From Angustibacter sp. Root456 (GTDB taxonomy: Bacteria; Actinomycetota; Actinomycetes; Actinomycetales; Angustibacteraceae): a DNA stretch of 56,712 bases. A program made the position numbers and the translations under genes. Below, piece after piece: positions 1 through 56,712 of the stretch. Numbering within the stretch: position 1 is the first letter of the stretch; each line of letters begins with the position of its first letter. The DNA lies in contig NZ_LMER01000018.1 in NCBI RefSeq assembly GCF_001426435.1, positions 169,675 through 226,386 on the forward strand, read 5' to 3'. The notes under the pieces were generated by a model. That model was not told the DNA's origin, ran no database searches, and saw only the letters and a list, made by a program, of their open reading frames with translations.

Positions 1-424
1 TGGGTGCCTGGGCGGGTGCCTGCTCGGGTGCCGCCTTCGTGGCAGCGGGCTTGGCCGGACCCGGGGTAGGTGCCGCCGCAGCGGGGGCAGCTGGTGCGGC
101 CGGCGCGGGCTTGGCCGCCGGAGCAGCCGCAGGCGCCGGAGCCGCCGCAGGGGCCTCGACCATCGGCGCGGCCTCAGGCGCCGGCGCCTCGACCGGGGCA
201 GCCGGTGCCGGCGCAGCCTTCTTGGCCGTCTTCTTCGCCGCGGCCTTCTTGGCCGGTGCGGCTTCGGCGGCCGGCATCTGCTCGCGCAGGCGGCGCACCA
301 CGGGGGGCTCGACGGTCGACGACGCCGACCGGACGAACTCACCCATCTCCTGGAGCTTGGTCATGATGACCTTGCTCTCGACTCCAAGCTCCTTGGCGAG
401 CTCGTAGACCCGGACCTTTGCCAC
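1..424 (-). CDS. infB: Translation initiation factor IF-2, N-terminal part (runs off the left edge)
   Basis: IF-2 brings initiator tRNA to the 30S subunit and drives subunit joining. Only the first 141 codons are in the window. The GTG start (424-422) has a GGGAG four bases upstream. The product begins with the typical IF2 N-terminal helical module ([13 protein letters not shown]), followed by [14 protein letters not shown]. From about residue 55 it becomes an Ala/Pro/Lys-rich low-complexity linker ([16 protein letters not shown]), as usual in actinobacterial IF-2; the G domain lies outside the window. Position after rimP-nusA-ylxR is the conserved order. Identity rests on the N-terminal module plus context. 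Confidence 0.93.
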
Positions 425-496
425 GTTTCTCCCTGTCTGGTGGTCCGGGCCAGAGCAGGCGCGGACCGTCGTTAGTGCTGGGGGGTGTTCATCGCT

Positions 497-518
497 GGGT
501 GCTCATCGGGTGCTCATC
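497..518. repeat. 11-bp tandem duplication at the end of ylxR
   Basis: GGGTGCTCATC occurs twice head to tail (497-507 and 508-518). The second copy overlaps the ylxR stop codon (TGA at 519-517). The 92 bases between ylxR and infB hold no other gene that I can see. Confidence 0.6.
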
Positions 519-954
519 AGCGTTCTGACCCGCTTCCGGTTGATCGCGCCCGCGCCGACGGCGACGCGGACGTGCTGTCCCCGCTCCCGGGGTCGGGAGC
601 GGGCTCGTTCACAGTGCACAGCGCCTGAAGGGCACTGGTGATTCCATCCTGCTCGATCCTCGCTGTCGTGCGCAGGGCCCGCAGCAGCGCCGACCGGCGT
701 GTCGCGAGCTCCCAGCACTCCAGGTCGGGGTGCAGCCACGCGCCACGCCCCGGCAGGATCCGCCGTTCGTCGAGCACCACGGTGCGGGCACCGTCACGCT
801 CGACCACCGCGAACCGCAGGAGGACCGACCGACGACCCGAGCGACGACATCCGACGCACCGGCGCTGCGGCTCGTGAGCCGCGCCGCCGACGACCCCGGA
901 GGACACCGCCTCAGGACGCTCGGTCGCCCCCAGTCTAGCGCGCCGGGCGCTCAC
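517..954 (-). CDS. ylxR: YlxR (DUF448) RNA-binding family protein
   Basis: A small basic protein of the YlxR/RnpM family, a putative RNA-binding factor encoded between nusA and infB. The hallmark segment RRCVGCRR is followed by the β-sheet core LLRFAVVERDGARTVVLDERRILPGRGAWLHP, which matches the family pattern GRGAyLHp; a helical ATRRSALLRALR segment comes next. The C-terminal third (Ser/Arg rich) is probably disordered. The GTG start at 954 lies 12 bases after the nusA stop. The conserved core begins about 30 residues in, so an internal GTG (VSSGVVGGAAHEP) is a possible alternative start. Translation is probably coupled to nusA. Confidence 0.88.
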   Translation of the reverse strand: MSARRARLGATERPEAVSSGVVGGAAHEPQRRCVGCRRSGRRSVLLRFAVVERDGARTVVLDERRILPGRGAWLHPDLECWELATRRSALLRALRTTARIEQDGITSALQALCTVNEPAPDPGSGDSTSASPSARARSTGSGSER

Positions 955-966
955 TGCTCGCGCCGG

Positions 967-1995
967 TCACGGCTCCCCCGCCGTCGTGGACGACGCGGGG
1001 GCGCCGCCAGTGGCGGCGTTCGCCTCGTCACCGGGCGCCGTGTCGGGCCGGATGTCGATCCGCCAACCGGTGAGCTTGGCGGCCAGGCGGGCGTTCTGGC
1101 CCTCCTTGCCGATCGCGAGCGACAGCTGGTAGTCGGGCACCACGACCCGCGCCGAGCGCGCCGCGCGGTCGACCACCGTGACCTCGGTGACCCGCGCCGG
1201 CGACAGCGCGTGGGCCACGAAGGTCGCGGGGTCGTCGTCCCAGTCGACGATGTCGATCTTCTCGCCGTGCAGCTCCGACATCACGGCGCGCACTCGCTGG
1301 CCCATCGGGCCGATGCAGGCGCCCTTGGCGTTCAGCCCGGCGACCTGGGTGCGCACCGCGATCTTCGTGCGGTGCCCTGCCTCGCGCGCCAGCGCCATGA
1401 TCTCGACGCTGCCGTCAGCGATCTCGGGCACCTCGAGCGCGAAGAGCTTGCGCACGAGGTTGGGGTGCGTGCGCGACAGCTGGATCTGGGGCCCCTTCGG
1501 GCCCTTGCGCACCGCGACGACGAAGCACCGAAGCCGCTCACCGTGCACGTACTGCTCGCCGGGGACCTGCTCGGTCTGCGGCAGCGCGCCCTCGACGGTG
1601 CCGAGGTCGACGAGCACCGTGCGCGGGTCGCTGGACTGTTGGATGACGCCGCCGATGACGTCGCCCTCGCGCCCACGGAACTCGCCGAGCACCTGCTCGT
1701 CCTCGACGTCGCGCAGGCGCTGCAGGATCACCTGGCGCGCCGTCGACGTCGCGATGCGGCCGAAGCCCGCCGGCGTGTCGTCGTACTCGCGGGTCGTGCC
1801 GTCGTCGAGGGTCTCGGTGGCCCACACCACGACGTGACCGGTCTGCCGGTCGAGCTCGACGCGCGCGTGCTGCTGGGCGCCGTCGGTGCGGTGGTACGCC
1901 ACGAGCAGAGCCTGCTCGATGGCCGCGATGAGCACGCTGACCGGGATCTCCTTCTCCCGCTCGATCATGCGCAGAGCCGCCAGGTCGATGTCCAC
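967..1995 (-). CDS. nusA: Transcription termination/antitermination factor NusA
   Basis: NusA binds RNA polymerase and nascent RNA and modulates pausing, termination and antitermination. The 342-residue product has the expected order. An N-terminal RNAP-binding domain spans about 1-105 and an S1 domain about 109-175. KH1 carries the GxxG loop GPMG at 230-233, and KH2 carries GKEG (296-299) with [11 protein letters not shown]. It ends in an Ala/Thr-rich tail and lacks the acidic C-terminal repeats of the E. coli protein, as usual for Actinobacteria. The GTG start at 1995 has AGGAGG six bases upstream, overlapping the rimP stop. Order rimP-nusA-ylxR-infB is conserved. Confidence 0.97.
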
Positions 1996-1996
1996 G

Positions 1997-2572
1997 TCAG
2001 TCCTCCTGCTCGCTGTCGACGTCGCTCTCGTCGTCGTGATCGCGGGCGCCGTCGATCGGCTTGAACTCCACCTGCACCTGCCCGCGCAGCACGTCGTCCC
2101 AGGCGATCTGTCGCCGGGCGGTGGTGCCCTTCTTCGGCCCCTCGACGTCGAGCTCGAGCGCCTCGCCCGCCTCGACGACGCGGCCGGTCACGCTCGAGCC
2201 GTCGCGCAGCCGCACCTCGACCTTGCGCCGGCGGTTGCGCCGGAAGTGCCGCGGATCGGTGAGCGGGCGATCGACGCCGGGCGACGTCACCTCGAGCACG
2301 TAGGCGCCGGGTACGACGTCGTCAGCGTCGAGCACCTCGGAGATGCGCCGCGAGGCCTCGGCCACGGCGTCGAGCGAGAGCGCGGCTGCGTCGTCCGCCC
2401 TGTCGTCGGCGAGGTCGACCACGACGCGCAGCAGCCGGCGGCTGCCCGCAGGCGCGGCGACGACCTCCTCGACCACGAGACCGAGATCGGCCGCGGCCGG
2501 CGCGATGGCGTCTCGCACAGCGTCCTGCAACGACGAGTCACTTCCCCCGCCTGCCTGGTGGTGCCTGGCCAC
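1997..2572 (-). CDS. rimP: Ribosome maturation factor RimP
   Basis: RimP assists maturation of the 30S subunit. The product has 191 residues: an N-terminal α/β domain ([26 protein letters not shown]), the signature [14 protein letters not shown] with [15 protein letters not shown], then a C-terminal SH3-like barrel. An acidic tail ([14 protein letters not shown]) follows. The reading frame is open further upstream, but the GTG at 2572 has a perfect AGGAGG six bases before it, which decides the start. It is the first gene of the rimP-nusA-ylxR-infB operon and diverges from the lipoprotein gene at 2665, so a bidirectional promoter should lie within 2573-2664. Confidence 0.93.
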
Positions 2573-2664
2573 TGGGAGCCTCCTGCCGCTGTTCTCGAGT
2601 CGTGCGACGCACCGGCGCCGCGACCCCAACCCTACCCACATCCGGGGCGTGCGAGGATCGTCGC

Positions 2665-3252
2665 GTGCCTGCTGACCTGCGGCCCGTGGGGGGCCCGACC
2701 GCGTGGCGCCGGCGATCGTTGCTGGCGGCTGCTGCCGCCGTCCCGGCCGCCGGGCTCGCCGCCTGCTCCGTGCGCGTGGGCCAGCCCACCACCGTGTCCA
2801 CACCGACCGGGCCGAGCCGTGACGAGCTGGCCCGCGGGCGCGCAGCAGCGGACGCCGAGGCGCTGGCTGCCGCAGTCGTGCGCACGGCCCGCCTGGCGCC
2901 GTCCGCAGCGCGCACCCTGCGCACGATCGCGGACGAGCACCGGGCCCACGCCGCCGCCTTGCGGGCCGGCGGTGCGGCGGCCACCTCGTCGCCGAGCGCG
3001 TCGTCGACGCCGACCTCGACCTCGACCTCGACCTCGACCTCGACAGCCTCTCCCCGCTCGCCCGCTGCGGCCCTGACCGCGCTCGCCGCCCGCGAGCAGC
3101 AGACGGTCACGGCGCTCGAGGCCGATCTGGCCGCGGTCGACGGCTCGCTGGCGCGGCTGCTCGCCTCCGTGGCTGCCTGCCGCAGCACGCACGTGGCGCT
3201 GCTCGGTCAGCTGGCCGAGCGTGCCGGCAGCGGCGCGAAGGGACGCTCGTGA
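2665..3252 (+). CDS. Putative Tat-exported lipoprotein of unknown function
   Basis: The N-terminus has a twin-arginine-like RRRSLL, a hydrophobic Ala-rich segment and a lipobox-like LAAC (Cys near residue 34), so an exported lipid-anchored protein is likely. The mature part is two Ala-rich helical segments separated by a Thr/Ser linker made of hexanucleotide repeats (3011-3040). Later helices contain AAREQQTVTALEADLAAV, resembling a ferritin-like or four-helix fold. Start is the GTG at 2665; an upstream in-frame extension lacks signal-peptide character. The stop overlaps the GTG of the DUF4439 gene, so the two are probably translated together and may act together at the cell surface. No catalytic motif was recognised. 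Confidence 0.75.
   Translation: MPADLRPVGGPTAWRRRSLLAAAAAVPAAGLAACSVRVGQPTTVSTPTGPSRDELARGRAAADAEALAAAVVRTARLAPSAARTLRTIADEHRAHAAALRAGGAAATSSPSASSTPTSTSTSTSTSTASPRSPAAALTALAAREQQTVTALEADLAAVDGSLARLLASVAACRSTHVALLGQLAERAGSGAKGRS
3011..3040. repeat. Hexanucleotide tandem repeat (CGACCT x5) inside the lipoprotein gene
   Basis: Five perfect CGACCT units, followed by a partial unit, encode an alternating Thr-Ser linker. The unit length is a multiple of three, so copy-number changes would alter linker length without shifting the frame. Confidence 0.85.
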
Positions 3253-3740
3253 CGCCGTCGGGGTCGTCGACCGCCACCACGCCGGCGACCACACCCAGCT
3301 CGGCACCCACGAGCCTGCCCGACGCGCAGGCAGGCGCGCTGGTGCAGGTGCTCGCGGCCGAGCACGCCGCGGTCTACGCCTACGGCGTCGTGGGTGCCCA
3401 GTGCGACGAAGCCCACCGCGACCTCGCCGAGCAACGGCTGCAGCAGCACGCCGCGCGCCGCGACCTGCTCGCCGCGAGGCTGACGACGGCGCGACGCACG
3501 CCGCCGCCGGCGGCGCCCGCCTACGGACTGCCGTTCACCGTCGACTCGCCGGCGAAGGCCCGCGACCTCGCCGCGCACGTCGAGCTCGCGGTGGCCGCGG
3601 CGAACGCCGACCTCGTCGCCGCCACGGCGCCCGAGCGGCGGCTGGAGCCCGCTCGCTGGCTGGCGCAGAACGCCCTCGCCGCCCGCACCTGGCGCTCGCG
3701 CTCGATCGCGTTCCCCGGGCTGCCAGAGCGCTCGTCGTGA
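3249..3740 (+). CDS. DUF4439 ferritin-like domain protein
   Basis: A 163-residue helical protein matching the actinobacterial DUF4439 (ferritin-like) family. Typical features are ALVQVLAAEHAAVYAYGVVG near the N-terminus, then RDLLAARL, YGLPFTVDSPAKARDLAAHVE and a final WRSRSIAFPGL. The Glu-His of AAEHAAVYAYG and later acidic residues could correspond to ferritin-like ligands, but metal binding is unproven for this family. The GTG start lies in a GTGA overlap with the preceding lipoprotein gene, and its own stop overlaps the next gene in the same way. The three-gene chain suggests one transcript. Function unknown. Confidence 0.85.
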   Translation: MTPSGSSTATTPATTPSSAPTSLPDAQAGALVQVLAAEHAAVYAYGVVGAQCDEAHRDLAEQRLQQHAARRDLLAARLTTARRTPPPAAPAYGLPFTVDSPAKARDLAAHVELAVAAANADLVAATAPERRLEPARWLAQNALAARTWRSRSIAFPGLPERSS

Positions 3741-4642
3741 CGGTGGCTGTGCCGGCCGGCCTGCGCCGCTCGTTCGCCGGGGAGCCCGAGGCGAGGCCGT
3801 GGCTCGACGCGCTGCCCGAAGCGGTCGGCCAGGCCTGCGCGCGCTGGTCGCTCACCGTCGACCTCGCCCCGGACGAGCCGGCCTGGCACGGGTTCGCGGC
3901 GCTCGTCGTCCCCGTGCGCCGCGACGACGGCACACCGGCCGCGCTCAAGGTCAGCTGGCCGCACTGGGAGGCCACCCACGAGGCGCAGGGGCTGCTGGCC
4001 TGGGACGGCGACGGTGCCGTCCGCTGCCTGGAGACCGACGGCGCGTGGACGCTCCTGCTCGAGCGGCTGCACGCGGGCCGCGACCTCACGCGCCAGCCGG
4101 TGGAGTCGGCCGTCGCGGTCATCGGTGACCTGCTGGCCCGGCTGCACCGCACCCCGGCGCCGTCGTTCGTCCAGCCGGTGTCGGACGAGCTGGGTCGTCT
4201 GGTCGAGCGGTGGGCGCAGCCGCCGTCGTCCGACGTCGTGCCGGTGCGGCTGCGCGAGCACGCCGCTGGGCTGGCGCGTGACCTGGTGGCCGACCCGCAC
4301 GACAGCGCCCTGCTGCACTGCGACCTGCACTACACCAACGTGCTCGCCGCCGACCGCGAGCCGTGGCTGGCGATCGATCCCAAGCCGCGGCGCGGCGACC
4401 CTGCGTACGAGATCGCACCGCTGTTGTGGAACCGGTTCGAGGAGGTCACCTCCTCCGCCGGCCCGGCCGAAGCCGCCCGCCGCCGGCTGCGCCTGGCCTG
4501 CGACCACGCGGGGATCGACCCCGAGCGGGCCGCCGCCTGGACGATCGTGCGCGAGGTGCAGAACGCCGAGTGGGCGGCCGAGGCAACCGACGACGCCGAG
4601 GTGGCCCGGCACCTCACGCTCGCCGAGCTCCTCACCCGCTGA
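3737..4642 (+). CDS. Aminoglycoside/hydroxyurea-type phosphotransferase (APH family kinase)
   Basis: A 301-residue kinase-fold protein resembling the APH(6)/streptomycin 6-kinase and hydroxyurea phosphotransferase family. It shows ALKVSWPHWEATHEAQGLLAWDG (ATP-anchoring Lys and Glu) and the catalytic loop LLHCDLHYTNVL, with the HxDxxxxN arrangement. The metal-binding IDPKPRRGDPAYE replaces DFG. Members phosphorylate small hydroxylated molecules; most chromosomal members have no proven resistance role. The GTG at 3737 overlaps the DUF4439 stop. It converges on tauE, with a short hairpin between. The substrate is unknown, and calling it a resistance gene would be speculation. Confidence 0.82.
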   Translation: MTVAVPAGLRRSFAGEPEARPWLDALPEAVGQACARWSLTVDLAPDEPAWHGFAALVVPVRRDDGTPAALKVSWPHWEATHEAQGLLAWDGDGAVRCLETDGAWTLLLERLHAGRDLTRQPVESAVAVIGDLLARLHRTPAPSFVQPVSDELGRLVERWAQPPSSDVVPVRLREHAAGLARDLVADPHDSALLHCDLHYTNVLAADREPWLAIDPKPRRGDPAYEIAPLLWNRFEEVTSSAGPAEAARRRLRLACDHAGIDPERAAAWTIVREVQNAEWAAEATDDAEVARHLTLAELLTR

Positions 4643-4648
4643 CCCCCG

Positions 4649-4667
4649 CTGACCCACGCCGGGTCAG
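4649..4667. terminator. Small hairpin between convergent genes
   Basis: CTGACCC (4649-4655), loop ACGCC, GGGTCAG (4661-4667). The 7-bp perfect stem lies between the APH-type kinase and tauE and contains the tauE stop. There is no U-tract, as is common for actinobacterial hairpins. Confidence 0.5.
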
Positions 4668-5470
4668 GGGCGCAGGACGTCGTAGGTCAGCCGCAGCAGG
4701 AGCACCGACGACACGACGATAAACACCACCCGCACGAATCGGGCCCCGCGGGCGACGGCGGTGCGCGCGCCGAGGTACCCGCCGACCACGTTGGCCGCCC
4801 CCATGAGCAGGCCGAGCTTCCACAGCACCACGCCCTGCGGCACGAACACCACCAGGGCACCGAGGTTGGTGGCGACGTTGGCGATCTTGGCCTTCGCGCT
4901 CGCCTCCACGAAGGCGTAGCCGACGAGGCTCACGAGCGCGAAGACGAGGAACGAGCCGGTGCCCGGGCCCACCGCGCCGTCGTACACGCCGATCACGAGC
5001 CCGATGGCCCCCGCCGTCGCGTGATGGCGACGCCCGCTGTGCCGCAGGGCCGTCACCGCACCGAGCCCGGGACGACGCACGGTGTACACCAGCACCACGG
5101 CGAGCGCCACGACGACCACCGGCCGGATCGCCGCCGACGGCAGCACCAGCGCCAGGCCCGCCCCGGCCAGCGCGCCGACGAGGGCGGCAGCGGCCATGGG
5201 CAGCGCCGTGCGCAGGTCCGGGTGCACCCGTCGGTAGTACGTGACGGCGCTCGTGCTGGTGCCGCAGATCGACGCGATCTTGTTGGTGGCCAGCGAGTGC
5301 ACGGCCGCGGTACCTGGCCCGAGCGCGATCAGCAGCGCGGGCAGCTGCACGAGGCCCCCGCCGCCCACGACGGCATCGACCCAGCCCGCGACGAGCGCCG
5401 CGAGCAGGAGCAGGACGACGGTGCCCCAGCCGACGTGGTCGGGTAGGCCCGCCCACGCGGCGGCGCTCAC
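4664..5470 (-). CDS. TauE/SafE family sulfite/anion exporter-like membrane protein
   Basis: A 268-residue integral membrane protein with about eight hydrophobic segments. It carries both family half-motifs: [15 protein letters not shown] with [16 protein letters not shown] in the N-terminal half, and [17 protein letters not shown] with [13 protein letters not shown] in the C-terminal half. Members move sulfite, sulfoacetate or other organosulfur anions across the membrane; specificity cannot be read from sequence. The GTG start (5470-5468) overlaps the proS stop as GTGA, so it is likely translated from the proS transcript. That pairing is probably positional rather than functional. Confidence 0.88.
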
Positions 5471-7227
5471 GAGCGGCCGCGCACGACCTCGATGACCCGG
5501 GTGACGACGTCCGCGACCGGCACGTCGGTGCGCTCCCCGGTCGCGCGGTCCTTGACCTCGACGACGCCGTCGGCGAGCCCCTTGCCCACGACGACGATCG
5601 TCGGGACGCCGATGAGCTCGGCGTCCTTGAACTTCACGCCGGGCGAGACCTTCGGGCGATCGTCGTAGAGCACCGACACCCCCTGACGCTCGAGCTCGCC
5701 GGCCAACCGCTCGGCCTCGACGAACACCGCGTCGTCCTTGCCCGTGGCCACCAGGTGGACGTCGTACGGCGAGAGCTCGCGCGGCCACACCAGGCCGGCG
5801 TCGTCGTGGCTGTGCTCGGCCACAGCGGCCACAGCACGTGAGACGCCGATGCCGTAGGAACCCATGGTCACCGTGACCTGCTTGCCGTTCTCGTCGAGCA
5901 CCTTCAGGCCGAGTGCCTCGGCGTACTTGCGACCGAGCTGGAAGATGTGGCCGATCTCGATGCCCCGGGCCAGCTCGAGCGGGCCCGAGCCGTCGGGTGC
6001 GGGGTCACCCGCACGCACCTCGGCCGCCTCGATCGTGCCGTCGGCGTCGAAGTCGCGGCCCTTGACCAGGTCGAAGACGTGCTTGCCCGGCTCGTTGGCT
6101 CCCGTGATCCACACGGTGCCGTCGACCACCCGAGGGTCCAGGAGGTAGCGGATGCCGCTGGAGCTGTTCTCTCCCAGGGCCTGGGGGCCGATGTAGCCCT
6201 TGACGAGGGCGGGGTGCTTGGCGAAGTCGTCGTCGGTGAAGGGCTCGACCTCGGCGGGCTCGACCTGCGCGGCGAGGCGCTTGGCGTCGACCTCGCGGTC
6301 GCCGGGCAGGCCGATCACGAGCGGCTCACGGGTTCCGTCGGGCTGCACCAGCATGAAGACGACGTTCTTGAGCGTGTCGGCGGCCGACCACTCACGCTCC
6401 GGGAAGCGTTGTGCCGCAAGGGCGACGAGCGAGTCGATGGTCGGGGTGTCGGGGGTGTCCTCGACGTGCGCCGCAGGGACGTCGTCCCACCCGCGCACCG
6501 GCGGCGGCACCGTCACGACGGCCTCGACGTTCGCGGCGTAACCCCCCGGCGAGCGGACATAGGTGTCCTCGCCGTGCTCGGCGCGGGCGAGGAACTCCTC
6601 GCTGGCGCTACCGCCCATGGCGCCCGACATCGCCGACACGGGCACGTAGTCGAGACCCAGGCGGTCGAAGATGCGGATGTACGCCGCCCGGTGCGCGTCG
6701 TACGAGCGCTGCAGGCCCGCGTCGTCGACGTCGAAGGAGTAGGAGTCCTTCATGACGAACTCGCGCCCGCGCAGCAGGCCGGCGCGCGGCCGCGCCTCGT
6801 CGCGGTACTTCGTCTGGATCTGGTAGAGCGACAGCGGCAGGTCCTTGTACGACGAGTAGAGGTCCTTGACGACGAGGGTGAACATCTCCTCGTGCGTCGG
6901 GCCCAGCAGGTAGTCGCCGCCCTTGCGGTCCTTGAGCCGGAACAGGTTGTCGCCGTACTCGGTCCAGCGACCGGTGGCCTCGTAGGGCTCGCGCGGCAGC
7001 AGCGCCGGGAACTGCAGCTCCTGGAAGCCGGCGGCGTCCATCTCCTCGCGCACGATCCGCTCGACGTTGCGCAGCACGCGCAGGCCGAGCGGCAGCCAGG
7101 TGTACACCCCGGGAGCCGCACGCCGGATGTACCCCGCCCGCACGAGCAGACGGTGGCTCGGCACCTCGGCGTCCGACGGATCCTCGCGCAGGGTGCGCAG
7201 GAACAGGGACGACAGGCGCGCGATCAC
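5467..7227 (-). CDS. proS: Proline--tRNA ligase
   Basis: Charges tRNA-Pro. At 586 residues it is the long bacterial type. The class II core opens with [12 protein letters not shown] and has motif 2 in [19 protein letters not shown]. Motif 3 is [16 protein letters not shown]. The insertion editing domain (about 230-390) lies between motifs 2 and 3 and contains [10 protein letters not shown] and [10 protein letters not shown]. The anticodon-binding domain ([16 protein letters not shown] onward) closes the protein. The ATG at 7227 gives the canonical N-terminus. The tauE gene overlaps its 3' end. Confidence 0.97.
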
Positions 7228-7262
7228 GAGGGCTCCTCGGGTGGTGCGGGGACGACGAGAGC

Positions 7263-7856
7263 CTAGTCGGCGACCCGCGGCCGGGTGCCGAGGTGGGCGG
7301 CGAGGCCACGCTCACGGGCCGCGCCGAGCGGCAGGTCGGCGGTCAGGACCACGAACGGTACGCCGTCGTGTTCGAGCCGCGCCGGCAGCTCGGTGAAGCC
7401 CAGGCGGCGGTAGAAGCCGCGCGCCGGGTTGGCCCCGCCCTGGGTGGTGAGCACCGCTCGGGGGTGGTCGACGGCGCCGAGCAGGCTCGCCACCATCCAC
7501 CGGCCCAGGCCCTGCCCGTGAGACGGCGGGTCGACGAACACCGCGCACAGCTCGAAGGCGTCGTCGAGCACGGCGTCGGCACCGACGCCGGCCAGCGGAG
7601 CCCTCACCCAGGTGTCCCACCACGACCCCGGCTGCGTCGTCATGCCGTAGGCGTAGCCCACAAGCCGCTGGTCGTCCCACGCGCCCACGCAGCAGTACCC
7701 CTCGCGCTCGGCGTGCCGGGCGTACGGCGGCTCAGCGTCGTCCGCCCCGCCGACACCGGTCGCCTCGACCACGGTGGCCAGGGCTGCGGCCTGCAGCGTG
7801 CGGGCCGCCACGGTGTGCGCGAGGAGGTCGAGCGGCTCCACGCGCAGCGGGCTCAC
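7263..7856 (-). CDS. GNAT family N-acetyltransferase
   Basis: A 197-residue GNAT-fold protein. β4 is [12 protein letters not shown], followed by the acetyl-CoA pyrophosphate loop [14 protein letters not shown] (Q/RxxGxG/A type). [20 protein letters not shown] is the usual GNAT C-terminal strand. Such enzymes acetylate amines on small molecules or proteins; the substrate is unknown. The GTG start overlaps the stop of the upstream VOC gene (GTGA at 7856-7853), indicating co-translation. The VOC-GNAT pair follows the small ribbon-helix-helix gene, so all three may form one transcript. Confidence 0.85.
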
Positions 7857-8575
7857 CCGGGGACCTGCGCGGCGCGGACGACGAGCCGCACGCCGTCGGG
7901 GTCGATGACCTCCAGCGCGTCGTCGTCACCCTCCATGGCGTCGTCGTGCCCGGCACCGCGCAGACGCGCCTCGACCTGCACGAGCGGCTCGCTGGTGACC
8001 AGGACGAGCTCGACGACGGCGGCGCGGTGCCGGGCGCCGTCCGGGCCGAGGCTAGAGGCGACCTGCGGGGCTCCCGGGAGGACGTCGACGAGCCCGTCGA
8101 CGCCGAGCGCCTGCGTGAACGCCCGGTAGGCCGCGGGGTCCTGCGCCCGCACCAGCACCCGCACCCGCCAGCGCGGGTCGGCGCCACTGGCGTCGCGCTC
8201 GCGGTAGCCGTGCAGGTCGCTGGCCCGCTGGTCGACGGCCACCTGGGCACCGTTGGGGTCGGTGACCACGAGCACGCGGCCGTAGGCCTCGTCGTACACG
8301 GTCGCGTCGTCGAACCCCGCGAAGCGCAGCCGCTCGGCGAGGGCGTCCGCGTCGTCGCACTCCGCCGACAGCGTCGTACGTCCCGACGGCTGGCGCGACG
8401 CGCTGGTCGTGGCGTCGTGCAGGGCGAGCATGCCGCCGCCACCGGCGACGAGGTCGACCCAGCCGCCCCGCCCGCTCTCGACCCGGCTGGCCAGGCCCAG
8501 CAGCTGCGCGAACTGCTGACCGCCCCGGACGTCGGCGGTGAACCGCACCGGTCGCAGGGTGACGTCAGGCTCCAC
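7853..8575 (-). CDS. VOC (glyoxalase/bleomycin-resistance fold) protein, two domains
   Basis: A 240-residue protein with two vicinal-oxygen-chelate-like halves. The first half includes TADVRGGQQFAQLLGL, WVDLVAGGGGMLALHD and RVLVVTDPNGAQVAV. The second includes YRAFTQALGVDGLVDV, VVELVLVTSEPLVQVEARL and ALEVIDPDGVRLVV. The DP(N/D)G turn in both halves is typical. Metal-ligand positions are not clearly conserved, so enzymatic activity is uncertain. The GTG start at 8575 lies two bases after the stop of the ribbon-helix-helix gene, and the stop overlaps the GNAT gene. Confidence 0.8.
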   Translation of the reverse strand: MEPDVTLRPVRFTADVRGGQQFAQLLGLASRVESGRGGWVDLVAGGGGMLALHDATTSASRQPSGRTTLSAECDDADALAERLRFAGFDDATVYDEAYGRVLVVTDPNGAQVAVDQRASDLHGYRERDASGADPRWRVRVLVRAQDPAAYRAFTQALGVDGLVDVLPGAPQVASSLGPDGARHRAAVVELVLVTSEPLVQVEARLRGAGHDDAMEGDDDALEVIDPDGVRLVVRAAQVPG

Positions 8576-8577
8576 GG

Positions 8578-8733
8578 TCAGGCTCCCTCGTGCTCGTCGA
8601 CGTACTCGGTGAGCGCGTCCTCGACGAGCGCCGACAGGCTCCTGTGGTCGTCGATCGCCAGGTGCTTGACCCGGCGGACCAGCTCTCGCGGGAGGTACAC
8701 GTTGAACTGCACCTTGGCGGCAGTCTCACCCAT
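8578..8733 (-). CDS. Small ribbon-helix-helix (CopG/Arc-type) DNA-binding protein
   Basis: A 51-residue gene. The N-terminal strand [18 protein letters not shown] followed by two helices ([25 protein letters not shown]) is the classic RHH pattern of CopG-like repressors and orphan antitoxins. β-strand residues V8, F10 and V12 would point into the DNA groove. No toxin-like partner follows; the downstream genes are a VOC protein and a GNAT. The ATG at 8733 is preceded within 25 bases by three CTAG units at 8-bp period, a plausible autoregulatory operator. It is probably the first gene of a RHH-VOC-GNAT operon. The domain call is firm; the regulatory role is inferred. Confidence 0.85.
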
Positions 8734-8735
8734 GC

Positions 8736-8755
8736 CTAGGATGCTAGCACTCTAG
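8736..8755. promoter_or_regulatory. Three CTAG units at 8-bp period: candidate RHH operator
   Basis: CTAG lies at 8736-8739, 8744-8747 and 8752-8755, exactly 8 bp apart. The first is inside CCTAGG and the second inside the palindrome TGCTAGCA. The array begins three bases upstream of the start codon of the ribbon-helix-helix gene. RHH repressors such as MetJ bind tandem 8-bp boxes. CTAG is generally scarce in GC-rich genomes, so the array is unlikely to be random. Confidence 0.55.
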
Positions 8756-8765
8756 CCGGTGGGGG

Positions 8766-9617
8766 TCAGAACAGGATCGTGGCGAAGGTGCCGACGCGCT
8801 CGAACCCGACCTTCTCGTAGACGGCGATCGCGCGGGCGTTGTAGTCGTTGACGTAGAGCGACACGATCGGGGCGTTGTCGCGCAGCGCCGCCTCCACCAC
8901 GGCGGCCATGGCTGGCGCGGCCAGTCCCTGGCCGCGCCAACGCGGGTCGACCCACACGCCGTGCACCTGCGCCACCTGCGAGCTCACCGAGCCCAGGTCG
9001 GCCTTGAAGACCACCTCACCCGCCGGTCCGAGTCGCACGAGCGTGCGCCCCTGGCGCAGCAGGTCGGTGACCCGGCGCCGGTAGGCCATGCCGCCGTCGG
9101 CGCCGACCGGGGAGTACCCCACCTCCTCGGTGAACATCGCCACCGACGCCGGCAGCACCGCGATGACGTCCTCGGGCAGGGCCCGCAGCACGTGCGGGTC
9201 GGGTTCGACCAACGGTGGTGCCTCGATGCTGTAGAGCGGCTGGCACGGGCGCGTCTCGCGCGCCCGCCAACCCATCGCCTGCAGCCGCGCCCAGATGCCG
9301 TTGACCGCCGCGGCCTCACCGAACAGGGAGGAGTAGGTACCGCCGGCCCGGCGCGCCCGGCTCGCGAAGGCGTCCATGGCGGCCGGTGTGCGCACCTCGA
9401 TCGGGATGAGGTTGGCCCCCGACCAGCAGGCGCTCGTCAGCTCCCCGTGCTCGAACAGCCCCCAGATCTCGCCACCCAGGCGCACCGGCTCGCTGCCGAC
9501 GAGCTCGACCCGCTCGGCCACCATGACGTTGGCGACCGGGTCGCGGGCGCACAGCTCGAGGATCGCGTCGCGGTCTCGACGCTCCAGGGTCCGCATGGCG
9601 GTGGCGCTGCGCAGCAC
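8766..9617 (-). CDS. DUF4081-GNAT two-domain N-acetyltransferase
   Basis: A 283-residue protein of the actinobacterial family found beside ispG. The N-terminal DUF4081 part (about 1-130) has RDAILELCARDPVANVMVAERVE and EIWGLFEHGELTSACWSGANLIPI. The C-terminal GNAT domain has VFKADLGSVSSQVAQVHGVWVDP and the CoA loop RWRGQGLAAPAMAAVV. YVNDYNARAIAVYEKVGFERVG closes it. The substrate is not established. The GTG start at 9617 keeps the usual N-terminus, although an ATG at 9596 (MRTLERRDRDAI) is a credible alternative. It reads in the same direction as ispG, 92 bases downstream, with a GC-rich hairpin between. Confidence 0.88.
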   Translation of the reverse strand: MLRSATAMRTLERRDRDAILELCARDPVANVMVAERVELVGSEPVRLGGEIWGLFEHGELTSACWSGANLIPIEVRTPAAMDAFASRARRAGGTYSSLFGEAAAVNGIWARLQAMGWRARETRPCQPLYSIEAPPLVEPDPHVLRALPEDVIAVLPASVAMFTEEVGYSPVGADGGMAYRRRVTDLLRQGRTLVRLGPAGEVVFKADLGSVSSQVAQVHGVWVDPRWRGQGLAAPAMAAVVEAALRDNAPIVSLYVNDYNARAIAVYEKVGFERVGTFATILF

Positions 9618-9673
9618 GACGTCAGCCTGCCGTGCACGCCAAGGCCGTGTCGACCGACGTCCTCACTGCGGAC

Positions 9674-9690
9674 GCGCGCCCCCGGCGCGC
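9674..9690. terminator. GC-rich hairpin downstream of ispG
   Basis: GCGCGCC (9674-9680), CCC loop, GGCGCGC (9684-9690). A 7-bp all-GC stem in the 92-bp gap between ispG and the DUF4081-GNAT gene, without a U-tract. Possible terminator or attenuator. Confidence 0.4.
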
Positions 9691-9709
9691 TGCCCCGGCC
9701 TGCACCGCG

Positions 9710-10852
9710 TCAGGAGACGCTGACCGACGGCTCACCCTCAGCGTCCATGGTCTCGGCAAGGCGCATGGCCTCCTCGATGAGCGTCTCGACGATGGCCGAC
9801 TCGGGCACGGTCTTGATGACCTCGCCCTTGACGAAGATCTGCCCCTTGCCGTTGCCGGACGCCACCCCGAGGTCGGCCTCGCGGGCCTCCCCCGGCCCGT
9901 TCACGACGCAGCCCATGACGGCCACGCGCAACGGGACCTCGAGGCCCTCGAGCCCGGCGGTGACCTCCTCGGCCAGCTTGTAGACGTCGACCTGCGCCCG
10001 CCCGCACGACGGGCACGACACGATCTCGAGCTTGCGCGGGCGCAGGTTGAGCGACTGCAGGATCGCGATGCCGACCTTGACCTCCTCGACCGGAGGCGCC
10101 GACAGGGAGACGCGGATGGTGTCGCCGATGCCCTTCGACAGCAACGCGCCGAACGCCGTCGCCGACTTGATGGTGCCCTGGAACGCCGGGCCGGCCTCGG
10201 TGACACCGAGGTGCAGCGGCCAGTCACCCCGCTCGGCGAGCAGCTCGTAGGCGCGCACCATGACGACCGGGTCGTTGTGCTTCACCGAGATCTTGAAGTC
10301 GTGGAAGTCGTGCTCCTCGAACAGCGACGCCTCCCACACCGCGGACTCCACGAGCGCCTCGGGCGTGGCCTTGCCGTACTTCTCCAGCAGCCGCGGGTCG
10401 AGCGAGCCGGCGTTGACGCCGATGCGCAGCGACACGCCGGCGTCCTTGGCGGCGCGGGCGATGGCACCCACCTGGTCGTCGAACTTGCGGATGTTGCCGG
10501 GGTTGACGCGCACGGCCGCGCAGCCGGCGTCGATCGCGGCGAAGACGTACTTGGGCTGGAAGTGGATGTCGGCGATCACCGGGATCTGCGACTTCTTGGC
10601 GATCGCGGGCAGCGCGTCGGCGTCGTCCTGGCTCGGGCAGGCCACACGCACGATGTCGCAACCGGTGGCGGTGAGCTCGGCGATCTGCTGCAGCGTGGCG
10701 TTGACGTCGGCCGTGAGCGTGGTGGTCATCGACTGCACGCTGATGGGCGCGTCACCGCCGACCTCGACCGAGCCCACCTTGATCTTGCGCGACGGACGCC
10801 GTGGGGCGAGCACGGGCGGGGGCAGGGCGGGCAGACCGAGGGAGACGCTCAT
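9710..10852 (-). CDS. ispG: 4-hydroxy-3-methylbut-2-enyl diphosphate synthase (flavodoxin-type)
   Basis: Penultimate enzyme of the MEP isoprenoid pathway, a [4Fe-4S] reductive dehydratase. The 380-residue product has the TIM-barrel start ([20 protein letters not shown]), VNPGNIRKF and VSVKHND-like ISVKHND. The cluster ligands are two Cys in [10 protein letters not shown] and one in [17 protein letters not shown], the last followed by the conserved Glu. Length matches the two-domain bacterial form. The ATG at 10852 gives the expected N-terminus. Neighbours rseP and dxr complete the conserved dxr-rseP-ispG block, and dxr acts in the same pathway. Confidence 0.97.
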
Positions 10853-10908
10853 GCCTCAAGTATCTCCCCGGCACCGACGGCCGGCGAAACGCACCCGGAT
10901 CGAGCGGG

Positions 10909-12255
10909 TCAGCCGCCGAGCTTCACGGGCTTGACGATGTCGGCGTAGATCAGCAGCACCGACATCACGATCAGCACCGTGCTCATGGCGTAGGCGATGG
11001 GCAGCAGGCGGGCGACGTCGGCGGGGCCGGGGTCCGGACGCCGCCGCATCCGCGCGACGGCGCGACGCAGGCCCTCCCAGATCGCACCGGCGACGTGGCC
11101 GCCGTCGAGCGGCAGCAGCGGGATGAGGTTGAACACGAACAGCGCGAGGTTGAGCGAGGCCAGCAGGCTGAGGAAGAACGACACGCGCTCGCGCGGCGTC
11201 TGAACGAACGGGATCGAGTCGCTGCTCGCGATCTCACCGGCGGCGCGCGTCACGCCGACGACGCTGATCGGGCCGTTGGGGTCGCGCTCGCCGGAGCCGA
11301 ACGCGGCCTGCACGATGCCGACCATCTTCTGCGGGATCCGGACGACGACCGCCGCGGTCTGGGTGAAGCCGTTCCACAGCGCACCCGGCACCGCCGTGAT
11401 CGGCTGGCGTTCCATGCCCACCGACGGCGAGACGCCGAGGAAGCCGACCTGCGTGGTCTTCAGGGTGCCGTCGGCTGCCGTCACGGGGTTGCCCTGGTCG
11501 TCGAGCACGGGGCGCTGGCTGAGGGGGATCGCCGCCGAGAGGGTGAGCCGCTTGCCGTCGCGCTCGACGACGAAGTCGACGGTGCGCCCGCCCGCGCCCC
11601 GGATCGCCTGCGTGGCGTCGTCCCACGTGCGGATCGGTTGTCCGTCGAACGACACCAGGCGGTCGCCGGGGCGAAGACCGGCCGCGGCTGCCGGGGCCGG
11701 CTGGTCGCTCGGCGTGCACTCACGGTCGGGCGTGCCGGCGGGCAGGATGCACTGCGAGACGCTCGACACGGTGGGCACGAGGCTCTGCACGCCGAGCCCG
11801 GCCATCGTCACGGTGAGCAGCACGGCCGCGATGACGAGGTTCATCGTCGGACCGCCCAGCATCACCACGATCTTGCGCGGCACCGACAGCCGGTAGAAGA
11901 CGCGGTGCTCGTCGCCGGGCTGGATCTCCTCCAGCGACTGCTGGCGCGCGGACTCGACGAGCATGCCCATGCGACCGGTCGACGACGAGCGCACGAAGCG
12001 CGGGTCGGTGCCGGGCTTGGGAGGGAACATCCCGATCATCCGGATGTAACCGCCGAGCGGGATCCACTTGACGCCGTACTCGGTCTCACCGCGGTGGCGC
12101 GACCAGATCGTCGGCCCGAAGCCGACCATGTACTGCGTGACCTTCACGCCGAACTTCTTGGCCGGCACCAGGTGCCCGATCTCGTGCAGCGCGATCGACG
12201 CACCGATGCCGACGACGAAGACGACGACGCCGAGGGTCCAGGCCAGAGCAGTCAC
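10909..12255 (-). CDS. rseP: RIP-type site-2 zinc metalloprotease (RseP family)
   Basis: A 448-residue intramembrane protease that cleaves single-pass regulatory proteins such as anti-sigma factors. HEIGH (24-28) in the first membrane helix supplies the Zn ligands and catalytic Glu. A PDZ-like domain sits in the middle ([21 protein letters not shown]). The third ligand motif is in [13 protein letters not shown] near the C-terminus, followed by a last membrane segment. The GTG at 12255 overlaps the dxr stop as GTGA and starts directly at the first helix. The frame is open 36 bases further upstream, but that would put an unneeded extension before the helix. Local operon dxr-rseP, then ispG. Confidence 0.95.
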
Positions 12256-13415
12256 GCACCCAGGATCGCACGGGCGCGGTGGCGGGCCCACCGCTCAGCC
12301 GCCAGCACCGCGTCGACGCTCAGCTGGCCAGAGGGCGCTTCGTGCTCGTCGACCACCCGCCGCACCGTCTCGACGATCTCGGTGAACCGGATCCGCCGGT
12401 CGTGGAAGGCCTCGACGCACTCCTCGTTGGCGGCGTTGAAGACCGCCGGGTAGGTGCTGCCCGAGGCGCCGGCGCGGCGGGCCAGCGACACGGCCGGGAA
12501 CGCGTCGTCGTCCAACGGCAGGAACTGCCACGACTGGGCCTGCGTCCAGTCGATGGGCGCGTCGACGTCGGCCAGCCGCTCGGGCCACGACAGCCCGAGG
12601 GCGATGGGCACGAGCATGCGTGGCGGTCCGGCCTGGGCGATGGTCGAGCCGTCGACGAACTCGACCATCGAGTGGATCAGCTGCTGCGGGTGCACCACGA
12701 CCTCGATGCGCTCGAACGGCACGTCGAACAGCAGGTGGGCCTCGATGACCTCCAGGCCCTTGTTGACCAGGGTCGCGGAGTTCGTCGTGACCACCCGGCC
12801 CATGGCGAAGTTGGGGTGGGCCAGCGCCTGCTCGGGGGTCACGTCGTGCAGCGACGCGCGGTCACGGCCGAGGAACGGCCCCCCGCTGGCCGTGAGCACC
12901 AGGCGCCGTACCTCGGTGGCGGCGCCGGAGCGCAGGCACTGCGCGATCGCCGAGTGCTCGGAGTCGACGGGCACGATCTGGCCGGGCGAGGCCGCCGCTG
13001 TGACCAGCGGGCCCCCGACGATGAGCGACTCCTTGTTCGCGAGCGCCAGCACGCTGCCCACCTCGAGCGCGGCGAGCGTCGGGCGCAGGCCGATCGAGCC
13101 GGTGATGCCGTTGAGCACGACGTCGTCGCCGCGGCCGGCGAGGGCAGTGGCGGCGTCCGGGCCGGCGAGCACCTCGGGCAGCCGGGCGCCGTCCGCCTGG
13201 CGGGCGAGCTCGTCACGCAGGGCGCTCTCGGCGCCGGGGTCGGCGACGCCCACCTGCTCGACGCCCAGGCTCAGCGCCTGCTGCGCCAGCGTGCGGACGT
13301 CGGAGCCGCCGGCCGCGATCGCGGTGACCTCGAACCGGTCGGGGTTGCGGGTGATGACGTCGATCGCCTGGGTGCCGATCGACCCCGTGGACCCGAGCAG
13401 CACGACGCGACGCAT
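12252..13415 (-). CDS. dxr: 1-deoxy-D-xylulose-5-phosphate reductoisomerase
   Basis: Commits 1-deoxyxylulose 5-phosphate to MEP isoprenoid synthesis, NADPH dependent. The 387-residue product has the NADPH-binding GSTGSIGTQ (8-16). It also has [12 protein letters not shown], the metal-binding VDSEHSA and the substrate segment [10 protein letters not shown] with [27 protein letters not shown]. The C-terminal helical domain ends RAILGA. The ATG at 13415 is canonical. It is the first gene of the dxr-rseP-ispG block. In compact actinobacterial genomes the next gene upstream is often the DivIVA-domain gene after rlmN; here 38 kb of catabolic genes intervene. Confidence 0.97.
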
Positions 13416-13445
13416 GCGCTCACCCTCCCACGCCCCCCGGCAGGG

Positions 13446-14909
13446 TCAGAGGGCGATGCCGACGTACTTGGTCTCGAGGTACTCCTCGATGCCCTCAGCG
13501 CCGCCCTCGCGCCCGAAGCCGCTCGCCTTGACGCCGCCGAACGGCGCCGCCGGGTTCGACACCACGCCCTGGTTGATGCCGACCATGCCGGTCTCCAGGC
13601 CCTCGCTGACGCGCAGCGCGCGCGACAGGTCGGTGGTGAAGGCGTAGGCGACCAGGCCGTACTCGGTGTCGTTGGCGAGGGTCAGCGCCTCGTCGTCCGT
13701 GCTGAAGGACGTGACCGGCGCGACCGGGCCGAAGATCTCCTCGTCGAAGACGCGGGCGTCGCTCGGGACGTCGGCGAGCACGGTCGGCGAGTAGTAGAAG
13801 CCCTTGTCGCCGGTGGGACCGCCACCGGTGAGCACGCGGCCGCCGTGGTCGATGGCGTCCTGGACGAGCTCGGCGACCTTGTCGCGCTGCTTGTCGTCGA
13901 TGAGCGGGCCGACGTCGACGCCGTCCTCGGTGCCGCGGCCGACCGTGAGCGCCCCCATCCGCTCGGCCAGCCGCTGGGAGAACTCGTCCGCCACCGACTC
14001 GTGGACGATGAACCGGTTGGCCGCCGTGCACGCCTCACCGATGTTGCGCATCTTGGCGAGCATCGCACCGTCGACGGCCTTGTCGAGGTCGGCGTCGCCG
14101 AAGACCAGGAACGGCGCGTTGCCGCCGAGCTCCATCGACACCCGCAGCAGGCCCTCGGCCGACTGCTCGACGAGCTTGCGGCCCACCGGCGTCGAGCCGG
14201 TGAAGGTCAGCTTGCGCAGGCGCGGGTCGCGGATCAGCGGCTCCATGACGTCACCGGTGTGGGACGTCGTCACGACGTTGAGCACGCCGTCCGGCAGGCC
14301 GCTCTCGGTGAGGATCTGCGCGAGCGCCAGCATCGACAGCGGCGTCTGCGAGGCCGGCTTGACGATCATCGCGCAGCCAGCCGCCACGGCCGGCCCGATC
14401 TTGCGCGTGCCCATGGCGAGCGGGAAGTTCCAGGGCGTGATCATCAGCGCCGGGCCGACGGGCTGCTTCATCGTGAGCAGCCGCGTGGCGCCGTTCGGGG
14501 ACGTCGACCACCGGCCGGCGATGCGCACGGCCTCCTCGGAGAACCACCGGAAGAACTCGGCGCCGTAGGTGATCTCGGCCATCGCCTCCTTGAGGGGCTT
14601 GCCCATCTCGAGGGTCATGAGCAGCGCGAGGTCCTCGGCGCGCTCGGTGATCTTCTCGAAGGCAGCCCGCAGGATCTCGCCGCGCTCGCGCGGGGCGGTG
14701 GCGGCCCAGCTCGCCTGGGCGGCCACGGCGGCGTCGAGGGCGGCCCGCCCGTCGTCGACGGTGGCGTCGGCAACCGACGTCAGCACCTCTTCGGTCGAGG
14801 GGTCGATCACGTCGAGCTCGGCGCCTCCGCTGGCCGCACGCCACTCGCCGCCGATGAACAGCCCTCGCTGCACCGACTCGACGACGCGTCGCTCGTCCTG
14901 CTGGGTCAC
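13446..14909 (-). CDS. gabD: NAD(P)-dependent succinate-semialdehyde dehydrogenase
   Basis: Oxidises succinate semialdehyde to succinate, the last step of GABA breakdown. The 487-residue ALDH has the N-binding segment ALMITPWNFPLAMGTRKIGP. The general base is Glu260 in MELGGN and the catalytic residue is Cys294 in NIGEACTAANRF; the GEACTAANR context is typical of GabD. The C-terminus is GVKASGFGREGGAEGIEEYLETKYV. The GTG at 14909 has AAGGAG six bases upstream, which decides the start over the longer open frame. It diverges from gabT across 160 bp, and the pair completes GABA to succinate. Confidence 0.93.
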   Translation of the reverse strand: MTQQDERRVVESVQRGLFIGGEWRAASGGAELDVIDPSTEEVLTSVADATVDDGRAALDAAVAAQASWAATAPRERGEILRAAFEKITERAEDLALLMTLEMGKPLKEAMAEITYGAEFFRWFSEEAVRIAGRWSTSPNGATRLLTMKQPVGPALMITPWNFPLAMGTRKIGPAVAAGCAMIVKPASQTPLSMLALAQILTESGLPDGVLNVVTTSHTGDVMEPLIRDPRLRKLTFTGSTPVGRKLVEQSAEGLLRVSMELGGNAPFLVFGDADLDKAVDGAMLAKMRNIGEACTAANRFIVHESVADEFSQRLAERMGALTVGRGTEDGVDVGPLIDDKQRDKVAELVQDAIDHGGRVLTGGGPTGDKGFYYSPTVLADVPSDARVFDEEIFGPVAPVTSFSTDDEALTLANDTEYGLVAYAFTTDLSRALRVSEGLETGMVGINQGVVSNPAAPFGGVKASGFGREGGAEGIEEYLETKYVGIAL

Positions 14910-14966
14910 GGGCTGCTCCTTAGCTCGGGAGGGTGTCTGGTGGACAGGCGCGGGCACCGCTGCGGT

Positions 14967-15040
14967 CTCGACGCTAGTCGAGGGCCGGGCGCGACCTGCC
15001 GTCACTGTGTCAACGGGAAAGCTCGCGCGCCGTCACTGTG
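14967..15040. promoter_or_regulatory. Candidate control sites between gabD and gabT
   Basis: The 160-bp divergent gap holds an inverted repeat CTCGAC-GCTA-GTCGAG (14967-14982). It also holds a 12-bp direct repeat GCCGTCACTGTG (14998-15009 and 15029-15040), spaced 31 bp, about three helical turns. The first direct-repeat copy continues into CACTGTGTC, a sequence that recurs upstream of mmsA and the aldehyde dehydrogenase at 34.4 kb. Direct repeats at about three turns are reminiscent of the arrangement known for GabR-type regulators; no GabR gene is in the window. Confidence 0.45.
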
Positions 15041-15069
15041 CCGTCGGCCAGGTCATTAGTCTGCAAAGC

Positions 15070-16437
15070 ATGAGCGATCTGCGCGAGTCCGCCCCCAGCC
15101 TCTCCCTCGGCGACGAGGCGGTGCCCCAGCGCCGCCAGCTGGTGACCGAGATCCCCGGCCCCCGGTCGCGAGCGCTGCACGAGCGCAAGAAGGCGGCCGT
15201 GGCCGACGGTGTGGGCACGACGCTGCCCGTCTACGTCGAGCGCGCCGGCGGGGGCGTCATCGTCGACGTCGACGGCAACTCGCTCATCGACTTCGGCTCC
15301 GGCATCGCCGTGGTCAACGTCGGCAACGCCAACCCGCGCGTCGCCGCCCGGGTGCAGGCGCAGGTCGCCCAGTTCACCCACACCTGCTTCATGGTGACGC
15401 CGTACGACGGCTACGTGGAGGTCTGCGAGGCCCTCGCCCGCCTGACGCCCGGCGACCACGCCAAGAAGTCGGCGCTGTTCAACTCCGGTGCCGAGGCCGT
15501 CGAGAACGCCGTCAAGATCGCCCGGGTCGCCACCGGCCGTGACGCCGTCGTGGTGTTCGACCACGCCTACCACGGCCGCACCAACCTCACGATGGCCATG
15601 ACCGCCAAGTCGATGCCCTACAAGCACGGCTTCGGCCCCTTCGCCGGCGAGGTCTACCGCGCGCCCATGAGCTACCCGTTCCGCGAGGCGGCCCCGATCA
15701 CCGGCGAGCAGGCCGCTCAGCGCGCGATCTCGATCATCGAGAAGCAGGTGGGCGCCGACGAGGTGGCGTGCGTCGTCATCGAGCCGATCCAGGGTGAGGG
15801 CGGGTTCGTCGTCCCCGCGAAGGGCTTCCTGCCCACGCTGGCGGCCTGGTGCCGCGAGAACGGCGTGGTGTTCGTGGCCGACGAGATCCAGACGGGCTTC
15901 GCCCGCACCGGCTCGATGTTCGCCTGCGACGACGAGGGCGTCGTCCCCGACCTCATCACCACCGCCAAGGGCATCGCCGGTGGCCTGCCGCTCGCTGCGG
16001 TGACCGGCCGGGCCGAGCTCATGGACGCCGTCCACGTGGGTGGCCTCGGCGGCACCTACGGCGGCAACCCGGTGGCCTGCGCCGCCGCGCTCGGCGCCAT
16101 CGAGGCGATCGAGAGCGACCACCTCGCCGAGCGCGCGCAGCACATCGGCGAGGTCATGCTCGAGCGGCTGCACACCCTGGCCGCCGAGCACCCCCAGATC
16201 GGCGACGTCCGCGGCCGCGGGGCGATGGTGGCCATCGAGCTCGTGACCCCGGGCACCACCGACCCCGACCCCGCCGAGGCCGGGCGGATCAGCGCCGCCT
16301 GCCACCAGCAGGGAGTCGTCACGTTGACCTGCGGCACGTTCGGCAACGTGCTGCGCTTCCTGCCCCCGCTGGTCATCAGCGACGAGCTGCTCACCGAGGG
16401 CCTCGACGTGATCGCGGCCGCGGTGGCCGGGCGATGA
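15070..16437 (+). CDS. gabT: 4-aminobutyrate--2-oxoglutarate transaminase
   Basis: Transfers the amino group of GABA to 2-oxoglutarate, giving succinate semialdehyde. The 455-residue class III PLP aminotransferase shows TEIPGPRSRALHERKKAAVADGVG, typical of actinobacterial GabT. It then has NSGAEAVENAVKIAR, the aromatic YHGRTNLTMAMTAK, and FVADEIQTGFARTGSMFA with the PLP-ring Asp. The Schiff-base lysine is Lys300 in TTAKGIAGGLPL, followed by GTYGGNPVACAAALG. The ATG at 15070 is the first start giving this N-terminus. Its stop originally overlapped the next gene as ATGA; a 23-bp duplication has altered that junction. Confidence 0.94.
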   Translation: MSDLRESAPSLSLGDEAVPQRRQLVTEIPGPRSRALHERKKAAVADGVGTTLPVYVERAGGGVIVDVDGNSLIDFGSGIAVVNVGNANPRVAARVQAQVAQFTHTCFMVTPYDGYVEVCEALARLTPGDHAKKSALFNSGAEAVENAVKIARVATGRDAVVVFDHAYHGRTNLTMAMTAKSMPYKHGFGPFAGEVYRAPMSYPFREAAPITGEQAAQRAISIIEKQVGADEVACVVIEPIQGEGGFVVPAKGFLPTLAAWCRENGVVFVADEIQTGFARTGSMFACDDEGVVPDLITTAKGIAGGLPLAAVTGRAELMDAVHVGGLGGTYGGNPVACAAALGAIEAIESDHLAERAQHIGEVMLERLHTLAAEHPQIGDVRGRGAMVAIELVTPGTTDPDPAEAGRISAACHQQGVVTLTCGTFGNVLRFLPPLVISDELLTEGLDVIAAAVAGR

Positions 16438-16467
16438 CGACCGGGGTGGCCGGGCGATGACGACCGG
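16422..16467. repeat. 23-bp tandem duplication across the gabT/aminotransferase junction
   Basis: Two perfect 23-bp copies (16422-16444 and 16445-16467) each contain the ATGA overlap. The first ATG (16434) now opens an 8-codon minicistron (MTTGVAGR) whose TGA overlaps the second ATG (16457). Translational coupling is therefore preserved through two successive ATGA overlaps. Confidence 0.9.
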
Positions 16468-17572
16468 GGTGGACGCCGGGCGCCTGGCCGCCCTGCACCA
16501 GCGCGAGGTCGAGCGGTTCATCGCCGAGCGGCCCCAGTCTGCCGCGATGTTCGAGCACGCGAAGGAGCACCTGCACGGCGGCGTCCCCATGTCGTGGATG
16601 GCCAAGTGGCCCGGCCCGTACCCCGTGTTCGTCCAGAGCGCGCACGGCGCGCACTTCACCTGCGTCGACGGCATCGACCACGTCGACCTGTGCCTCGGCG
16701 ACACCGGGGCGATGGTCGGCCACTCCCCCGACGCCACCGTCGCGCGGGTGCGCGAACAGGTCGAACGCGGCATCACCGCCATGCTGCCAACCGCCGACGC
16801 ATCCGTTGCCGCAGAAGAGCTCTCACGCCGTTTCGGGCTGCCGCAGTGGCAGTTCACCCTCTCGGCGACGGACGCCAACCGGCACGTGATCCGCTACGCG
16901 CGACACGTCACCGGGCGGGCGAAGGTGCTCGTCATCGACTGGTGCTACCACGGCACCGTCGACGAGACCTTCGCGACGCTCGACGGTGACCAGGTGGTGC
17001 CGCGGCGCGGCAACATCGGCGCCCCGGTGCCGCCGTCCGAGACGACGGTCGTGGTGCCGTTCAACGACGTCCCCGCCCTCGAACGGGCCCTGGCCACCGG
17101 CGAGGTGGCGTGCGTTCTGCTCGAGCCGGCGATGACGAACATCGGCATCGTCCTGCCCGACGACGGCTACCACCAGGCCCTGCGGCGCCTCACGCGCGAG
17201 CACGGCACCCTGCTGGTGATGGACGAGACGCACACGCTGTGCGCCGGCCCCGGTGGCTGCACGGCCGCGTGGGGGCTCGAGCCCGACGTGGTCGTCGTCG
17301 GAAAGACGATCGGGGCCGGCATCCCCGCGGGTGCCTTCGGCTTCACCAGCGAGCTGTCGGAGCGGATCCGGCGCTCGGTCGAGCTCGAGGACATCGACGT
17401 CGGCGGGATCGGCGGCACCCTTGCCGGCAACGCGCTCTCGCTCGCCGCAGTGGCCACGACGCTCACCGAGGTGCTCATGGCGCTCATGAGCCCGGCCACC
17501 ACCGAGGCGGACGTCGACCGGCACACCGAGGCTTTCGCCGAGTGCGCTGGCGAGCTGTTCGCAACGCAGTAA
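16457..17572 (+). CDS. Class III aminotransferase (transaminase) with apparent internal deletion
   Basis: A PLP enzyme of the aspartate aminotransferase/glutamate-1-semialdehyde mutase-like branch of class III. HLHGGVPMSWMAKWPGPYP at the N-terminus, LVMDETHTLCAGPGG with the PLP Asp, and Lys283 in VVVGKTIGAGIPAGAFG are intact. It has 371 residues, while relatives have about 450. After LAAVATTLTEVL the sequence jumps to MALMSPATTEADVDRHTEAF, which in relatives is the extreme C-terminus. About 80 residues of the C-terminal domain therefore appear to be missing, in frame. GCTCATG occurs twice at the junction (17473-17488). It may be inactive. It lies downstream of gabT and is likely co-transcribed. 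Confidence 0.8.
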   Translation: MTTGVDAGRLAALHQREVERFIAERPQSAAMFEHAKEHLHGGVPMSWMAKWPGPYPVFVQSAHGAHFTCVDGIDHVDLCLGDTGAMVGHSPDATVARVREQVERGITAMLPTADASVAAEELSRRFGLPQWQFTLSATDANRHVIRYARHVTGRAKVLVIDWCYHGTVDETFATLDGDQVVPRRGNIGAPVPPSETTVVVPFNDVPALERALATGEVACVLLEPAMTNIGIVLPDDGYHQALRRLTREHGTLLVMDETHTLCAGPGGCTAAWGLEPDVVVVGKTIGAGIPAGAFGFTSELSERIRRSVELEDIDVGGIGGTLAGNALSLAAVATTLTEVLMALMSPATTEADVDRHTEAFAECAGELFATQ

Positions 17573-17582
17573 CCTCCGGGGC

Positions 17583-19256
17583 GTGCAGCTCAACCCGCGC
17601 CACGTCGGCCGCTACCGCCAGATCGCGATGCTGCTGCTGCGCCACGGCCGCGGCGACCTCGTCAGCAGCTCCGGACTCGACGACATCCTGAGCCCGGACG
17701 AGCTGCCCCCCGGCGACGTCGCAGCCGCCGAGGGCCTGGCCAGTGAGCTCGAGGCGATGGGACCGACCTTCGTCAAGCTCGGGCAGCTGCTGTCGTCGCG
17801 CGTCGACCTGCTGCCGCAGGCGTACACCGACGCGCTCGCCCGGCTGCAGGACGACGTCGAGCCGTTCGGTTTCGACGAGGTCGAGCAGATCGTGAGCAGC
17901 GAGCTGGGCGTGCGGCTGTCGCGGGCGTTCTGCCGGTTCGACCACGTGCCGATCGCCGCCGCCTCGCTCGGCCAGGTGCACCGCGCGGCCATGCGCGATG
18001 GTCGCGAGGTGGTCGTCAAGGTGCAGCGGCCGGGCATCCGCCAGCAGGTGCTCGACGACATGGAGGTGCTCGGCGAGATCGCGGGCTTCGTCGAGGCCCA
18101 CAGCGAGACCGGGCGCCGCTACGCCGTCGCCGACCTGCTCGAGCAGTTCCGCAAGTCACTGGTCGACGAGCTCGACTACCAGCGCGAGGCGCGCAACCTC
18201 GTGCTGCTGCGCGACCTGGTGAGCGAGCGACCTCTGATCGTCGTCCCGTCGCCGATCGAGGACTACACGACCAGTCGCGTGCTGACGATGGACTACGTGC
18301 CCGGCAAGAAGGTGACCGACCTCGGCCCGCTCGGGCGGCTCGACCTGGACGGCGCCGGGCTGGCGGACGCGCTCATCGGCGCGTTCACCCAGCAGGTGCT
18401 CGTGGCGGGGGTGTTCCACGCCGACCCCCACCCGGGGAACGTGCTGCTCACCCCAGACGGGCGCCTGGCGCTCATCGACCTCGGCATGGTGGGCCACATC
18501 CCGGTGCCCATGCGCGACCAGCTGATCAAGCTGATCATGGCGCTGCTCTCGGGGCGACCGGACGACGTCAGTCGGGTCGCGCGCACCCTCGGCACCGAGC
18601 TGCCCGGCTTCGACGAGCTCGCGTTCGAGCGGTCGGTGACCGACGTCGTCCTGCGGGCGACCCAGACCTCGATCGCCGACCTCGACACCGGCGCCGTCAT
18701 GCTCGAGCTGGCGCGCCAGTCGGCGCGCGCCGGGCTGCAGCTCGCGCCCGAGCTGTCGATGCTCGGCAAGGCGATGCTCAACCTCGACCAGGTCGCGCGC
18801 ACGCTCGACCCGACGTTCAGCCCGCAGCAGGCGCTGCAGCGGCACACCGCCGAGGCGATGCGGGCCGGCATGAGCATGTCGCCGGCCAGCGTGATGGCCG
18901 GCCTCATGGAGGCCAAGGAGTTCGTCGAGGCGCTCCCCGGCCGGGTCAACCGGGCGATGGACGCCGTGGCGAGCGGTCGCTTCGAGATGCGCGTGAAGGT
19001 CTTCGACGAGACCGAGTTCCTGCGCGGGCTGCACAAGCTGGCCAACGTCATCGCCGCCGGGCTCGTGCTGGCGGCGCTGATGATCGGCGCGGCCCTGCTC
19101 GCGCGACCGGGAGTCGACGGCCCGACGGTGGAGAGCCGGATCGCGCTCGCGGTCTTCGTCGTGTCGGCCGTCGGCGCGTTGGTGCTGCTGGCGCGCATCG
19201 GCTGGCAGTCGCGGCGCGTCCAGGCCTCCGACCGGCACGCCGACCGCCGCTCCTGA
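17583..19256 (+). CDS. ABC1/UbiB (AarF) family atypical kinase
   Basis: A 557-residue membrane-anchored member of the UbiB family, whose bacterial members support quinone biosynthesis. The family-specific KxGQ motif is KLGQLLSSR (65-73), the Ala-rich loop is AAASLGQVHRA (125-135), and the ATP lysine is in VVVKVQRPG (K146). The catalytic segment is FHADPHPGNVLL and the metal-binding segment LIDLGMVG. Two C-terminal hydrophobic helices (NVIAAGLVLAALMIGAALL and an Ile/Val-rich second) anchor it. The GTG at 17583 lies 10 bases after the aminotransferase stop. No quinone genes are nearby, so the lipid substrate is open. Confidence 0.9.
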   Translation: MQLNPRHVGRYRQIAMLLLRHGRGDLVSSSGLDDILSPDELPPGDVAAAEGLASELEAMGPTFVKLGQLLSSRVDLLPQAYTDALARLQDDVEPFGFDEVEQIVSSELGVRLSRAFCRFDHVPIAAASLGQVHRAAMRDGREVVVKVQRPGIRQQVLDDMEVLGEIAGFVEAHSETGRRYAVADLLEQFRKSLVDELDYQREARNLVLLRDLVSERPLIVVPSPIEDYTTSRVLTMDYVPGKKVTDLGPLGRLDLDGAGLADALIGAFTQQVLVAGVFHADPHPGNVLLTPDGRLALIDLGMVGHIPVPMRDQLIKLIMALLSGRPDDVSRVARTLGTELPGFDELAFERSVTDVVLRATQTSIADLDTGAVMLELARQSARAGLQLAPELSMLGKAMLNLDQVARTLDPTFSPQQALQRHTAEAMRAGMSMSPASVMAGLMEAKEFVEALPGRVNRAMDAVASGRFEMRVKVFDETEFLRGLHKLANVIAAGLVLAALMIGAALLARPGVDGPTVESRIALAVFVVSAVGALVLLARIGWQSRRVQASDRHADRRS

Positions 19257-19271
19257 CCGCCAGCACCCCGC

Positions 19272-20300
19272 TCAGGCGAGCGAGAACGCCCCGGCGAGGA
19301 GCTCGTAGGACCGCCGCCGCTCGGCGGGGTCGTGGATGTTCGTGGTCACGATGAGCTCGTCGGCGCCGGCGCGCTCGGCCCGCCGCAGCAGCTGCTCGCG
19401 GACGGCGTCCGGGGTACCGACCGAGACGAAGCGGCGACCCGACGCGGCGAGGTCGCGCTCGGCGTCCGTCCACGGGTGGGCCGCCGCCTCCTGCGGGCTG
19501 GGGAACGGCCCGGGCCGGTTGCTGCGCAGGCGCACCATCGACAGGTCGTGCGCGCGGGCCAGCTGCTCGGCGCGCTCCTCGGTGTCGGCGACGATGGCCG
19601 CGACCGCGAGGATCACGCGCGGCTCGGTGGGCGCACCGGGCCGGCCCGAGGGGCGGAAGGACTCGCGGTAACCGTCGACGGCCTCAGCCGGGTCGACGCT
19701 GCCGAAGTGGCCGGCGAACGCGAAGCCGGTGCCGAACGCCGCCGCCGCCTGACCGCCGTACAGGCTGGAACCGAGGATCCACACCGGCGGCAGCGGGACG
19801 TCGTCCGGCATGGCCCTGATCGCCGCGAACGGGTGGTCGGGCGCGAAGCCGTCGACGTAGGCGATGAGCTCGGCGTACTGCTGCGGGAAGTCGTCGGCCG
19901 TCAGTGCCTCACGGCTGCGGCGCAGCGCGAACGCGGTGAGCTGGTCGGTGCCCGGCGCCCGGCCGAGTCCGAGGTCGATCCGCCCGGGGTGCAGGCCCTC
20001 GAGCACGCGGAAGGTCTCGGCGACGGTGAGCGGCGAGTGGTTGGGCAGCATGATGCCGCCCGAGCCGACCCGGATGGTGCGCGTGGCCGCAGCGACAGCC
20101 GCCATGAGCACTGCGGGCGACGAGCTCGAGACGCTCGGCAGCGAGTGGTGCTCGGCGACCCAGAACCGCTTGTACCCCAACGACTCCGTGGCCTGGGCCA
20201 GCTCGATGGTCCGGTGCAGCGCGGACGACGGCACGCTGCCGGACGGCACGGGCGACAGGTCGAGTACGGACAGCGGCAGGCGGGCGGCGTCGGAGGTCAC
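19272..20300 (-). CDS. LLM class flavin-dependent oxidoreductase
   Basis: A luciferase-like (α/β)8 flavin monooxygenase of 342 residues, MsnO8/YhbW-like group. Typical segments are LSVLDLSPVPSG, LGYKRFWVAEHHSLPSVSSSSP, IRVGSGGIMLPNHSPLTVAETFRVLEGLHPGRIDLGLGRAPG, and a C-terminal VGTPDAVREQL. Members use reduced FMN or F420; the N-terminal segment resembles FMN members. The GTG start is at 20300. It follows the saccharopine dehydrogenase-like gene by 43 bases on the same strand and may share its transcript. It converges on the UbiB gene with 15 bases between. Substrate unknown. Confidence 0.9.
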   Translation of the reverse strand: MTSDAARLPLSVLDLSPVPSGSVPSSALHRTIELAQATESLGYKRFWVAEHHSLPSVSSSSPAVLMAAVAAATRTIRVGSGGIMLPNHSPLTVAETFRVLEGLHPGRIDLGLGRAPGTDQLTAFALRRSREALTADDFPQQYAELIAYVDGFAPDHPFAAIRAMPDDVPLPPVWILGSSLYGGQAAAAFGTGFAFAGHFGSVDPAEAVDGYRESFRPSGRPGAPTEPRVILAVAAIVADTEERAEQLARAHDLSMVRLRSNRPGPFPSPQEAAAHPWTDAERDLAASGRRFVSVGTPDAVREQLLRRAERAGADELIVTTNIHDPAERRRSYELLAGAFSLA

Positions 20301-20343
20301 GACGGTGCCAGCGCAGGCCGCCTGCCGGGCATTCCCTCCCGGC

Positions 20344-21576
20344 TCAGGCCGGCGTCTGCTCGCGCAGGCCCCACGGTGACCCGTAGCCGTCCCGCAGCAG
20401 GTCGAGGAACGGCACGGCGTCGAACGCCTCCGGCCCCAGGACGCCGGCCCCCGACCACGCGCCGCTCGCGAGCAGCTCGAGCGCCACCACGGGGTTCACC
20501 GCGGTCTGCCACACGACGCACTGGGCGCCGTACTCGCGCATCGACCACTCGTTGTCGACCACGTGGTAGAGGTACACCTCGCGCGGTGCGCCGTCGGTGC
20601 CCGTGCCGGTGACCCACAACCCGGCGCACGTCTTGCCGCGCATGCGGTCGCCGAGCTGGGCGGGGTCGGGCAGGCAGGCGGCCACCACGTCACGCGGGCT
20701 GACCTCGACGCCGCCGACGCGCACCGGGTCGGTGGAGTCCAAGCCGAGCTTGTGCAGCGTCTTGAGCACCTCGATGAACTCGTCGCCGAGCCCGTACTTG
20801 AACGTCACCCGCTGCGCCTCGAGCCAGCGCGGCATGAGGAGCACCTCCTCGTGCTCGACGTTCACGCACTCGACCGGCCCGATGCCCTCGGGGAAGTCGA
20901 ACACCTCCGGCTCGCTGAAGGGGGCCGTCGTGTACCAGCCGCGGCCCTTCTCCCACACCACCGGCGGGTTCAGGCACTCCTCGATCGTCGTCCAGATCGA
21001 GAACGACGGCGCGAAGTCGTAGCCCTCGACCGTGAGGTTGCTGCCATCGCGCGTGCCGAGCTCGTCGATGCGGCTGAACAGGTGGTCGCTGGCGTAGCGG
21101 GCGAAGACGTCGGAGAGGCCGGGCTCGACGCCGATGCCTACCAGCGCGAGGCGGCCCGCGCCGTCCCACTGCGCCGCCGCGTCGAACTGCTCGTCGCCGA
21201 GCTTCACACCGGTCTGCGCGTGCGGCTGGTCGGCGTGCGGGTGCGACAGGCTCATCGCCATGTCGAGGTAGTCGGCGCCGGCGGCGAACGCCCCCTCGAA
21301 CACCGGCATCACGAAGCGCGGGTCGACGGCGTTCATCACGTGCGTCACGCCGTGCTCGCGCGCCAGCGCGGCCACCGACTGCGCGGACGACGCGTCAACG
21401 CGGGCAGCGACGAGGCGCTGCTCTCCGGGATGCCGCTCACGCACGGCCGCGACGGTGCGCTCGGCTCGGGCGAGGTCGTAGTCGCTCACGACGAGCAGAT
21501 CGAAGAAGTCCCGACGGGCTGCGATGCGGGCGAAGGCGTCACCGACGCCTCCGGAACCGACGAGGAGGATGCGCAT
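20344..21576 (-). CDS. Saccharopine dehydrogenase family protein
   Basis: A 410-residue NAD(P)-dependent oxidoreductase. It starts directly with the Rossmann motif MRILLVGSGGVGDAFARIAARRDFF. THVMNAVDPRFVMPVFEGAFAAGADYLDMAMS and GIGVEPGLSDVFARYASD follow, both typical of the saccharopine dehydrogenase fold. The ATG at 21576 is chosen because it begins the Rossmann strand and has GGAGG just upstream. In lysine metabolism such enzymes interconvert saccharopine and aminoadipate semialdehyde, but no other lysine genes are here. Relatives also include carboxynorspermidine dehydrogenase, of interest beside polyamine genes. It diverges from the MarR gene across 44 bp. Confidence 0.83.
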   Translation of the reverse strand: MRILLVGSGGVGDAFARIAARRDFFDLLVVSDYDLARAERTVAAVRERHPGEQRLVAARVDASSAQSVAALAREHGVTHVMNAVDPRFVMPVFEGAFAAGADYLDMAMSLSHPHADQPHAQTGVKLGDEQFDAAAQWDGAGRLALVGIGVEPGLSDVFARYASDHLFSRIDELGTRDGSNLTVEGYDFAPSFSIWTTIEECLNPPVVWEKGRGWYTTAPFSEPEVFDFPEGIGPVECVNVEHEEVLLMPRWLEAQRVTFKYGLGDEFIEVLKTLHKLGLDSTDPVRVGGVEVSPRDVVAACLPDPAQLGDRMRGKTCAGLWVTGTGTDGAPREVYLYHVVDNEWSMREYGAQCVVWQTAVNPVVALELLASGAWSGAGVLGPEAFDAVPFLDLLRDGYGSPWGLREQTPA

Positions 21577-21607
21577 GGCACCACCGTACGAGGGCCGGCC
21601 GAGGCCG

Positions 21608-21620
21608 GTAACCTGCTTAC
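21608..21620. promoter_or_regulatory. Imperfect palindrome abutting the MarR start
   Basis: GTAACCTGCTTAC: five of six arm positions pair about a central T. It ends one base before the ATG at 21621, within the 44-bp divergent gap. Possible autoregulatory site for the MarR-family protein. Confidence 0.35.
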
Positions 21621-22283
21621 ATGACGACGCCCAGCGTGGTCCACGACGAGGAGGGGTACCCGTTCGTCGTGCCGGACGGCGCGGTTCGGCCGGGGCCCGA
21701 TCCCCTTGCGGCAGAGCGGGCGTACGCCGGAAACCTGCTCGCCGCACTCTCCCGCACGGTCGACGACCGGAGCGACTTGGCCACCCGCGCCGTGCTGGGC
21801 CGCACGCGCCACGCGGCCGCAGCCGTCACGACGCTGCTGTGGTACCCGGACCGGCCGGTGGGCTTCCTCGCCGAGCGGCTGCGGATCAGCCCACCGGGCG
21901 CCGTCCAGCTGGCCCAGCGGTTGGCTGACGACGGCCTGGTCGAGCGGGTGCCGGCGGCGGACGGCCGGGTGACGCTCCTGGCATTGACTCCCGCCGGTGA
22001 ACGCGTCGCGCTCAGGGTGCTCGAAGCGCGCAGAACCGTTGCCGCGCAGGCCATCTCGGCCCTAGACGACGCCGGGCTCGCCGGGCTGGTGCCGGCACTG
22101 GAGGCGATGCTCGGCGCGCTCACCGACGACCTGCTCACCGGTGAGTCCATGTGCCGGCTGTGCGACGAGCTGGCGTGCCCCGACGACCGGTGCCCGGTGG
22201 AGCGAGCGGAGCCGGCGCCACCGTCGCGTCGCGGCCTGGGGTACGGCGTCCCGCGGCACGCGGCCGGAACCGGCGAGGCATGA
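21621..22283 (+). CDS. MarR-family winged-helix regulator with C-terminal Cys cluster
   Basis: A 220-residue protein. The winged helix-turn-helix spans about residues 60-120: LLWYPDRPVGFLAERLRISPPGAVQLAQRLADDGLVERVPAADGR, with the recognition helix around SPPGAVQLAQRL and the wing after it. A C-terminal segment CRLCDELACPDDRCPVE has four Cys in CxxCx4Cx4C spacing, suggesting metal binding or redox sensing. An ATG start at 21621. It diverges from the saccharopine dehydrogenase-like gene and precedes the P1 peptidase by 7 bases, so those are its likely targets. Ligand unknown. Confidence 0.85.
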   Translation: MTTPSVVHDEEGYPFVVPDGAVRPGPDPLAAERAYAGNLLAALSRTVDDRSDLATRAVLGRTRHAAAAVTTLLWYPDRPVGFLAERLRISPPGAVQLAQRLADDGLVERVPAADGRVTLLALTPAGERVALRVLEARRTVAAQAISALDDAGLAGLVPALEAMLGALTDDLLTGESMCRLCDELACPDDRCPVERAEPAPPSRRGLGYGVPRHAAGTGEA

Positions 22284-22290
22284 TGCGGGC

Positions 22291-23313
22291 ATGAGCGCCC
22301 GCACCGGAATCACCAACTCGCTGGTCGACGTCGGGGGTCTCGCCGTCGGCCACGCGACGCACACGGGTGACGGCTGGCTGACGGGTGCGACCGTGGTGCT
22401 CGCGCCGCCGGGCGGAGCCGTCGCCGGGGTCGACGTGCGCGGCGGTGGGCCGGGCACGCGCGAGACCGACCTGCTCGACCCGCGCAACGCGGTCGACCGC
22501 GTGCACGCCGTGGTGCTCACCGGCGGCAGCGCGTTCGGGCTCGCGGTAGCCGACGGCGTGATGGCGCACCTGGAGCGGCACGGCATCGGGTACGAGGTCG
22601 GCCCAGGCGGCCCTCCCGTGCCGATCGTGCCCGCCGCGGTGGTGTTCGACCTCGGCCGAGGCGGCGACGTCGCCCACCGACCGGACGCGGACTCCGGCGT
22701 GGCCGCCTGCGAGGCGGCGTCGTCCGAGGCGGTGGCGGAGGGCCTCGTCGGTGCGGGCACGGGCGCCGTCGCCGGTGGCCTCAAGGGCGGCGTCGGCTCG
22801 GCCAGCCAGGTGCTGGACGACGGCACCACCGTCGCCGCGCTCGTCGTGGTCAACGCGGTCGGCTCGGCGTTCGACCCCACCAGCGGTGAGCTGTGGGGAG
22901 CGCGTCACCTGCTGCCCGACGAGGCGGCGGTCGGCTCCCCGGATCTCGTTGCAGTGCAAGGGTTTCAACAGGGGCTGATGGCGCAGCGGGCGGCCGCCGT
23001 CGCCGGTGCGACGACGCTCGTCGTCGTGGCCACCGACCGAACGCTCACCAAGGCCCAGTGCGCCAAGGTGGCCGGTGTCAGCCACGACGGGCTGGCCCGT
23101 GCGATCTCGCCGGTGCACACGATGTTCGACGGCGACACCGCCTTCGCGCTGGCGACGGGTGAGCTCCCTGCGCCCGGCCCGTTCGAGCTGCACGCGGTGC
23201 TCACGGCAGCCGCCGACTGCACCACGCGGGCCGTCGTCCGCGCGGTGCTCGCCGCCGAACGCACCACTACGCCTGCGGGTACGTGGCCCGCGTACCGTGA
23301 CCTCCTGCGCTGA
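22291..23313 (+). CDS. P1 family (DmpA-type) aminopeptidase/amidohydrolase
   Basis: A 340-residue N-terminal-nucleophile hydrolase-like protein of peptidase family S58. Characteristic segments are GITNSLVDVGGLAVGHATH, GATVVLAPPGGAVAGVDVRGGGPGTRETDLLDP, VLTGGSAFGLAVADGVM and GAGTGAVAGGLKGGVGSAS. VSHDGLARAISPVHTMFDGDTAFALATG closes the core. Family members self-cleave before a Ser/Thr to form the active enzyme and release N-terminal residues or open amide rings; the exact cleavage residue cannot be assigned with certainty here. It lies 7 bases after the MarR gene, so likely co-regulated. Substrate unknown. Confidence 0.9.
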   Translation: MSARTGITNSLVDVGGLAVGHATHTGDGWLTGATVVLAPPGGAVAGVDVRGGGPGTRETDLLDPRNAVDRVHAVVLTGGSAFGLAVADGVMAHLERHGIGYEVGPGGPPVPIVPAAVVFDLGRGGDVAHRPDADSGVAACEAASSEAVAEGLVGAGTGAVAGGLKGGVGSASQVLDDGTTVAALVVVNAVGSAFDPTSGELWGARHLLPDEAAVGSPDLVAVQGFQQGLMAQRAAAVAGATTLVVVATDRTLTKAQCAKVAGVSHDGLARAISPVHTMFDGDTAFALATGELPAPGPFELHAVLTAAADCTTRAVVRAVLAAERTTTPAGTWPAYRDLLR

Positions 23314-23349
23314 CGGACAGCGCCCGACCCCGTGATGGAGCCTGCCCCC

Positions 23350-24129
23350 ATGCACCTCACCCTGACCCACGTCGGCGGCCCGACGACGCTCGTCGAGCTG
23401 GGCGGCCTGCGGCTGCTCGTCGACCCCACCTTCGACCCGCCGGGCGAGTACCGCGCGCCGTCGGGGGCCGTGCTGCGGCGCACGGCGCCCGCCGCGCTGA
23501 CCGCGGCAGCGGTGCTCCCGGTCGACGTCGTCCTGCTCTCACACGACCAGCACGCTGACAACCTCGACCCGTCGGGCCAGGCCCTGCTCGCGCAGGTGCC
23601 CGTAGCGTTCTCGACACCAGAGGCCGCTGAGCGGCAGCCCGCGGTGCACGGCCTGGCGCCCTGGGAGCGGGCAGTGCTCGAGCGCCCGGACGGCGGCGCG
23701 CTGGTGGTCACTGCGGTGCCGGCGCGGCACGGACCAGAAGGCTGCGAGCCGAAGACCGGCACGGTCACCGGCTTCGTGCTGAGCGGTGCCGGCTTGCCCA
23801 CCGTGTACGTCTCGGGCGACAACGCCGCCGTCGAGCTCGTGCACGAGATCGCCGAGCGGGTGGGCGAGATCGACGTCGCGCTGCTGTTCGCCGGGGCGGC
23901 GCGGACGCCGTCGATCGACGCACCGCTGACACTGACGGCCGCCGACGCGGTCGAGGCCGCGCGCCTGCTGGGCGATGCGCTGGTCGTACCCGTGCACGCC
24001 GACTCGTGGGCGCACTTCAGCGAGGGCGTCGACGACGTCGTCCGCGCCTTCGTCGACGCGGGGCTCGACGAGCACCTGCGCGTGCTCGATCCGGGCGTCC
24101 CCACCCCCCTGGCGCTGCGGCCCCTCTAG
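23350..24129 (+). CDS. MBL-fold metallohydrolase (UlaG-like)
   Basis: A protein of about 259 residues. It opens with HLTLTHVGGPTTLVELGGLRLLVDPTFDPPGEY, typical of UlaG-like metal hydrolases. The metal motif is the variant SHDQHADNLD instead of HxHxDH. A later HADSWAHFSEG supplies a further His. Members hydrolyse lactones or phosphoesters, but many have no known substrate. I chose the ATG at 23350 because GGAG lies nine bases upstream; in-frame starts at 23332 and 23335 would add 5-6 residues. It follows the P1 peptidase by 36 bases and may belong to the same transcript. Confidence 0.85.
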   Translation: MHLTLTHVGGPTTLVELGGLRLLVDPTFDPPGEYRAPSGAVLRRTAPAALTAAAVLPVDVVLLSHDQHADNLDPSGQALLAQVPVAFSTPEAAERQPAVHGLAPWERAVLERPDGGALVVTAVPARHGPEGCEPKTGTVTGFVLSGAGLPTVYVSGDNAAVELVHEIAERVGEIDVALLFAGAARTPSIDAPLTLTAADAVEAARLLGDALVVPVHADSWAHFSEGVDDVVRAFVDAGLDEHLRVLDPGVPTPLALRPL

Positions 24130-24162
24130 GCGCGGTGACCCCTTTAGGCGCGGTGACCCCTT
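24127..24162. repeat. 18-bp tandem duplication containing the MBL stop codon
   Basis: TAGGCGCGGTGACCCCTT occurs twice in tandem (24127-24144, 24145-24162), followed by a partial third unit. The first TAG is the stop of the MBL gene, so the gene carries a duplicated stop. It occupies most of the 45-bp gap before the convergent GH13 gene. Confidence 0.85.
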
Positions 24163-24174
24163 GAGGCGGGCCGC

Positions 24175-25854
24175 TCAGATGAGGCGGCGGCTACCCGGCT
24201 CGACGACCCGCAACCAGCGGTAGCCGTAGCCGTCGAGCCGGACGTCGACCCGCCCCTTGGCGTCGGGCCGCAGGCCGCCGTCCTGCAGCAGGTCCATCAG
24301 CCGGTGGCCGTCGCCGCAGCCCTCGACTCGCAGCGGCACCTCCACCGCCTCGGGTGACAGGTTGTGCAGCGCCACCATGGACGCGTCGTCCCAGGTGCAG
24401 CGGTGCGCGAGCACCGAGGCGTGCGGCTGGTCGATCACCTCGAAGTCCGCCCAGCCCAGCTCGGGGCACTCGCGGTAGCGGCGGATCAGCAGGGAGACGA
24501 ACCCCAGCATCGACTCGGGGTCGGTGCGCTGGTCGGCCACGTTCACGTGCTCCGGCGCGTAGCCTCCCTCGACCACCGGCCGCACCAGGCGCCGGCGCTG
24601 CGCCTGGGAGAACCCGCCGTTGGGTTCGCTGGTCCACTGCATCGGCGTCCGGACGGCGAGCCGGCCCGGCACCGAGAGGTCCTCCCCCATCCCGATCTCC
24701 TCGCCGTAGAACAGCGCCGGCGTGCCAGGCAGCGAGAACAGCAGGCTGTAGACCATGCGAATGCGGCGCGGGTCGCCGTCGAGCATCGGTGGTACGCGGC
24801 GACGCAGCCCGCGGCCGTAGAGCTGCATCTCGGGCTCGGGCCCGAAGGCGGCGAAGACCTCCTCGCGCTCGGCGTCGCTCAGCTTGTCGAGGGTGAGCTC
24901 GTCGTGGTTGCGCACGAACGTCACCCACTGGCAGTCGTCCGGGATCTGCGGGCGCTGGGTCAGCGCCTGCGCCAGCGGGCGCGCGTCCTGCCGGGCCAGC
25001 GAGAGGTAGAGGTTCTGCATGCTGATGAAGTCGAACATCATCGTCAGCTCGTCGCCGGCGTCACCGCCGAAGAACTCCAGCTGCCCGTCGTGCGGCAGGT
25101 TGACCTCGCCGAGCAGCACGCCGTCGCCGGTACGCCGGCTCACCACCTGGCGCAGGGCGCGCAGCCAGTCGTGCGGGTCGCCCATGCGCCGACGGTCCTG
25201 CTCGCTGATGTTGTCGACGCCGATGAGGAACGGCACCGCGTCGACCCGAAAGCCACTGACGCCCAGCTCGAGCCAGAACCCCATCATCTTGGCGATCTCG
25301 TCACGCACGATCGGGTGGGTGACGTTCAGGTCGGGCTGCCAGCGGTAGAAGTGGTGCAGGTACCACTCGCCCGTGCGCTCGTCGAGCTCCCAGATGCTGT
25401 CCTCCTGGTCGGGGAAGACCACCTGGTCGGAGGTGTCGGGCGGTGGGTCGGCGCGCCAGACGTAGTAGTCGCGCAGCGGCGAGTCCAGGCTGCGCCGCGC
25501 CTCCTTGAACCACGGGTGCTGGTCGGAGGTGTGGTTGACGACGAGGTCGATGATGACCCGCATGCCGCGGTCGCGCGCCGTGCGCACCACCTCGACGAAG
25601 TCGCCGTGCGTTCCCAGCCGCCGGTCGACGCCGTAGAAGTCGGTGATGTCGTAACCGTCGTCGCGGTTCGCCGTCGGGTAGAACGGCATGAGCCACAGGC
25701 AGGTGACGCCGAGGTCGGCGAGGTAGTCGATGCGCTGCGCCAGGCCCGGGAGGTCACCCTGGCCGTCGTCGTTCCAGTCCATGAACGTCTGGACGTCCAG
25801 GCAGTAGACCACGGCGGTCTTCCACCACAGGTCGCTGGTGTTGGTGATCCTCAT
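24175..25854 (-). CDS. GH13 α-amylase family glycosidase/transglycosidase (trehalose synthase-like)
   Basis: A 559-residue GH13 enzyme. The (β/α)8 catalytic residues are present: nucleophile Asp205 in GFRVDAVPF, acid/base Glu250 in LLGEVNLP, and Asp318 in FVRNHDEL. IIDLVVNHTSDQHPWF is conserved region I. DGYDITDFYGVDRRLGTHGDF and GTPALFYGEEIGMGED resemble trehalose synthase (maltose glucosylmutase) and related enzymes. The C-terminal β-domain (MVALHNLSPEAVEVPLRVEG) is complete. The ATG at 25854 gives the usual MRITNTSDLWWK start. No other glycogen or trehalose genes are nearby, so product specificity is unresolved. It lies 49 bases after the agmatinase gene on the same strand. Confidence 0.88.
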   Translation of the reverse strand: MRITNTSDLWWKTAVVYCLDVQTFMDWNDDGQGDLPGLAQRIDYLADLGVTCLWLMPFYPTANRDDGYDITDFYGVDRRLGTHGDFVEVVRTARDRGMRVIIDLVVNHTSDQHPWFKEARRSLDSPLRDYYVWRADPPPDTSDQVVFPDQEDSIWELDERTGEWYLHHFYRWQPDLNVTHPIVRDEIAKMMGFWLELGVSGFRVDAVPFLIGVDNISEQDRRRMGDPHDWLRALRQVVSRRTGDGVLLGEVNLPHDGQLEFFGGDAGDELTMMFDFISMQNLYLSLARQDARPLAQALTQRPQIPDDCQWVTFVRNHDELTLDKLSDAEREEVFAAFGPEPEMQLYGRGLRRRVPPMLDGDPRRIRMVYSLLFSLPGTPALFYGEEIGMGEDLSVPGRLAVRTPMQWTSEPNGGFSQAQRRRLVRPVVEGGYAPEHVNVADQRTDPESMLGFVSLLIRRYRECPELGWADFEVIDQPHASVLAHRCTWDDASMVALHNLSPEAVEVPLRVEGCGDGHRLMDLLQDGGLRPDAKGRVDVRLDGYGYRWLRVVEPGSRRLI

Positions 25855-25903
25855 GCGGGCGCCTCCTGGGTCTGCACCCACCGTTCCTAGCGCGGCTGGG
25901 CCA

Positions 25904-26917
25904 CTACCGCCCGTCGAGCAGCGGGAGCGAGGGGTCCCACGGCGTGCCGCCTGCTGCGTCGCGGCGCCGCCGGGCGATCGCGCTCAGCGCCTCGAGCACC
26001 ACGCGGTTCGCCAGTGCCGCCGTGATGTCGGCGTGGTCGTACGGAGGGCTCACCTCGACGACGTCGACCCCCACCACCGGCAGCTCCAGGCAGATCCGGC
26101 GGACGGCGTCGAGCAGCTGGCGGGCGCTCAGGCCCCCGGGCTCAGGGGTGCCGGTACCGGGAGCGTGCCCGGGGTCGCAGACGTCGATGTCGACCGAGAG
26201 GAACACTCCCTCGCACTCGTCGGTGGCGATGGTGAAGGCCTCGGTGAGGCAGTCGTCGAGGCCGCGGTGCACGATCTCGGTCATCTCGTACGAGCGCATC
26301 GACTGCCCAGCCATCCAGTCGAGCGTCTCGGGCGGCGGCCAGTAGCCGCGCAGCCCGACCTGGAGGAACCGGTCGCCGCGCAGCGCGCCCGACTCGATGA
26401 GCCGGCGCATCGGCTGGCCGTGCCCCCACAGCGAGCCGAACTCGATGTCGCCGGTGTCGGCGTGGGCGTCGAAGTGGATCATCGAGACCCGACCGTGGCC
26501 GAGCACGTTCGCGACGCCCTTGGCGTCCGGGTAGGCGATGGAGTGGTCGCCGCCCAGCACCACCGGGATGGCACCGGCTCGGGCCACCTTCTCGACCGCC
26601 GCCTCGAGCGCGGGCAGCGCCGTCTCGATGTCGCCGGAGTACATCTCGACGTCGCCGGCATCGACCACGCGCAGGTCCTGCAACCCGTCGGTGCGCAGCG
26701 CCAGGCTCGGGCGCGAGCCGTCGTGCGGCAGGTAGTCGGTCATCCGGATCGCCTGCGGGCCGAAGCGCGTGCCGGGGCGGTGTGACGTCCCCCCGTCGAA
26801 CGGCGCGCCGACGATCACCACGTCCGCCCCCTCGTAGGTGGAGGGGTCGTCGAGGTCGCAACGGTCCACGCCGAGGAACGTGACGTCAGGACCGAACTGC
26901 GCGCCGTACCGGGTCAT
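25904..26917 (-). CDS. speB: Agmatinase/guanidinobutyrase family ureohydrolase
   Basis: A 337-residue binuclear manganese ureohydrolase that releases urea from a guanidino compound. Metal ligands are visible: His125 in GGDHS, Asp150/His152/Asp154 in FDAHADTGD, and Asp243/Asp245 in SVDIDVCDP. The product would be putrescine from agmatine or GABA from 4-guanidinobutyrate; both fit this neighbourhood, and sequence alone does not decide. The symbol is given for the family. The ATG at 26917 lies 37 bases after the mmsA stop, so the two are probably co-transcribed. Confidence 0.87.
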   Translation of the reverse strand: MTRYGAQFGPDVTFLGVDRCDLDDPSTYEGADVVIVGAPFDGGTSHRPGTRFGPQAIRMTDYLPHDGSRPSLALRTDGLQDLRVVDAGDVEMYSGDIETALPALEAAVEKVARAGAIPVVLGGDHSIAYPDAKGVANVLGHGRVSMIHFDAHADTGDIEFGSLWGHGQPMRRLIESGALRGDRFLQVGLRGYWPPPETLDWMAGQSMRSYEMTEIVHRGLDDCLTEAFTIATDECEGVFLSVDIDVCDPGHAPGTGTPEPGGLSARQLLDAVRRICLELPVVGVDVVEVSPPYDHADITAALANRVVLEALSAIARRRRDAAGGTPWDPSLPLLDGR

Positions 26918-26954
26918 GGCCTCACCCTAGTTGGGCCCCTCCACCGTGGCGGGG

Positions 26955-28448
26955 TCAGGTGTTCTGGGGGAACCCGAGGTTGAGGCCGCCGTGGCTGGGG
27001 TCGAGCCAGCGCGAGGTGACGACCTTGCCGCGCGTGAAGAACTTGATGCCGTCCTCACCGTAGGCGTGGCTGTCACCGAACAGCGAGTCCTTCCAGCCGC
27101 CGAACGAGTACTGGGCCACCGGCACGGGGATCGGCACGTTGACGCCGACCATGCCCACCTGCACCTCGTTCTGGAACCGCCGCGCGGCACCCCCGTCGTT
27201 GGTGAAGATGGCCGTGCCGTTGCCATAGGGGTTGTCGTTGATGAGCGCGAGGCCCTCGTCGTAGGACTGCACGCGGACGACCGACAGCACGGGCCCGAAG
27301 ATCTCGTCGGTGTAGACGCTCATCTGGGGCGTGACGTGGTCGAGGAGGGTCGGCCCGAGCCAGAAGCCCTCGGCAGCCCCGTCGACCTCGTGGCCGCGGC
27401 CGTCCACCACCACGGTGGCGCCCGCCTCGCGGCCCGCGTCGATGTACGACGCCACCTTGTCGCGGTGCTGGCGGGTGACGAGCGGACCCATGTCGCAGCC
27501 GCGACGGCCGTCACCGATCTTCAGCGTGGCCATGCGCTCGCGGATGCGGGCGATGAGGTCGTCGGCGACGGGCTCGACGGCGACGAGCGCCGAGATCGCC
27601 ATGCACCGCTCACCCGCCGAGCCGAAGCCGGCGTTGACGGCGGCGTCCGCGACGAGGTCGAGGTCGGCGTCCGGCAGCACGAGCATGTGGTTCTTGGCGC
27701 CCCCCAGGGCCTGCACGCGCTTGCCGTTGCGGGTGCCCGTCTCGTAGACGTAGCGCGCGATGGGTGTGGAGCCCACGAACGAGACCGCTGCGACATCGGG
27801 GTGCTCGAGCAGCCGGTCGACGGCCACCTTGTCACCGTGGACGACGGTGAAGACGCCTTCCGGCAGACCGGCCTCGGCCCACAGCTGAGCGATCAGCAGG
27901 GACGCCGAGGGGTCCTTCTCGCTCGGCTTCAGCACCACGGCGTTGCCGGCGGCGATCGCCACAGGCACGAACCACAGCGGCACCATGGCCGGGAAGTTGA
28001 AGGGCGAGATCACCGCGACGACGCCGAGGGCCTGCCGGATCGAGTAGACGTCGACCTTGGTCGAGACGTTCTCGCTGAAGTCGCCCTTGAGCAGATGCGG
28101 TATGCCGCAGGCGAACTCGACCACCTCGAGGCCACGGCTCACCTCGCCAGCGGCGTCCGAGAGCACCTTGCCGTGCTCGGCCGTGATGGCGGCGGCGATG
28201 TCGTCCTTGCGCGCGGCGAGCAGCTCGCGGAAGGCGAACATCACGCGCGTGCGGGCCGTGAGCGAGGTGTTGGCCCAGACTTCGGCGGCGGACGCCGCGC
28301 TCGCGACGGCCTGGTCGACCGTCGCCGCGTCGGCGAGGTCGACGCGTCCGGTGACCTGACCGGTGGCGGGGTCGAAGACGTCCCCGCTGCGCTCCGTGGT
28401 GCCGCCGTAGGGCTTGCCGTCGATCCAGTGCGTGATGCGCGTCGTCAT
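26955..28448 (-). CDS. mmsA: CoA-acylating methylmalonate-semialdehyde dehydrogenase
   Basis: Oxidatively decarboxylates methylmalonate semialdehyde to propionyl-CoA, or malonate semialdehyde to acetyl-CoA. The 497-residue ALDH has Cys282 in FGSAGERCMAIS. It has ALGGAKNH, where the usual ALDH general-base Glu is replaced by Asn, the mark of the CoA-acylating subfamily. ISPFNFPAMVPLWFVPVAIAAGN is also typical. The ATG at 28448 is the start; a 15-bp palindrome lies 36-50 bases upstream. It may handle malonate semialdehyde from β-alanine, or valine/thymine breakdown. Propionyl-CoA formed would meet the ligase-type gene at 46.7 kb only indirectly. Confidence 0.92.
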   Translation of the reverse strand: MTTRITHWIDGKPYGGTTERSGDVFDPATGQVTGRVDLADAATVDQAVASAASAAEVWANTSLTARTRVMFAFRELLAARKDDIAAAITAEHGKVLSDAAGEVSRGLEVVEFACGIPHLLKGDFSENVSTKVDVYSIRQALGVVAVISPFNFPAMVPLWFVPVAIAAGNAVVLKPSEKDPSASLLIAQLWAEAGLPEGVFTVVHGDKVAVDRLLEHPDVAAVSFVGSTPIARYVYETGTRNGKRVQALGGAKNHMLVLPDADLDLVADAAVNAGFGSAGERCMAISALVAVEPVADDLIARIRERMATLKIGDGRRGCDMGPLVTRQHRDKVASYIDAGREAGATVVVDGRGHEVDGAAEGFWLGPTLLDHVTPQMSVYTDEIFGPVLSVVRVQSYDEGLALINDNPYGNGTAIFTNDGGAARRFQNEVQVGMVGVNVPIPVPVAQYSFGGWKDSLFGDSHAYGEDGIKFFTRGKVVTSRWLDPSHGGLNLGFPQNT

Positions 28449-28483
28449 GCGTCCAGTCTGGGCGGAACGCGACGCCCTTCGAC

Positions 28484-28498
28484 CCGACACTGTGTCGG
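28484..28498. promoter_or_regulatory. Perfect palindrome upstream of mmsA
   Basis: CCGACAC-T-GTGTCGG, 7-bp perfect arms about one central base, 36-50 bases before the mmsA start. Typical size and position for a dimeric repressor operator. Its core CACTGTGTC also occurs upstream of gabD/gabT, and CACTGTGT before the aldehyde dehydrogenase at 34.4 kb. Confidence 0.55.
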
Positions 28499-28553
28499 CT
28501 AAACCCGGCCTGTACCCGTCACCCTGTCACCCGAGCCACCCGAGCCGCTCCGA

Positions 28554-28641
28554 CGTTGATCACGTTACCTGGGTGACACACCGCTTCCCGAGGGTTGCAC
28601 CCCTCGGTAAGCGGTGTGTCCCCCACTGAACGTGATCAACG
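28554..28641. repeat. 88-bp near-perfect palindrome between mmsA and the FAD oxidase
   Basis: Outer arms CGTTGATCACGTT (28554-28566) and AACGTGATCAACG (28629-28641) pair over 13 bp. Middle arms ACACACCGCTT (28576-28586) and AAGCGGTGTGT (28609-28619) pair over 11 bp. Inner arms CCGAGGG and CCCTCGG (28588-28594, 28601-28607) enclose a 6-base loop. Several connecting bases also pair. It lies after the amine-transport operon and before mmsA, so it could end or insulate transcripts. A diverged half-copy is at 49869-49921, so it is an interspersed element. Confidence 0.85.
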
Positions 28642-28654
28642 CCCGGTGACCTGA

Positions 28655-28713
28655 GGGGTGGGGACGGCGTGGGGTGGGACGGTGGGGCGGGGTGGGGACG
28701 GTGGGGGGTGGGG
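28655..28713 (+). other. G-run tract, potential G-quadruplex
   Basis: At least nine runs of three to six G on the plus strand within 59 bases, between the 88-bp palindrome and the 3' end of the FAD oxidase gene. The plus strand is the template for the flanking genes, so transcripts through it would be C-rich. The rest of the 274-bp gap (28449-28722) holds only the two palindromes. Confidence 0.6.
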
Positions 28714-28722
28714 TGGACCGGC

Positions 28723-30129
28723 TCAGGAGTCGAAGCCCAGGCCGGTGCGGTCGAGCGCCCGCAGCCACAGGCCACGGCGTCCCTGGCGCGCGTCCGCGCG
28801 GGCGATCGCGCGGCGGGTGAGCTGGATCCCCGTCCAGCGCAAGGGTTCGGGCGGGAAGGGCACCGGCTTGCGGCGCACCATCTCCAGCGCCGTGCGCTCG
28901 TTCTCACGCTGGGAGAGCAGGTCGAGGCACACCTGGGCGCCGAAGCGGCTGGCGCCGACGCCCAGCCCGGTGTACCCCTGCACGGACGCCACCTGGCCGC
29001 CGTGGCTGAGACCCCAGAACGCACTGAACCGCGTGCAGGTGTCGATAGCGCCACCCCACGCGTGCGTCACCCGCAGGCCGCGCAACGCGGGGAACGCCTG
29101 CACGAGGTGGTCGGCCAGCAGGTGCTCGGTGCGCTCGTTGCGCGCCCGCCGGGCCGTCATGTCGTTGCCGAAGTAGTACAGCGCGTCGTAACCACCGAAG
29201 AGCAGACGCCGGTCAGGGGTCAGCCGGTAGTAGTGGAACTGGTTGCCGGCGTCGCCCACGCCCTGCCGCCCCTCCCAGCCGATGGTGGCGAGCAGGTCGT
29301 CGCTCAGCGGCTCGGTGACGATCACGTGGTCCCACACCGGCACGACGTAGGGCCGGTAGCGCTTCACCGGCGACGGGAAGACGTTGGTGCCGAGCACTAC
29401 CTGCCGCGCACGCACGCTGGCGTCCGGCGTCCGGACGACGACGCCCCCGCCGCCCCGCGCGCCCAGGTCGAGGACGTCGAGGACTCGTGTCGACTCGCGG
29501 ATCCGCCCGCCGAGTCGCTCCACGGCGTCCGCGAGACCCCACACGAGCCGTGCCGGGTCGACCATCGCCACGCCGCGCGCGTCGTACCGACCGCCGAGGT
29601 ACGTCGGCGAGTCAACCAGTGCCCGCGTCCCACGCGCGTCGAGCAGCTGCGACGACTCACCGACCGCCGTCGCGAGCTCGTGCTCTTCGGCCAGCCCGTC
29701 GAGCTGCCACGGCTCGACGGCGACATCGAGCTCACCCGAACGCCGGAAGTCGCAGTCGATCCCGTACCGCTCGACGGCCTCCTCGATGGCGTCGAGGTTC
29801 TGGCGGCCGAGGCGCGCCAGCACCGACAGCTCGGACGGCCACCGGTCGTGCCCGTTCGACACGCCGTGGGTCAGGGACGCCGCGCAGAAGCCGCCGTTGC
29901 GCCCGGACGCCGCCCACGCCAGCCGGTGCCCCTCGATCACCAGGACGTCGCGCCCGGGCTGCTCCTCGAGGGCGATGAGCGCGGCCCAGAGCCCTGTGAG
30001 GCCGCCGCCGACGACGACGAGGTCAGCGGCCTCGTCGTCCATCAGCCGCGGGCGAGCAGCTGGTCGCTGCGCGGAGTCCAGCCAGTACGGCGTCGAGCTC
30101 GCGCCGTCGAGCCCCAGTGCCGCGTTCAC
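28723..30129 (-). CDS. FAD-dependent DAO-family amine oxidase (PuuB-like)
   Basis: A 468-residue flavoprotein of the D-amino-acid oxidase fold. It has the dinucleotide motif VVVGGGLTGLWAA (38-50), the segment AWAASGRNGGFCAASLTHG typical of γ-glutamylputrescine oxidase-like enzymes, and the C-terminal FAD segment VQGYTGLGVGASRFGA. It probably oxidises a primary amine to an aldehyde with H2O2 release. The GTG at 30129 overlaps the stop of the permease gene (GTGA). It is the last gene of the aldehyde dehydrogenase-potDABC operon, which links it to a transported polyamine. No glutamate-putrescine ligase is in the window. A paralogue lies at 44.0 kb. Confidence 0.87.
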   Translation of the reverse strand: MNAALGLDGASSTPYWLDSAQRPAARPRLMDDEAADLVVVGGGLTGLWAALIALEEQPGRDVLVIEGHRLAWAASGRNGGFCAASLTHGVSNGHDRWPSELSVLARLGRQNLDAIEEAVERYGIDCDFRRSGELDVAVEPWQLDGLAEEHELATAVGESSQLLDARGTRALVDSPTYLGGRYDARGVAMVDPARLVWGLADAVERLGGRIRESTRVLDVLDLGARGGGGVVVRTPDASVRARQVVLGTNVFPSPVKRYRPYVVPVWDHVIVTEPLSDDLLATIGWEGRQGVGDAGNQFHYYRLTPDRRLLFGGYDALYYFGNDMTARRARNERTEHLLADHLVQAFPALRGLRVTHAWGGAIDTCTRFSAFWGLSHGGQVASVQGYTGLGVGASRFGAQVCLDLLSQRENERTALEMVRRKPVPFPPEPLRWTGIQLTRRAIARADARQGRRGLWLRALDRTGLGFDS

Positions 30130-31022
30130 ACGTGCCGGTTGCGGCGGGCACTCACCAGCTGGCTGCCACCGACTGCGAGCAGGGCGACCACGAACATGAC
30201 CGTGCCGATCACGTTGATCTGCACCGGTGTTCCGCGCGCCGCTGCACCCCAGATGTACATCGGGAAGGTGATCGACGACGAGCTCGCGTTGAAGTTCGTG
30301 ATGATGTAGTCGTCGAACGACAGCGAGAAGGACAGCAGCGCGGCGGCCGCGATGCCCGGCGCCACCAGCGGGAGCGTGACGCGCAGGAACGTCTGCGTCT
30401 CGTTGGCGTAGAGGTCCATCGCGGCCTGCTCCAGCCGCGGGTCGAGCCCGGCGATGCGCGCCTTGACCGTCACGATGACGAACGACAGGCAGAACATGAT
30501 GTGCGCGATCAGGATCGTGAGCGGCCCCAGCGGCAGGCCCATCCCGATGAACAGCGTCAGCAGGCTCGAACCCATGACGACCTCGGGCGTGGCCATGGGC
30601 AGGAAGATGAGCAGGTTCGTCGCCGCGCGCCCGCGGAAGCGGTGCCGCGCCAGAGCGAACGCCGCCAGGGTCCCGAGCACCGTCGCCCCGAGCGTCGCCA
30701 GCAGGCCGATCTTCAGCGAGAGCGACAACGAGCTGCACAGGCCGGCGGCGCCGCACGGGTGGAGCCAGGCGTTGAACGAGAACCGCGCCCACTCGTAGTT
30801 GAACCGCCCGGTGGGGTTGTTGAAGGAGAACAGCACGACGACGACGTTCGGCAGCAGCATGTACTCGAAGACCGCCGCGGCCACCAGCGAGATGACGTGC
30901 TCGCGCACCCACGAGATCGGCCCCTGACCGCGGGCGGCTGCACGGATGAGCAGCGCCGCCAGGACCAGGACGTCGACCGCGACGACGACGACGAGCAACC
31001 ACGTCATGAGGTTGTGGCGCAT
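30126..31022 (-). CDS. potC: Polyamine ABC transporter permease (PotC-type)
   Basis: Inner-membrane permease of a spermidine/putrescine-type importer, 298 residues. Six to seven hydrophobic segments are visible, with VLFSFNNPTGRFNYEWARFS typical of PotC. The coupling loop is DPRLEQAAMDLYANETQTFLRVTLPLVAPGI, which contacts the ATPase. SFSLSFDDYIITNF is also characteristic. The N-terminal ~60 residues add an extra membrane segment not usual in PotC. The ATG at 31022 shares a base with the potB stop (TGATG), and its stop overlaps the FAD oxidase start. Confidence 0.9.
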   Translation of the reverse strand: MRHNLMTWLLVVVVAVDVLVLAALLIRAAARGQGPISWVREHVISLVAAAVFEYMLLPNVVVVLFSFNNPTGRFNYEWARFSFNAWLHPCGAAGLCSSLSLSLKIGLLATLGATVLGTLAAFALARHRFRGRAATNLLIFLPMATPEVVMGSSLLTLFIGMGLPLGPLTILIAHIMFCLSFVIVTVKARIAGLDPRLEQAAMDLYANETQTFLRVTLPLVAPGIAAAALLSFSLSFDDYIITNFNASSSSITFPMYIWGAAARGTPVQINVIGTVMFVVALLAVGGSQLVSARRNRHV

Positions 31023-31948
31023 CAGACGAGCTCCTCCGTACCGGCCCGCCGGACGTACACCGACACCAGCACCACGATGGTGAGCATCAGGACGAACGAC
31101 AGCGCTGCCGCAGTCGGGTAGTCGAGCACACGCAGGAACTCCCCGTCGATGACCTGGCCGATCATCGTGGTGTTCGTGCTGCCCAACAGCTTGGAGTTGA
31201 TGTAGTCACCGGCCGCCGGGATGAACGTGAGCAGCGTGCCGGCCACCAGACCTGGCAGCGAGAGCGGCAGGGTCACCTTGCGGAAGCCGGTGAAGGGGCT
31301 GGCGTACAGGTCACCGGCGGCCTCGAGCAGTCGCGGGTCGAGCCGCTCGAGGCTGGCGTACAGCGGCAGCACCATGAACGGCAGGAAGTTGTACGTCAGA
31401 CCGGTGATCACCGCGAACTTCGACGCCATCAGCTGGTCGTTGCTGGTGAGTCCCAGGAACTGCAGGACGTCGATGAGGTGGCTCCAGTTGACGAAGCGCA
31501 CCACGGGGCCGCCGTTGGACAGGATGGTCTGCCACGCCAGCGTGCGGATGAGGAAGCTGGTGAAGAACGGCGCGATGACGAGCACCAGCAGGAAGTTCTT
31601 CCACCGCCCGGACTTGAACGCGATGGCGTAGGCCAGCGGGTAACCGATGAGCGCGCCGAGGATCGTGGCCGAGGCCGCGTAGCCCAGCGAGCGGATGAAC
31701 TGGGGGTAGTAGTTCTTCAACGCGTCGACGTAGGTGCCGAAGTGCCAGGTGAGGGCGTAGCCCTGCTCCAGTGACCCCTGCTGCAGCGACGTCGAGGCCA
31801 AGAACACCATGGGCACGACGAAGAAGACCGTGAGCCACAAGATGCCCGGCAGCAGCAGCAGGTACGGCGTCTTGCGGCTGCGAGCGGGCGCCTCCACCTG
31901 AGGCGCGCCGGCGCCCGGCGCAGCCCCGCCGTGGGCCAGGGCGCTCAT
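31022..31948 (-). CDS. potB: Polyamine ABC transporter permease (PotB-type)
   Basis: Partner permease of the importer, 308 residues. A cytoplasmic N-terminus is followed by YLLLLPGILWLTVFFVVPM and five further membrane segments. It has APFFTSFLIRTLAW, typical of PotB, and the coupling motif DPRLLEAAGDLYASPFTGFRKVTLPLSLPG. GDYINSKLLG near the end is also conserved. The ATG at 31948 overlaps the potA stop as ATGA. The frame is open far upstream, but only as a shadow of potA. Confidence 0.92.
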   Translation of the reverse strand: MSALAHGGAAPGAGAPQVEAPARSRKTPYLLLLPGILWLTVFFVVPMVFLASTSLQQGSLEQGYALTWHFGTYVDALKNYYPQFIRSLGYAASATILGALIGYPLAYAIAFKSGRWKNFLLVLVIAPFFTSFLIRTLAWQTILSNGGPVVRFVNWSHLIDVLQFLGLTSNDQLMASKFAVITGLTYNFLPFMVLPLYASLERLDPRLLEAAGDLYASPFTGFRKVTLPLSLPGLVAGTLLTFIPAAGDYINSKLLGSTNTTMIGQVIDGEFLRVLDYPTAAALSFVLMLTIVVLVSVYVRRAGTEELV

Positions 31949-33108
31949 GAGGCGCTGCCGGCCAGCACGGCCTGGCCGTCCGTCTCCCGCTCCTCGCCCG
32001 CGTGCGCGTCCTGGGCCGCATCCAGCGCGAAGCCGTGCTGGGGAGCCCACTGCACCGTGACCTGCTGCCCGGGACGCAGCGGCGGCGTGCCGTCGTTCTG
32101 CTGCACCACGTTGAGCTCCTGGCCCCACGGCATCTTGACGAGGTACTGCGTCGAGACCCCGGTGAACGAGGTGTCGGTGACCGTCCCCGTGAGCTGGTTG
32201 CCGGTAGCGGCGGTGGCCTCGGTGCGGATCACCAGCTTCTCGGGCCGGACGCCGAACCACACGTTGCCGTCGTGAGACGCGCTGCGTCCACGCGGCAGGC
32301 GCAGCGACTGCCCTTGGACGTCGATCACGAGATCGTCGCCGTCCGAGCCGGTCACCTTGCCGGGCAACAGGTTCGACTGCCCGAGGAAGTTGGCCACGAA
32401 CGTCGTGCTCGGCCGCTCGTAGAGGGACGCCGGGTCGCCCAGCTGCTCGATGACCCCGGCGTTCATGACGGCGATGGTGTCGGCCATGGTCATGGCCTCC
32501 TCCTGGTCGTGCGTCACGTGGACGAACGTCAGGCCCACCTCGAGCTGGATCCGCTTGAGCTCGATCTGCATCTGCCGACGCAGCTTGAGGTCGAGCGCGC
32601 CGAGGGGCTCGTCCAGCAGCAGCACCGACGGCCGGTTGACGATGGCCCTGGCCAGGGCGATGCGCTGCTGCTGCCCACCTGACAGCTGCCCGGGCTTGCG
32701 CGTGGCCAGGTGCGCCAGCTGGACCAGCTCCAGCGCCTCCATCGCCCGCTGCCGCGTGTCCTTCTCCCCGCGTCGCCGTAGCCCGAACTCGACGTTCTCG
32801 ACGATGTTGAGGTGCGGGAAGAGCGCGTAGCTCTGGAACACCGTGTTGACCGGGCGCTGGTACGGCTTGGCGTTCGTGATCTCGTCGTCACCGATCAGCA
32901 CCTGCCCGGACGTCGGCCGCTCCAGCCCCGCCACCATGCGCAGGGTGGTGGTCTTGCCGCAGCCGGAGGGGCCGAGCAGGGCGAAGAACGACCCCTGCGG
33001 GATCACGAGGTCGAGGTCGTCGACCGCCGTGAAGTCCCCGAAGCGCTTGGTCAGGCCGACCATCCGCAGGTCTCCCCCGGGGTCGTTGCGTTGGGCCGCC
33101 ATCGTCAC
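31945..33108 (-). CDS. potA: Polyamine ABC transporter ATP-binding protein (PotA-type)
   Basis: The ATPase of the importer, 387 residues. Walker A is GPSGCGKTTT, the Q-loop region VFQSYALFPHLNIVENV, the ABC signature LSGGQQQRIALARA, Walker B LLLDEPLGALD and the H-loop THDQEEAMTMAD. A C-terminal TOBE domain (VWFGVRPEKLVIR and beyond) is present. The GTG at 33108 overlaps the stop of the binding-protein gene as GTGA, matching the coupling style of this operon; an ATG two codons later (33102) is an alternative start. Confidence 0.93.
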   Translation of the reverse strand: MTMAAQRNDPGGDLRMVGLTKRFGDFTAVDDLDLVIPQGSFFALLGPSGCGKTTTLRMVAGLERPTSGQVLIGDDEITNAKPYQRPVNTVFQSYALFPHLNIVENVEFGLRRRGEKDTRQRAMEALELVQLAHLATRKPGQLSGGQQQRIALARAIVNRPSVLLLDEPLGALDLKLRRQMQIELKRIQLEVGLTFVHVTHDQEEAMTMADTIAVMNAGVIEQLGDPASLYERPSTTFVANFLGQSNLLPGKVTGSDGDDLVIDVQGQSLRLPRGRSASHDGNVWFGVRPEKLVIRTEATAATGNQLTGTVTDTSFTGVSTQYLVKMPWGQELNVVQQNDGTPPLRPGQQVTVQWAPQHGFALDAAQDAHAGEERETDGQAVLAGSAS

Positions 33109-34319
33109 GCTCCGATCAGGGACTGGAAGGCCTGGGTGTACTTCGTCTCCTCGGCCTCCGACAGGCCGCGGAAGACGTGGGACTGCGCGAGCACGGCGTC
33201 GTTCGGGAAGATCAGCGGGTTCTTCGCCACCGACGGGTCCTGCTTGAGCAGGGCGTCCTTCGTGCCCTTCACCGGCGCGATGTAGTTCACGTAGTCCTCG
33301 ACCTGAGCCATGACGGCGGGGTCGTAGTAGTAGTTGATGAGCCTCTCGGCGTTCTTCTTGTGCTGGGCCTTGTTGGGGATGACGAAGTTGTCCGACCAGA
33401 TCATGTGGCCCGTGGAAGGCAGGGCGTAGCCGAGGGCGGGGTTGTCGGCCTGCAGCTGCACGACGTCGCCGGTCCAGGCGAAGCAGGCGGCGATGTCGCC
33501 GGCAGCCAGGGGCTTGCCGTACTCGTTGCCCGTGAACCCGCGCAGCTGCCCGGAGTCCTTGGCCTTCTTGAGCTCGTCGATGGCGGCGTTGAAGTCTGCG
33601 TCGGTGAACTTCGCGGGGTCCTTGCCCATCGCGAGCATCACCAGGCCGACGGTGTCGCGCATCTCGGTGAGCAGCGTGACCTTGCCCTTGAGCGAGGGGT
33701 CGGTGAGCAGCTGGTCGACGCTCTCGATCTTCTTGCCGCCCGTGGCCTTGGGGTTGTAGGCGATGCCAGTGAACCCGCTCTGCCAGGGCAGGGAGTACTG
33801 GCGGCCCGGGTCGAACTCGACGTTCTGCAGCGAGGGCTCGAGGTTCTGGGCGTTGGGGATGTTGGCCTTGTCGAGCTTCTGCACCCAGTTCAGCCGGATC
33901 AGGCGGGCGACCATCCAGTCGGTGCTGCACCACACGTCACGGCCGGTGTCCTGACCGGCCTGCAGCTGAGGCTTGACCTTGGCGAAGAACTCGTCGTTGT
34001 CGTTGTAGTCCTCGGTGTAGGCGACCTTGATGCCGGTCTTCTTCTCGAACGCGTCCAGCGTCGGGTGGGCCTGCGTCTTGTCGTCGACGTCGATGTACTC
34101 GGGCCAGTTCGACCACTTCACGACCTTTTCGGTCTCGGACAGGTCCGTGGCCGCGGCCTGGTTCGACGGCGCGGTCTTGCTGGCAGTGCCCTTGGTGCCG
34201 CAGGACGCGAGGACGCCGGCGACGCCCAGCGCTCCCATCGAGCTGAGCAGCGTGCGACGGCTCAGCATGCCTCGGGCCAGCGCGACCGCTTGGGGGTCAG
34301 GGGTCTTACGGGGGCTCAT
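33105..34319 (-). CDS. potD: Polyamine-binding lipoprotein of ABC importer (PotD-type)
   Basis: A 404-residue extracytoplasmic binding protein. The signal contains the twin-arginine sequence SRRTLLSSMGALGVAGVL and a lipobox LASC, so it is probably Tat-exported and lipid-anchored. KWSNWPEYIDVDD and VAYTEDYNDNDEFFAKV are typical of PotD/PotF-type spermidine/putrescine-binding proteins, as are GDIAACFAWTGDVVQLQ and HMIWSDNFVIPNKAQH. The acidic and aromatic residues that grip polyamines are plausible in these segments. The ATG at 34319 is the start. It lies 70 bases after the aldehyde dehydrogenase gene on the same strand. Confidence 0.92.
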   Translation of the reverse strand: MSPRKTPDPQAVALARGMLSRRTLLSSMGALGVAGVLASCGTKGTASKTAPSNQAAATDLSETEKVVKWSNWPEYIDVDDKTQAHPTLDAFEKKTGIKVAYTEDYNDNDEFFAKVKPQLQAGQDTGRDVWCSTDWMVARLIRLNWVQKLDKANIPNAQNLEPSLQNVEFDPGRQYSLPWQSGFTGIAYNPKATGGKKIESVDQLLTDPSLKGKVTLLTEMRDTVGLVMLAMGKDPAKFTDADFNAAIDELKKAKDSGQLRGFTGNEYGKPLAAGDIAACFAWTGDVVQLQADNPALGYALPSTGHMIWSDNFVIPNKAQHKKNAERLINYYYDPAVMAQVEDYVNYIAPVKGTKDALLKQDPSVAKNPLIFPNDAVLAQSHVFRGLSEAEETKYTQAFQSLIGA

Positions 34320-34389
34320 GAGGTGTCCTTCCGGTGGGGGCGGTCGTGCCAGTCGGTCGTCGTGCGGGGCGAGAGGGTCGCCGAGAGGG

Positions 34390-35895
34390 TCAGGGGGTAC
34401 TGAAGACCGTGCGGTGCCAGGGTTTTCGGGCGACGCCGGTCACGTCCGTCATGACGTGCTTGATGCTGGTGTACTCCTCGAGCGAGTAGGCGCTCATGTC
34501 CTTGCCGAAGCCAGATGCCTTCACGCCACCGTGCGGCATCTCGCTCACGATCGGGATGTGGTCGTTGACCCAGACACAGCCGGCCTGGATCTCGCGCGTC
34601 GCGCGAGCGGCCCGGACGACGTCGCGCGTCCAGGCGGAGGCGGCGAGGCCGTAGACGGTGTCGTTCGCCAGGGCGATCGCCTCGTCGTCGGTGTCGAACG
34701 GCACGGCCACCAGCACCGGGCCGAACACCTCGTCGCGCCAGATCGCCGCCGAGGCGTCGACGCCGCTGACCAGGGTCGGCTCGTAGTAGGCGCCGCGCGC
34801 CAGCGCGCCACCCGGTACGGCGCCACCGCAGACGATCTTGGCGCCGGCGGCGCGGGCGCGCTCGACGTGCGCGGCCACCCGCTCCTGGTGCGTGCGGCTG
34901 ATGAGCGGCCCCTGGTCGGTCGCCTCGTCGCGCGGGTCGCCGAGCCGGACGGCGGTCATCAGGTCGGCCACGCCGGCCACGAAGGCGTCGAACAGCGAGC
35001 GGTGCACGATCGCCCGGGTCGCAGCCGTGCAGTCCTGACCGGTGTTGATGAGCGCTCCGGCCACCGCGCCGTGCACGGCCGCCTCCAGGTCGGCGTCGTC
35101 GAACACCACGAACGGAGCCTTGCCACCCAGCTCGAGGTGCACCCGCTTGGCGCTCGCCGAGGCCAGGGCCATGACGCGCTGCCCGACGGCCGAGCTGCCG
35201 GTGAACGACACCATCGCGACGTCCGGGTGCGACACGAGGTGCTCGCCCGCGCCCTGACCGGCTCCGGTGAGGACGTTGACGACACCGTCCGGGATGCCCG
35301 CCCGCTGGGCCGCCTCGGCCATCATCAGCGCGGTCAGCGGCGTCAGCTCGCTCGGCTTGAGCACGATGGCGTTGCCGGCCGCGATCGCCGGCAGGACCTT
35401 CCAGGCAGCCATCTGCAGCGGGTAGTTCCAGGGAGCGATCGACCCGACGACGCCGAGCGGCTCGCGACGCACGGACGACGTGTGGTCGGGCGAGTACTCG
35501 CCCGTCGCGCGGCCCTCGAGGAGGCGCGCGGCGCCGGCGAAGAAGGCCGTGTTGTCGATGGTGCCGGGCACGTCGAACTCACGGCTGAGCCGGATCGGCT
35601 TGCCGGTCTGGGACGTCTCGGTCTGGGCGAGATCCTCAGCCGCCGCGTCGAGCTCGGCCGCGAGGCGGAGCATGGCGCTCGACCGCTCCCCCGGCGTCGC
35701 GCGGCCCCAGTCGGCCTGTGCGCTCACCGCGGCCGCGACGGCGGCGTCGACGTCCGCCGGTCCCGCGAGCGCCGCGGTCTCGACCCGCTCGCCGGTCGAG
35801 GGGTCGACCACGTCGTGCCGCGGGGCGGCGTCACCAGCGAGCGCACTGCGCCGGCGCCCGTCGATCCACTGGTGGCCCGCGCTCAGATCCGCCAC
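34390..35895 (-). CDS. Aldehyde dehydrogenase, γ-aminobutyraldehyde (1-pyrroline) type
   Basis: A 501-residue NAD-dependent ALDH. The general base is Glu255 in HLELGGKAPFVVFDDADLEAA and the catalytic residue is Cys289 in NTGQDCTAATR. SQTGKPIRLSREFDVPGTIDNTAFFAGAARLLEG with IAPWNYPLQMAAWKVLPAI places it near aminobutyraldehyde and betaine aldehyde dehydrogenases. The GTG at 35895 has AGGAGG four bases upstream, which fixes the start within the longer open frame. It heads the operon with potDABC and the FAD oxidase, so it probably oxidises the aldehyde that oxidase makes. A second enzyme of this type lies at 39.9 kb. Confidence 0.9.
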   Translation of the reverse strand: MADLSAGHQWIDGRRRSALAGDAAPRHDVVDPSTGERVETAALAGPADVDAAVAAAVSAQADWGRATPGERSSAMLRLAAELDAAAEDLAQTETSQTGKPIRLSREFDVPGTIDNTAFFAGAARLLEGRATGEYSPDHTSSVRREPLGVVGSIAPWNYPLQMAAWKVLPAIAAGNAIVLKPSELTPLTALMMAEAAQRAGIPDGVVNVLTGAGQGAGEHLVSHPDVAMVSFTGSSAVGQRVMALASASAKRVHLELGGKAPFVVFDDADLEAAVHGAVAGALINTGQDCTAATRAIVHRSLFDAFVAGVADLMTAVRLGDPRDEATDQGPLISRTHQERVAAHVERARAAGAKIVCGGAVPGGALARGAYYEPTLVSGVDASAAIWRDEVFGPVLVAVPFDTDDEAIALANDTVYGLAASAWTRDVVRAARATREIQAGCVWVNDHIPIVSEMPHGGVKASGFGKDMSAYSLEEYTSIKHVMTDVTGVARKPWHRTVFSTP

Positions 35896-35908
35896 GCCGC
35901 CTCCTGTG

Positions 35909-35916
35909 CACTGTGT
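35909..35916. promoter_or_regulatory. CACTGTGT motif upstream of the aldehyde dehydrogenase
   Basis: CACTGTGT 14-21 bases before the GTG start. The same 8-mer occurs upstream of gabD/gabT (15003-15010) and inside the mmsA palindrome (28488-28495). Confidence 0.3.
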
Positions 35917-35969
35917 GTTCCTGCAACTGGATGATCGTGACACGCGGGGTCAGGGCAGACAAGGGTTTT

Positions 35970-35985
35970 CAAGGGATTCCGTCGC
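35970..35985 (-). promoter_or_regulatory. 16-bp motif shared with the Lrp control region
   Basis: Minus-strand GCGACGGAATCCCTTG, 75-90 bases upstream of the aldehyde dehydrogenase start. It matches 15 of 16 bases of GCGACGGAATCACTTG at 41437-41452 upstream of the Lrp-family gene, with the same orientation relative to the downstream gene. Confidence 0.5.
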
Positions 35986-36013
35986 CGCAAGCCGTTACCT
36001 CAACGAAATCTAG

Positions 36014-36033
36014 CGTGCTTGACACGAAGCACG
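36014..36033. promoter_or_regulatory. Inverted repeat in the aldehyde dehydrogenase/PucR divergent gap
   Basis: CGTGCTT-GACACG-AAGCACG, 7-bp perfect arms. It embeds a plus-strand TTGACA (36019-36024) and abuts a minus-strand TAGATT (36012-36007), which could be a -10 for the leftward operon. A regulator bound here could affect both directions. The 266-bp gap (35896-36161) holds this, the 16-bp motif and CGACAG-type sites but no gene. Confidence 0.45.
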
Positions 36034-36161
36034 ATTGACCCCGCGTGCTGTCAGCGGCGACCATGGCGGCTACCGTGGGCGACAGACTGCCTGCTGTCGG
36101 CGGGCGGCCAGTACAGACTGTCGGGACTCACCTCCCCCGGTCGTGCGCGAAAGGAGCACCC

Positions 36162-37772
36162 GTGCTGCCCACCCTCGGTGCCGTCCTCGAGCTGCCGGTG
36201 CTCGCGGCGGGTCGCCCGCACGTCGTCGCAGGCGCCGACCACCTCGACCACCCGGTGCGCTGGGCGCACGTCGCCGAGGTGGCCGACATCAGCGAGCTGC
36301 TGCGCGGTGACGAGCTGATCCTCACCACCGGCGTGGCGCTGCCGCGCACCGACGAGGGCATCGTGGAGTTCGTGCGCACGCTGGCGGCCCTGCCGGTCGC
36401 CGGCCTGGTCGTCGAGCTCGGCCGGGCGTACGCCGGGCGGGTGCCGAGCGCGATGGTGCGAGCGGCCGAGCGCAGCGGCCTGCCGCTGATCGAGCTCACC
36501 CAGCCGGTCGCCTTCATCGAGGTCACCGAGGCCGTGCACAGCCTGGTCATCGACGGGCAGATCAGCTCGCTGCGCCAGGCGCAGGCGCTGCACGAGACCT
36601 TCACCGAGCTCGCCGTCGAGGGCGCCGACACCGCCGAGATCGTGCGGCAGGCCGCCCGGATGGCCGGCGCACCCGTCGTCCTGGAGACGCCCGGTCACCT
36701 GGTGGTGGAGCACGATGCCGCGGGACACGACGACAGCACGTTGCTGTCGCGCTGGCAGCAGCGCTCGCGCGCGGTGCGCGTCCCCGGTCGGGCCGGGGTC
36801 GACCCCCTCTCCGGGTGGGTCGTGGCCACGGTGGGGGCGCGCGGCGAGGACTGGGGCCGGCTGGTGCTCGTACGCCCTCCGGACGACCCGCACCCGCACG
36901 ACCTCATGCTCGTCGAGCGCACGGCCACCACGCTGGCCCTGCAGCGGCTGATCGCCCGCGACCGCGAGGGCCTGGAGCGACAGACGCACCGCACGCTGCT
37001 CACGGCCCTGATGGAGCACCAGCACCCCGACGCCGAGATCGGCCTGCGGGCCCGGGCGCTCGGGGTGCCGCTGGAGGGCCGCCGCCTGCTGGGTGCCGTG
37101 GTGCGCTGGCGCGAGCCCAGGTCGGCCGCCACCCTGGCCACGCAGGCGCGGCTGCGCGATCTCGCCGACGCCGTGGCGCAGGCGGCCCGCGACGCCGGCA
37201 CCGCCGCCCTCATCGGGTCGATCGACGAGCGCAGCGTGGGCGTGCTCGTGGCACTCGACCGGCGCGACGACGACTCCGCGCTGCTCGGCCGGCTGGCCCA
37301 CGCCGTGGAGCGCGTGGTGCGCTACCGCCTCGCGGGCGCCGACAACCGCCAGCTGCTGCTGGCAGCCGGCACGGTGGTCGCAGGGTTGCGCGACGCCCGC
37401 CGCAGCGTGGTCGAGGCCCAGCAGGTGGCGGACGCGGCGTCGCACCTGCCGTGGGCGCCGGGGTTCGTGCGGCTGCACGACGTGGGCGTGCGGGGGCTGC
37501 TCGCCCTGCTGCGCGGGGACGCCCGCATCGAGACCTTCGTCGAGCGCGAGCTCGGGCCCTTGCTCGAGCGGGGCGACGACCTGGTGGGCGTGCTGCGCGC
37601 CTACCTCGACGCCGGCCGCAACAAGTCGGCGGCCGCGAGCGCCCTGCACCTGTCGCGACCGGCTTTCTACGACCGCCTGACGCGGCTGGGCCAGGTGCTC
37701 GGCGTCGACCTCGACGACGTCGAGACCTGCCTGGCCCTGCACGTGGCGCTGCTGGCCCGCGACACTGCCTGA
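36162..37772 (+). CDS. PucR-family transcriptional regulator
   Basis: A 536-residue PucR/CdaR-type regulator. The N-terminal PucR domain (about 1-125) contains VRWAHVAEVADISELLRGDELILTTG and LVVELGRAYAG. The central GGDEF-like CdaR domain spans about 290-420 (GRRLLGAVVRW, SVGVLVALDRR). The C-terminal helix-turn-helix is YLDAGRNKSAAASALHLSRPAFYDRLTRL. Such proteins activate catabolic operons in response to substrates. The GTG at 36162 has AAGGAG five bases upstream; the longer open frame lacks support. It diverges from the aldehyde dehydrogenase-potDABC-oxidase operon, its likely target. Confidence 0.92.
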   Translation: MLPTLGAVLELPVLAAGRPHVVAGADHLDHPVRWAHVAEVADISELLRGDELILTTGVALPRTDEGIVEFVRTLAALPVAGLVVELGRAYAGRVPSAMVRAAERSGLPLIELTQPVAFIEVTEAVHSLVIDGQISSLRQAQALHETFTELAVEGADTAEIVRQAARMAGAPVVLETPGHLVVEHDAAGHDDSTLLSRWQQRSRAVRVPGRAGVDPLSGWVVATVGARGEDWGRLVLVRPPDDPHPHDLMLVERTATTLALQRLIARDREGLERQTHRTLLTALMEHQHPDAEIGLRARALGVPLEGRRLLGAVVRWREPRSAATLATQARLRDLADAVAQAARDAGTAALIGSIDERSVGVLVALDRRDDDSALLGRLAHAVERVVRYRLAGADNRQLLLAAGTVVAGLRDARRSVVEAQQVADAASHLPWAPGFVRLHDVGVRGLLALLRGDARIETFVERELGPLLERGDDLVGVLRAYLDAGRNKSAAASALHLSRPAFYDRLTRLGQVLGVDLDDVETCLALHVALLARDTA

Positions 37773-37797
37773 CCAGAGCGCGAATTCGGGCCGGATC

Positions 37798-37813
37798 TCG
37801 GGGACATCCCCGA
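37798..37813. terminator. Hairpin downstream of the PucR gene
   Basis: TCGGGG-ACAT-CCCCGA, a 6-bp stem (7 bp if the A-T pair is counted), 25 bases after the PucR stop and before the P450 gene. No U-tract. Confidence 0.45.
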
Positions 37814-37912
37814 TAGCGTCGTGCGTGCGCTCTGCCGCACAGTGAGGTGCGCCCGTCGGGGGTGCAGCCGGCAGCCCGCCGGCAGTGGGGTGCTCGTCAG
37901 CGAGGGGGTCAC

Positions 37913-39238
37913 ATGGTCAGCCTGACCGCACCGGTGAGCCGGTGGATCGGACGTCGGCTGCTCACCCGGGCGGCGTCGTCCGGTGGTGTTGACCTGTCAC
38001 GGATCTCGGTGGTCCCGAAGGCGTTCAAGGTGCCCTTCCAGCGCGAGGGGCTCGACCCTCGGGTGCGCGTGGGCGCCCGCCGGGAGCGGCCGCCGGTGAG
38101 CCGGCTCATGCACGTGTTCGGGCTCAACGTCTGGCTCGTCACGGGTTACCCCGAGGCGCGGGCGGTGCTCGCCGACACGACGAGCTACAGCAACGACATC
38201 CGGCCCATGGTGGCCAGCGCCGGCAGCACGCCAGTGCACTCGATCGGCGGCCTGGGTTTCACCGACCCGCCGGTGCACACGCGCCTGCGCGGCCTGCTCA
38301 CCCCCGAGTTCACCAAGCGGCGACTGGCCCGGCTGCAGCCGCGGATCGAGCAGATCGTGCACCACCAGCTCGACGTCGCGCAGGAGGCCGGCGAAGTGTC
38401 CGACCTGGTACGCGCGTTCGCGTTCCCGGTGCCGTTCCAGGTGATCTGCGAGCTGCTCGGTGTGCCGCTGGAGGAGCGTGAGGAGTTCCGCGCGATGGGC
38501 GCCGCCCGCTTCGACCTGTCGCAGGGCGGGGCCGGGCTGTTCGGTGCGGCCTCGAAGTCGCGCGAGTTCCTGTTCCAGGTGGTCGCCGAGCAGCGGGCCG
38601 AGCCCGGCGACGGGCTCATCGGCGCCCTCATCCGCGACCACGGCGACGAGCTGGAGGACGTCGACCTCGCGGGCCTGGCCGACGGTGTGTTCCTCGGTGG
38701 CTACGAGACGTCGGCGAGCATGTTGGCGCTCGGCACGCTCGTGCTCACCCAGCACCCCGAGGCGCTCGAGCTCGCCCGGCGCGGCGGCGCGGAGCTCGAC
38801 GCCGTCGTCGAGGAGCTGCTGCGCTACCTCGGCGTGGTGCAGACGGCCTTCCCCCGCTTCGCCCGGTACGACCTCGAGCTGTTCGGCCACGAGGTGCGTC
38901 GCGGCGACGTCGTGCTCGTCTCGCTCAGCGGCGCCAACCGCGACGAGCGCCTGGCGTCGGGGGCGGTTCGCTTCGACCCGACGCGCGAGCCGGGCTCGCA
39001 CCTGGCGTTCGGCCACGGCTTCCACCGCTGCGTGGGGTCCGAGCTCGCGCGCATGGAGCTGCGGACGGCGTTTCGCGCCATCGCCGAGCGCTTCCCGGAC
39101 GTCGAGCTGGCCTGCTCACCCGACGACCTGACGTTTCGGGAGCTGTCGGTGGTGTACGGCATCGAGTCGTTGCCCGTGCGCCTGCGACCGGCGCAGCCGC
39201 GCTCAGCCGTCGACGCCCCGAGCCGCCAGCAGCTCTGA
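37913..39238 (+). CDS. Cytochrome P450
   Basis: A 441-residue heme-thiolate monooxygenase. The I-helix oxygen-binding segment is LGGYETSAS (261-269), the ExxR pair is Glu301/Arg304 in EELLRYL, and the heme loop FGHGFHRCVG carries Cys373. FTDPPVHTRLRGLLTPEFTKRRL is the usual C-helix region. No transmembrane segment, as expected for a soluble bacterial P450. The ATG at 37913 has GAGGGGG four bases upstream. No ferredoxin gene adjoins. Its substrate is unknown; lying between the amine operons it may act on a related compound, but this is only positional. Its 3' end overlaps the convergent PPOX gene by 36 bp. Confidence 0.93.
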   Translation: MVSLTAPVSRWIGRRLLTRAASSGGVDLSRISVVPKAFKVPFQREGLDPRVRVGARRERPPVSRLMHVFGLNVWLVTGYPEARAVLADTTSYSNDIRPMVASAGSTPVHSIGGLGFTDPPVHTRLRGLLTPEFTKRRLARLQPRIEQIVHHQLDVAQEAGEVSDLVRAFAFPVPFQVICELLGVPLEEREEFRAMGAARFDLSQGGAGLFGAASKSREFLFQVVAEQRAEPGDGLIGALIRDHGDELEDVDLAGLADGVFLGGYETSASMLALGTLVLTQHPEALELARRGGAELDAVVEELLRYLGVVQTAFPRFARYDLELFGHEVRRGDVVLVSLSGANRDERLASGAVRFDPTREPGSHLAFGHGFHRCVGSELARMELRTAFRAIAERFPDVELACSPDDLTFRELSVVYGIESLPVRLRPAQPRSAVDAPSRQQL

Positions 39239-39736
39239 GCGGTCGGCGGCGTAGCCGACCATCCACGTGGGGCGGTACCGGTACATCGCGATGTCGTCGG
39301 GCCCGTCACCCCACTCCAGCGGCGAGCTGCCGTAGTGCGCCGTCCAGTGCTCGAGCACGGGCGCCCAGTCGGCGTCCGCCGGCTGCATCCGCTCGACCCG
39401 GCCGTGGCTGAACACCGCCAGCTGCTCGCCGTCGACGTGCGCCACGCTGACGGCCGGCCGGGCGGCCATGTGCCGCGCCTTGGCCGCGGTGCCGCTCGTG
39501 CCGAACGACCAGGTGCCGTGCAGGAAGTGCCCGTCGAGCGCGCTGATCCGCGGCTCCCCCCGCGCCGTCACGGTGGCCACCGTGATGACCTTCATGCCGG
39601 TGAGCAGGCCGACGAGGTCGCGCGCCGTGAGGCGGCGATCGTCCCCGATGATGCCGCGCAGGTGGTCAGTCGCCTCGCCGTACGACGCGTCCAGCAGTCG
39701 TTGCAGGGCCTCGATCTCCGCCTCGGTCTCGTACAT
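39203..39736 (-). CDS. Pyridoxamine 5'-phosphate oxidase-fold (PPOX) flavin/F420 protein
   Basis: A 177-residue split-barrel protein. MKVITVATVTARGEPRISALDGHFLHGTWSFGTSGTAAKARHMAARPAVSVAHVDGEQLAVFSHGRVE is the typical cofactor-binding barrel, and YRYRPTWMVGYA closes the fold. Members bind FMN or F420, or heme; the group cannot be fixed by eye. The ATG at 39736 is preferred; an in-frame GTG at 39745 would add three residues. CGACAGACTG lies 25-34 bases upstream, identical to a site before the PucR gene. It converges on the P450 gene with 36 bp of coding overlap. Confidence 0.82.
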   Translation of the reverse strand: MYETEAEIEALQRLLDASYGEATDHLRGIIGDDRRLTARDLVGLLTGMKVITVATVTARGEPRISALDGHFLHGTWSFGTSGTAAKARHMAARPAVSVAHVDGEQLAVFSHGRVERMQPADADWAPVLEHWTAHYGSSPLEWGDGPDDIAMYRYRPTWMVGYAADRSELLAARGVDG

Positions 39737-39850
39737 GGCCGCCACGCTAGAGCCAGCCGCCGACAGACTGGACGAAGCGCAACGCCAGCAACGTCGTCGC
39801 GCCCGGCCGGGCCCTCAGACGTCGCAGGGGCCCCACACGCCGGTGGCAGG

Positions 39851-41308
39851 TCAGGAGTCGAGGTTCGCCATGACGTGCTTGAGGCGCGTGTAGTCCTCGA
39901 ATCCGTACATCGACAGGTCCTTGCCGTACCCGCTGTGCTTGAAGCCGCCGTGCGGCATCTCGGCGACCAGCGGGATGTGGGTGTTGATCCAGACGCAGCC
40001 GAAGTCCAGCGCCTTGCTCATCCGCATCGCCTTGCCGAAGTCCTTGGTCCACACCGACGACGCCAGGCCGTAGTTGACGCCGTTCGCCCAGGCGACGGCC
40101 TGGGCCTCGTCACTGAACTGCTGCACCGTGATCACCGGGCCGAAGATCTCGTTCTGGATCGCCTCGTCGTCCTGGCGCAGGCCGTCGAGCACCGTCGGCT
40201 GGTAGAAGAAGCCGTCACCGAGCCCCTCGACCCGTGCGCCGCCCGCCGCGATGCGCGCGTGGTCGGGGAGCCGGTCGACGAAGCCCGCGACGCGGCCGAG
40301 CTGGTGCACGTTGTTGACCGGGCCGAGCAGCGCGTCCTCGTCGTCCGGCAGGCCCACCTTGGCCGCACGCGCCTGCTCGGCCAGCGCGGCCACGAAGTCG
40401 TCGTGGATGCCGGGGGCGGCGAGCACGCGCGTCGCCGCGGTGCAGTCCTGGCCGGCGTTGAAGTAGCCCGCGACGGCGATCGCCTCGGCCGCGGCCTCGA
40501 GGTCGGCGTCGTCGAAGACCACCACCGGCGCCTTCCCGCCGAGCTCGAGGTGCACCCGCTTGACGTCGCGCGCGGCCGAGCCCGCCACCTCCATGCCGGC
40601 GCGCACCGAGCCGGTGATCGACACCATGGCCGGAATCTCGTGCTCCACCAGCGCACGGCCGGTGTCGCGGTTGCCCGTGATGACGTTCAGCACCCCCGGG
40701 GGCAGGAACTCGGCCGCGATCTCGGCCATCAGCAGGGTCGTCTCGGGTGTGGTGTCGCTCGGCTTCAGCACCACCGTGTTGCCGGCCGCCAGGGCGGGCG
40801 CAAACTTCCAGACCGCCATCATCATCGGGTAGTTCCACGGCGTGACCTGGCCGATGACACCGATGGGCTCGCGGCGGACCCACGACGTGTGGCCCTTCAG
40901 GTACTCGCCGGCCGAGCGGCCCTCGAGCACCCGCGCAGCACCGGCGAAGAACCGGATCTGGTCGACCATCGGCGGGATCTCCTCGCTCGCGGTCAGGGCG
41001 CGCGGCTTGCCGGTGTTCTCCGACTCCAGGGCGATGAGCTCGTCGGCGCGGGCCTCGATCGCGTCGGCGATCTTGAGCAGGGCCTGCTGGCGCTCGCTCG
41101 GCGTGGTCTGACCCCACGTCTCGAAGGCCTGCGCCGCCGCCCGGTAGGCACGGTCGACGTCCTGCTCGCTCGACACCGGCGCCTCGGCCACGACCTGGCC
41201 GGTGGCCGGGTTGACCAGCTCGAGGCTGGTGCGGGCGTCGGGGTCGACGTGCTCGCCGCCGACGAAGTTGCGCAGGCGACGGGGGGTGACGGTGCTCGGC
41301 TGGCTCAC
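39851..41308 (-). CDS. patD: γ-Aminobutyraldehyde dehydrogenase
   Basis: Oxidises 4-aminobutyraldehyde (1-pyrroline) to GABA, the second step of the putrescine transaminase route. The 485-residue ALDH has Glu255 in HLELGGKAPVVVFDDADLEAA and Cys289 in NAGQDCTAATRV. NTGKPRALTASEEIPPMVDQIRFFAGAARVLEG and MPHGGFKHSGYGKDLSMYGFEDYTRLKHVM are typical of PatD. The GTG at 41308 has AGGAG five bases upstream. It diverges from the Lrp-aminotransferase operon, whose second gene would make its substrate. About 45-50% identity by eye to the ALDH at 34.4 kb suggests divided roles. Confidence 0.9.
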   Translation of the reverse strand: MSQPSTVTPRRLRNFVGGEHVDPDARTSLELVNPATGQVVAEAPVSSEQDVDRAYRAAAQAFETWGQTTPSERQQALLKIADAIEARADELIALESENTGKPRALTASEEIPPMVDQIRFFAGAARVLEGRSAGEYLKGHTSWVRREPIGVIGQVTPWNYPMMMAVWKFAPALAAGNTVVLKPSDTTPETTLLMAEIAAEFLPPGVLNVITGNRDTGRALVEHEIPAMVSITGSVRAGMEVAGSAARDVKRVHLELGGKAPVVVFDDADLEAAAEAIAVAGYFNAGQDCTAATRVLAAPGIHDDFVAALAEQARAAKVGLPDDEDALLGPVNNVHQLGRVAGFVDRLPDHARIAAGGARVEGLGDGFFYQPTVLDGLRQDDEAIQNEIFGPVITVQQFSDEAQAVAWANGVNYGLASSVWTKDFGKAMRMSKALDFGCVWINTHIPLVAEMPHGGFKHSGYGKDLSMYGFEDYTRLKHVMANLDS

Positions 41309-41410
41309 TGCGGCTCCTGTCGTGGCACGGGTAGCCGCCGGACGTCGGCGGCCTCTCGCGACACTAGCGTGCGGACGCCGGTATCGACAGTCTACGGCCC
41401 GCAACCCATA

Positions 41411-41453
41411 GGAATCAGTCGCCAACTCCGCGATCAGCGACGGAATCACTTGC
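41411..41453. promoter_or_regulatory. Repeated motif upstream of the Lrp-family gene
   Basis: GGAATCAGTCGC (41411-41422) and GGAATCACTTGC (41442-41453) are near-direct repeats spaced 31 bp. The second lies inside GCGACGGAATCACTTG (41437-41452), shared with the aldehyde dehydrogenase/PucR gap. They end 31 bases before the Lrp start, consistent with autoregulation. Confidence 0.5.
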
Positions 41454-41484
41454 CTTTGCGGCACGGGTACGAGAGGATCGGGCC

Positions 41485-41955
41485 GTGACTTCCAGGGCCG
41501 GCAACGGCAGCGCGCTCGACGAGGTGTCGAAGCGCATCATCGAGCAGCTGCAGGAGGACGGCCGCCGTCCCTACGCCGCGATCGGCAAGGCGGTCGGCCT
41601 GTCCGAGGCCGCCGTGCGCCAACGCGTGCAGCGGCTGCTCGACGCCGGAGTCATGCAGATCGTGGCGGTCACCGACCCGCTCCAGGTGGGCTTCAGCCGC
41701 CAGGCCATGATCGGCATCCGCGCCGAAGGCGACCTCACCGCTGTCGCCGACCAGCTCGCTGACATGCCCGAGGTCGACTACGTCGTCGTCACGGCCGGCA
41801 GCTTCGACCTGCTGGTCGAGGCCGTCTGCGAGAACGACGACGCCCTGCTCGACCTCATCAGCACGCGCATCCGCACCACCCCGGGCGTCCGCACCACCGA
41901 GACGTTCGTCTACCTGAAGCTGCGTAAGCAGCTCTACAACTGGGGAACTCGATGA
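41485..41955 (+). CDS. Lrp/AsnC-family transcriptional regulator
   Basis: A 156-residue regulator. The N-terminal helix-turn-helix is LDEVSKRIIEQLQEDGRRPYAAIGKAVGLSEAAVRQRVQRLLDAGVMQIVAV. The C-terminal ligand-binding RAM domain follows (VDYVVVTAGSFDLLVEAVCENDDALLDLI, then TETFVYLKLRKQLYNWG). Such proteins sense amino acids or related amines and often control the adjacent gene. The GTG at 41485 is the start. The stop overlaps the aminotransferase ATG (ATGA), so regulator and enzyme are co-translated. The C-terminus YLKLRKQLYNWG is common to Lrp proteins paired with such aminotransferases. Confidence 0.93.
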   Translation: MTSRAGNGSALDEVSKRIIEQLQEDGRRPYAAIGKAVGLSEAAVRQRVQRLLDAGVMQIVAVTDPLQVGFSRQAMIGIRAEGDLTAVADQLADMPEVDYVVVTAGSFDLLVEAVCENDDALLDLISTRIRTTPGVRTTETFVYLKLRKQLYNWGTR

Positions 41956-43373
41956 CCACCACTCCGCAGGACATCTCCGGCCCCGACGAGCCGGGCACCA
42001 CGCCGCGCGGCACGCACCGGGAGGACGCCGCCCGCGACCACCTCTGGATGCACTTCACCCGGCACTCGGTGTACGAGGGTGGCGGCCACGTGCCGATCAT
42101 CGTGCGCGGTGAGGGCGCGAAGATCTACGACGCCAACGGCAAGGAGTACATCGACGGCCTCGCCGGCCTGTTCACGGTGCAGGTGGGTCACGGCCGCACG
42201 GAGCTCGCCGAGGCGGCGGCCAAGCAGGCGGCCGAGCTGGCGTTCTTCCCGCTGTGGTCGTACGCGCACCCGATGGCCATCGACCTCGCCGAGCGGCTGG
42301 CCCACGAGGCTCCCGGCGACCTCAACCGCGTCTTCTTCACCACCGGTGGTGGCGAGGCCGTCGAGACGGCCTGGAAGCTGGCCAAGCAGTACTTCAAGCT
42401 CGTCGGCAAGCCCACCAAGCACAAGGTGATCAGCCGCGCGGTGGCCTACCACGGCACGCCCCAGGGCGCGCTGTCGATCACGGGCATCCCGGACGCCAAG
42501 GTGCCGTTCGAGCCGCTCGTGCCCGGCGCGCACAAGGTGCCGAACACCAACCTCTACCGCGCACCCGAGCACCTGCGCAGCGACCCGAAGGCCTTCGGGC
42601 GCTGGGCCGCCGACCGCATCGCCGAGGCCATCGAGTTCGAGGGTCCCGACTCGGTCGCCGCCGTGTTCCTCGAGCCGGTGCAGAACTCCGGTGGCTGCTT
42701 CCCGCCGCCGCCCGGGTACTTCGAGCGCGTGCGTGAGATCTGCGACGAGTACGACGTGCTGCTGGTGAGCGACGAGACGATCTGCGCCTTCGGTCGGATC
42801 GGCGAGATCTTCGCCTGCAAGGACTTCAACTACGTGCCCGACATCATCACGACCGCCAAGGGCCTGACGTCCGGCTACTCCCCCATCGGCGCGATGATCG
42901 CCTCCGACCGGCTGTTCGAGCCGTTCAAGAAGGGCACGACGTCGTTCCTGCACGGCTACACCTTCGGCGGTCACCCGGTGTCGGCCGCGGTCGCGATGGC
43001 CAACCTCGACATCTTCGAGCGCGAGGGTCTCACCCAGCACGTGCACGAGAACGCACCGCGCTTCCGGGCCACGCTCGAGAAGCTGCTCGACCTGCCGATC
43101 GTCGGTGACGTGCGCGGCGAGGGCTACTTCTACGGCATCGAGATGGTGAAGGACAAGGAGACCCGCGAGACCTTCGACCACGACGAGGCCGAGCGGCTGC
43201 TGCGTGGCTTCCTGTCGAAGGCGCTGTTCGACGCCGGGCTGTACTGCCGCGCCGACGACCGCGGCGACCCGGTCATCCAGCTCGCGCCGCCGATCATCAT
43301 CGGCCAGCCCGAGTTCGACGACATCGAGCAGCGCCTGCGCGGCGTCCTGACGGAGGCGTGGGCTCGCCTGTGA
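41952..43373 (+). CDS. Class III aminotransferase, putrescine/polyamine--pyruvate type
   Basis: A 473-residue PLP aminotransferase. DHLWMHFTRHSVYEGGGHVPIIVRGEGAKIYDANGKEYIDGLAGLFTVQVGHGR is typical of the putrescine- and β-alanine-pyruvate group. VSDETICAFGRIGEIFA contains the PLP-ring Asp, and the Schiff-base residue is Lys303 in TTAKGLTSGYSPIGAMI. It probably removes the amino group of putrescine to give aminobutyraldehyde, with pyruvate as likely acceptor. The ATG overlaps the Lrp stop. Together with the divergent dehydrogenase it forms putrescine to GABA. β-Alanine is an alternative substrate, which would then feed mmsA. Confidence 0.9.
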   Translation: MTTTPQDISGPDEPGTTPRGTHREDAARDHLWMHFTRHSVYEGGGHVPIIVRGEGAKIYDANGKEYIDGLAGLFTVQVGHGRTELAEAAAKQAAELAFFPLWSYAHPMAIDLAERLAHEAPGDLNRVFFTTGGGEAVETAWKLAKQYFKLVGKPTKHKVISRAVAYHGTPQGALSITGIPDAKVPFEPLVPGAHKVPNTNLYRAPEHLRSDPKAFGRWAADRIAEAIEFEGPDSVAAVFLEPVQNSGGCFPPPPGYFERVREICDEYDVLLVSDETICAFGRIGEIFACKDFNYVPDIITTAKGLTSGYSPIGAMIASDRLFEPFKKGTTSFLHGYTFGGHPVSAAVAMANLDIFEREGLTQHVHENAPRFRATLEKLLDLPIVGDVRGEGYFYGIEMVKDKETRETFDHDEAERLLRGFLSKALFDAGLYCRADDRGDPVIQLAPPIIIGQPEFDDIEQRLRGVLTEAWARL

Positions 43374-44026
43374 GCCCCCGGCAGCCGGCGTCCCGCACGC
43401 GGGTGCGCCGGCTGCCGGAGAAGCAGTCCGGCGACCGCGCGGCCCTCGATCGCCTCCTTGACACCGCGCTGGTCGCGCACGTGGCCGTGGTCGACAACGG
43501 CCAGCCCTTCGTGGTGCCCGTGGCCTTCGCGCGTGACGGCGATCGGCTGATCATCCACGGCAGCAACGCTTCTCGGCTGTTCCGGACGCTCGCGGACGGC
43601 GCATCAACTTGCCTCACGGCGACCATCACCGACGGCGTGGTGGTGGCTCGCAGCGCGTTCGAGTCGTCGATGCACTACCGAAGCGCCATGGTGCTGGGCC
43701 GATGCACCGAGCTGGAGGGCGAGGCGAAAGCCGTTGCGCTGCAGCACCTCACCGACCGCCTGCTGCCAGGACGAGCGAGCGAAGCGCGGCCGGCGTCCGC
43801 CAAGGAGCTGATTGCCACCAAGGTGCTTGCGCTGCCGCTCGACGAGTGGTCGCTCAAGGTGTCGGACGGCGCCCCGGACGACGCGGCGGACGACCTCGAC
43901 CTGCCGGTGTGGGCCGGCGTCGTGCCGATCGAGCACCGCTTCGGTGAGCCGGTGGACGCACCCGACCTGCGCTTCGACGTCGCGGTGCCGGACTACGTGC
44001 GGGCCTGGCCCGACGGGAGGTGCTGA
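43370..44026 (+). CDS. PPOX-family protein (Pyridox_ox_2/NimA-like)
   Basis: A 218-residue split-barrel flavoprotein. TRVRRLPEKQSGDRAALDRLLDTALVAHVAVVDNGQPFVVPVAFARDGDRLIIHGSNASRLFRTL is the family signature, with YRSAMVLGRCTELEG and WSLKVSDGAPDD-like residues later. Relatives include nitroimidazole reductases and proteins of unknown role. The GTG at 43370 overlaps the aminotransferase stop as GTGA; an in-frame GTG at 43358 would add four residues. Membership of the Lrp-aminotransferase-PPOX-oxidase operon suggests a role around PLP or flavin chemistry of amines, but this is inference. Confidence 0.85.
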   Translation: MSPRQPASRTRVRRLPEKQSGDRAALDRLLDTALVAHVAVVDNGQPFVVPVAFARDGDRLIIHGSNASRLFRTLADGASTCLTATITDGVVVARSAFESSMHYRSAMVLGRCTELEGEAKAVALQHLTDRLLPGRASEARPASAKELIATKVLALPLDEWSLKVSDGAPDDAADDLDLPVWAGVVPIEHRFGEPVDAPDLRFDVAVPDYVRAWPDGRC

Positions 44027-45403
44027 GTGGGCGCTCCATCGAACACGTTGTGGCAGTGGGACATCGACCGCGCCGCGCAGCCGACACGGCGCCCGGCGCT
44101 CGACGGTGACGCGGCGGTCGACGTGTGCATCGTGGGTGGGGGTTTCACCGGGCTCTGGACGGCCTACTACCTGTTGCGGCGCAACCCGAACCTCGACGTC
44201 CTCGTCGTCGAGGCCGAGAGCGTCGGTTTCGGGGCCAGCGGCCGCAACGGTGGCTGGTGCTCTGCGCTGCTGCCGCAGAGCGTCGACGCCATCGCCGCCT
44301 CGCACGGCCGGGACGCTGCGCTGGCCATGCGCCGCGCGATGCTCGACACCGTGCTCGAGATCGGCGCCGTCGTCGAGCGCGAGCAGATCGACTGCGACTA
44401 CGTGCGGGGCGGCACGGTCGTCGTGGCCCGCAACCAGGCCCAGCTCGCGCGGGCGCACGAGGAGGTCGCGCACGACGCGGCCTGGGACGGCGTCGACGGG
44501 CTCGAGCTTCTCGACGCCGAGCAGACGCGCGAGCGCATCGGCGTGACGCGGGCGCTCGGAGCGACGTACACCCCGCACTGCGCCCGCATCCAGCCGGCCA
44601 AGCTGGTGCAGGGTCTCGCCCGCGCCGTGGAGCACCACGGCGGCCGTATCGTCGAGGGGACGCGCGCGACGTCCGTGCAGCCCAGGGTGGTCACCACCGA
44701 CCGGGGCCGGGTGAGTGCGCGGCACGTCGTGCGCGCCACGGAGGCGTGGACGCCGACGCTGCCCGGGCACGCCCGAGACGTCGCGCCGGTCTACTCGCTC
44801 ATCATCGCCACCGAGCCTCTGCCACAGGCGTTCTGGGACGACGCCGGCCTGGCGCACGGCGAGACGTTCAGCGAGCACCGGCACGTCATCGTCTACGGCC
44901 AGCGCACCGCCGACGACCGGCTCGTGTTCGGCGGTCGCGGCGCGCCGTACCACTTCCGGTCGGCGGTGCGACCCGAGTTCGACCTCGAGCCGAGGGTCTT
45001 CGACGCCCTGCACCGCGCGCTCGTCGATCTCTTTCCCGGTGTGGCCGACGCCCAGGTCACCCACCGCTGGGGCGGCCCACTGGGCATCGCGCGCGACTGG
45101 CACGCCAGCGTGCACTACGACCGGTCGACCGGGCTCGGTTCGGCCGGTGGGTACGTGGGCGACGGCGTCTCGACGACGAACCTGGCCGGCCGCACGCTCG
45201 CAGACCTCATCACCGGCACACGCACGGGCCTGACGACGCTGCCCTGGGTGGGTCACCGCTCACGTCGCTGGGAGCCCGAACCGTTGCGGTGGCTGGGAGT
45301 CAACGCCGGCCTGCGTCTCGCCGAGCTGGCCGACGCCGAGGAGGCGCGTACCGGGCGTCCGGCTCGGCTCGGGCGCGTGCTCGCGTCCCTCACCGGCCAC
45401 TGA
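44027..45403 (+). CDS. FAD-dependent DAO-family amine oxidase, second paralogue
   Basis: A 458-residue flavoprotein of the D-amino-acid oxidase fold. The dinucleotide motif is CIVGGGFTGLWTAYYLL (34-50), with VGFGASGRNGGWCSALLPQS and a C-terminal VGDGVSTTNLAGRTLADLI. It resembles γ-glutamylputrescine and related amine oxidases, and is a paralogue of the gene at 28.7 kb. The GTG directly follows the PPOX stop and has GGGAGG six bases upstream. It is the last gene of the Lrp operon. A 20-bp repeat follows 17 bases after its stop. Confidence 0.87.
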   Translation: MGAPSNTLWQWDIDRAAQPTRRPALDGDAAVDVCIVGGGFTGLWTAYYLLRRNPNLDVLVVEAESVGFGASGRNGGWCSALLPQSVDAIAASHGRDAALAMRRAMLDTVLEIGAVVEREQIDCDYVRGGTVVVARNQAQLARAHEEVAHDAAWDGVDGLELLDAEQTRERIGVTRALGATYTPHCARIQPAKLVQGLARAVEHHGGRIVEGTRATSVQPRVVTTDRGRVSARHVVRATEAWTPTLPGHARDVAPVYSLIIATEPLPQAFWDDAGLAHGETFSEHRHVIVYGQRTADDRLVFGGRGAPYHFRSAVRPEFDLEPRVFDALHRALVDLFPGVADAQVTHRWGGPLGIARDWHASVHYDRSTGLGSAGGYVGDGVSTTNLAGRTLADLITGTRTGLTTLPWVGHRSRRWEPEPLRWLGVNAGLRLAELADAEEARTGRPARLGRVLASLTGH

Positions 45404-45420
45404 ACCCTCCCCACCCCTTC

Positions 45421-45440
45421 GTGATCATGCACGCCGGCGC
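45421..45440 (+). repeat. 20-bp interspersed repeat, copy A
   Basis: GTGATCATGCACGCCGGCGC, 17 bases after the FAD oxidase stop. Two more copies lie at 45684-45703 and, inverted, 46627-46646. Confidence 0.8.
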
Positions 45441-45482
45441 CGCGTCGGCGTAGGCTCGATAGCACGACGTGGGGAGGTGGCC

Positions 45483-45734
45483 ATGGAGCTCGACGGGTTC
45501 ATCGAGATCTTCCAGCCTGGCTACAAGCACTGGCGCCAGGAGCGCGACCGCAAGCGCATCGAGGCGCAGATCCCCGAGACCGGTGCCCCGCCCTTCGGTA
45601 TCGACCTCGACGCCGGCACCGCCGTCATCCCCCGTCCCCACCACTCGCCCACCGCCCGACCCCAACACCACCCTTCCCGACCCGTGATCATGCACGCCAG
45701 CGCATGCCCTGGGGTGACGCCACTGCCGAAGTGA
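45483..45734 (+). CDS. Small protein of unknown function (actinobacterial DUF6191-like)
   Basis: An 83-residue gene. The ATG at 45483 has a strong GGGAGG five bases upstream. The first 47 residues (MELDGFIEIFQPGYKHWRQE, then RKRIEAQIPETGAPPFGIDLDAGTAVI) look like a small actinobacterial family with FQPG and IDLDxG motifs. From residue 48 it turns into His/Pro-rich sequence and then reads through copy B of the 20-bp repeat (codons VIMHASA). The last 30 or so codons may therefore be an extension acquired with the repeat. Its end lies 6 bases from the convergent NERD gene. No function is known. Confidence 0.65.
   Translation: MELDGFIEIFQPGYKHWRQERDRKRIEAQIPETGAPPFGIDLDAGTAVIPRPHHSPTARPQHHPSRPVIMHASACPGVTPLPK
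45684..45703 (+). repeat. 20-bp interspersed repeat, copy B (inside the small ORF)
   Basis: GTGATCATGCACGCCAGCGC, differing from copy A at one position. It lies within the 3' end of the 83-residue gene. Confidence 0.8.
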
Positions 45735-45740
45735 GGGGCG

Positions 45741-46499
45741 CTACCGGTTCGCGCCGGCCGCGCGCCGTCGGCCGGGTGACAGCGCAGCGACCACTGCCGC
45801 TCGGTCGACGGGTCGACCGTGGTGCACTTTGGCGACGTGCTCCAGCCTGTCTGTCAGCTCTGGACCATGCACGACGCCCACCCCCCTCGCGGTGCAGCCC
45901 TTCTGCGCGAATCCGCCCCACCACACGATGACGGGCTCCACCCACACTCGCTGACCGCTGCGTCGGAACACGAGATCACTCAGCGTCGCGGCATCTCGGC
46001 GCGCCTGGGCCAGGAGGCTGCGGTCCCACCAGGAGTGCGAGGGGTCGTAGCGATTCGTCATACGGATCCCACCCGTCGCCGTGTCGACGACGATGTCGCA
46101 TCCCGACTTCTTGGAGTTCAAGCAGTAGATCCCGTGGTCCGCGACGACCACGTGGTCGAAGTTGAAGTCACCGTTGCCGACGTCGTTGATCACCGACCAT
46201 GCCGATGGAGAAAGTCGGGCCAGCTCCTTCGCCGTGAACTCCTCTCCCCACGCTCCTTCCTGCCATCGCTCGACGACACCGGGCGGGTACTGACGAACGG
46301 CGAAGACCATCATCGCGAACGCGCCGGCAAGGAACCCGCAAATCCAGGCTTGGTCTCCCGGGTACCAGGCCATAGCGGCATAGAAGCCTGCCAGCACGGT
46401 GAGCGAGGCAGCGACGAGCACCACCCACACGCGACGGTTGGGCTCGCAACCAAGCCTTCCGCTGCGCTCGGTACTTCTCTCGCGCACGCGAACCGGCAC
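45741..46499 (-). CDS. NERD-domain (nuclease-related) membrane protein, possibly frameshifted
   Basis: Two membrane segments (RVWVVLVAASLTVLAGFYAAM and AWICGFLAGAFAMMVFAV) precede a NERD domain: EGAWGEEFTAKELARLSPSAWSVINDV, then FNFDHVVVADHGIYCLNSKKSG, then ARRDAATLSDLVFRRSG. The acidic residue of the (D/E)xK nuclease triad is Asn here (NSK), so catalysis is doubtful. The GTG at 46499 opens this frame, but an overlapping frame from an ATG at 46548 gives a more protein-like basic N-terminus ([20 protein letters not shown]). The two would join by a one-base shift near 46440. The region looks less GC-rich than its surroundings. Confidence 0.7.
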   Translation of the reverse strand: MPVRVRERSTERSGRLGCEPNRRVWVVLVAASLTVLAGFYAAMAWYPGDQAWICGFLAGAFAMMVFAVRQYPPGVVERWQEGAWGEEFTAKELARLSPSAWSVINDVGNGDFNFDHVVVADHGIYCLNSKKSGCDIVVDTATGGIRMTNRYDPSHSWWDRSLLAQARRDAATLSDLVFRRSGQRVWVEPVIVWWGGFAQKGCTARGVGVVHGPELTDRLEHVAKVHHGRPVDRAAVVAALSPGRRRAAGANR

Positions 46500-46626
46500 G
46501 CCGCCGGGCCGCTCGGCGCATCAACCAGTCGCCAAGGACTCCAGACATGGGTTTCTAGTCGGGCTCTCGTCGATCCGCCTTGAGCCCGATGCCGGCCCAC
46601 CTCAGTGTCACCAGCGCAGACGCCCT

Positions 46627-46646
46627 GCGCCAGCGTGCATGATCAC
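46627..46646 (-). repeat. 20-bp interspersed repeat, copy C (inverted)
   Basis: GCGCCAGCGTGCATGATCAC on the plus strand, the reverse complement of the repeat with one difference from copy A. It lies 14 bases from the 3' end of the prpE-like gene. Copies A and C bracket the small ORF and the NERD gene. Confidence 0.8.
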
Positions 46647-46659
46647 GAGGGGCTGGGGG

Positions 46660-48549
<1,890 letters not shown>

Positions 48550-48627
48550 GGCGGCATCCTCTCCCCGGACGGCGCAGCGCGCTAGGGCGCCTGCGGCGAA
48601 CGGTGGCTCGTGCGCGAGGATCGGCGC

Positions 48628-49827
48628 ATGACCTACGACGTCGACGCCTTCCGGTCGCAGTTCCCGTCGCTGAGCAGCGGCATCGCGCACTTCGACGGCC
48701 CGGGTGGGTCGCAGACACCGGCTCCCGTGGCCGAGGCGGTCGCCCGCACCATGACGAGCTCGATCGCTAACCGCGGCCGGCTCACGGCCGCCGAGCGCCT
48801 CGCCGACGACGTCGTGGTTGGTGCGCGCCAGGCGATGGCCGACCTGCTCGGCGCCGACCCCCGCGGCGTCGTCTTCGGGCGCAGCATGACGCAGCTCACC
48901 TACGACCTCTCGCGCACGCTGGCCGCCACCTGGCAGGCTGGCGACGAGGTGGTCGTCACGCGGCTCGACCACGACGCCAACGTGCGGCCGTGGGTGCAGG
49001 CCGCCGAGGCGGTGGGCGCCACCGTGCGCTGGGCGGACTTCGACCCGGGCACCGGCGAGCTCACCGCGAACGACGTGGCCGCCGTCCTCAGCCCGCGCAC
49101 CCGGCTCGTGGCGATCACGGGAGCGTCGAACCTCATCGGAACCCGCCCGCCCGTAGCCGAGATCGCCGAGGTGGCGCACGGTGTCGGCGCGCTGGTGTTC
49201 GTCGACGCCGTGCACCTGGCCGCGCACGCGCCGGTCGACATGGCCACGCTCCGCGCCGACCTGCTCGCCTGCTCGCCGTACAAGTTCCTCGGGCCGCACT
49301 GCGGCGTTCTCGCGGCCGCGCCCGAGCTGCTGGAGTCGCTGCACCCGGCCAAGCTGCTGCCGTCGTCCGACGCGGTGCCCGAGCGATTCGAGCTCGGCAC
49401 GCTGCCGTACGAGCTGCTCGCGGGCACGACGGCTGCCGTCGACGTGCTCGCCGGCCTCGCCCCGGACGACGGCGGGCGCCGGGATCGCCTGCTGCGGGCG
49501 ATGGCCGCCGTCGAGGCGCACGAGGACGCCCTGCGCGACCGGCTCGAGGCGGGGATCGCCGAGCTGCCCGGCGTCCGGTCGTGGTCGCGTGCCGCGCAGC
49601 GGACGCCGACGCTGCTGCTGACCTTCGACGGGCGCGAAGCGAAGGAGGTCTCGGCGCACCTCGCACAGCAGGGGATCAACGCGCCGTCCAGCAACTTCTA
49701 CGCGATCGAGGCCTCGCGCCGGCTGGGGCTCGGCGACGCCGGCGGCCTGCGGCTCGGGCTCGCGCCGTACTCGACCATCGACGACGTCGACCGCGTCGTC
49801 GCCGCGTTGGGTGGGCTGCTCCCCTGA
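48628..49827 (+). CDS. Class V aminotransferase-fold protein (cysteine desulfurase-like)
   Basis: A 399-residue PLP-dependent protein of the class V fold, similar to the cysteine desulfurase-like VC1184 group. FDGPGGSQTPAPVAEAVARTMTSS, TRLDHDANVRPW, FVDAVHLAAHAPVDM (PLP Asp) and Lys219 in ACSPYKFLGPHCG are present. The catalytic Cys of true cysteine desulfurases is not evident in the expected C-terminal loop (GINAPSSNFYAIEA), so desulfurase activity is doubtful. The ATG at 48628 is supported by GAGGA eight bases upstream. No Fe-S assembly genes adjoin. Confidence 0.85.
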   Translation: MTYDVDAFRSQFPSLSSGIAHFDGPGGSQTPAPVAEAVARTMTSSIANRGRLTAAERLADDVVVGARQAMADLLGADPRGVVFGRSMTQLTYDLSRTLAATWQAGDEVVVTRLDHDANVRPWVQAAEAVGATVRWADFDPGTGELTANDVAAVLSPRTRLVAITGASNLIGTRPPVAEIAEVAHGVGALVFVDAVHLAAHAPVDMATLRADLLACSPYKFLGPHCGVLAAAPELLESLHPAKLLPSSDAVPERFELGTLPYELLAGTTAAVDVLAGLAPDDGGRRDRLLRAMAAVEAHEDALRDRLEAGIAELPGVRSWSRAAQRTPTLLLTFDGREAKEVSAHLAQQGINAPSSNFYAIEASRRLGLGDAGGLRLGLAPYSTIDDVDRVVAALGGLLP

Positions 49828-49868
49828 CGCCCCGAGCCACCTCGCTTGCCGAGGGTTCCGCCCGGTTA

Positions 49869-49921
49869 CCGAGGGCTGCAACCCTCGTGAAGCGGTGTGT
49901 CGCCCACTCAACGTGATCAAC
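49869..49921. repeat. Diverged half-copy of the 88-bp palindrome
   Basis: 53 bases starting CCGAGGG and ending AACGTGATCAAC match 28588-28640 with six differences. The inner hairpin (CCGAGGG/CCCTCG) and the right arms are present; the matching left arms are not, although a degenerate CGCTTGCCGAGGG occurs at 49843-49855. It lies between the class V gene and the PPOX gene. Confidence 0.8.
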
Positions 49922-49947
49922 AGGACGCGGGCTGGGAGGCTAGGGGT

Positions 49948-50337
49948 GTGCGCTTCGACCCCGCTGCCCTGCCGGACGCCGTCCTGGAGTTCCTGCGTGA
50001 GCGGCACCTCGCGACCCTGACGACCCTGCGCCGTGACGGCACGCCCCACGTCGTACCCGTCGGCTTCACCTGGGACGACGACGCCGGCGTCGCGCGGGTG
50101 ATCACCAGCGGCGACAGCGTGAAGGCTCGCAACGCGATCAACGGTGGCCGCGCGGCCCTCTGCCAGGTCGACGGCCGCCGCTGGCTGACGCTCGAGGGCG
50201 TGGTGTCCGTGCTCGTGCACCCGGACGCCGTGCGGGAGGGCGAGCAGCGCTACGCCCAGCGCTACCGCACCCCGCGCGAGAACCCCGCGCGCGTCGTCCT
50301 GGCCGTGAAGGTCGACCGCGTCACCGGCCTCACCTGA
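49948..50337 (+). CDS. PPOX-class F420/flavin-dependent oxidoreductase (Rv1155-like)
   Basis: A 129-residue split-barrel protein. [46 protein letters not shown] and [32 protein letters not shown] match the small Rv1155-type family that binds F420 or FMN. Substrate unknown. The GTG at 49948 has GGGAGG eight bases upstream; the longer frame would run into the repeat element. It is the third PPOX-fold gene in this window. It reads towards the LOG-family gene 38 bases away. Confidence 0.83.
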
Positions 50338-50375
50338 GGCGGCCGGCCACCAGGGGTCGGGCAGAATGCCCACCC

Positions 50376-51458
50376 ATGGAGATCGAGAGCCTGGACGCCC
50401 TGGACGCCTGGCTCGACGCCGGCCGGCCGCTCGCCGGCTTGCGCCTGCAGGCGCTCGATCTCACCGCCCGGGAAAACCGCCTGCTCGCCGCCGACCCGCG
50501 CGGTCTGGTGGTGCTGGGCGGCCGGCTGAGCGAGCGCCTCGACGCCCACCTGCGCAGCGGTGGAGCACTGGTCTTCCCCGAGGTTCCCGGCGTACCGGTC
50601 GACCCCTACCGCTCGAGCCTCTACACCGCCGACGAGCTGTACGACGGCCTGGACGACGGCTACCCGGCGACGCCGGACGCCCGGGCCTACCGCTGGTGGC
50701 TCGACCGCACGCTGCGCGACGACATCCTCGCCACCATGCTGCGCGCGGTGCACGACGACAGCGTCAGCGACGCGCTGCACGAGACGCTCGCCGGACGTCG
50801 CGCCGTCGGCGTCATGGGAGGCCACGCGATCGAGCGCGGCCAGCCCACCTACCTGGCCGCCGCCCGGCTCGGACGGCGGCTCGCCCGCAGCGGCGCCCTG
50901 GTGCTGACCGGCGGCGGCCCGGGAGCCATGGAGGCGGCCACGCTCGGCTCCGCGCTGCACGAGCACTCCGACGACGACCTCGTCGCGGCGGCAGCCGAGC
51001 TGGCTCGGGTGCCCGCGTTCACGGACGTCACGGCCTGGGCCCGGGCGGGCTTCGCCGTTCGCGATCGACTGCGGCTGGACGACCCCCGGCTCACCAGCCT
51101 CGGCGTCCCCACGTGGTTCTACGGCCACGAGCCGAGCAACGTCTTCTCCAGCGCCATCGCCAAGTTCTTCTCCAACGCCCAGCGCGAGGACCTGCTCCTG
51201 TCACGCAGCACGTCCGGTCTGGTGGTGCTACCCGGAGCAGCCGGCACGGTGCAGGAGATCTTCCAGAACGCGACGCGCGCCTACTACGGCACGGCCGGAA
51301 GCATCGCGCCGATCGTGCTGGTGGGCGTCGACTACTGGACGGCGACCCTGCCCGCCTGGCCGCTGCTGACCGCCCTCGCCGCCGGACGCGAGATGGCCAC
51401 CCGCGTCCACCTGATCGACGACGTCGACCAGGTGGACGAGATGCTCGGGCTCAGCTGA
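50376..51458 (+). CDS. LOG-family (lysine decarboxylase-like) nucleotide-binding protein, long form
   Basis: A 360-residue protein. The C-terminal half has the LOG signature pair: LTGGGPGAMEAATLG (178-191) and LPGAAGTVQEIFQ (285-297), the latter a variant of PGGxGTxxE. Short LOG proteins (about 190 residues) hydrolyse cytokinin ribotides or nucleotide monophosphates. This one carries about 140 extra N-terminal residues with ALDLTARENRLLAADPRGLVVLGG, as in longer bacterial members of unclear role. The ATG at 50376 is the start. Its stop and the stop of the DivIVA gene abut inside the palindrome TGATCA. Confidence 0.85.
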   Translation: MEIESLDALDAWLDAGRPLAGLRLQALDLTARENRLLAADPRGLVVLGGRLSERLDAHLRSGGALVFPEVPGVPVDPYRSSLYTADELYDGLDDGYPATPDARAYRWWLDRTLRDDILATMLRAVHDDSVSDALHETLAGRRAVGVMGGHAIERGQPTYLAAARLGRRLARSGALVLTGGGPGAMEAATLGSALHEHSDDDLVAAAAELARVPAFTDVTAWARAGFAVRDRLRLDDPRLTSLGVPTWFYGHEPSNVFSSAIAKFFSNAQREDLLLSRSTSGLVVLPGAAGTVQEIFQNATRAYYGTAGSIAPIVLVGVDYWTATLPAWPLLTALAAGREMATRVHLIDDVDQVDEMLGLS

Positions 51459-51995
51459 TCAGCTGACCCGGCCCATGACGGCCACGACCCGGTCGACGAA
51501 CCGGTCGACGGCGCGCTCGCTGTACCCCCGCGAGCCGCGGCGGGTGGCGAACACAGCGCCGCGCAGGTCGTCAGGCGACAGCGCCGTGCCGCCGTCGAAG
51601 TACTCCGCGATGTCGTCGCACAGCAGGTCGACCTGCTCGACGTCGTACGCGCGCTCCCACATCGATCCGCGCGCGAAGCGGTCGCCGTGCGGTCGCGCGA
51701 GCCGAGCGCGCAGCACCTGAGCCTGGGCCGTGACGTCGCGGACGAAGCCGCGCTCGCCGAGGCCGCGACGGTCGCCCTCGCGCTCACCGTTCAGCGCGTC
51801 GTCCTCGAGCCGGTCGAGCGCGGCGTCGACGGCGCTGACCTGGTAGCCACCGAGCCGCAGGTCGAAGCCGACGCTGCGGATCTCGGCTGAGCTGACGCCG
51901 CCGCCGAGCGCCCGGGCGATGAAGGCGTCGACCTGACCGACGTCGTACCCGCGCCCAAGCGCCCCGACCTTGCGAAACCTCATGGGCGCGCTCAC
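51459..51995 (-). CDS. DivIVA-domain repeat protein
   Basis: A 178-residue protein with repeated DivI1A-type motifs: [65 protein letters not shown] and [20 protein letters not shown]. It has no long coiled coil, so it is not Wag31/DivIVA itself. It belongs to the small actinobacterial proteins found next to rlmN, whose role is unknown. The GTG at 51995 overlaps the rlmN stop (GTGA). Its 3' end abuts the convergent LOG gene with no intergenic base. Confidence 0.85.
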
Positions 51996-53125
51996 GCACC
52001 ACTCCCCGTGATCTGCGTGGCAGCCAGCTGGCCGCACGCGCCGTCGATGTCCTGGCCGCGAGTATCGCGCACGGTGGTGGGGATCCCCCGTGCACGCAAC
52101 GCCGACACGAACGCGTGCTCGACACGCGGGTCGCTGGCGGTCCACTTGCTGCCCGGCGTCGGGTTCAGCGGGATGGGGTTGACGTGCACCCAGCCCTTGC
52201 CGCGCGCGTTCAGCAGCTTGCCGAGCAGGTCGGCGCGCCAGGCCTGGTCGTTGATGTCGCGGATCAGCGCGTACTCGATGCTGACCCGACGGCCGGTGGT
52301 CTGGAAGTAGCGGTACGCCGCATCGAGCGCCTCGCCGACCTTCCAGCGGGTGTTGATGGGCACGAGCTCGTCGCGCAGCTCGTCGTCCGGGGCGTGCAGG
52401 CTCAGCGCCAGAGTCACAGGAATTCCCTCAGCCGCAAGTTTGTCGATCGCCGGCACCAGACCCACGGTGGACATCGTGATGCCGCGCGCGCTCATGCCTA
52501 AGCCGTCTGGTGTCGGGTCTGTGAGCCTACGAATTGCGCCAATAGCGGCTCGATAGTTCGCAAGCGCTTCGCCCATTCCCATGAAGACCACGTTGCTCAC
52601 CCGCAGGGGCGCGTCCACGTGCTCGCCGACCTCACCGCGCGTGAGCGAGCGAGCGCCGGCGACCACCTGCTCGACGATCTCGGCGGTCGACATGTTGCGG
52701 GTCAGCCCGGCCTGGCCGGTGGCGCAGAACGGGCAGTTCATGCCGCAGCCGGCCTGGCTGGACACGCACATCGTGACCCGGCCGGGGTAGCGCATGAGGA
52801 CGCTCTCGACGAGGGCGCCGTCGAACAGCCGCCACAGCGTCTTGACCGTCGCGCCGTGGTCGGCCGTGCGGACGCTCACCGGCGTGAGCAGCGAGGGCAG
52901 CAGCTGCTCGACGAGCTCGCCGCGCTGGGCCTTCGGCAGGTCGGTCATCGCCTCGGGGTCGTCGACCAGGCGCTCGAAGTAGTGGGTCGAGAGCTGGCGC
53001 GCGCGGTAGGCCGGCACGCCCAGCTCGCGCACGGCGTCCGCTCGCTCGTCCGGTGCGAGGTCGGCGAGGTGGCGCGGCGGCTTGGCGCGGCGGGGGGCGG
53101 TGAAGGTCAGCTGAGCGGGGGCCAT
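51992..53125 (-). CDS. rlmN: Dual-specificity 23S rRNA/tRNA adenine-C2 methyltransferase RlmN
   Basis: A radical SAM methyltransferase that makes m2A2503 in 23S rRNA and m2A37 in some tRNAs. The 377-residue product has the cluster motif CGMNCPFC (127-134), the GEAL-type segment [28 protein letters not shown], and a C-terminal catalytic Cys in [11 protein letters not shown]. The ATG at 53125 is the start. Codons 184-209 and about 228-237 are unusually rich in A/T at third positions and include TTA at codon 209 (52501-52499), unlike neighbouring genes. Order cdsA-rlmN-DivIVA is conserved. Confidence 0.95.
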
Positions 53126-53146
53126 GGCTCTCCCAGTGTCCCAGAC

Positions 53147-54013
53147 TCAGGCGAGCAGGTGGAGCAGCAGCCAGGCCACCGGCGCGCTGACGAGCAGCGA
53201 GTCGAGCCGGTCCATCACGCCGCCGTGCCCCGGCAGCACCGATCCCATGTCCTTGATGCCCAGGTCGCGCTTGATCATCGACTCGGCGAGATCACCGACC
53301 GTGGCCGCGACGACGACGGCCGCGCCCAGCGCGACGCCACTCCACCACGGCGCGTCGAGCGCCAGCGGCATGAGCACCGCACCGGCGACGACGCAGGCGA
53401 TCACCGACCCCGCGAAGCCCTCCCACGACTTCTTGGGGCTCACCGCCGGTGCCATCGGATGGCGTCCGGCCACGACGCCCAAGGCGTACCCGCCGATGTC
53501 GCTGCACACCGTGACGACCATGAAGGTGAGCACCCGCCAGGCGCCGTCGTCCTCGGCCAGCATGAGGATGACGAAGCCCGCCAGCAGCGGCAGGTACGCG
53601 GCGGTGAACAGGCCCCCGGCGACGTCGCGCAACGCGCCCTGCGGCGTCTCGGCGCTGCGCCAGACCAGCACTCCCACGGCGGTCAGGACGAAGCAGACCG
53701 CCAGCGCCTGGCCTCCGGCGCTGTAGGCCGCCACCAGCATGGCGACGGCGCCGACGGCGACGGGCGGCAGCGGTACGTGCACGTGGCGCTGCGCCAGCGC
53801 CTGCGACAGCTCCCACACCGCCAGGCACACCGCGACCACGACGACGGCGATGAACGCCTCGCGCCGGATGAACAGCGAGGCGATCACCACGACGCCGAGA
53901 CCGACGCCGACGCCGACGGCAGCCGGCAGGTTGCGGCCGGCGCGCGGCGGCGTCCGGGATGCTCGCGCCGCCGAACGGGTCAGCGGCGGCTGGCTGGGGC
54001 TGAGGTCACTCAC
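53147..54013 (-). CDS. cdsA: Phosphatidate cytidylyltransferase
   Basis: Makes CDP-diacylglycerol from phosphatidate and CTP for phospholipid synthesis. The 288-residue membrane protein has about eight hydrophobic segments. The family signature near the end is SMIKRDLGIKDMGSVLPGHG followed by GVMDRLDS, with the catalytic Asp residues. DIGGYALGVVAGRHPMAP-SPKKSWEGFAGS is also typical. A basic, Ser/Pro-rich N-terminus precedes the first helix. The GTG at 54013 is chosen for the fullest start; a second GTG two bases along is out of frame. Gene order frr-cdsA-rlmN is conserved. Confidence 0.95.
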   Translation of the reverse strand: MSDLSPSQPPLTRSAARASRTPPRAGRNLPAAVGVGVGLGVVVIASLFIRREAFIAVVVVAVCLAVWELSQALAQRHVHVPLPPVAVGAVAMLVAAYSAGGQALAVCFVLTAVGVLVWRSAETPQGALRDVAGGLFTAAYLPLLAGFVILMLAEDDGAWRVLTFMVVTVCSDIGGYALGVVAGRHPMAPAVSPKKSWEGFAGSVIACVVAGAVLMPLALDAPWWSGVALGAAVVVAATVGDLAESMIKRDLGIKDMGSVLPGHGGVMDRLDSLLVSAPVAWLLLHLLA

Positions 54014-54051
54014 GGGCGTCCGGGCGGTCCGAGCGAGAGGGCGAGCAGGGC

Positions 54052-54609
54052 TCAGACCTCGAGCAGCTCGGCCTCCTTGTGCTTGAGCAGGTCGTCGACC
54101 AGATCCACGTGCTTCTTCGTCACGGCCTCGAGCTCCTTCTCGGCGCGCGTGCCCTCGTCCTCGCCGACCTCGCCGTCCTTGACCAGGCGGTCGAGTTCCT
54201 CCTTGGCCCGACGGCGGATGTTGCGGATCGACACCCGCGCCTCCTCCGCCTTGTGGCGGGCGAGCTTGATGTAGTCCTTGCGCCGCTCCTCGGTGAGCTG
54301 CGGCAGCACGACGCGGATGACGTTGCCGTCGTTCGCCGGGTTCGCGCCCAGGTCGCTGTCACGCAGCGTCTTCTCGATCTCGCTCATCGAGCTCTTGTCG
54401 TAGGGCGTGATGAGCACCGTGCGCGCTTCCGGCGTCTGGAACGACGCCAGCTGCATGAGCGGAGTCGGGGAACCGTAGTAGTCGACCACCAGCTTGGTGA
54501 ACATCGCCGGGTTGGCCCGACCGGTGCGGATCGCCCCGAAGTCCTCCTTGGCGACCTCGATGGCCTTGGTCATCTTCTCCTCGGCATCGAAGAGGGTCTC
54601 GTCGATCAC
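54052..54609 (-). CDS. frr: Ribosome recycling factor
   Basis: Splits post-termination ribosomes together with EF-G. The 185-residue product is full length. It has the three-helix-bundle core with [56 protein letters not shown] and the C-terminal helix [15 protein letters not shown]. The GTG at 54609 has AAGGAG five bases upstream. It lies 80 bases downstream of pyrH on the same strand. Confidence 0.97.
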
Positions 54610-54689
54610 TCGGGCTCCTTGGGTCTGGCCGTGCGGGTCAGCGGTGGGGCTGGGTCGGGCTGGCGGGACTGGGGCGGCGCGGGGCAGGC

Positions 54690-55553
<864 letters not shown>

Positions 55554-55599
55554 CTACCGAGGGGTAGCAGAGCCAACGCCGGACGGGTGAGACGGGTGA

Positions 55600-55647
55600 G
55601 CACGACGGCGCCCCGCCCACCGAGAGGTGAGCGGGGCGCCGTCGTGC
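55600..55647 (-). terminator. Very stable hairpin between tsf and pyrH
   Basis: GCACGACGGCGCCCCGC (55600-55616) pairs perfectly with GCGGGGCGCCGTCGTGC (55631-55647), 17 bp. After one mismatch, CACC/GGTG continue the stem around a GAGA tetraloop. It starts 18 bases after the tsf stop and has no U-tract. A terminator or attenuator ending the rpsB-tsf transcript; pyrH then needs its own promoter in 55449-55599. Confidence 0.85.
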
Positions 55648-55664
55648 AGGGCCGGGGGTCGACG

Positions 55665-56495
55665 TCAGGCGTCGGCGCCAACCCGGAACCGCGCGAACGC
55701 GACCGGCTTCACGCCGGCCTCGCTGAGCACGGCGCCCACGGTCTTCTTGCTGTCCTTGGCGTACGGCTGGTCGACGAGGACGTTCTCCTTGAAGAAGCCC
55801 TGCAGACGGCCCTCGACGATCTTCGGCAGCGCCGCCTCGGGCTTGCCCTCGTTGCGGGCCGTCTCGTCGGCGATCCGGCGCTCGGTCTCGACGACCTCGG
55901 CCGGCACGTCGTCGCGCGAGACGTACTTCGGCTGCATGGCGGCGATGTGCATGGCGACGTCACGGGCGACGTCCGCAGCACCGTCGGTGGCCAGGATCAC
56001 ACCGACCTGCGGGGGCAGGTCGGGGCTGGTGCGGTGCAGGTACGACGCGACGGCCGCACCCTCCACGCGCGCCACGCGACGCACCTCGATCTTCTCGCCG
56101 ATGGCCGCGTTGGCCTCGTCGAGCACCTCACGCACGCTCTGCCCCTCGATGGAGGAGTCGAGCAGCGCCTCGGCGTCCGTGGCGTTGATCGCCACGGCCT
56201 GGTCGAGGACGCGCTGGGCGACGGCCTGGAACTTGTCGCCCTTGGCGACGAAGTCGGTCTCGCAGTTGACCTCGACCAGCGTGCCGACGCCACCGTCGAC
56301 GTGGATGGCCACCAGGCCGTTGCTGGCGTTGCGGCCCTCGCGCTTGGCGACGCCCTTCTGGCCCTTGACCCGCAGGATCTCGGTGGCCTTGGCGCGGTCG
56401 CCGTCGGCCTCGTCCAGGGCCTTCTTGACGTCGAGCATGCCGGCGCCGGTCTGCTCGCGCAGCGCCTTGATGTCAGCGGCGGTGTAGTTCGCCAT
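55665..56495 (-). CDS. tsf: Elongation factor Ts
   Basis: Nucleotide exchange factor for EF-Tu. The 276-residue product has the N-terminal UBA-like domain ADIKALREQTGAGMLDVKKALDEADGD, the invariant VEVNCETDFVAKGD, IHVDGGVG and AMHIAAMQPKYVSRDDVP. The C-terminal part has QPYAKDSKKTVG. Length is normal for actinobacteria. The ATG at 56495 gives MANYTAADIKALREQ. It lies 52 bases downstream of rpsB. Confidence 0.98.
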   Translation of the reverse strand: MANYTAADIKALREQTGAGMLDVKKALDEADGDRAKATEILRVKGQKGVAKREGRNASNGLVAIHVDGGVGTLVEVNCETDFVAKGDKFQAVAQRVLDQAVAINATDAEALLDSSIEGQSVREVLDEANAAIGEKIEVRRVARVEGAAVASYLHRTSPDLPPQVGVILATDGAADVARDVAMHIAAMQPKYVSRDDVPAEVVETERRIADETARNEGKPEAALPKIVEGRLQGFFKENVLVDQPYAKDSKKTVGAVLSEAGVKPVAFARFRVGADA

Positions 56496-56547
56496 TCGGG
56501 TGGTACTCCCTCTCGCAGGTGCTGGGGTGTGGGCTGGTCCGGACGGC

Positions 56548-56712
56548 TCAGGCCTGGGTCTCGTCGGCCGGCGCGGCCTCGGCGGCGGGCGCCTCGGTGG
56601 CCTCGGTCGACTCCACGGCGTCAGCGGTCTCGGTGGCAGCCTCGGTGGCAGCCTCGGTGGCAGCCGGAGCCTCGGTGGCAGCCGGAGCCTCGGTGGCAGC
56701 CGGAGCCTCGGT
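56548..56712 (-). CDS. rpsB: 30S ribosomal protein S2, C-terminal tail (runs off the right edge)
   Basis: The last 54 codons only, ending at the TGA 56550-56548. The visible part is an Ala/Glu/Thr/Pro-rich tail made of ATEAPA- and ATEA-type repeats and ending APADETQA. Such acidic Ala-rich tails are common on actinobacterial S2. The S2 core is outside the window, so the identity rests on the tail and the conserved rpsB-tsf order. Confidence 0.75.
   Translation of the reverse strand, partial: TEAPAATEAPAATEAPAATEAATEAATETADAVESTEATEAPAAEAAPADETQA
56625..56712. repeat. Short tandem repeats in the rpsB tail
   Basis: Twelve-base units GGTGGCAGCCTC followed by 18-base units GGTGGCAGCCGGAGCCTC (three visible) reach the window edge. 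All are multiples of three, so the tail can vary in length without frameshift. Confidence 0.8.

Follow-up and report, generated by a model that had tools for sequence, protein, structure and literature searches.

Directly before a gene for a 51-residue ribbon-helix-helix (RHH) protein, Angustibacter sp. Root456 carries three CTAG words that are very probably the site of that protein's self-repression, because the array is kept in relatives across many actinobacteria. Comparison with these relatives reveals a phased array that lies on promoter-like sequence and goes with this RHH family, and it shows that the RHH gene is paired with a gene for a VOC protein. We consider it very likely that the RHH protein is an autorepressor acting on boxes with the spacing of MetJ operators, over a probably leaderless promoter, and that it controls an RHH-VOC operon. 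The window, by which we mean the whole stretch of DNA analyzed, comprises 56,712 nucleotides of contig NZ_LMER01000018.1, and its relevant features are collected in Table 1.

Table 1. Features at and around the CTAG array (window coordinates)
Feature	Position	Strand	Basis
ispG	9710-10852	-	named by match position and synteny
DUF4081-GNAT gene, upstream neighbor of the RHH gene	8766-9617	-	
Predicted -35 element CTGACC, 17 nt before the -10, overlapping the DUF4081-GNAT stop codon	8764..8769	-	sequence
Predicted operator, three CTAG boxes at 8-bp period	8736..8755	-	pattern count and conservation in relatives
Predicted -10 element TAGCAT, 7 nt before ATG	8741..8746	-	sequence, relatives; same hexamer in stnYp (available text of PMC10339500)
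RHH (CopG-type) protein, 51 aa, StnY relative, probable autorepressor	8578..8733	-	PF01402, 9kkd profile match, model
Two-domain VOC-fold protein, 240 aa, conserved operon partner	7853..8575	-	PF00903 in relatives, model, adjacency
GNAT acetyltransferase, third gene, 4-nt overlap with the VOC gene; non-conserved part	7263..7856	-	Pfam
Proline--tRNA-ligase-like gene	5467-7227	-	Pfam/ORF map

The array lies in the 32-bp gap between the DUF4081-GNAT gene and the RHH gene. Its boxes stand at 8736-8739, 8744-8747 and 8752-8755, at an exact 8-bp period; on the minus strand they read CTAGAGTGCTAGCATCCTAGGC-ATG, with 2 bp between the last box and the RHH start at 8733. The preliminary description had reported three CTAG units at this period directly before the 51-residue RHH gene, and it was right about their arrangement and place; only the limits that it gave, 8735-8756, need trimming by one base on each side. 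Its remark that CTAG is scarce also holds for the window, since the word occurs 17 times against the 51.7 expected from dinucleotide shuffles. The pattern CTAGN4CTAG has two overlapping matches in the window, both in the array (shuffles: mean, 0.07; largest, 1). Across the 3.84-Mb genome, TAGN4CTAGN4CTNG matches the array only, once per strand, while the reversed control pattern gives three matches, and neither TAGN4CTAGN4CTNG nor TAGNNTGCTAGCAT marks a second site in this genome. A chance origin of the array is ruled out by shuffles both of the window and of the upstream regions of 132 relatives. The surroundings (5467-10852: ispG, DUF4081-GNAT, RHH-VOC and proline--tRNA ligase) are partly common to Kribbella, where locus L037 has matches to all three neighbors, ispG, DUF4081-GNAT and proline--tRNA ligase, in changed order. 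This partial sharing suggests an old chromosomal locus.

The comparison of upstream regions drew on 159 family loci (some genomes being represented twice), of which 157 had enough upstream DNA, L045 and L182 being excluded for too little; once redundancy above 75% ungapped identity across 70 nt was removed, 132 non-redundant loci remained. Loci L012, L014, L038 and L061, which have no alignment anchor, were omitted from one upstream alignment only. CTAG is present upstream in all 132 loci (500 dinucleotide-shuffle rounds: mean, 52.6; maximum, 66). At least two copies at exactly 8 bp occur in 96 of them, compared with a mean of 0.30 and a maximum of 3 in 500 shuffles, and at least three boxes in 39, a number for which the shuffle maximum was 0. 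The remaining 36 loci have a single exact CTAG. Distances between CTAG words fall at 8 (142 pairs), 16 (49 pairs) and 24 bp (8 pairs), and every other distance is represented by at most 3 pairs. The longest runs have five boxes (L095 and L180) or four (L094 and L195), with up to five in Streptomyces. In an earlier set of 108 loci, the frequency profile has conserved blocks at -8, 0 and +8, separated by less constrained positions, and the overall profile, CTAGnTTGCTAGCATnCTAG, is close to a dyad. Some single-CTAG loci have outer boxes of the forms CNAG and CTNG, such as CGAG and CTCG in L170; when boxes matching three of four bases are admitted, at least two in-phase boxes are found in 131/132 loci, a looser count made without a shuffle control and given no weight here. 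The earlier suggestion that the boxes at 8 bp go with an RHH gene under autoregulation, which orthologues lacking phased CTAG would have refuted, is supported, since all 132 loci keep CTAG and 96 keep the phase; autoregulation is probable.

Judged from its sequence, the array sits on the -10 element of a probably leaderless promoter, a feature absent from the preliminary description. The layout in the window is CTGACC-N17-TAGCAT-N7-ATG, with TGCTAGCAT present before the RHH gene; CTGACC fits the -35 form nTGACn quoted in the available text of PMC10339500. In 121/132 loci the end of a TANNNT hexamer lies 5-8 nt upstream of the first in-frame start. Because the -10 stands this close to the start codon (7 nt in the window), the mRNA is probably leaderless. 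From the middle box to the first in-frame start there are 5 (11 loci), 13-14 (75 loci) or 21-22 bases (29 loci), a series in steps of one 8-bp unit. Start codon and boxes are thus in phase with each other, and the unit that acts as the -10 can differ from locus to locus. TTG is enriched at the -35 distance (offsets -23 and -22), where 32/108 loci have it. A scan for E. coli-type promoters called no promoter at the window array.

By sequence, the protein encoded behind this array belongs to the StnY-type CopG/RHH family, a relation that the preliminary description does not mention. It scores 36.3 bits against PF01402 (RHH_1/CopG; curated cut-off, 20.5), and the domain occupies residues 10-46 of the 51. 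Its predicted structure has a pLDDT of 88.3, and among solved structures the closest is 9kkd, whose title reads "the structure of StnY" (E of 9.7e-22 with the family profile); with StnY itself it shares 63-64% identity over 42-43 residues (phmmer E of 1.2e-12).

Counting its own genome, relatives of the RHH protein occur in 2/2 genomes of the genus and 2/4 of the family, and matches at an E of 1e-3 in 53/396 genomes of the order. Three of those 53 (L147, L149 and L150) are other RHH genes, with family-profile scores of 19.8, 13.4 and none, respectively, and were left out of all counts; L147 and L149 have no CTAG in the upstream stretch examined. The family profile (A1) matches 43/394 genomes of the class at an E of 1e-6 and, at an E of 1e-8, 4/396 genomes of the phylum and 31/295 Streptomyces genomes, one Streptomyces match (G1289) lying outside the loci examined. 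The assignment of this last genus to Streptomyces follows from one match (G1129), whose position is identical with that in record NZ_CP109451.1. Named hosts include Kribbella, Micrococcus, Microbacterium, Ornithinimicrobium and Amycolatopsis, along with Streptomyces and Burkholderia plasmid records. One Burkholderia multivorans record (L096, 2400-3900) holds three CTAG boxes at 8 bp, an RHH gene, a single-domain VOC gene and an LCM methyltransferase gene, and two further Burkholderia records match the RHH protein. So complete a set in a beta-proteobacterium probably reflects horizontal transfer from or to actinobacteria. A contig labelled as an Acidobacteria MAG (L059) has an RHH gene and array close to those of Ornithinimicrobium and Serinicoccus, and that label is possibly a binning error.

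Three lines of comparative evidence, namely, the placement of sites, a covariation at residue 13 and the register with Arc, point to the adjacent RHH protein as the reader of the array. Across the 396 genomes of the order, TAGNNTGCTAGCAT has 29 sites in 27 genomes, a total that does not exceed the 35 which we count for the reversed control pattern, so only the placement of the sites, and not their number, speaks for a link to the RHH protein. As to placement, 21 of the 29 sites lie directly before RHH matches, and 24 of the 27 site-bearing genomes have such a match. Five of the other eight precede ABC exporter operons, one a second VOC gene, and two (in G120 and G139) are apparently unrelated. 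The exporter operons (ATPase plus permeases; L164, L165, L166, L107 and L109 in G188, G090, G174, G294 and G244, respectively) occur in genomes that all belong to one family, and the ATPase of one operon was typed with Pfam. Four of these five genomes also have the RHH gene. No StnY-type RHH was found by profile search in G244, G120 or G139, and its absence from G244 weakens a simple regulon claim for that genome. In L112 (G075; 1501-1991) the word recurs ~40 nt upstream of another VOC gene, whose product is above the Pfam cut-offs for Glyoxalase_6 and Glyoxalase.

Residue 13 of the DNA-binding strand is Y in 128/132 loci. The middle CTAG is followed by C in 128/154 loci with Y13 and in 0/8 with W, Q or S13 (Fisher 2e-6), counted over 162 loci that were not de-duplicated and include L200, L203 and L204 from outside the 132; the p-value overstates the covariation, as there are only about three independent changes. 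W13 goes with CTAGTA (L143, L203 and L204), Q13 with CTAGGT (L144-L146 and L200) and S13 likewise with CTAGGT (L148). Members with S13, Q13 or W13 keep CTAG boxes and have lost TAGCAT. The four Q13 loci (L144, L145, L146 and L200), with their CTAGGT boxes, come from one genus and have no VOC gene behind the RHH gene. Q9 and N11 are invariant in the 132 loci and occupy the positions by which Arc reads bases.

Next to the RHH gene, on its downstream side, stands a VOC relative in 103/108 loci (a count to which L168-L197, part of the material for the 132, do not belong), and the commonest junction is a 4-nt overlap (63 loci). The five loci with another arrangement are L086, L135, L144, L145 and L148; a VOC gene is missing behind the RHH gene in the Q13 and S13 loci and present in the three W13 loci. 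The VOC protein of the window is below every Pfam and other curated cut-off (Glyoxalase_3, 12.8 of 25.1 bits), and its relatives match PF00903 at an E of up to 0.01 in 22/44 and 21/33 cases. Its model (pLDDT 95.2) has a two-domain VOC fold, with best PDB matches to AbxF (8stb, E of 6.5e-10), Rv0577 (3oxh) and also catechol dioxygenases, at TM-scores of about 0.5. Single VOC relatives match FosK, Ble-MBL or Fos_GSH weakly. The predicted fold is thus shared with VOC proteins that bind or modify antibiotics (AbxF, bleomycin and fosfomycin resistance proteins and Rv0577), from which the window protein differs in its sub-cut-off scores and modest TM-scores.

What follows the VOC gene is more variable. 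From 47 candidate open reading frames listed as third genes, some of them in the wrong frame, 14 picked as gene-like were typed with Pfam. They are MFS transporters (L002, L013, L053, L143, L203 and L204), an ABC ATPase (L048), LCM methyltransferases (L084, L095, L096, L097 and L154) and, besides that of the window, GNATs in L034 and L046 that are of other kinds; by tblastn the window GNAT is found in 1/61 loci (L001). The RHH-VOC-GNAT module proposed in the preliminary description is therefore rejected as a fixed unit: its core is RHH-VOC, and the third gene varies among exporters, GNATs and methyltransferases, the GNAT being, as far as gene content tells, one of several interchangeable third genes. 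The RHH-VOC operon resembles a cassette for resistance or detoxification whose accessory gene can be exchanged.

MetJ has an RHH fold and binds met boxes repeated at 8 bp. Our array shares with it the fold of the putative reader and the 8-bp box spacing (three boxes in the window and at least two in 96/132 relatives), but its boxes are CTAG rather than the met box, and its 51-residue RHH protein is without sign of an S-adenosylmethionine-binding part. None of the six Pfam matches of the window RHH protein up to an E of 1 is a MetJ model, which gives it no place in the MetJ family; on this comparison it is like MetJ in box spacing, yet not MetJ. The model also matches the Arc repressor of phage P22 (Foldseek, 1par, E of 4.3e-3), and the sequences agree in an ungapped, in-register but weak match (1arq residues 8-42, E of 1.1). 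Here, in contrast to Arc, residue 13 is mostly Y across StnY-type proteins, the boxes are tandem at 8 bp rather than those of Arc's own operator, and the setting is a cellular, predictedly autoregulated operon with a VOC gene. Among the matches listed in a search of open-access titles and abstracts, which included the word TGCTAGCA, there was no description of the array or of the RHH-VOC pair.

The nearest published system is stnYp, the promoter of a CopG-family gene from the streptonigrin producer Streptomyces flocculus, which the available text of PMC10339500 describes as strong and constitutive, with strong activity in four Streptomyces hosts. Its -10 is TAGCAT, preceded by TGC as an extended -10, with a 17-nt spacer; the two systems thus have in common the RHH family and a TGCTAGCAT-type promoter before the gene, and differ in that stnYp is published only as a constitutive promoter whereas we read the window array as an operator. 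The words operator, repress- and autoregul- are absent from the main text of PMC10339500 as available, in which no comparison of stnYp with and without StnY was found. Two further papers, in their accessible portions, use stnYp as a strong promoter (PMC13144596 and PMC13137831), one reporting that ermEp* was better in some tests (PMC13137831); the word repressor is absent from the texts of both that could be consulted. Our analysis suggests that stnYp is probably repressible and has been used where its repressor is missing. Its minimal form extends to 21 bp past the -10 (PMC10339500, available text). If it ends at the annotated start codon, transcription would begin 5-6 nt past the -10, close to an in-frame start of the type seen in L170, whose RHH protein is like StnY at 38 of 43 residues; for this reason StnY itself may be translated from a leaderless mRNA, beginning at an earlier start codon.

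The resemblance to stnYp also feeds an alternative in which the conserved word is nothing more than a leaderless promoter's strong extended -10 (TGCTAGCAT), and in which the remaining CTAGs are incidental and not bound as an operator. That TAGCAT and the preceding TGC are the -10 and extended -10 given for stnYp (PMC10339500, as available), that a start codon keeps its distance from TANNNT in 121/132 loci and that 36/132 loci have one exact CTAG only would all fit, but the boxes at -8 and +8 are conserved where the intervening bases are not, runs of four or five boxes exist, boxes persist where TAGCAT is lost (L148, L143 and L145), and the base after CTAG varies in step with residue 13. We regard this account as improbable. 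A still smaller chance attaches to the reading of the array by another DNA-binding protein, or by the VOC protein, instead of the adjacent RHH protein. Three site-bearing genomes without a StnY-type RHH, among them G244 with its site before an exporter operon, and the adjacency of the VOC gene in 103/108 loci could be taken in its favor; against it, 24/27 genomes with the word have an RHH match, residue 13 tracks the box flank, and Q13 and S13 members have boxes with no VOC gene behind.

A type II toxin-antitoxin operon, with the RHH protein as antitoxin and an unrecognized toxin, is hardly credible. A small RHH gene with a partner overlapping by 4 nt and a predicted autoregulatory array would suit such an operon, as would sub-cut-off matches to the RelB-like NF048017 (22.5 of 50 bits) and Antitox_RHH (20.4 of 27.2 bits). 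With the RHH_1 domain filling residues 10-46 of 51, though, the protein lacks a toxin-binding tail, its partner has a VOC fold (from PF00903 in relatives, the model and PDB matches), and the sole PADLOC match of the pair is weak (0.015). We therefore reject the toxin-antitoxin pair, in agreement with the preliminary description, which had doubted it.

Self-repression by the RHH protein thus remains our preferred reading, from which we infer binding by the RHH protein, repression, a leaderless mRNA, an inducing signal and a substrate. Each palindromic CTAG box would take one RHH dimer, with the dimer's two-stranded sheet inserted into the major groove, and the dimers would sit side by side at 8 bp in the fashion of MetJ on met boxes. 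Because the boxes span roughly -22 to -3 of the promoter, bound repressor would block RNA polymerase, and the RHH protein would limit transcription both of its own gene and of the VOC gene that follows (in the window also of the GNAT gene). The VOC protein would probably bind or modify a toxic small molecule, which the product of the third gene may export or modify. We also raise, tentatively and with more doubt than confidence, the idea that the RHH protein, as an array reader too small for a sensor domain, and the VOC protein, as ligand sensor, form one two-protein switch, in which the VOC protein would bind the RHH protein and hold it on the operator or release it when a toxic metabolite appears. 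If this were true, a small-molecule-binding protein would stand in the place that the toxin has in RHH toxin-antitoxin operons.

With these observations, a tiny, widespread and little-described family of actinobacterial regulators gains a predicted operator and promoter architecture, together with a candidate recognition rule that relates residue 13 to the base after CTAG. They also offer a possible reason for the strong constitutive behavior of stnYp in the accessible accounts, as probably a repressible promoter away from its repressor; if so, a StnY-type gene in the host could silence stnYp, and adding one could make it switchable. The VOC partners, sometimes found beside exporters or methyltransferases, are candidate resistance or detoxification proteins.
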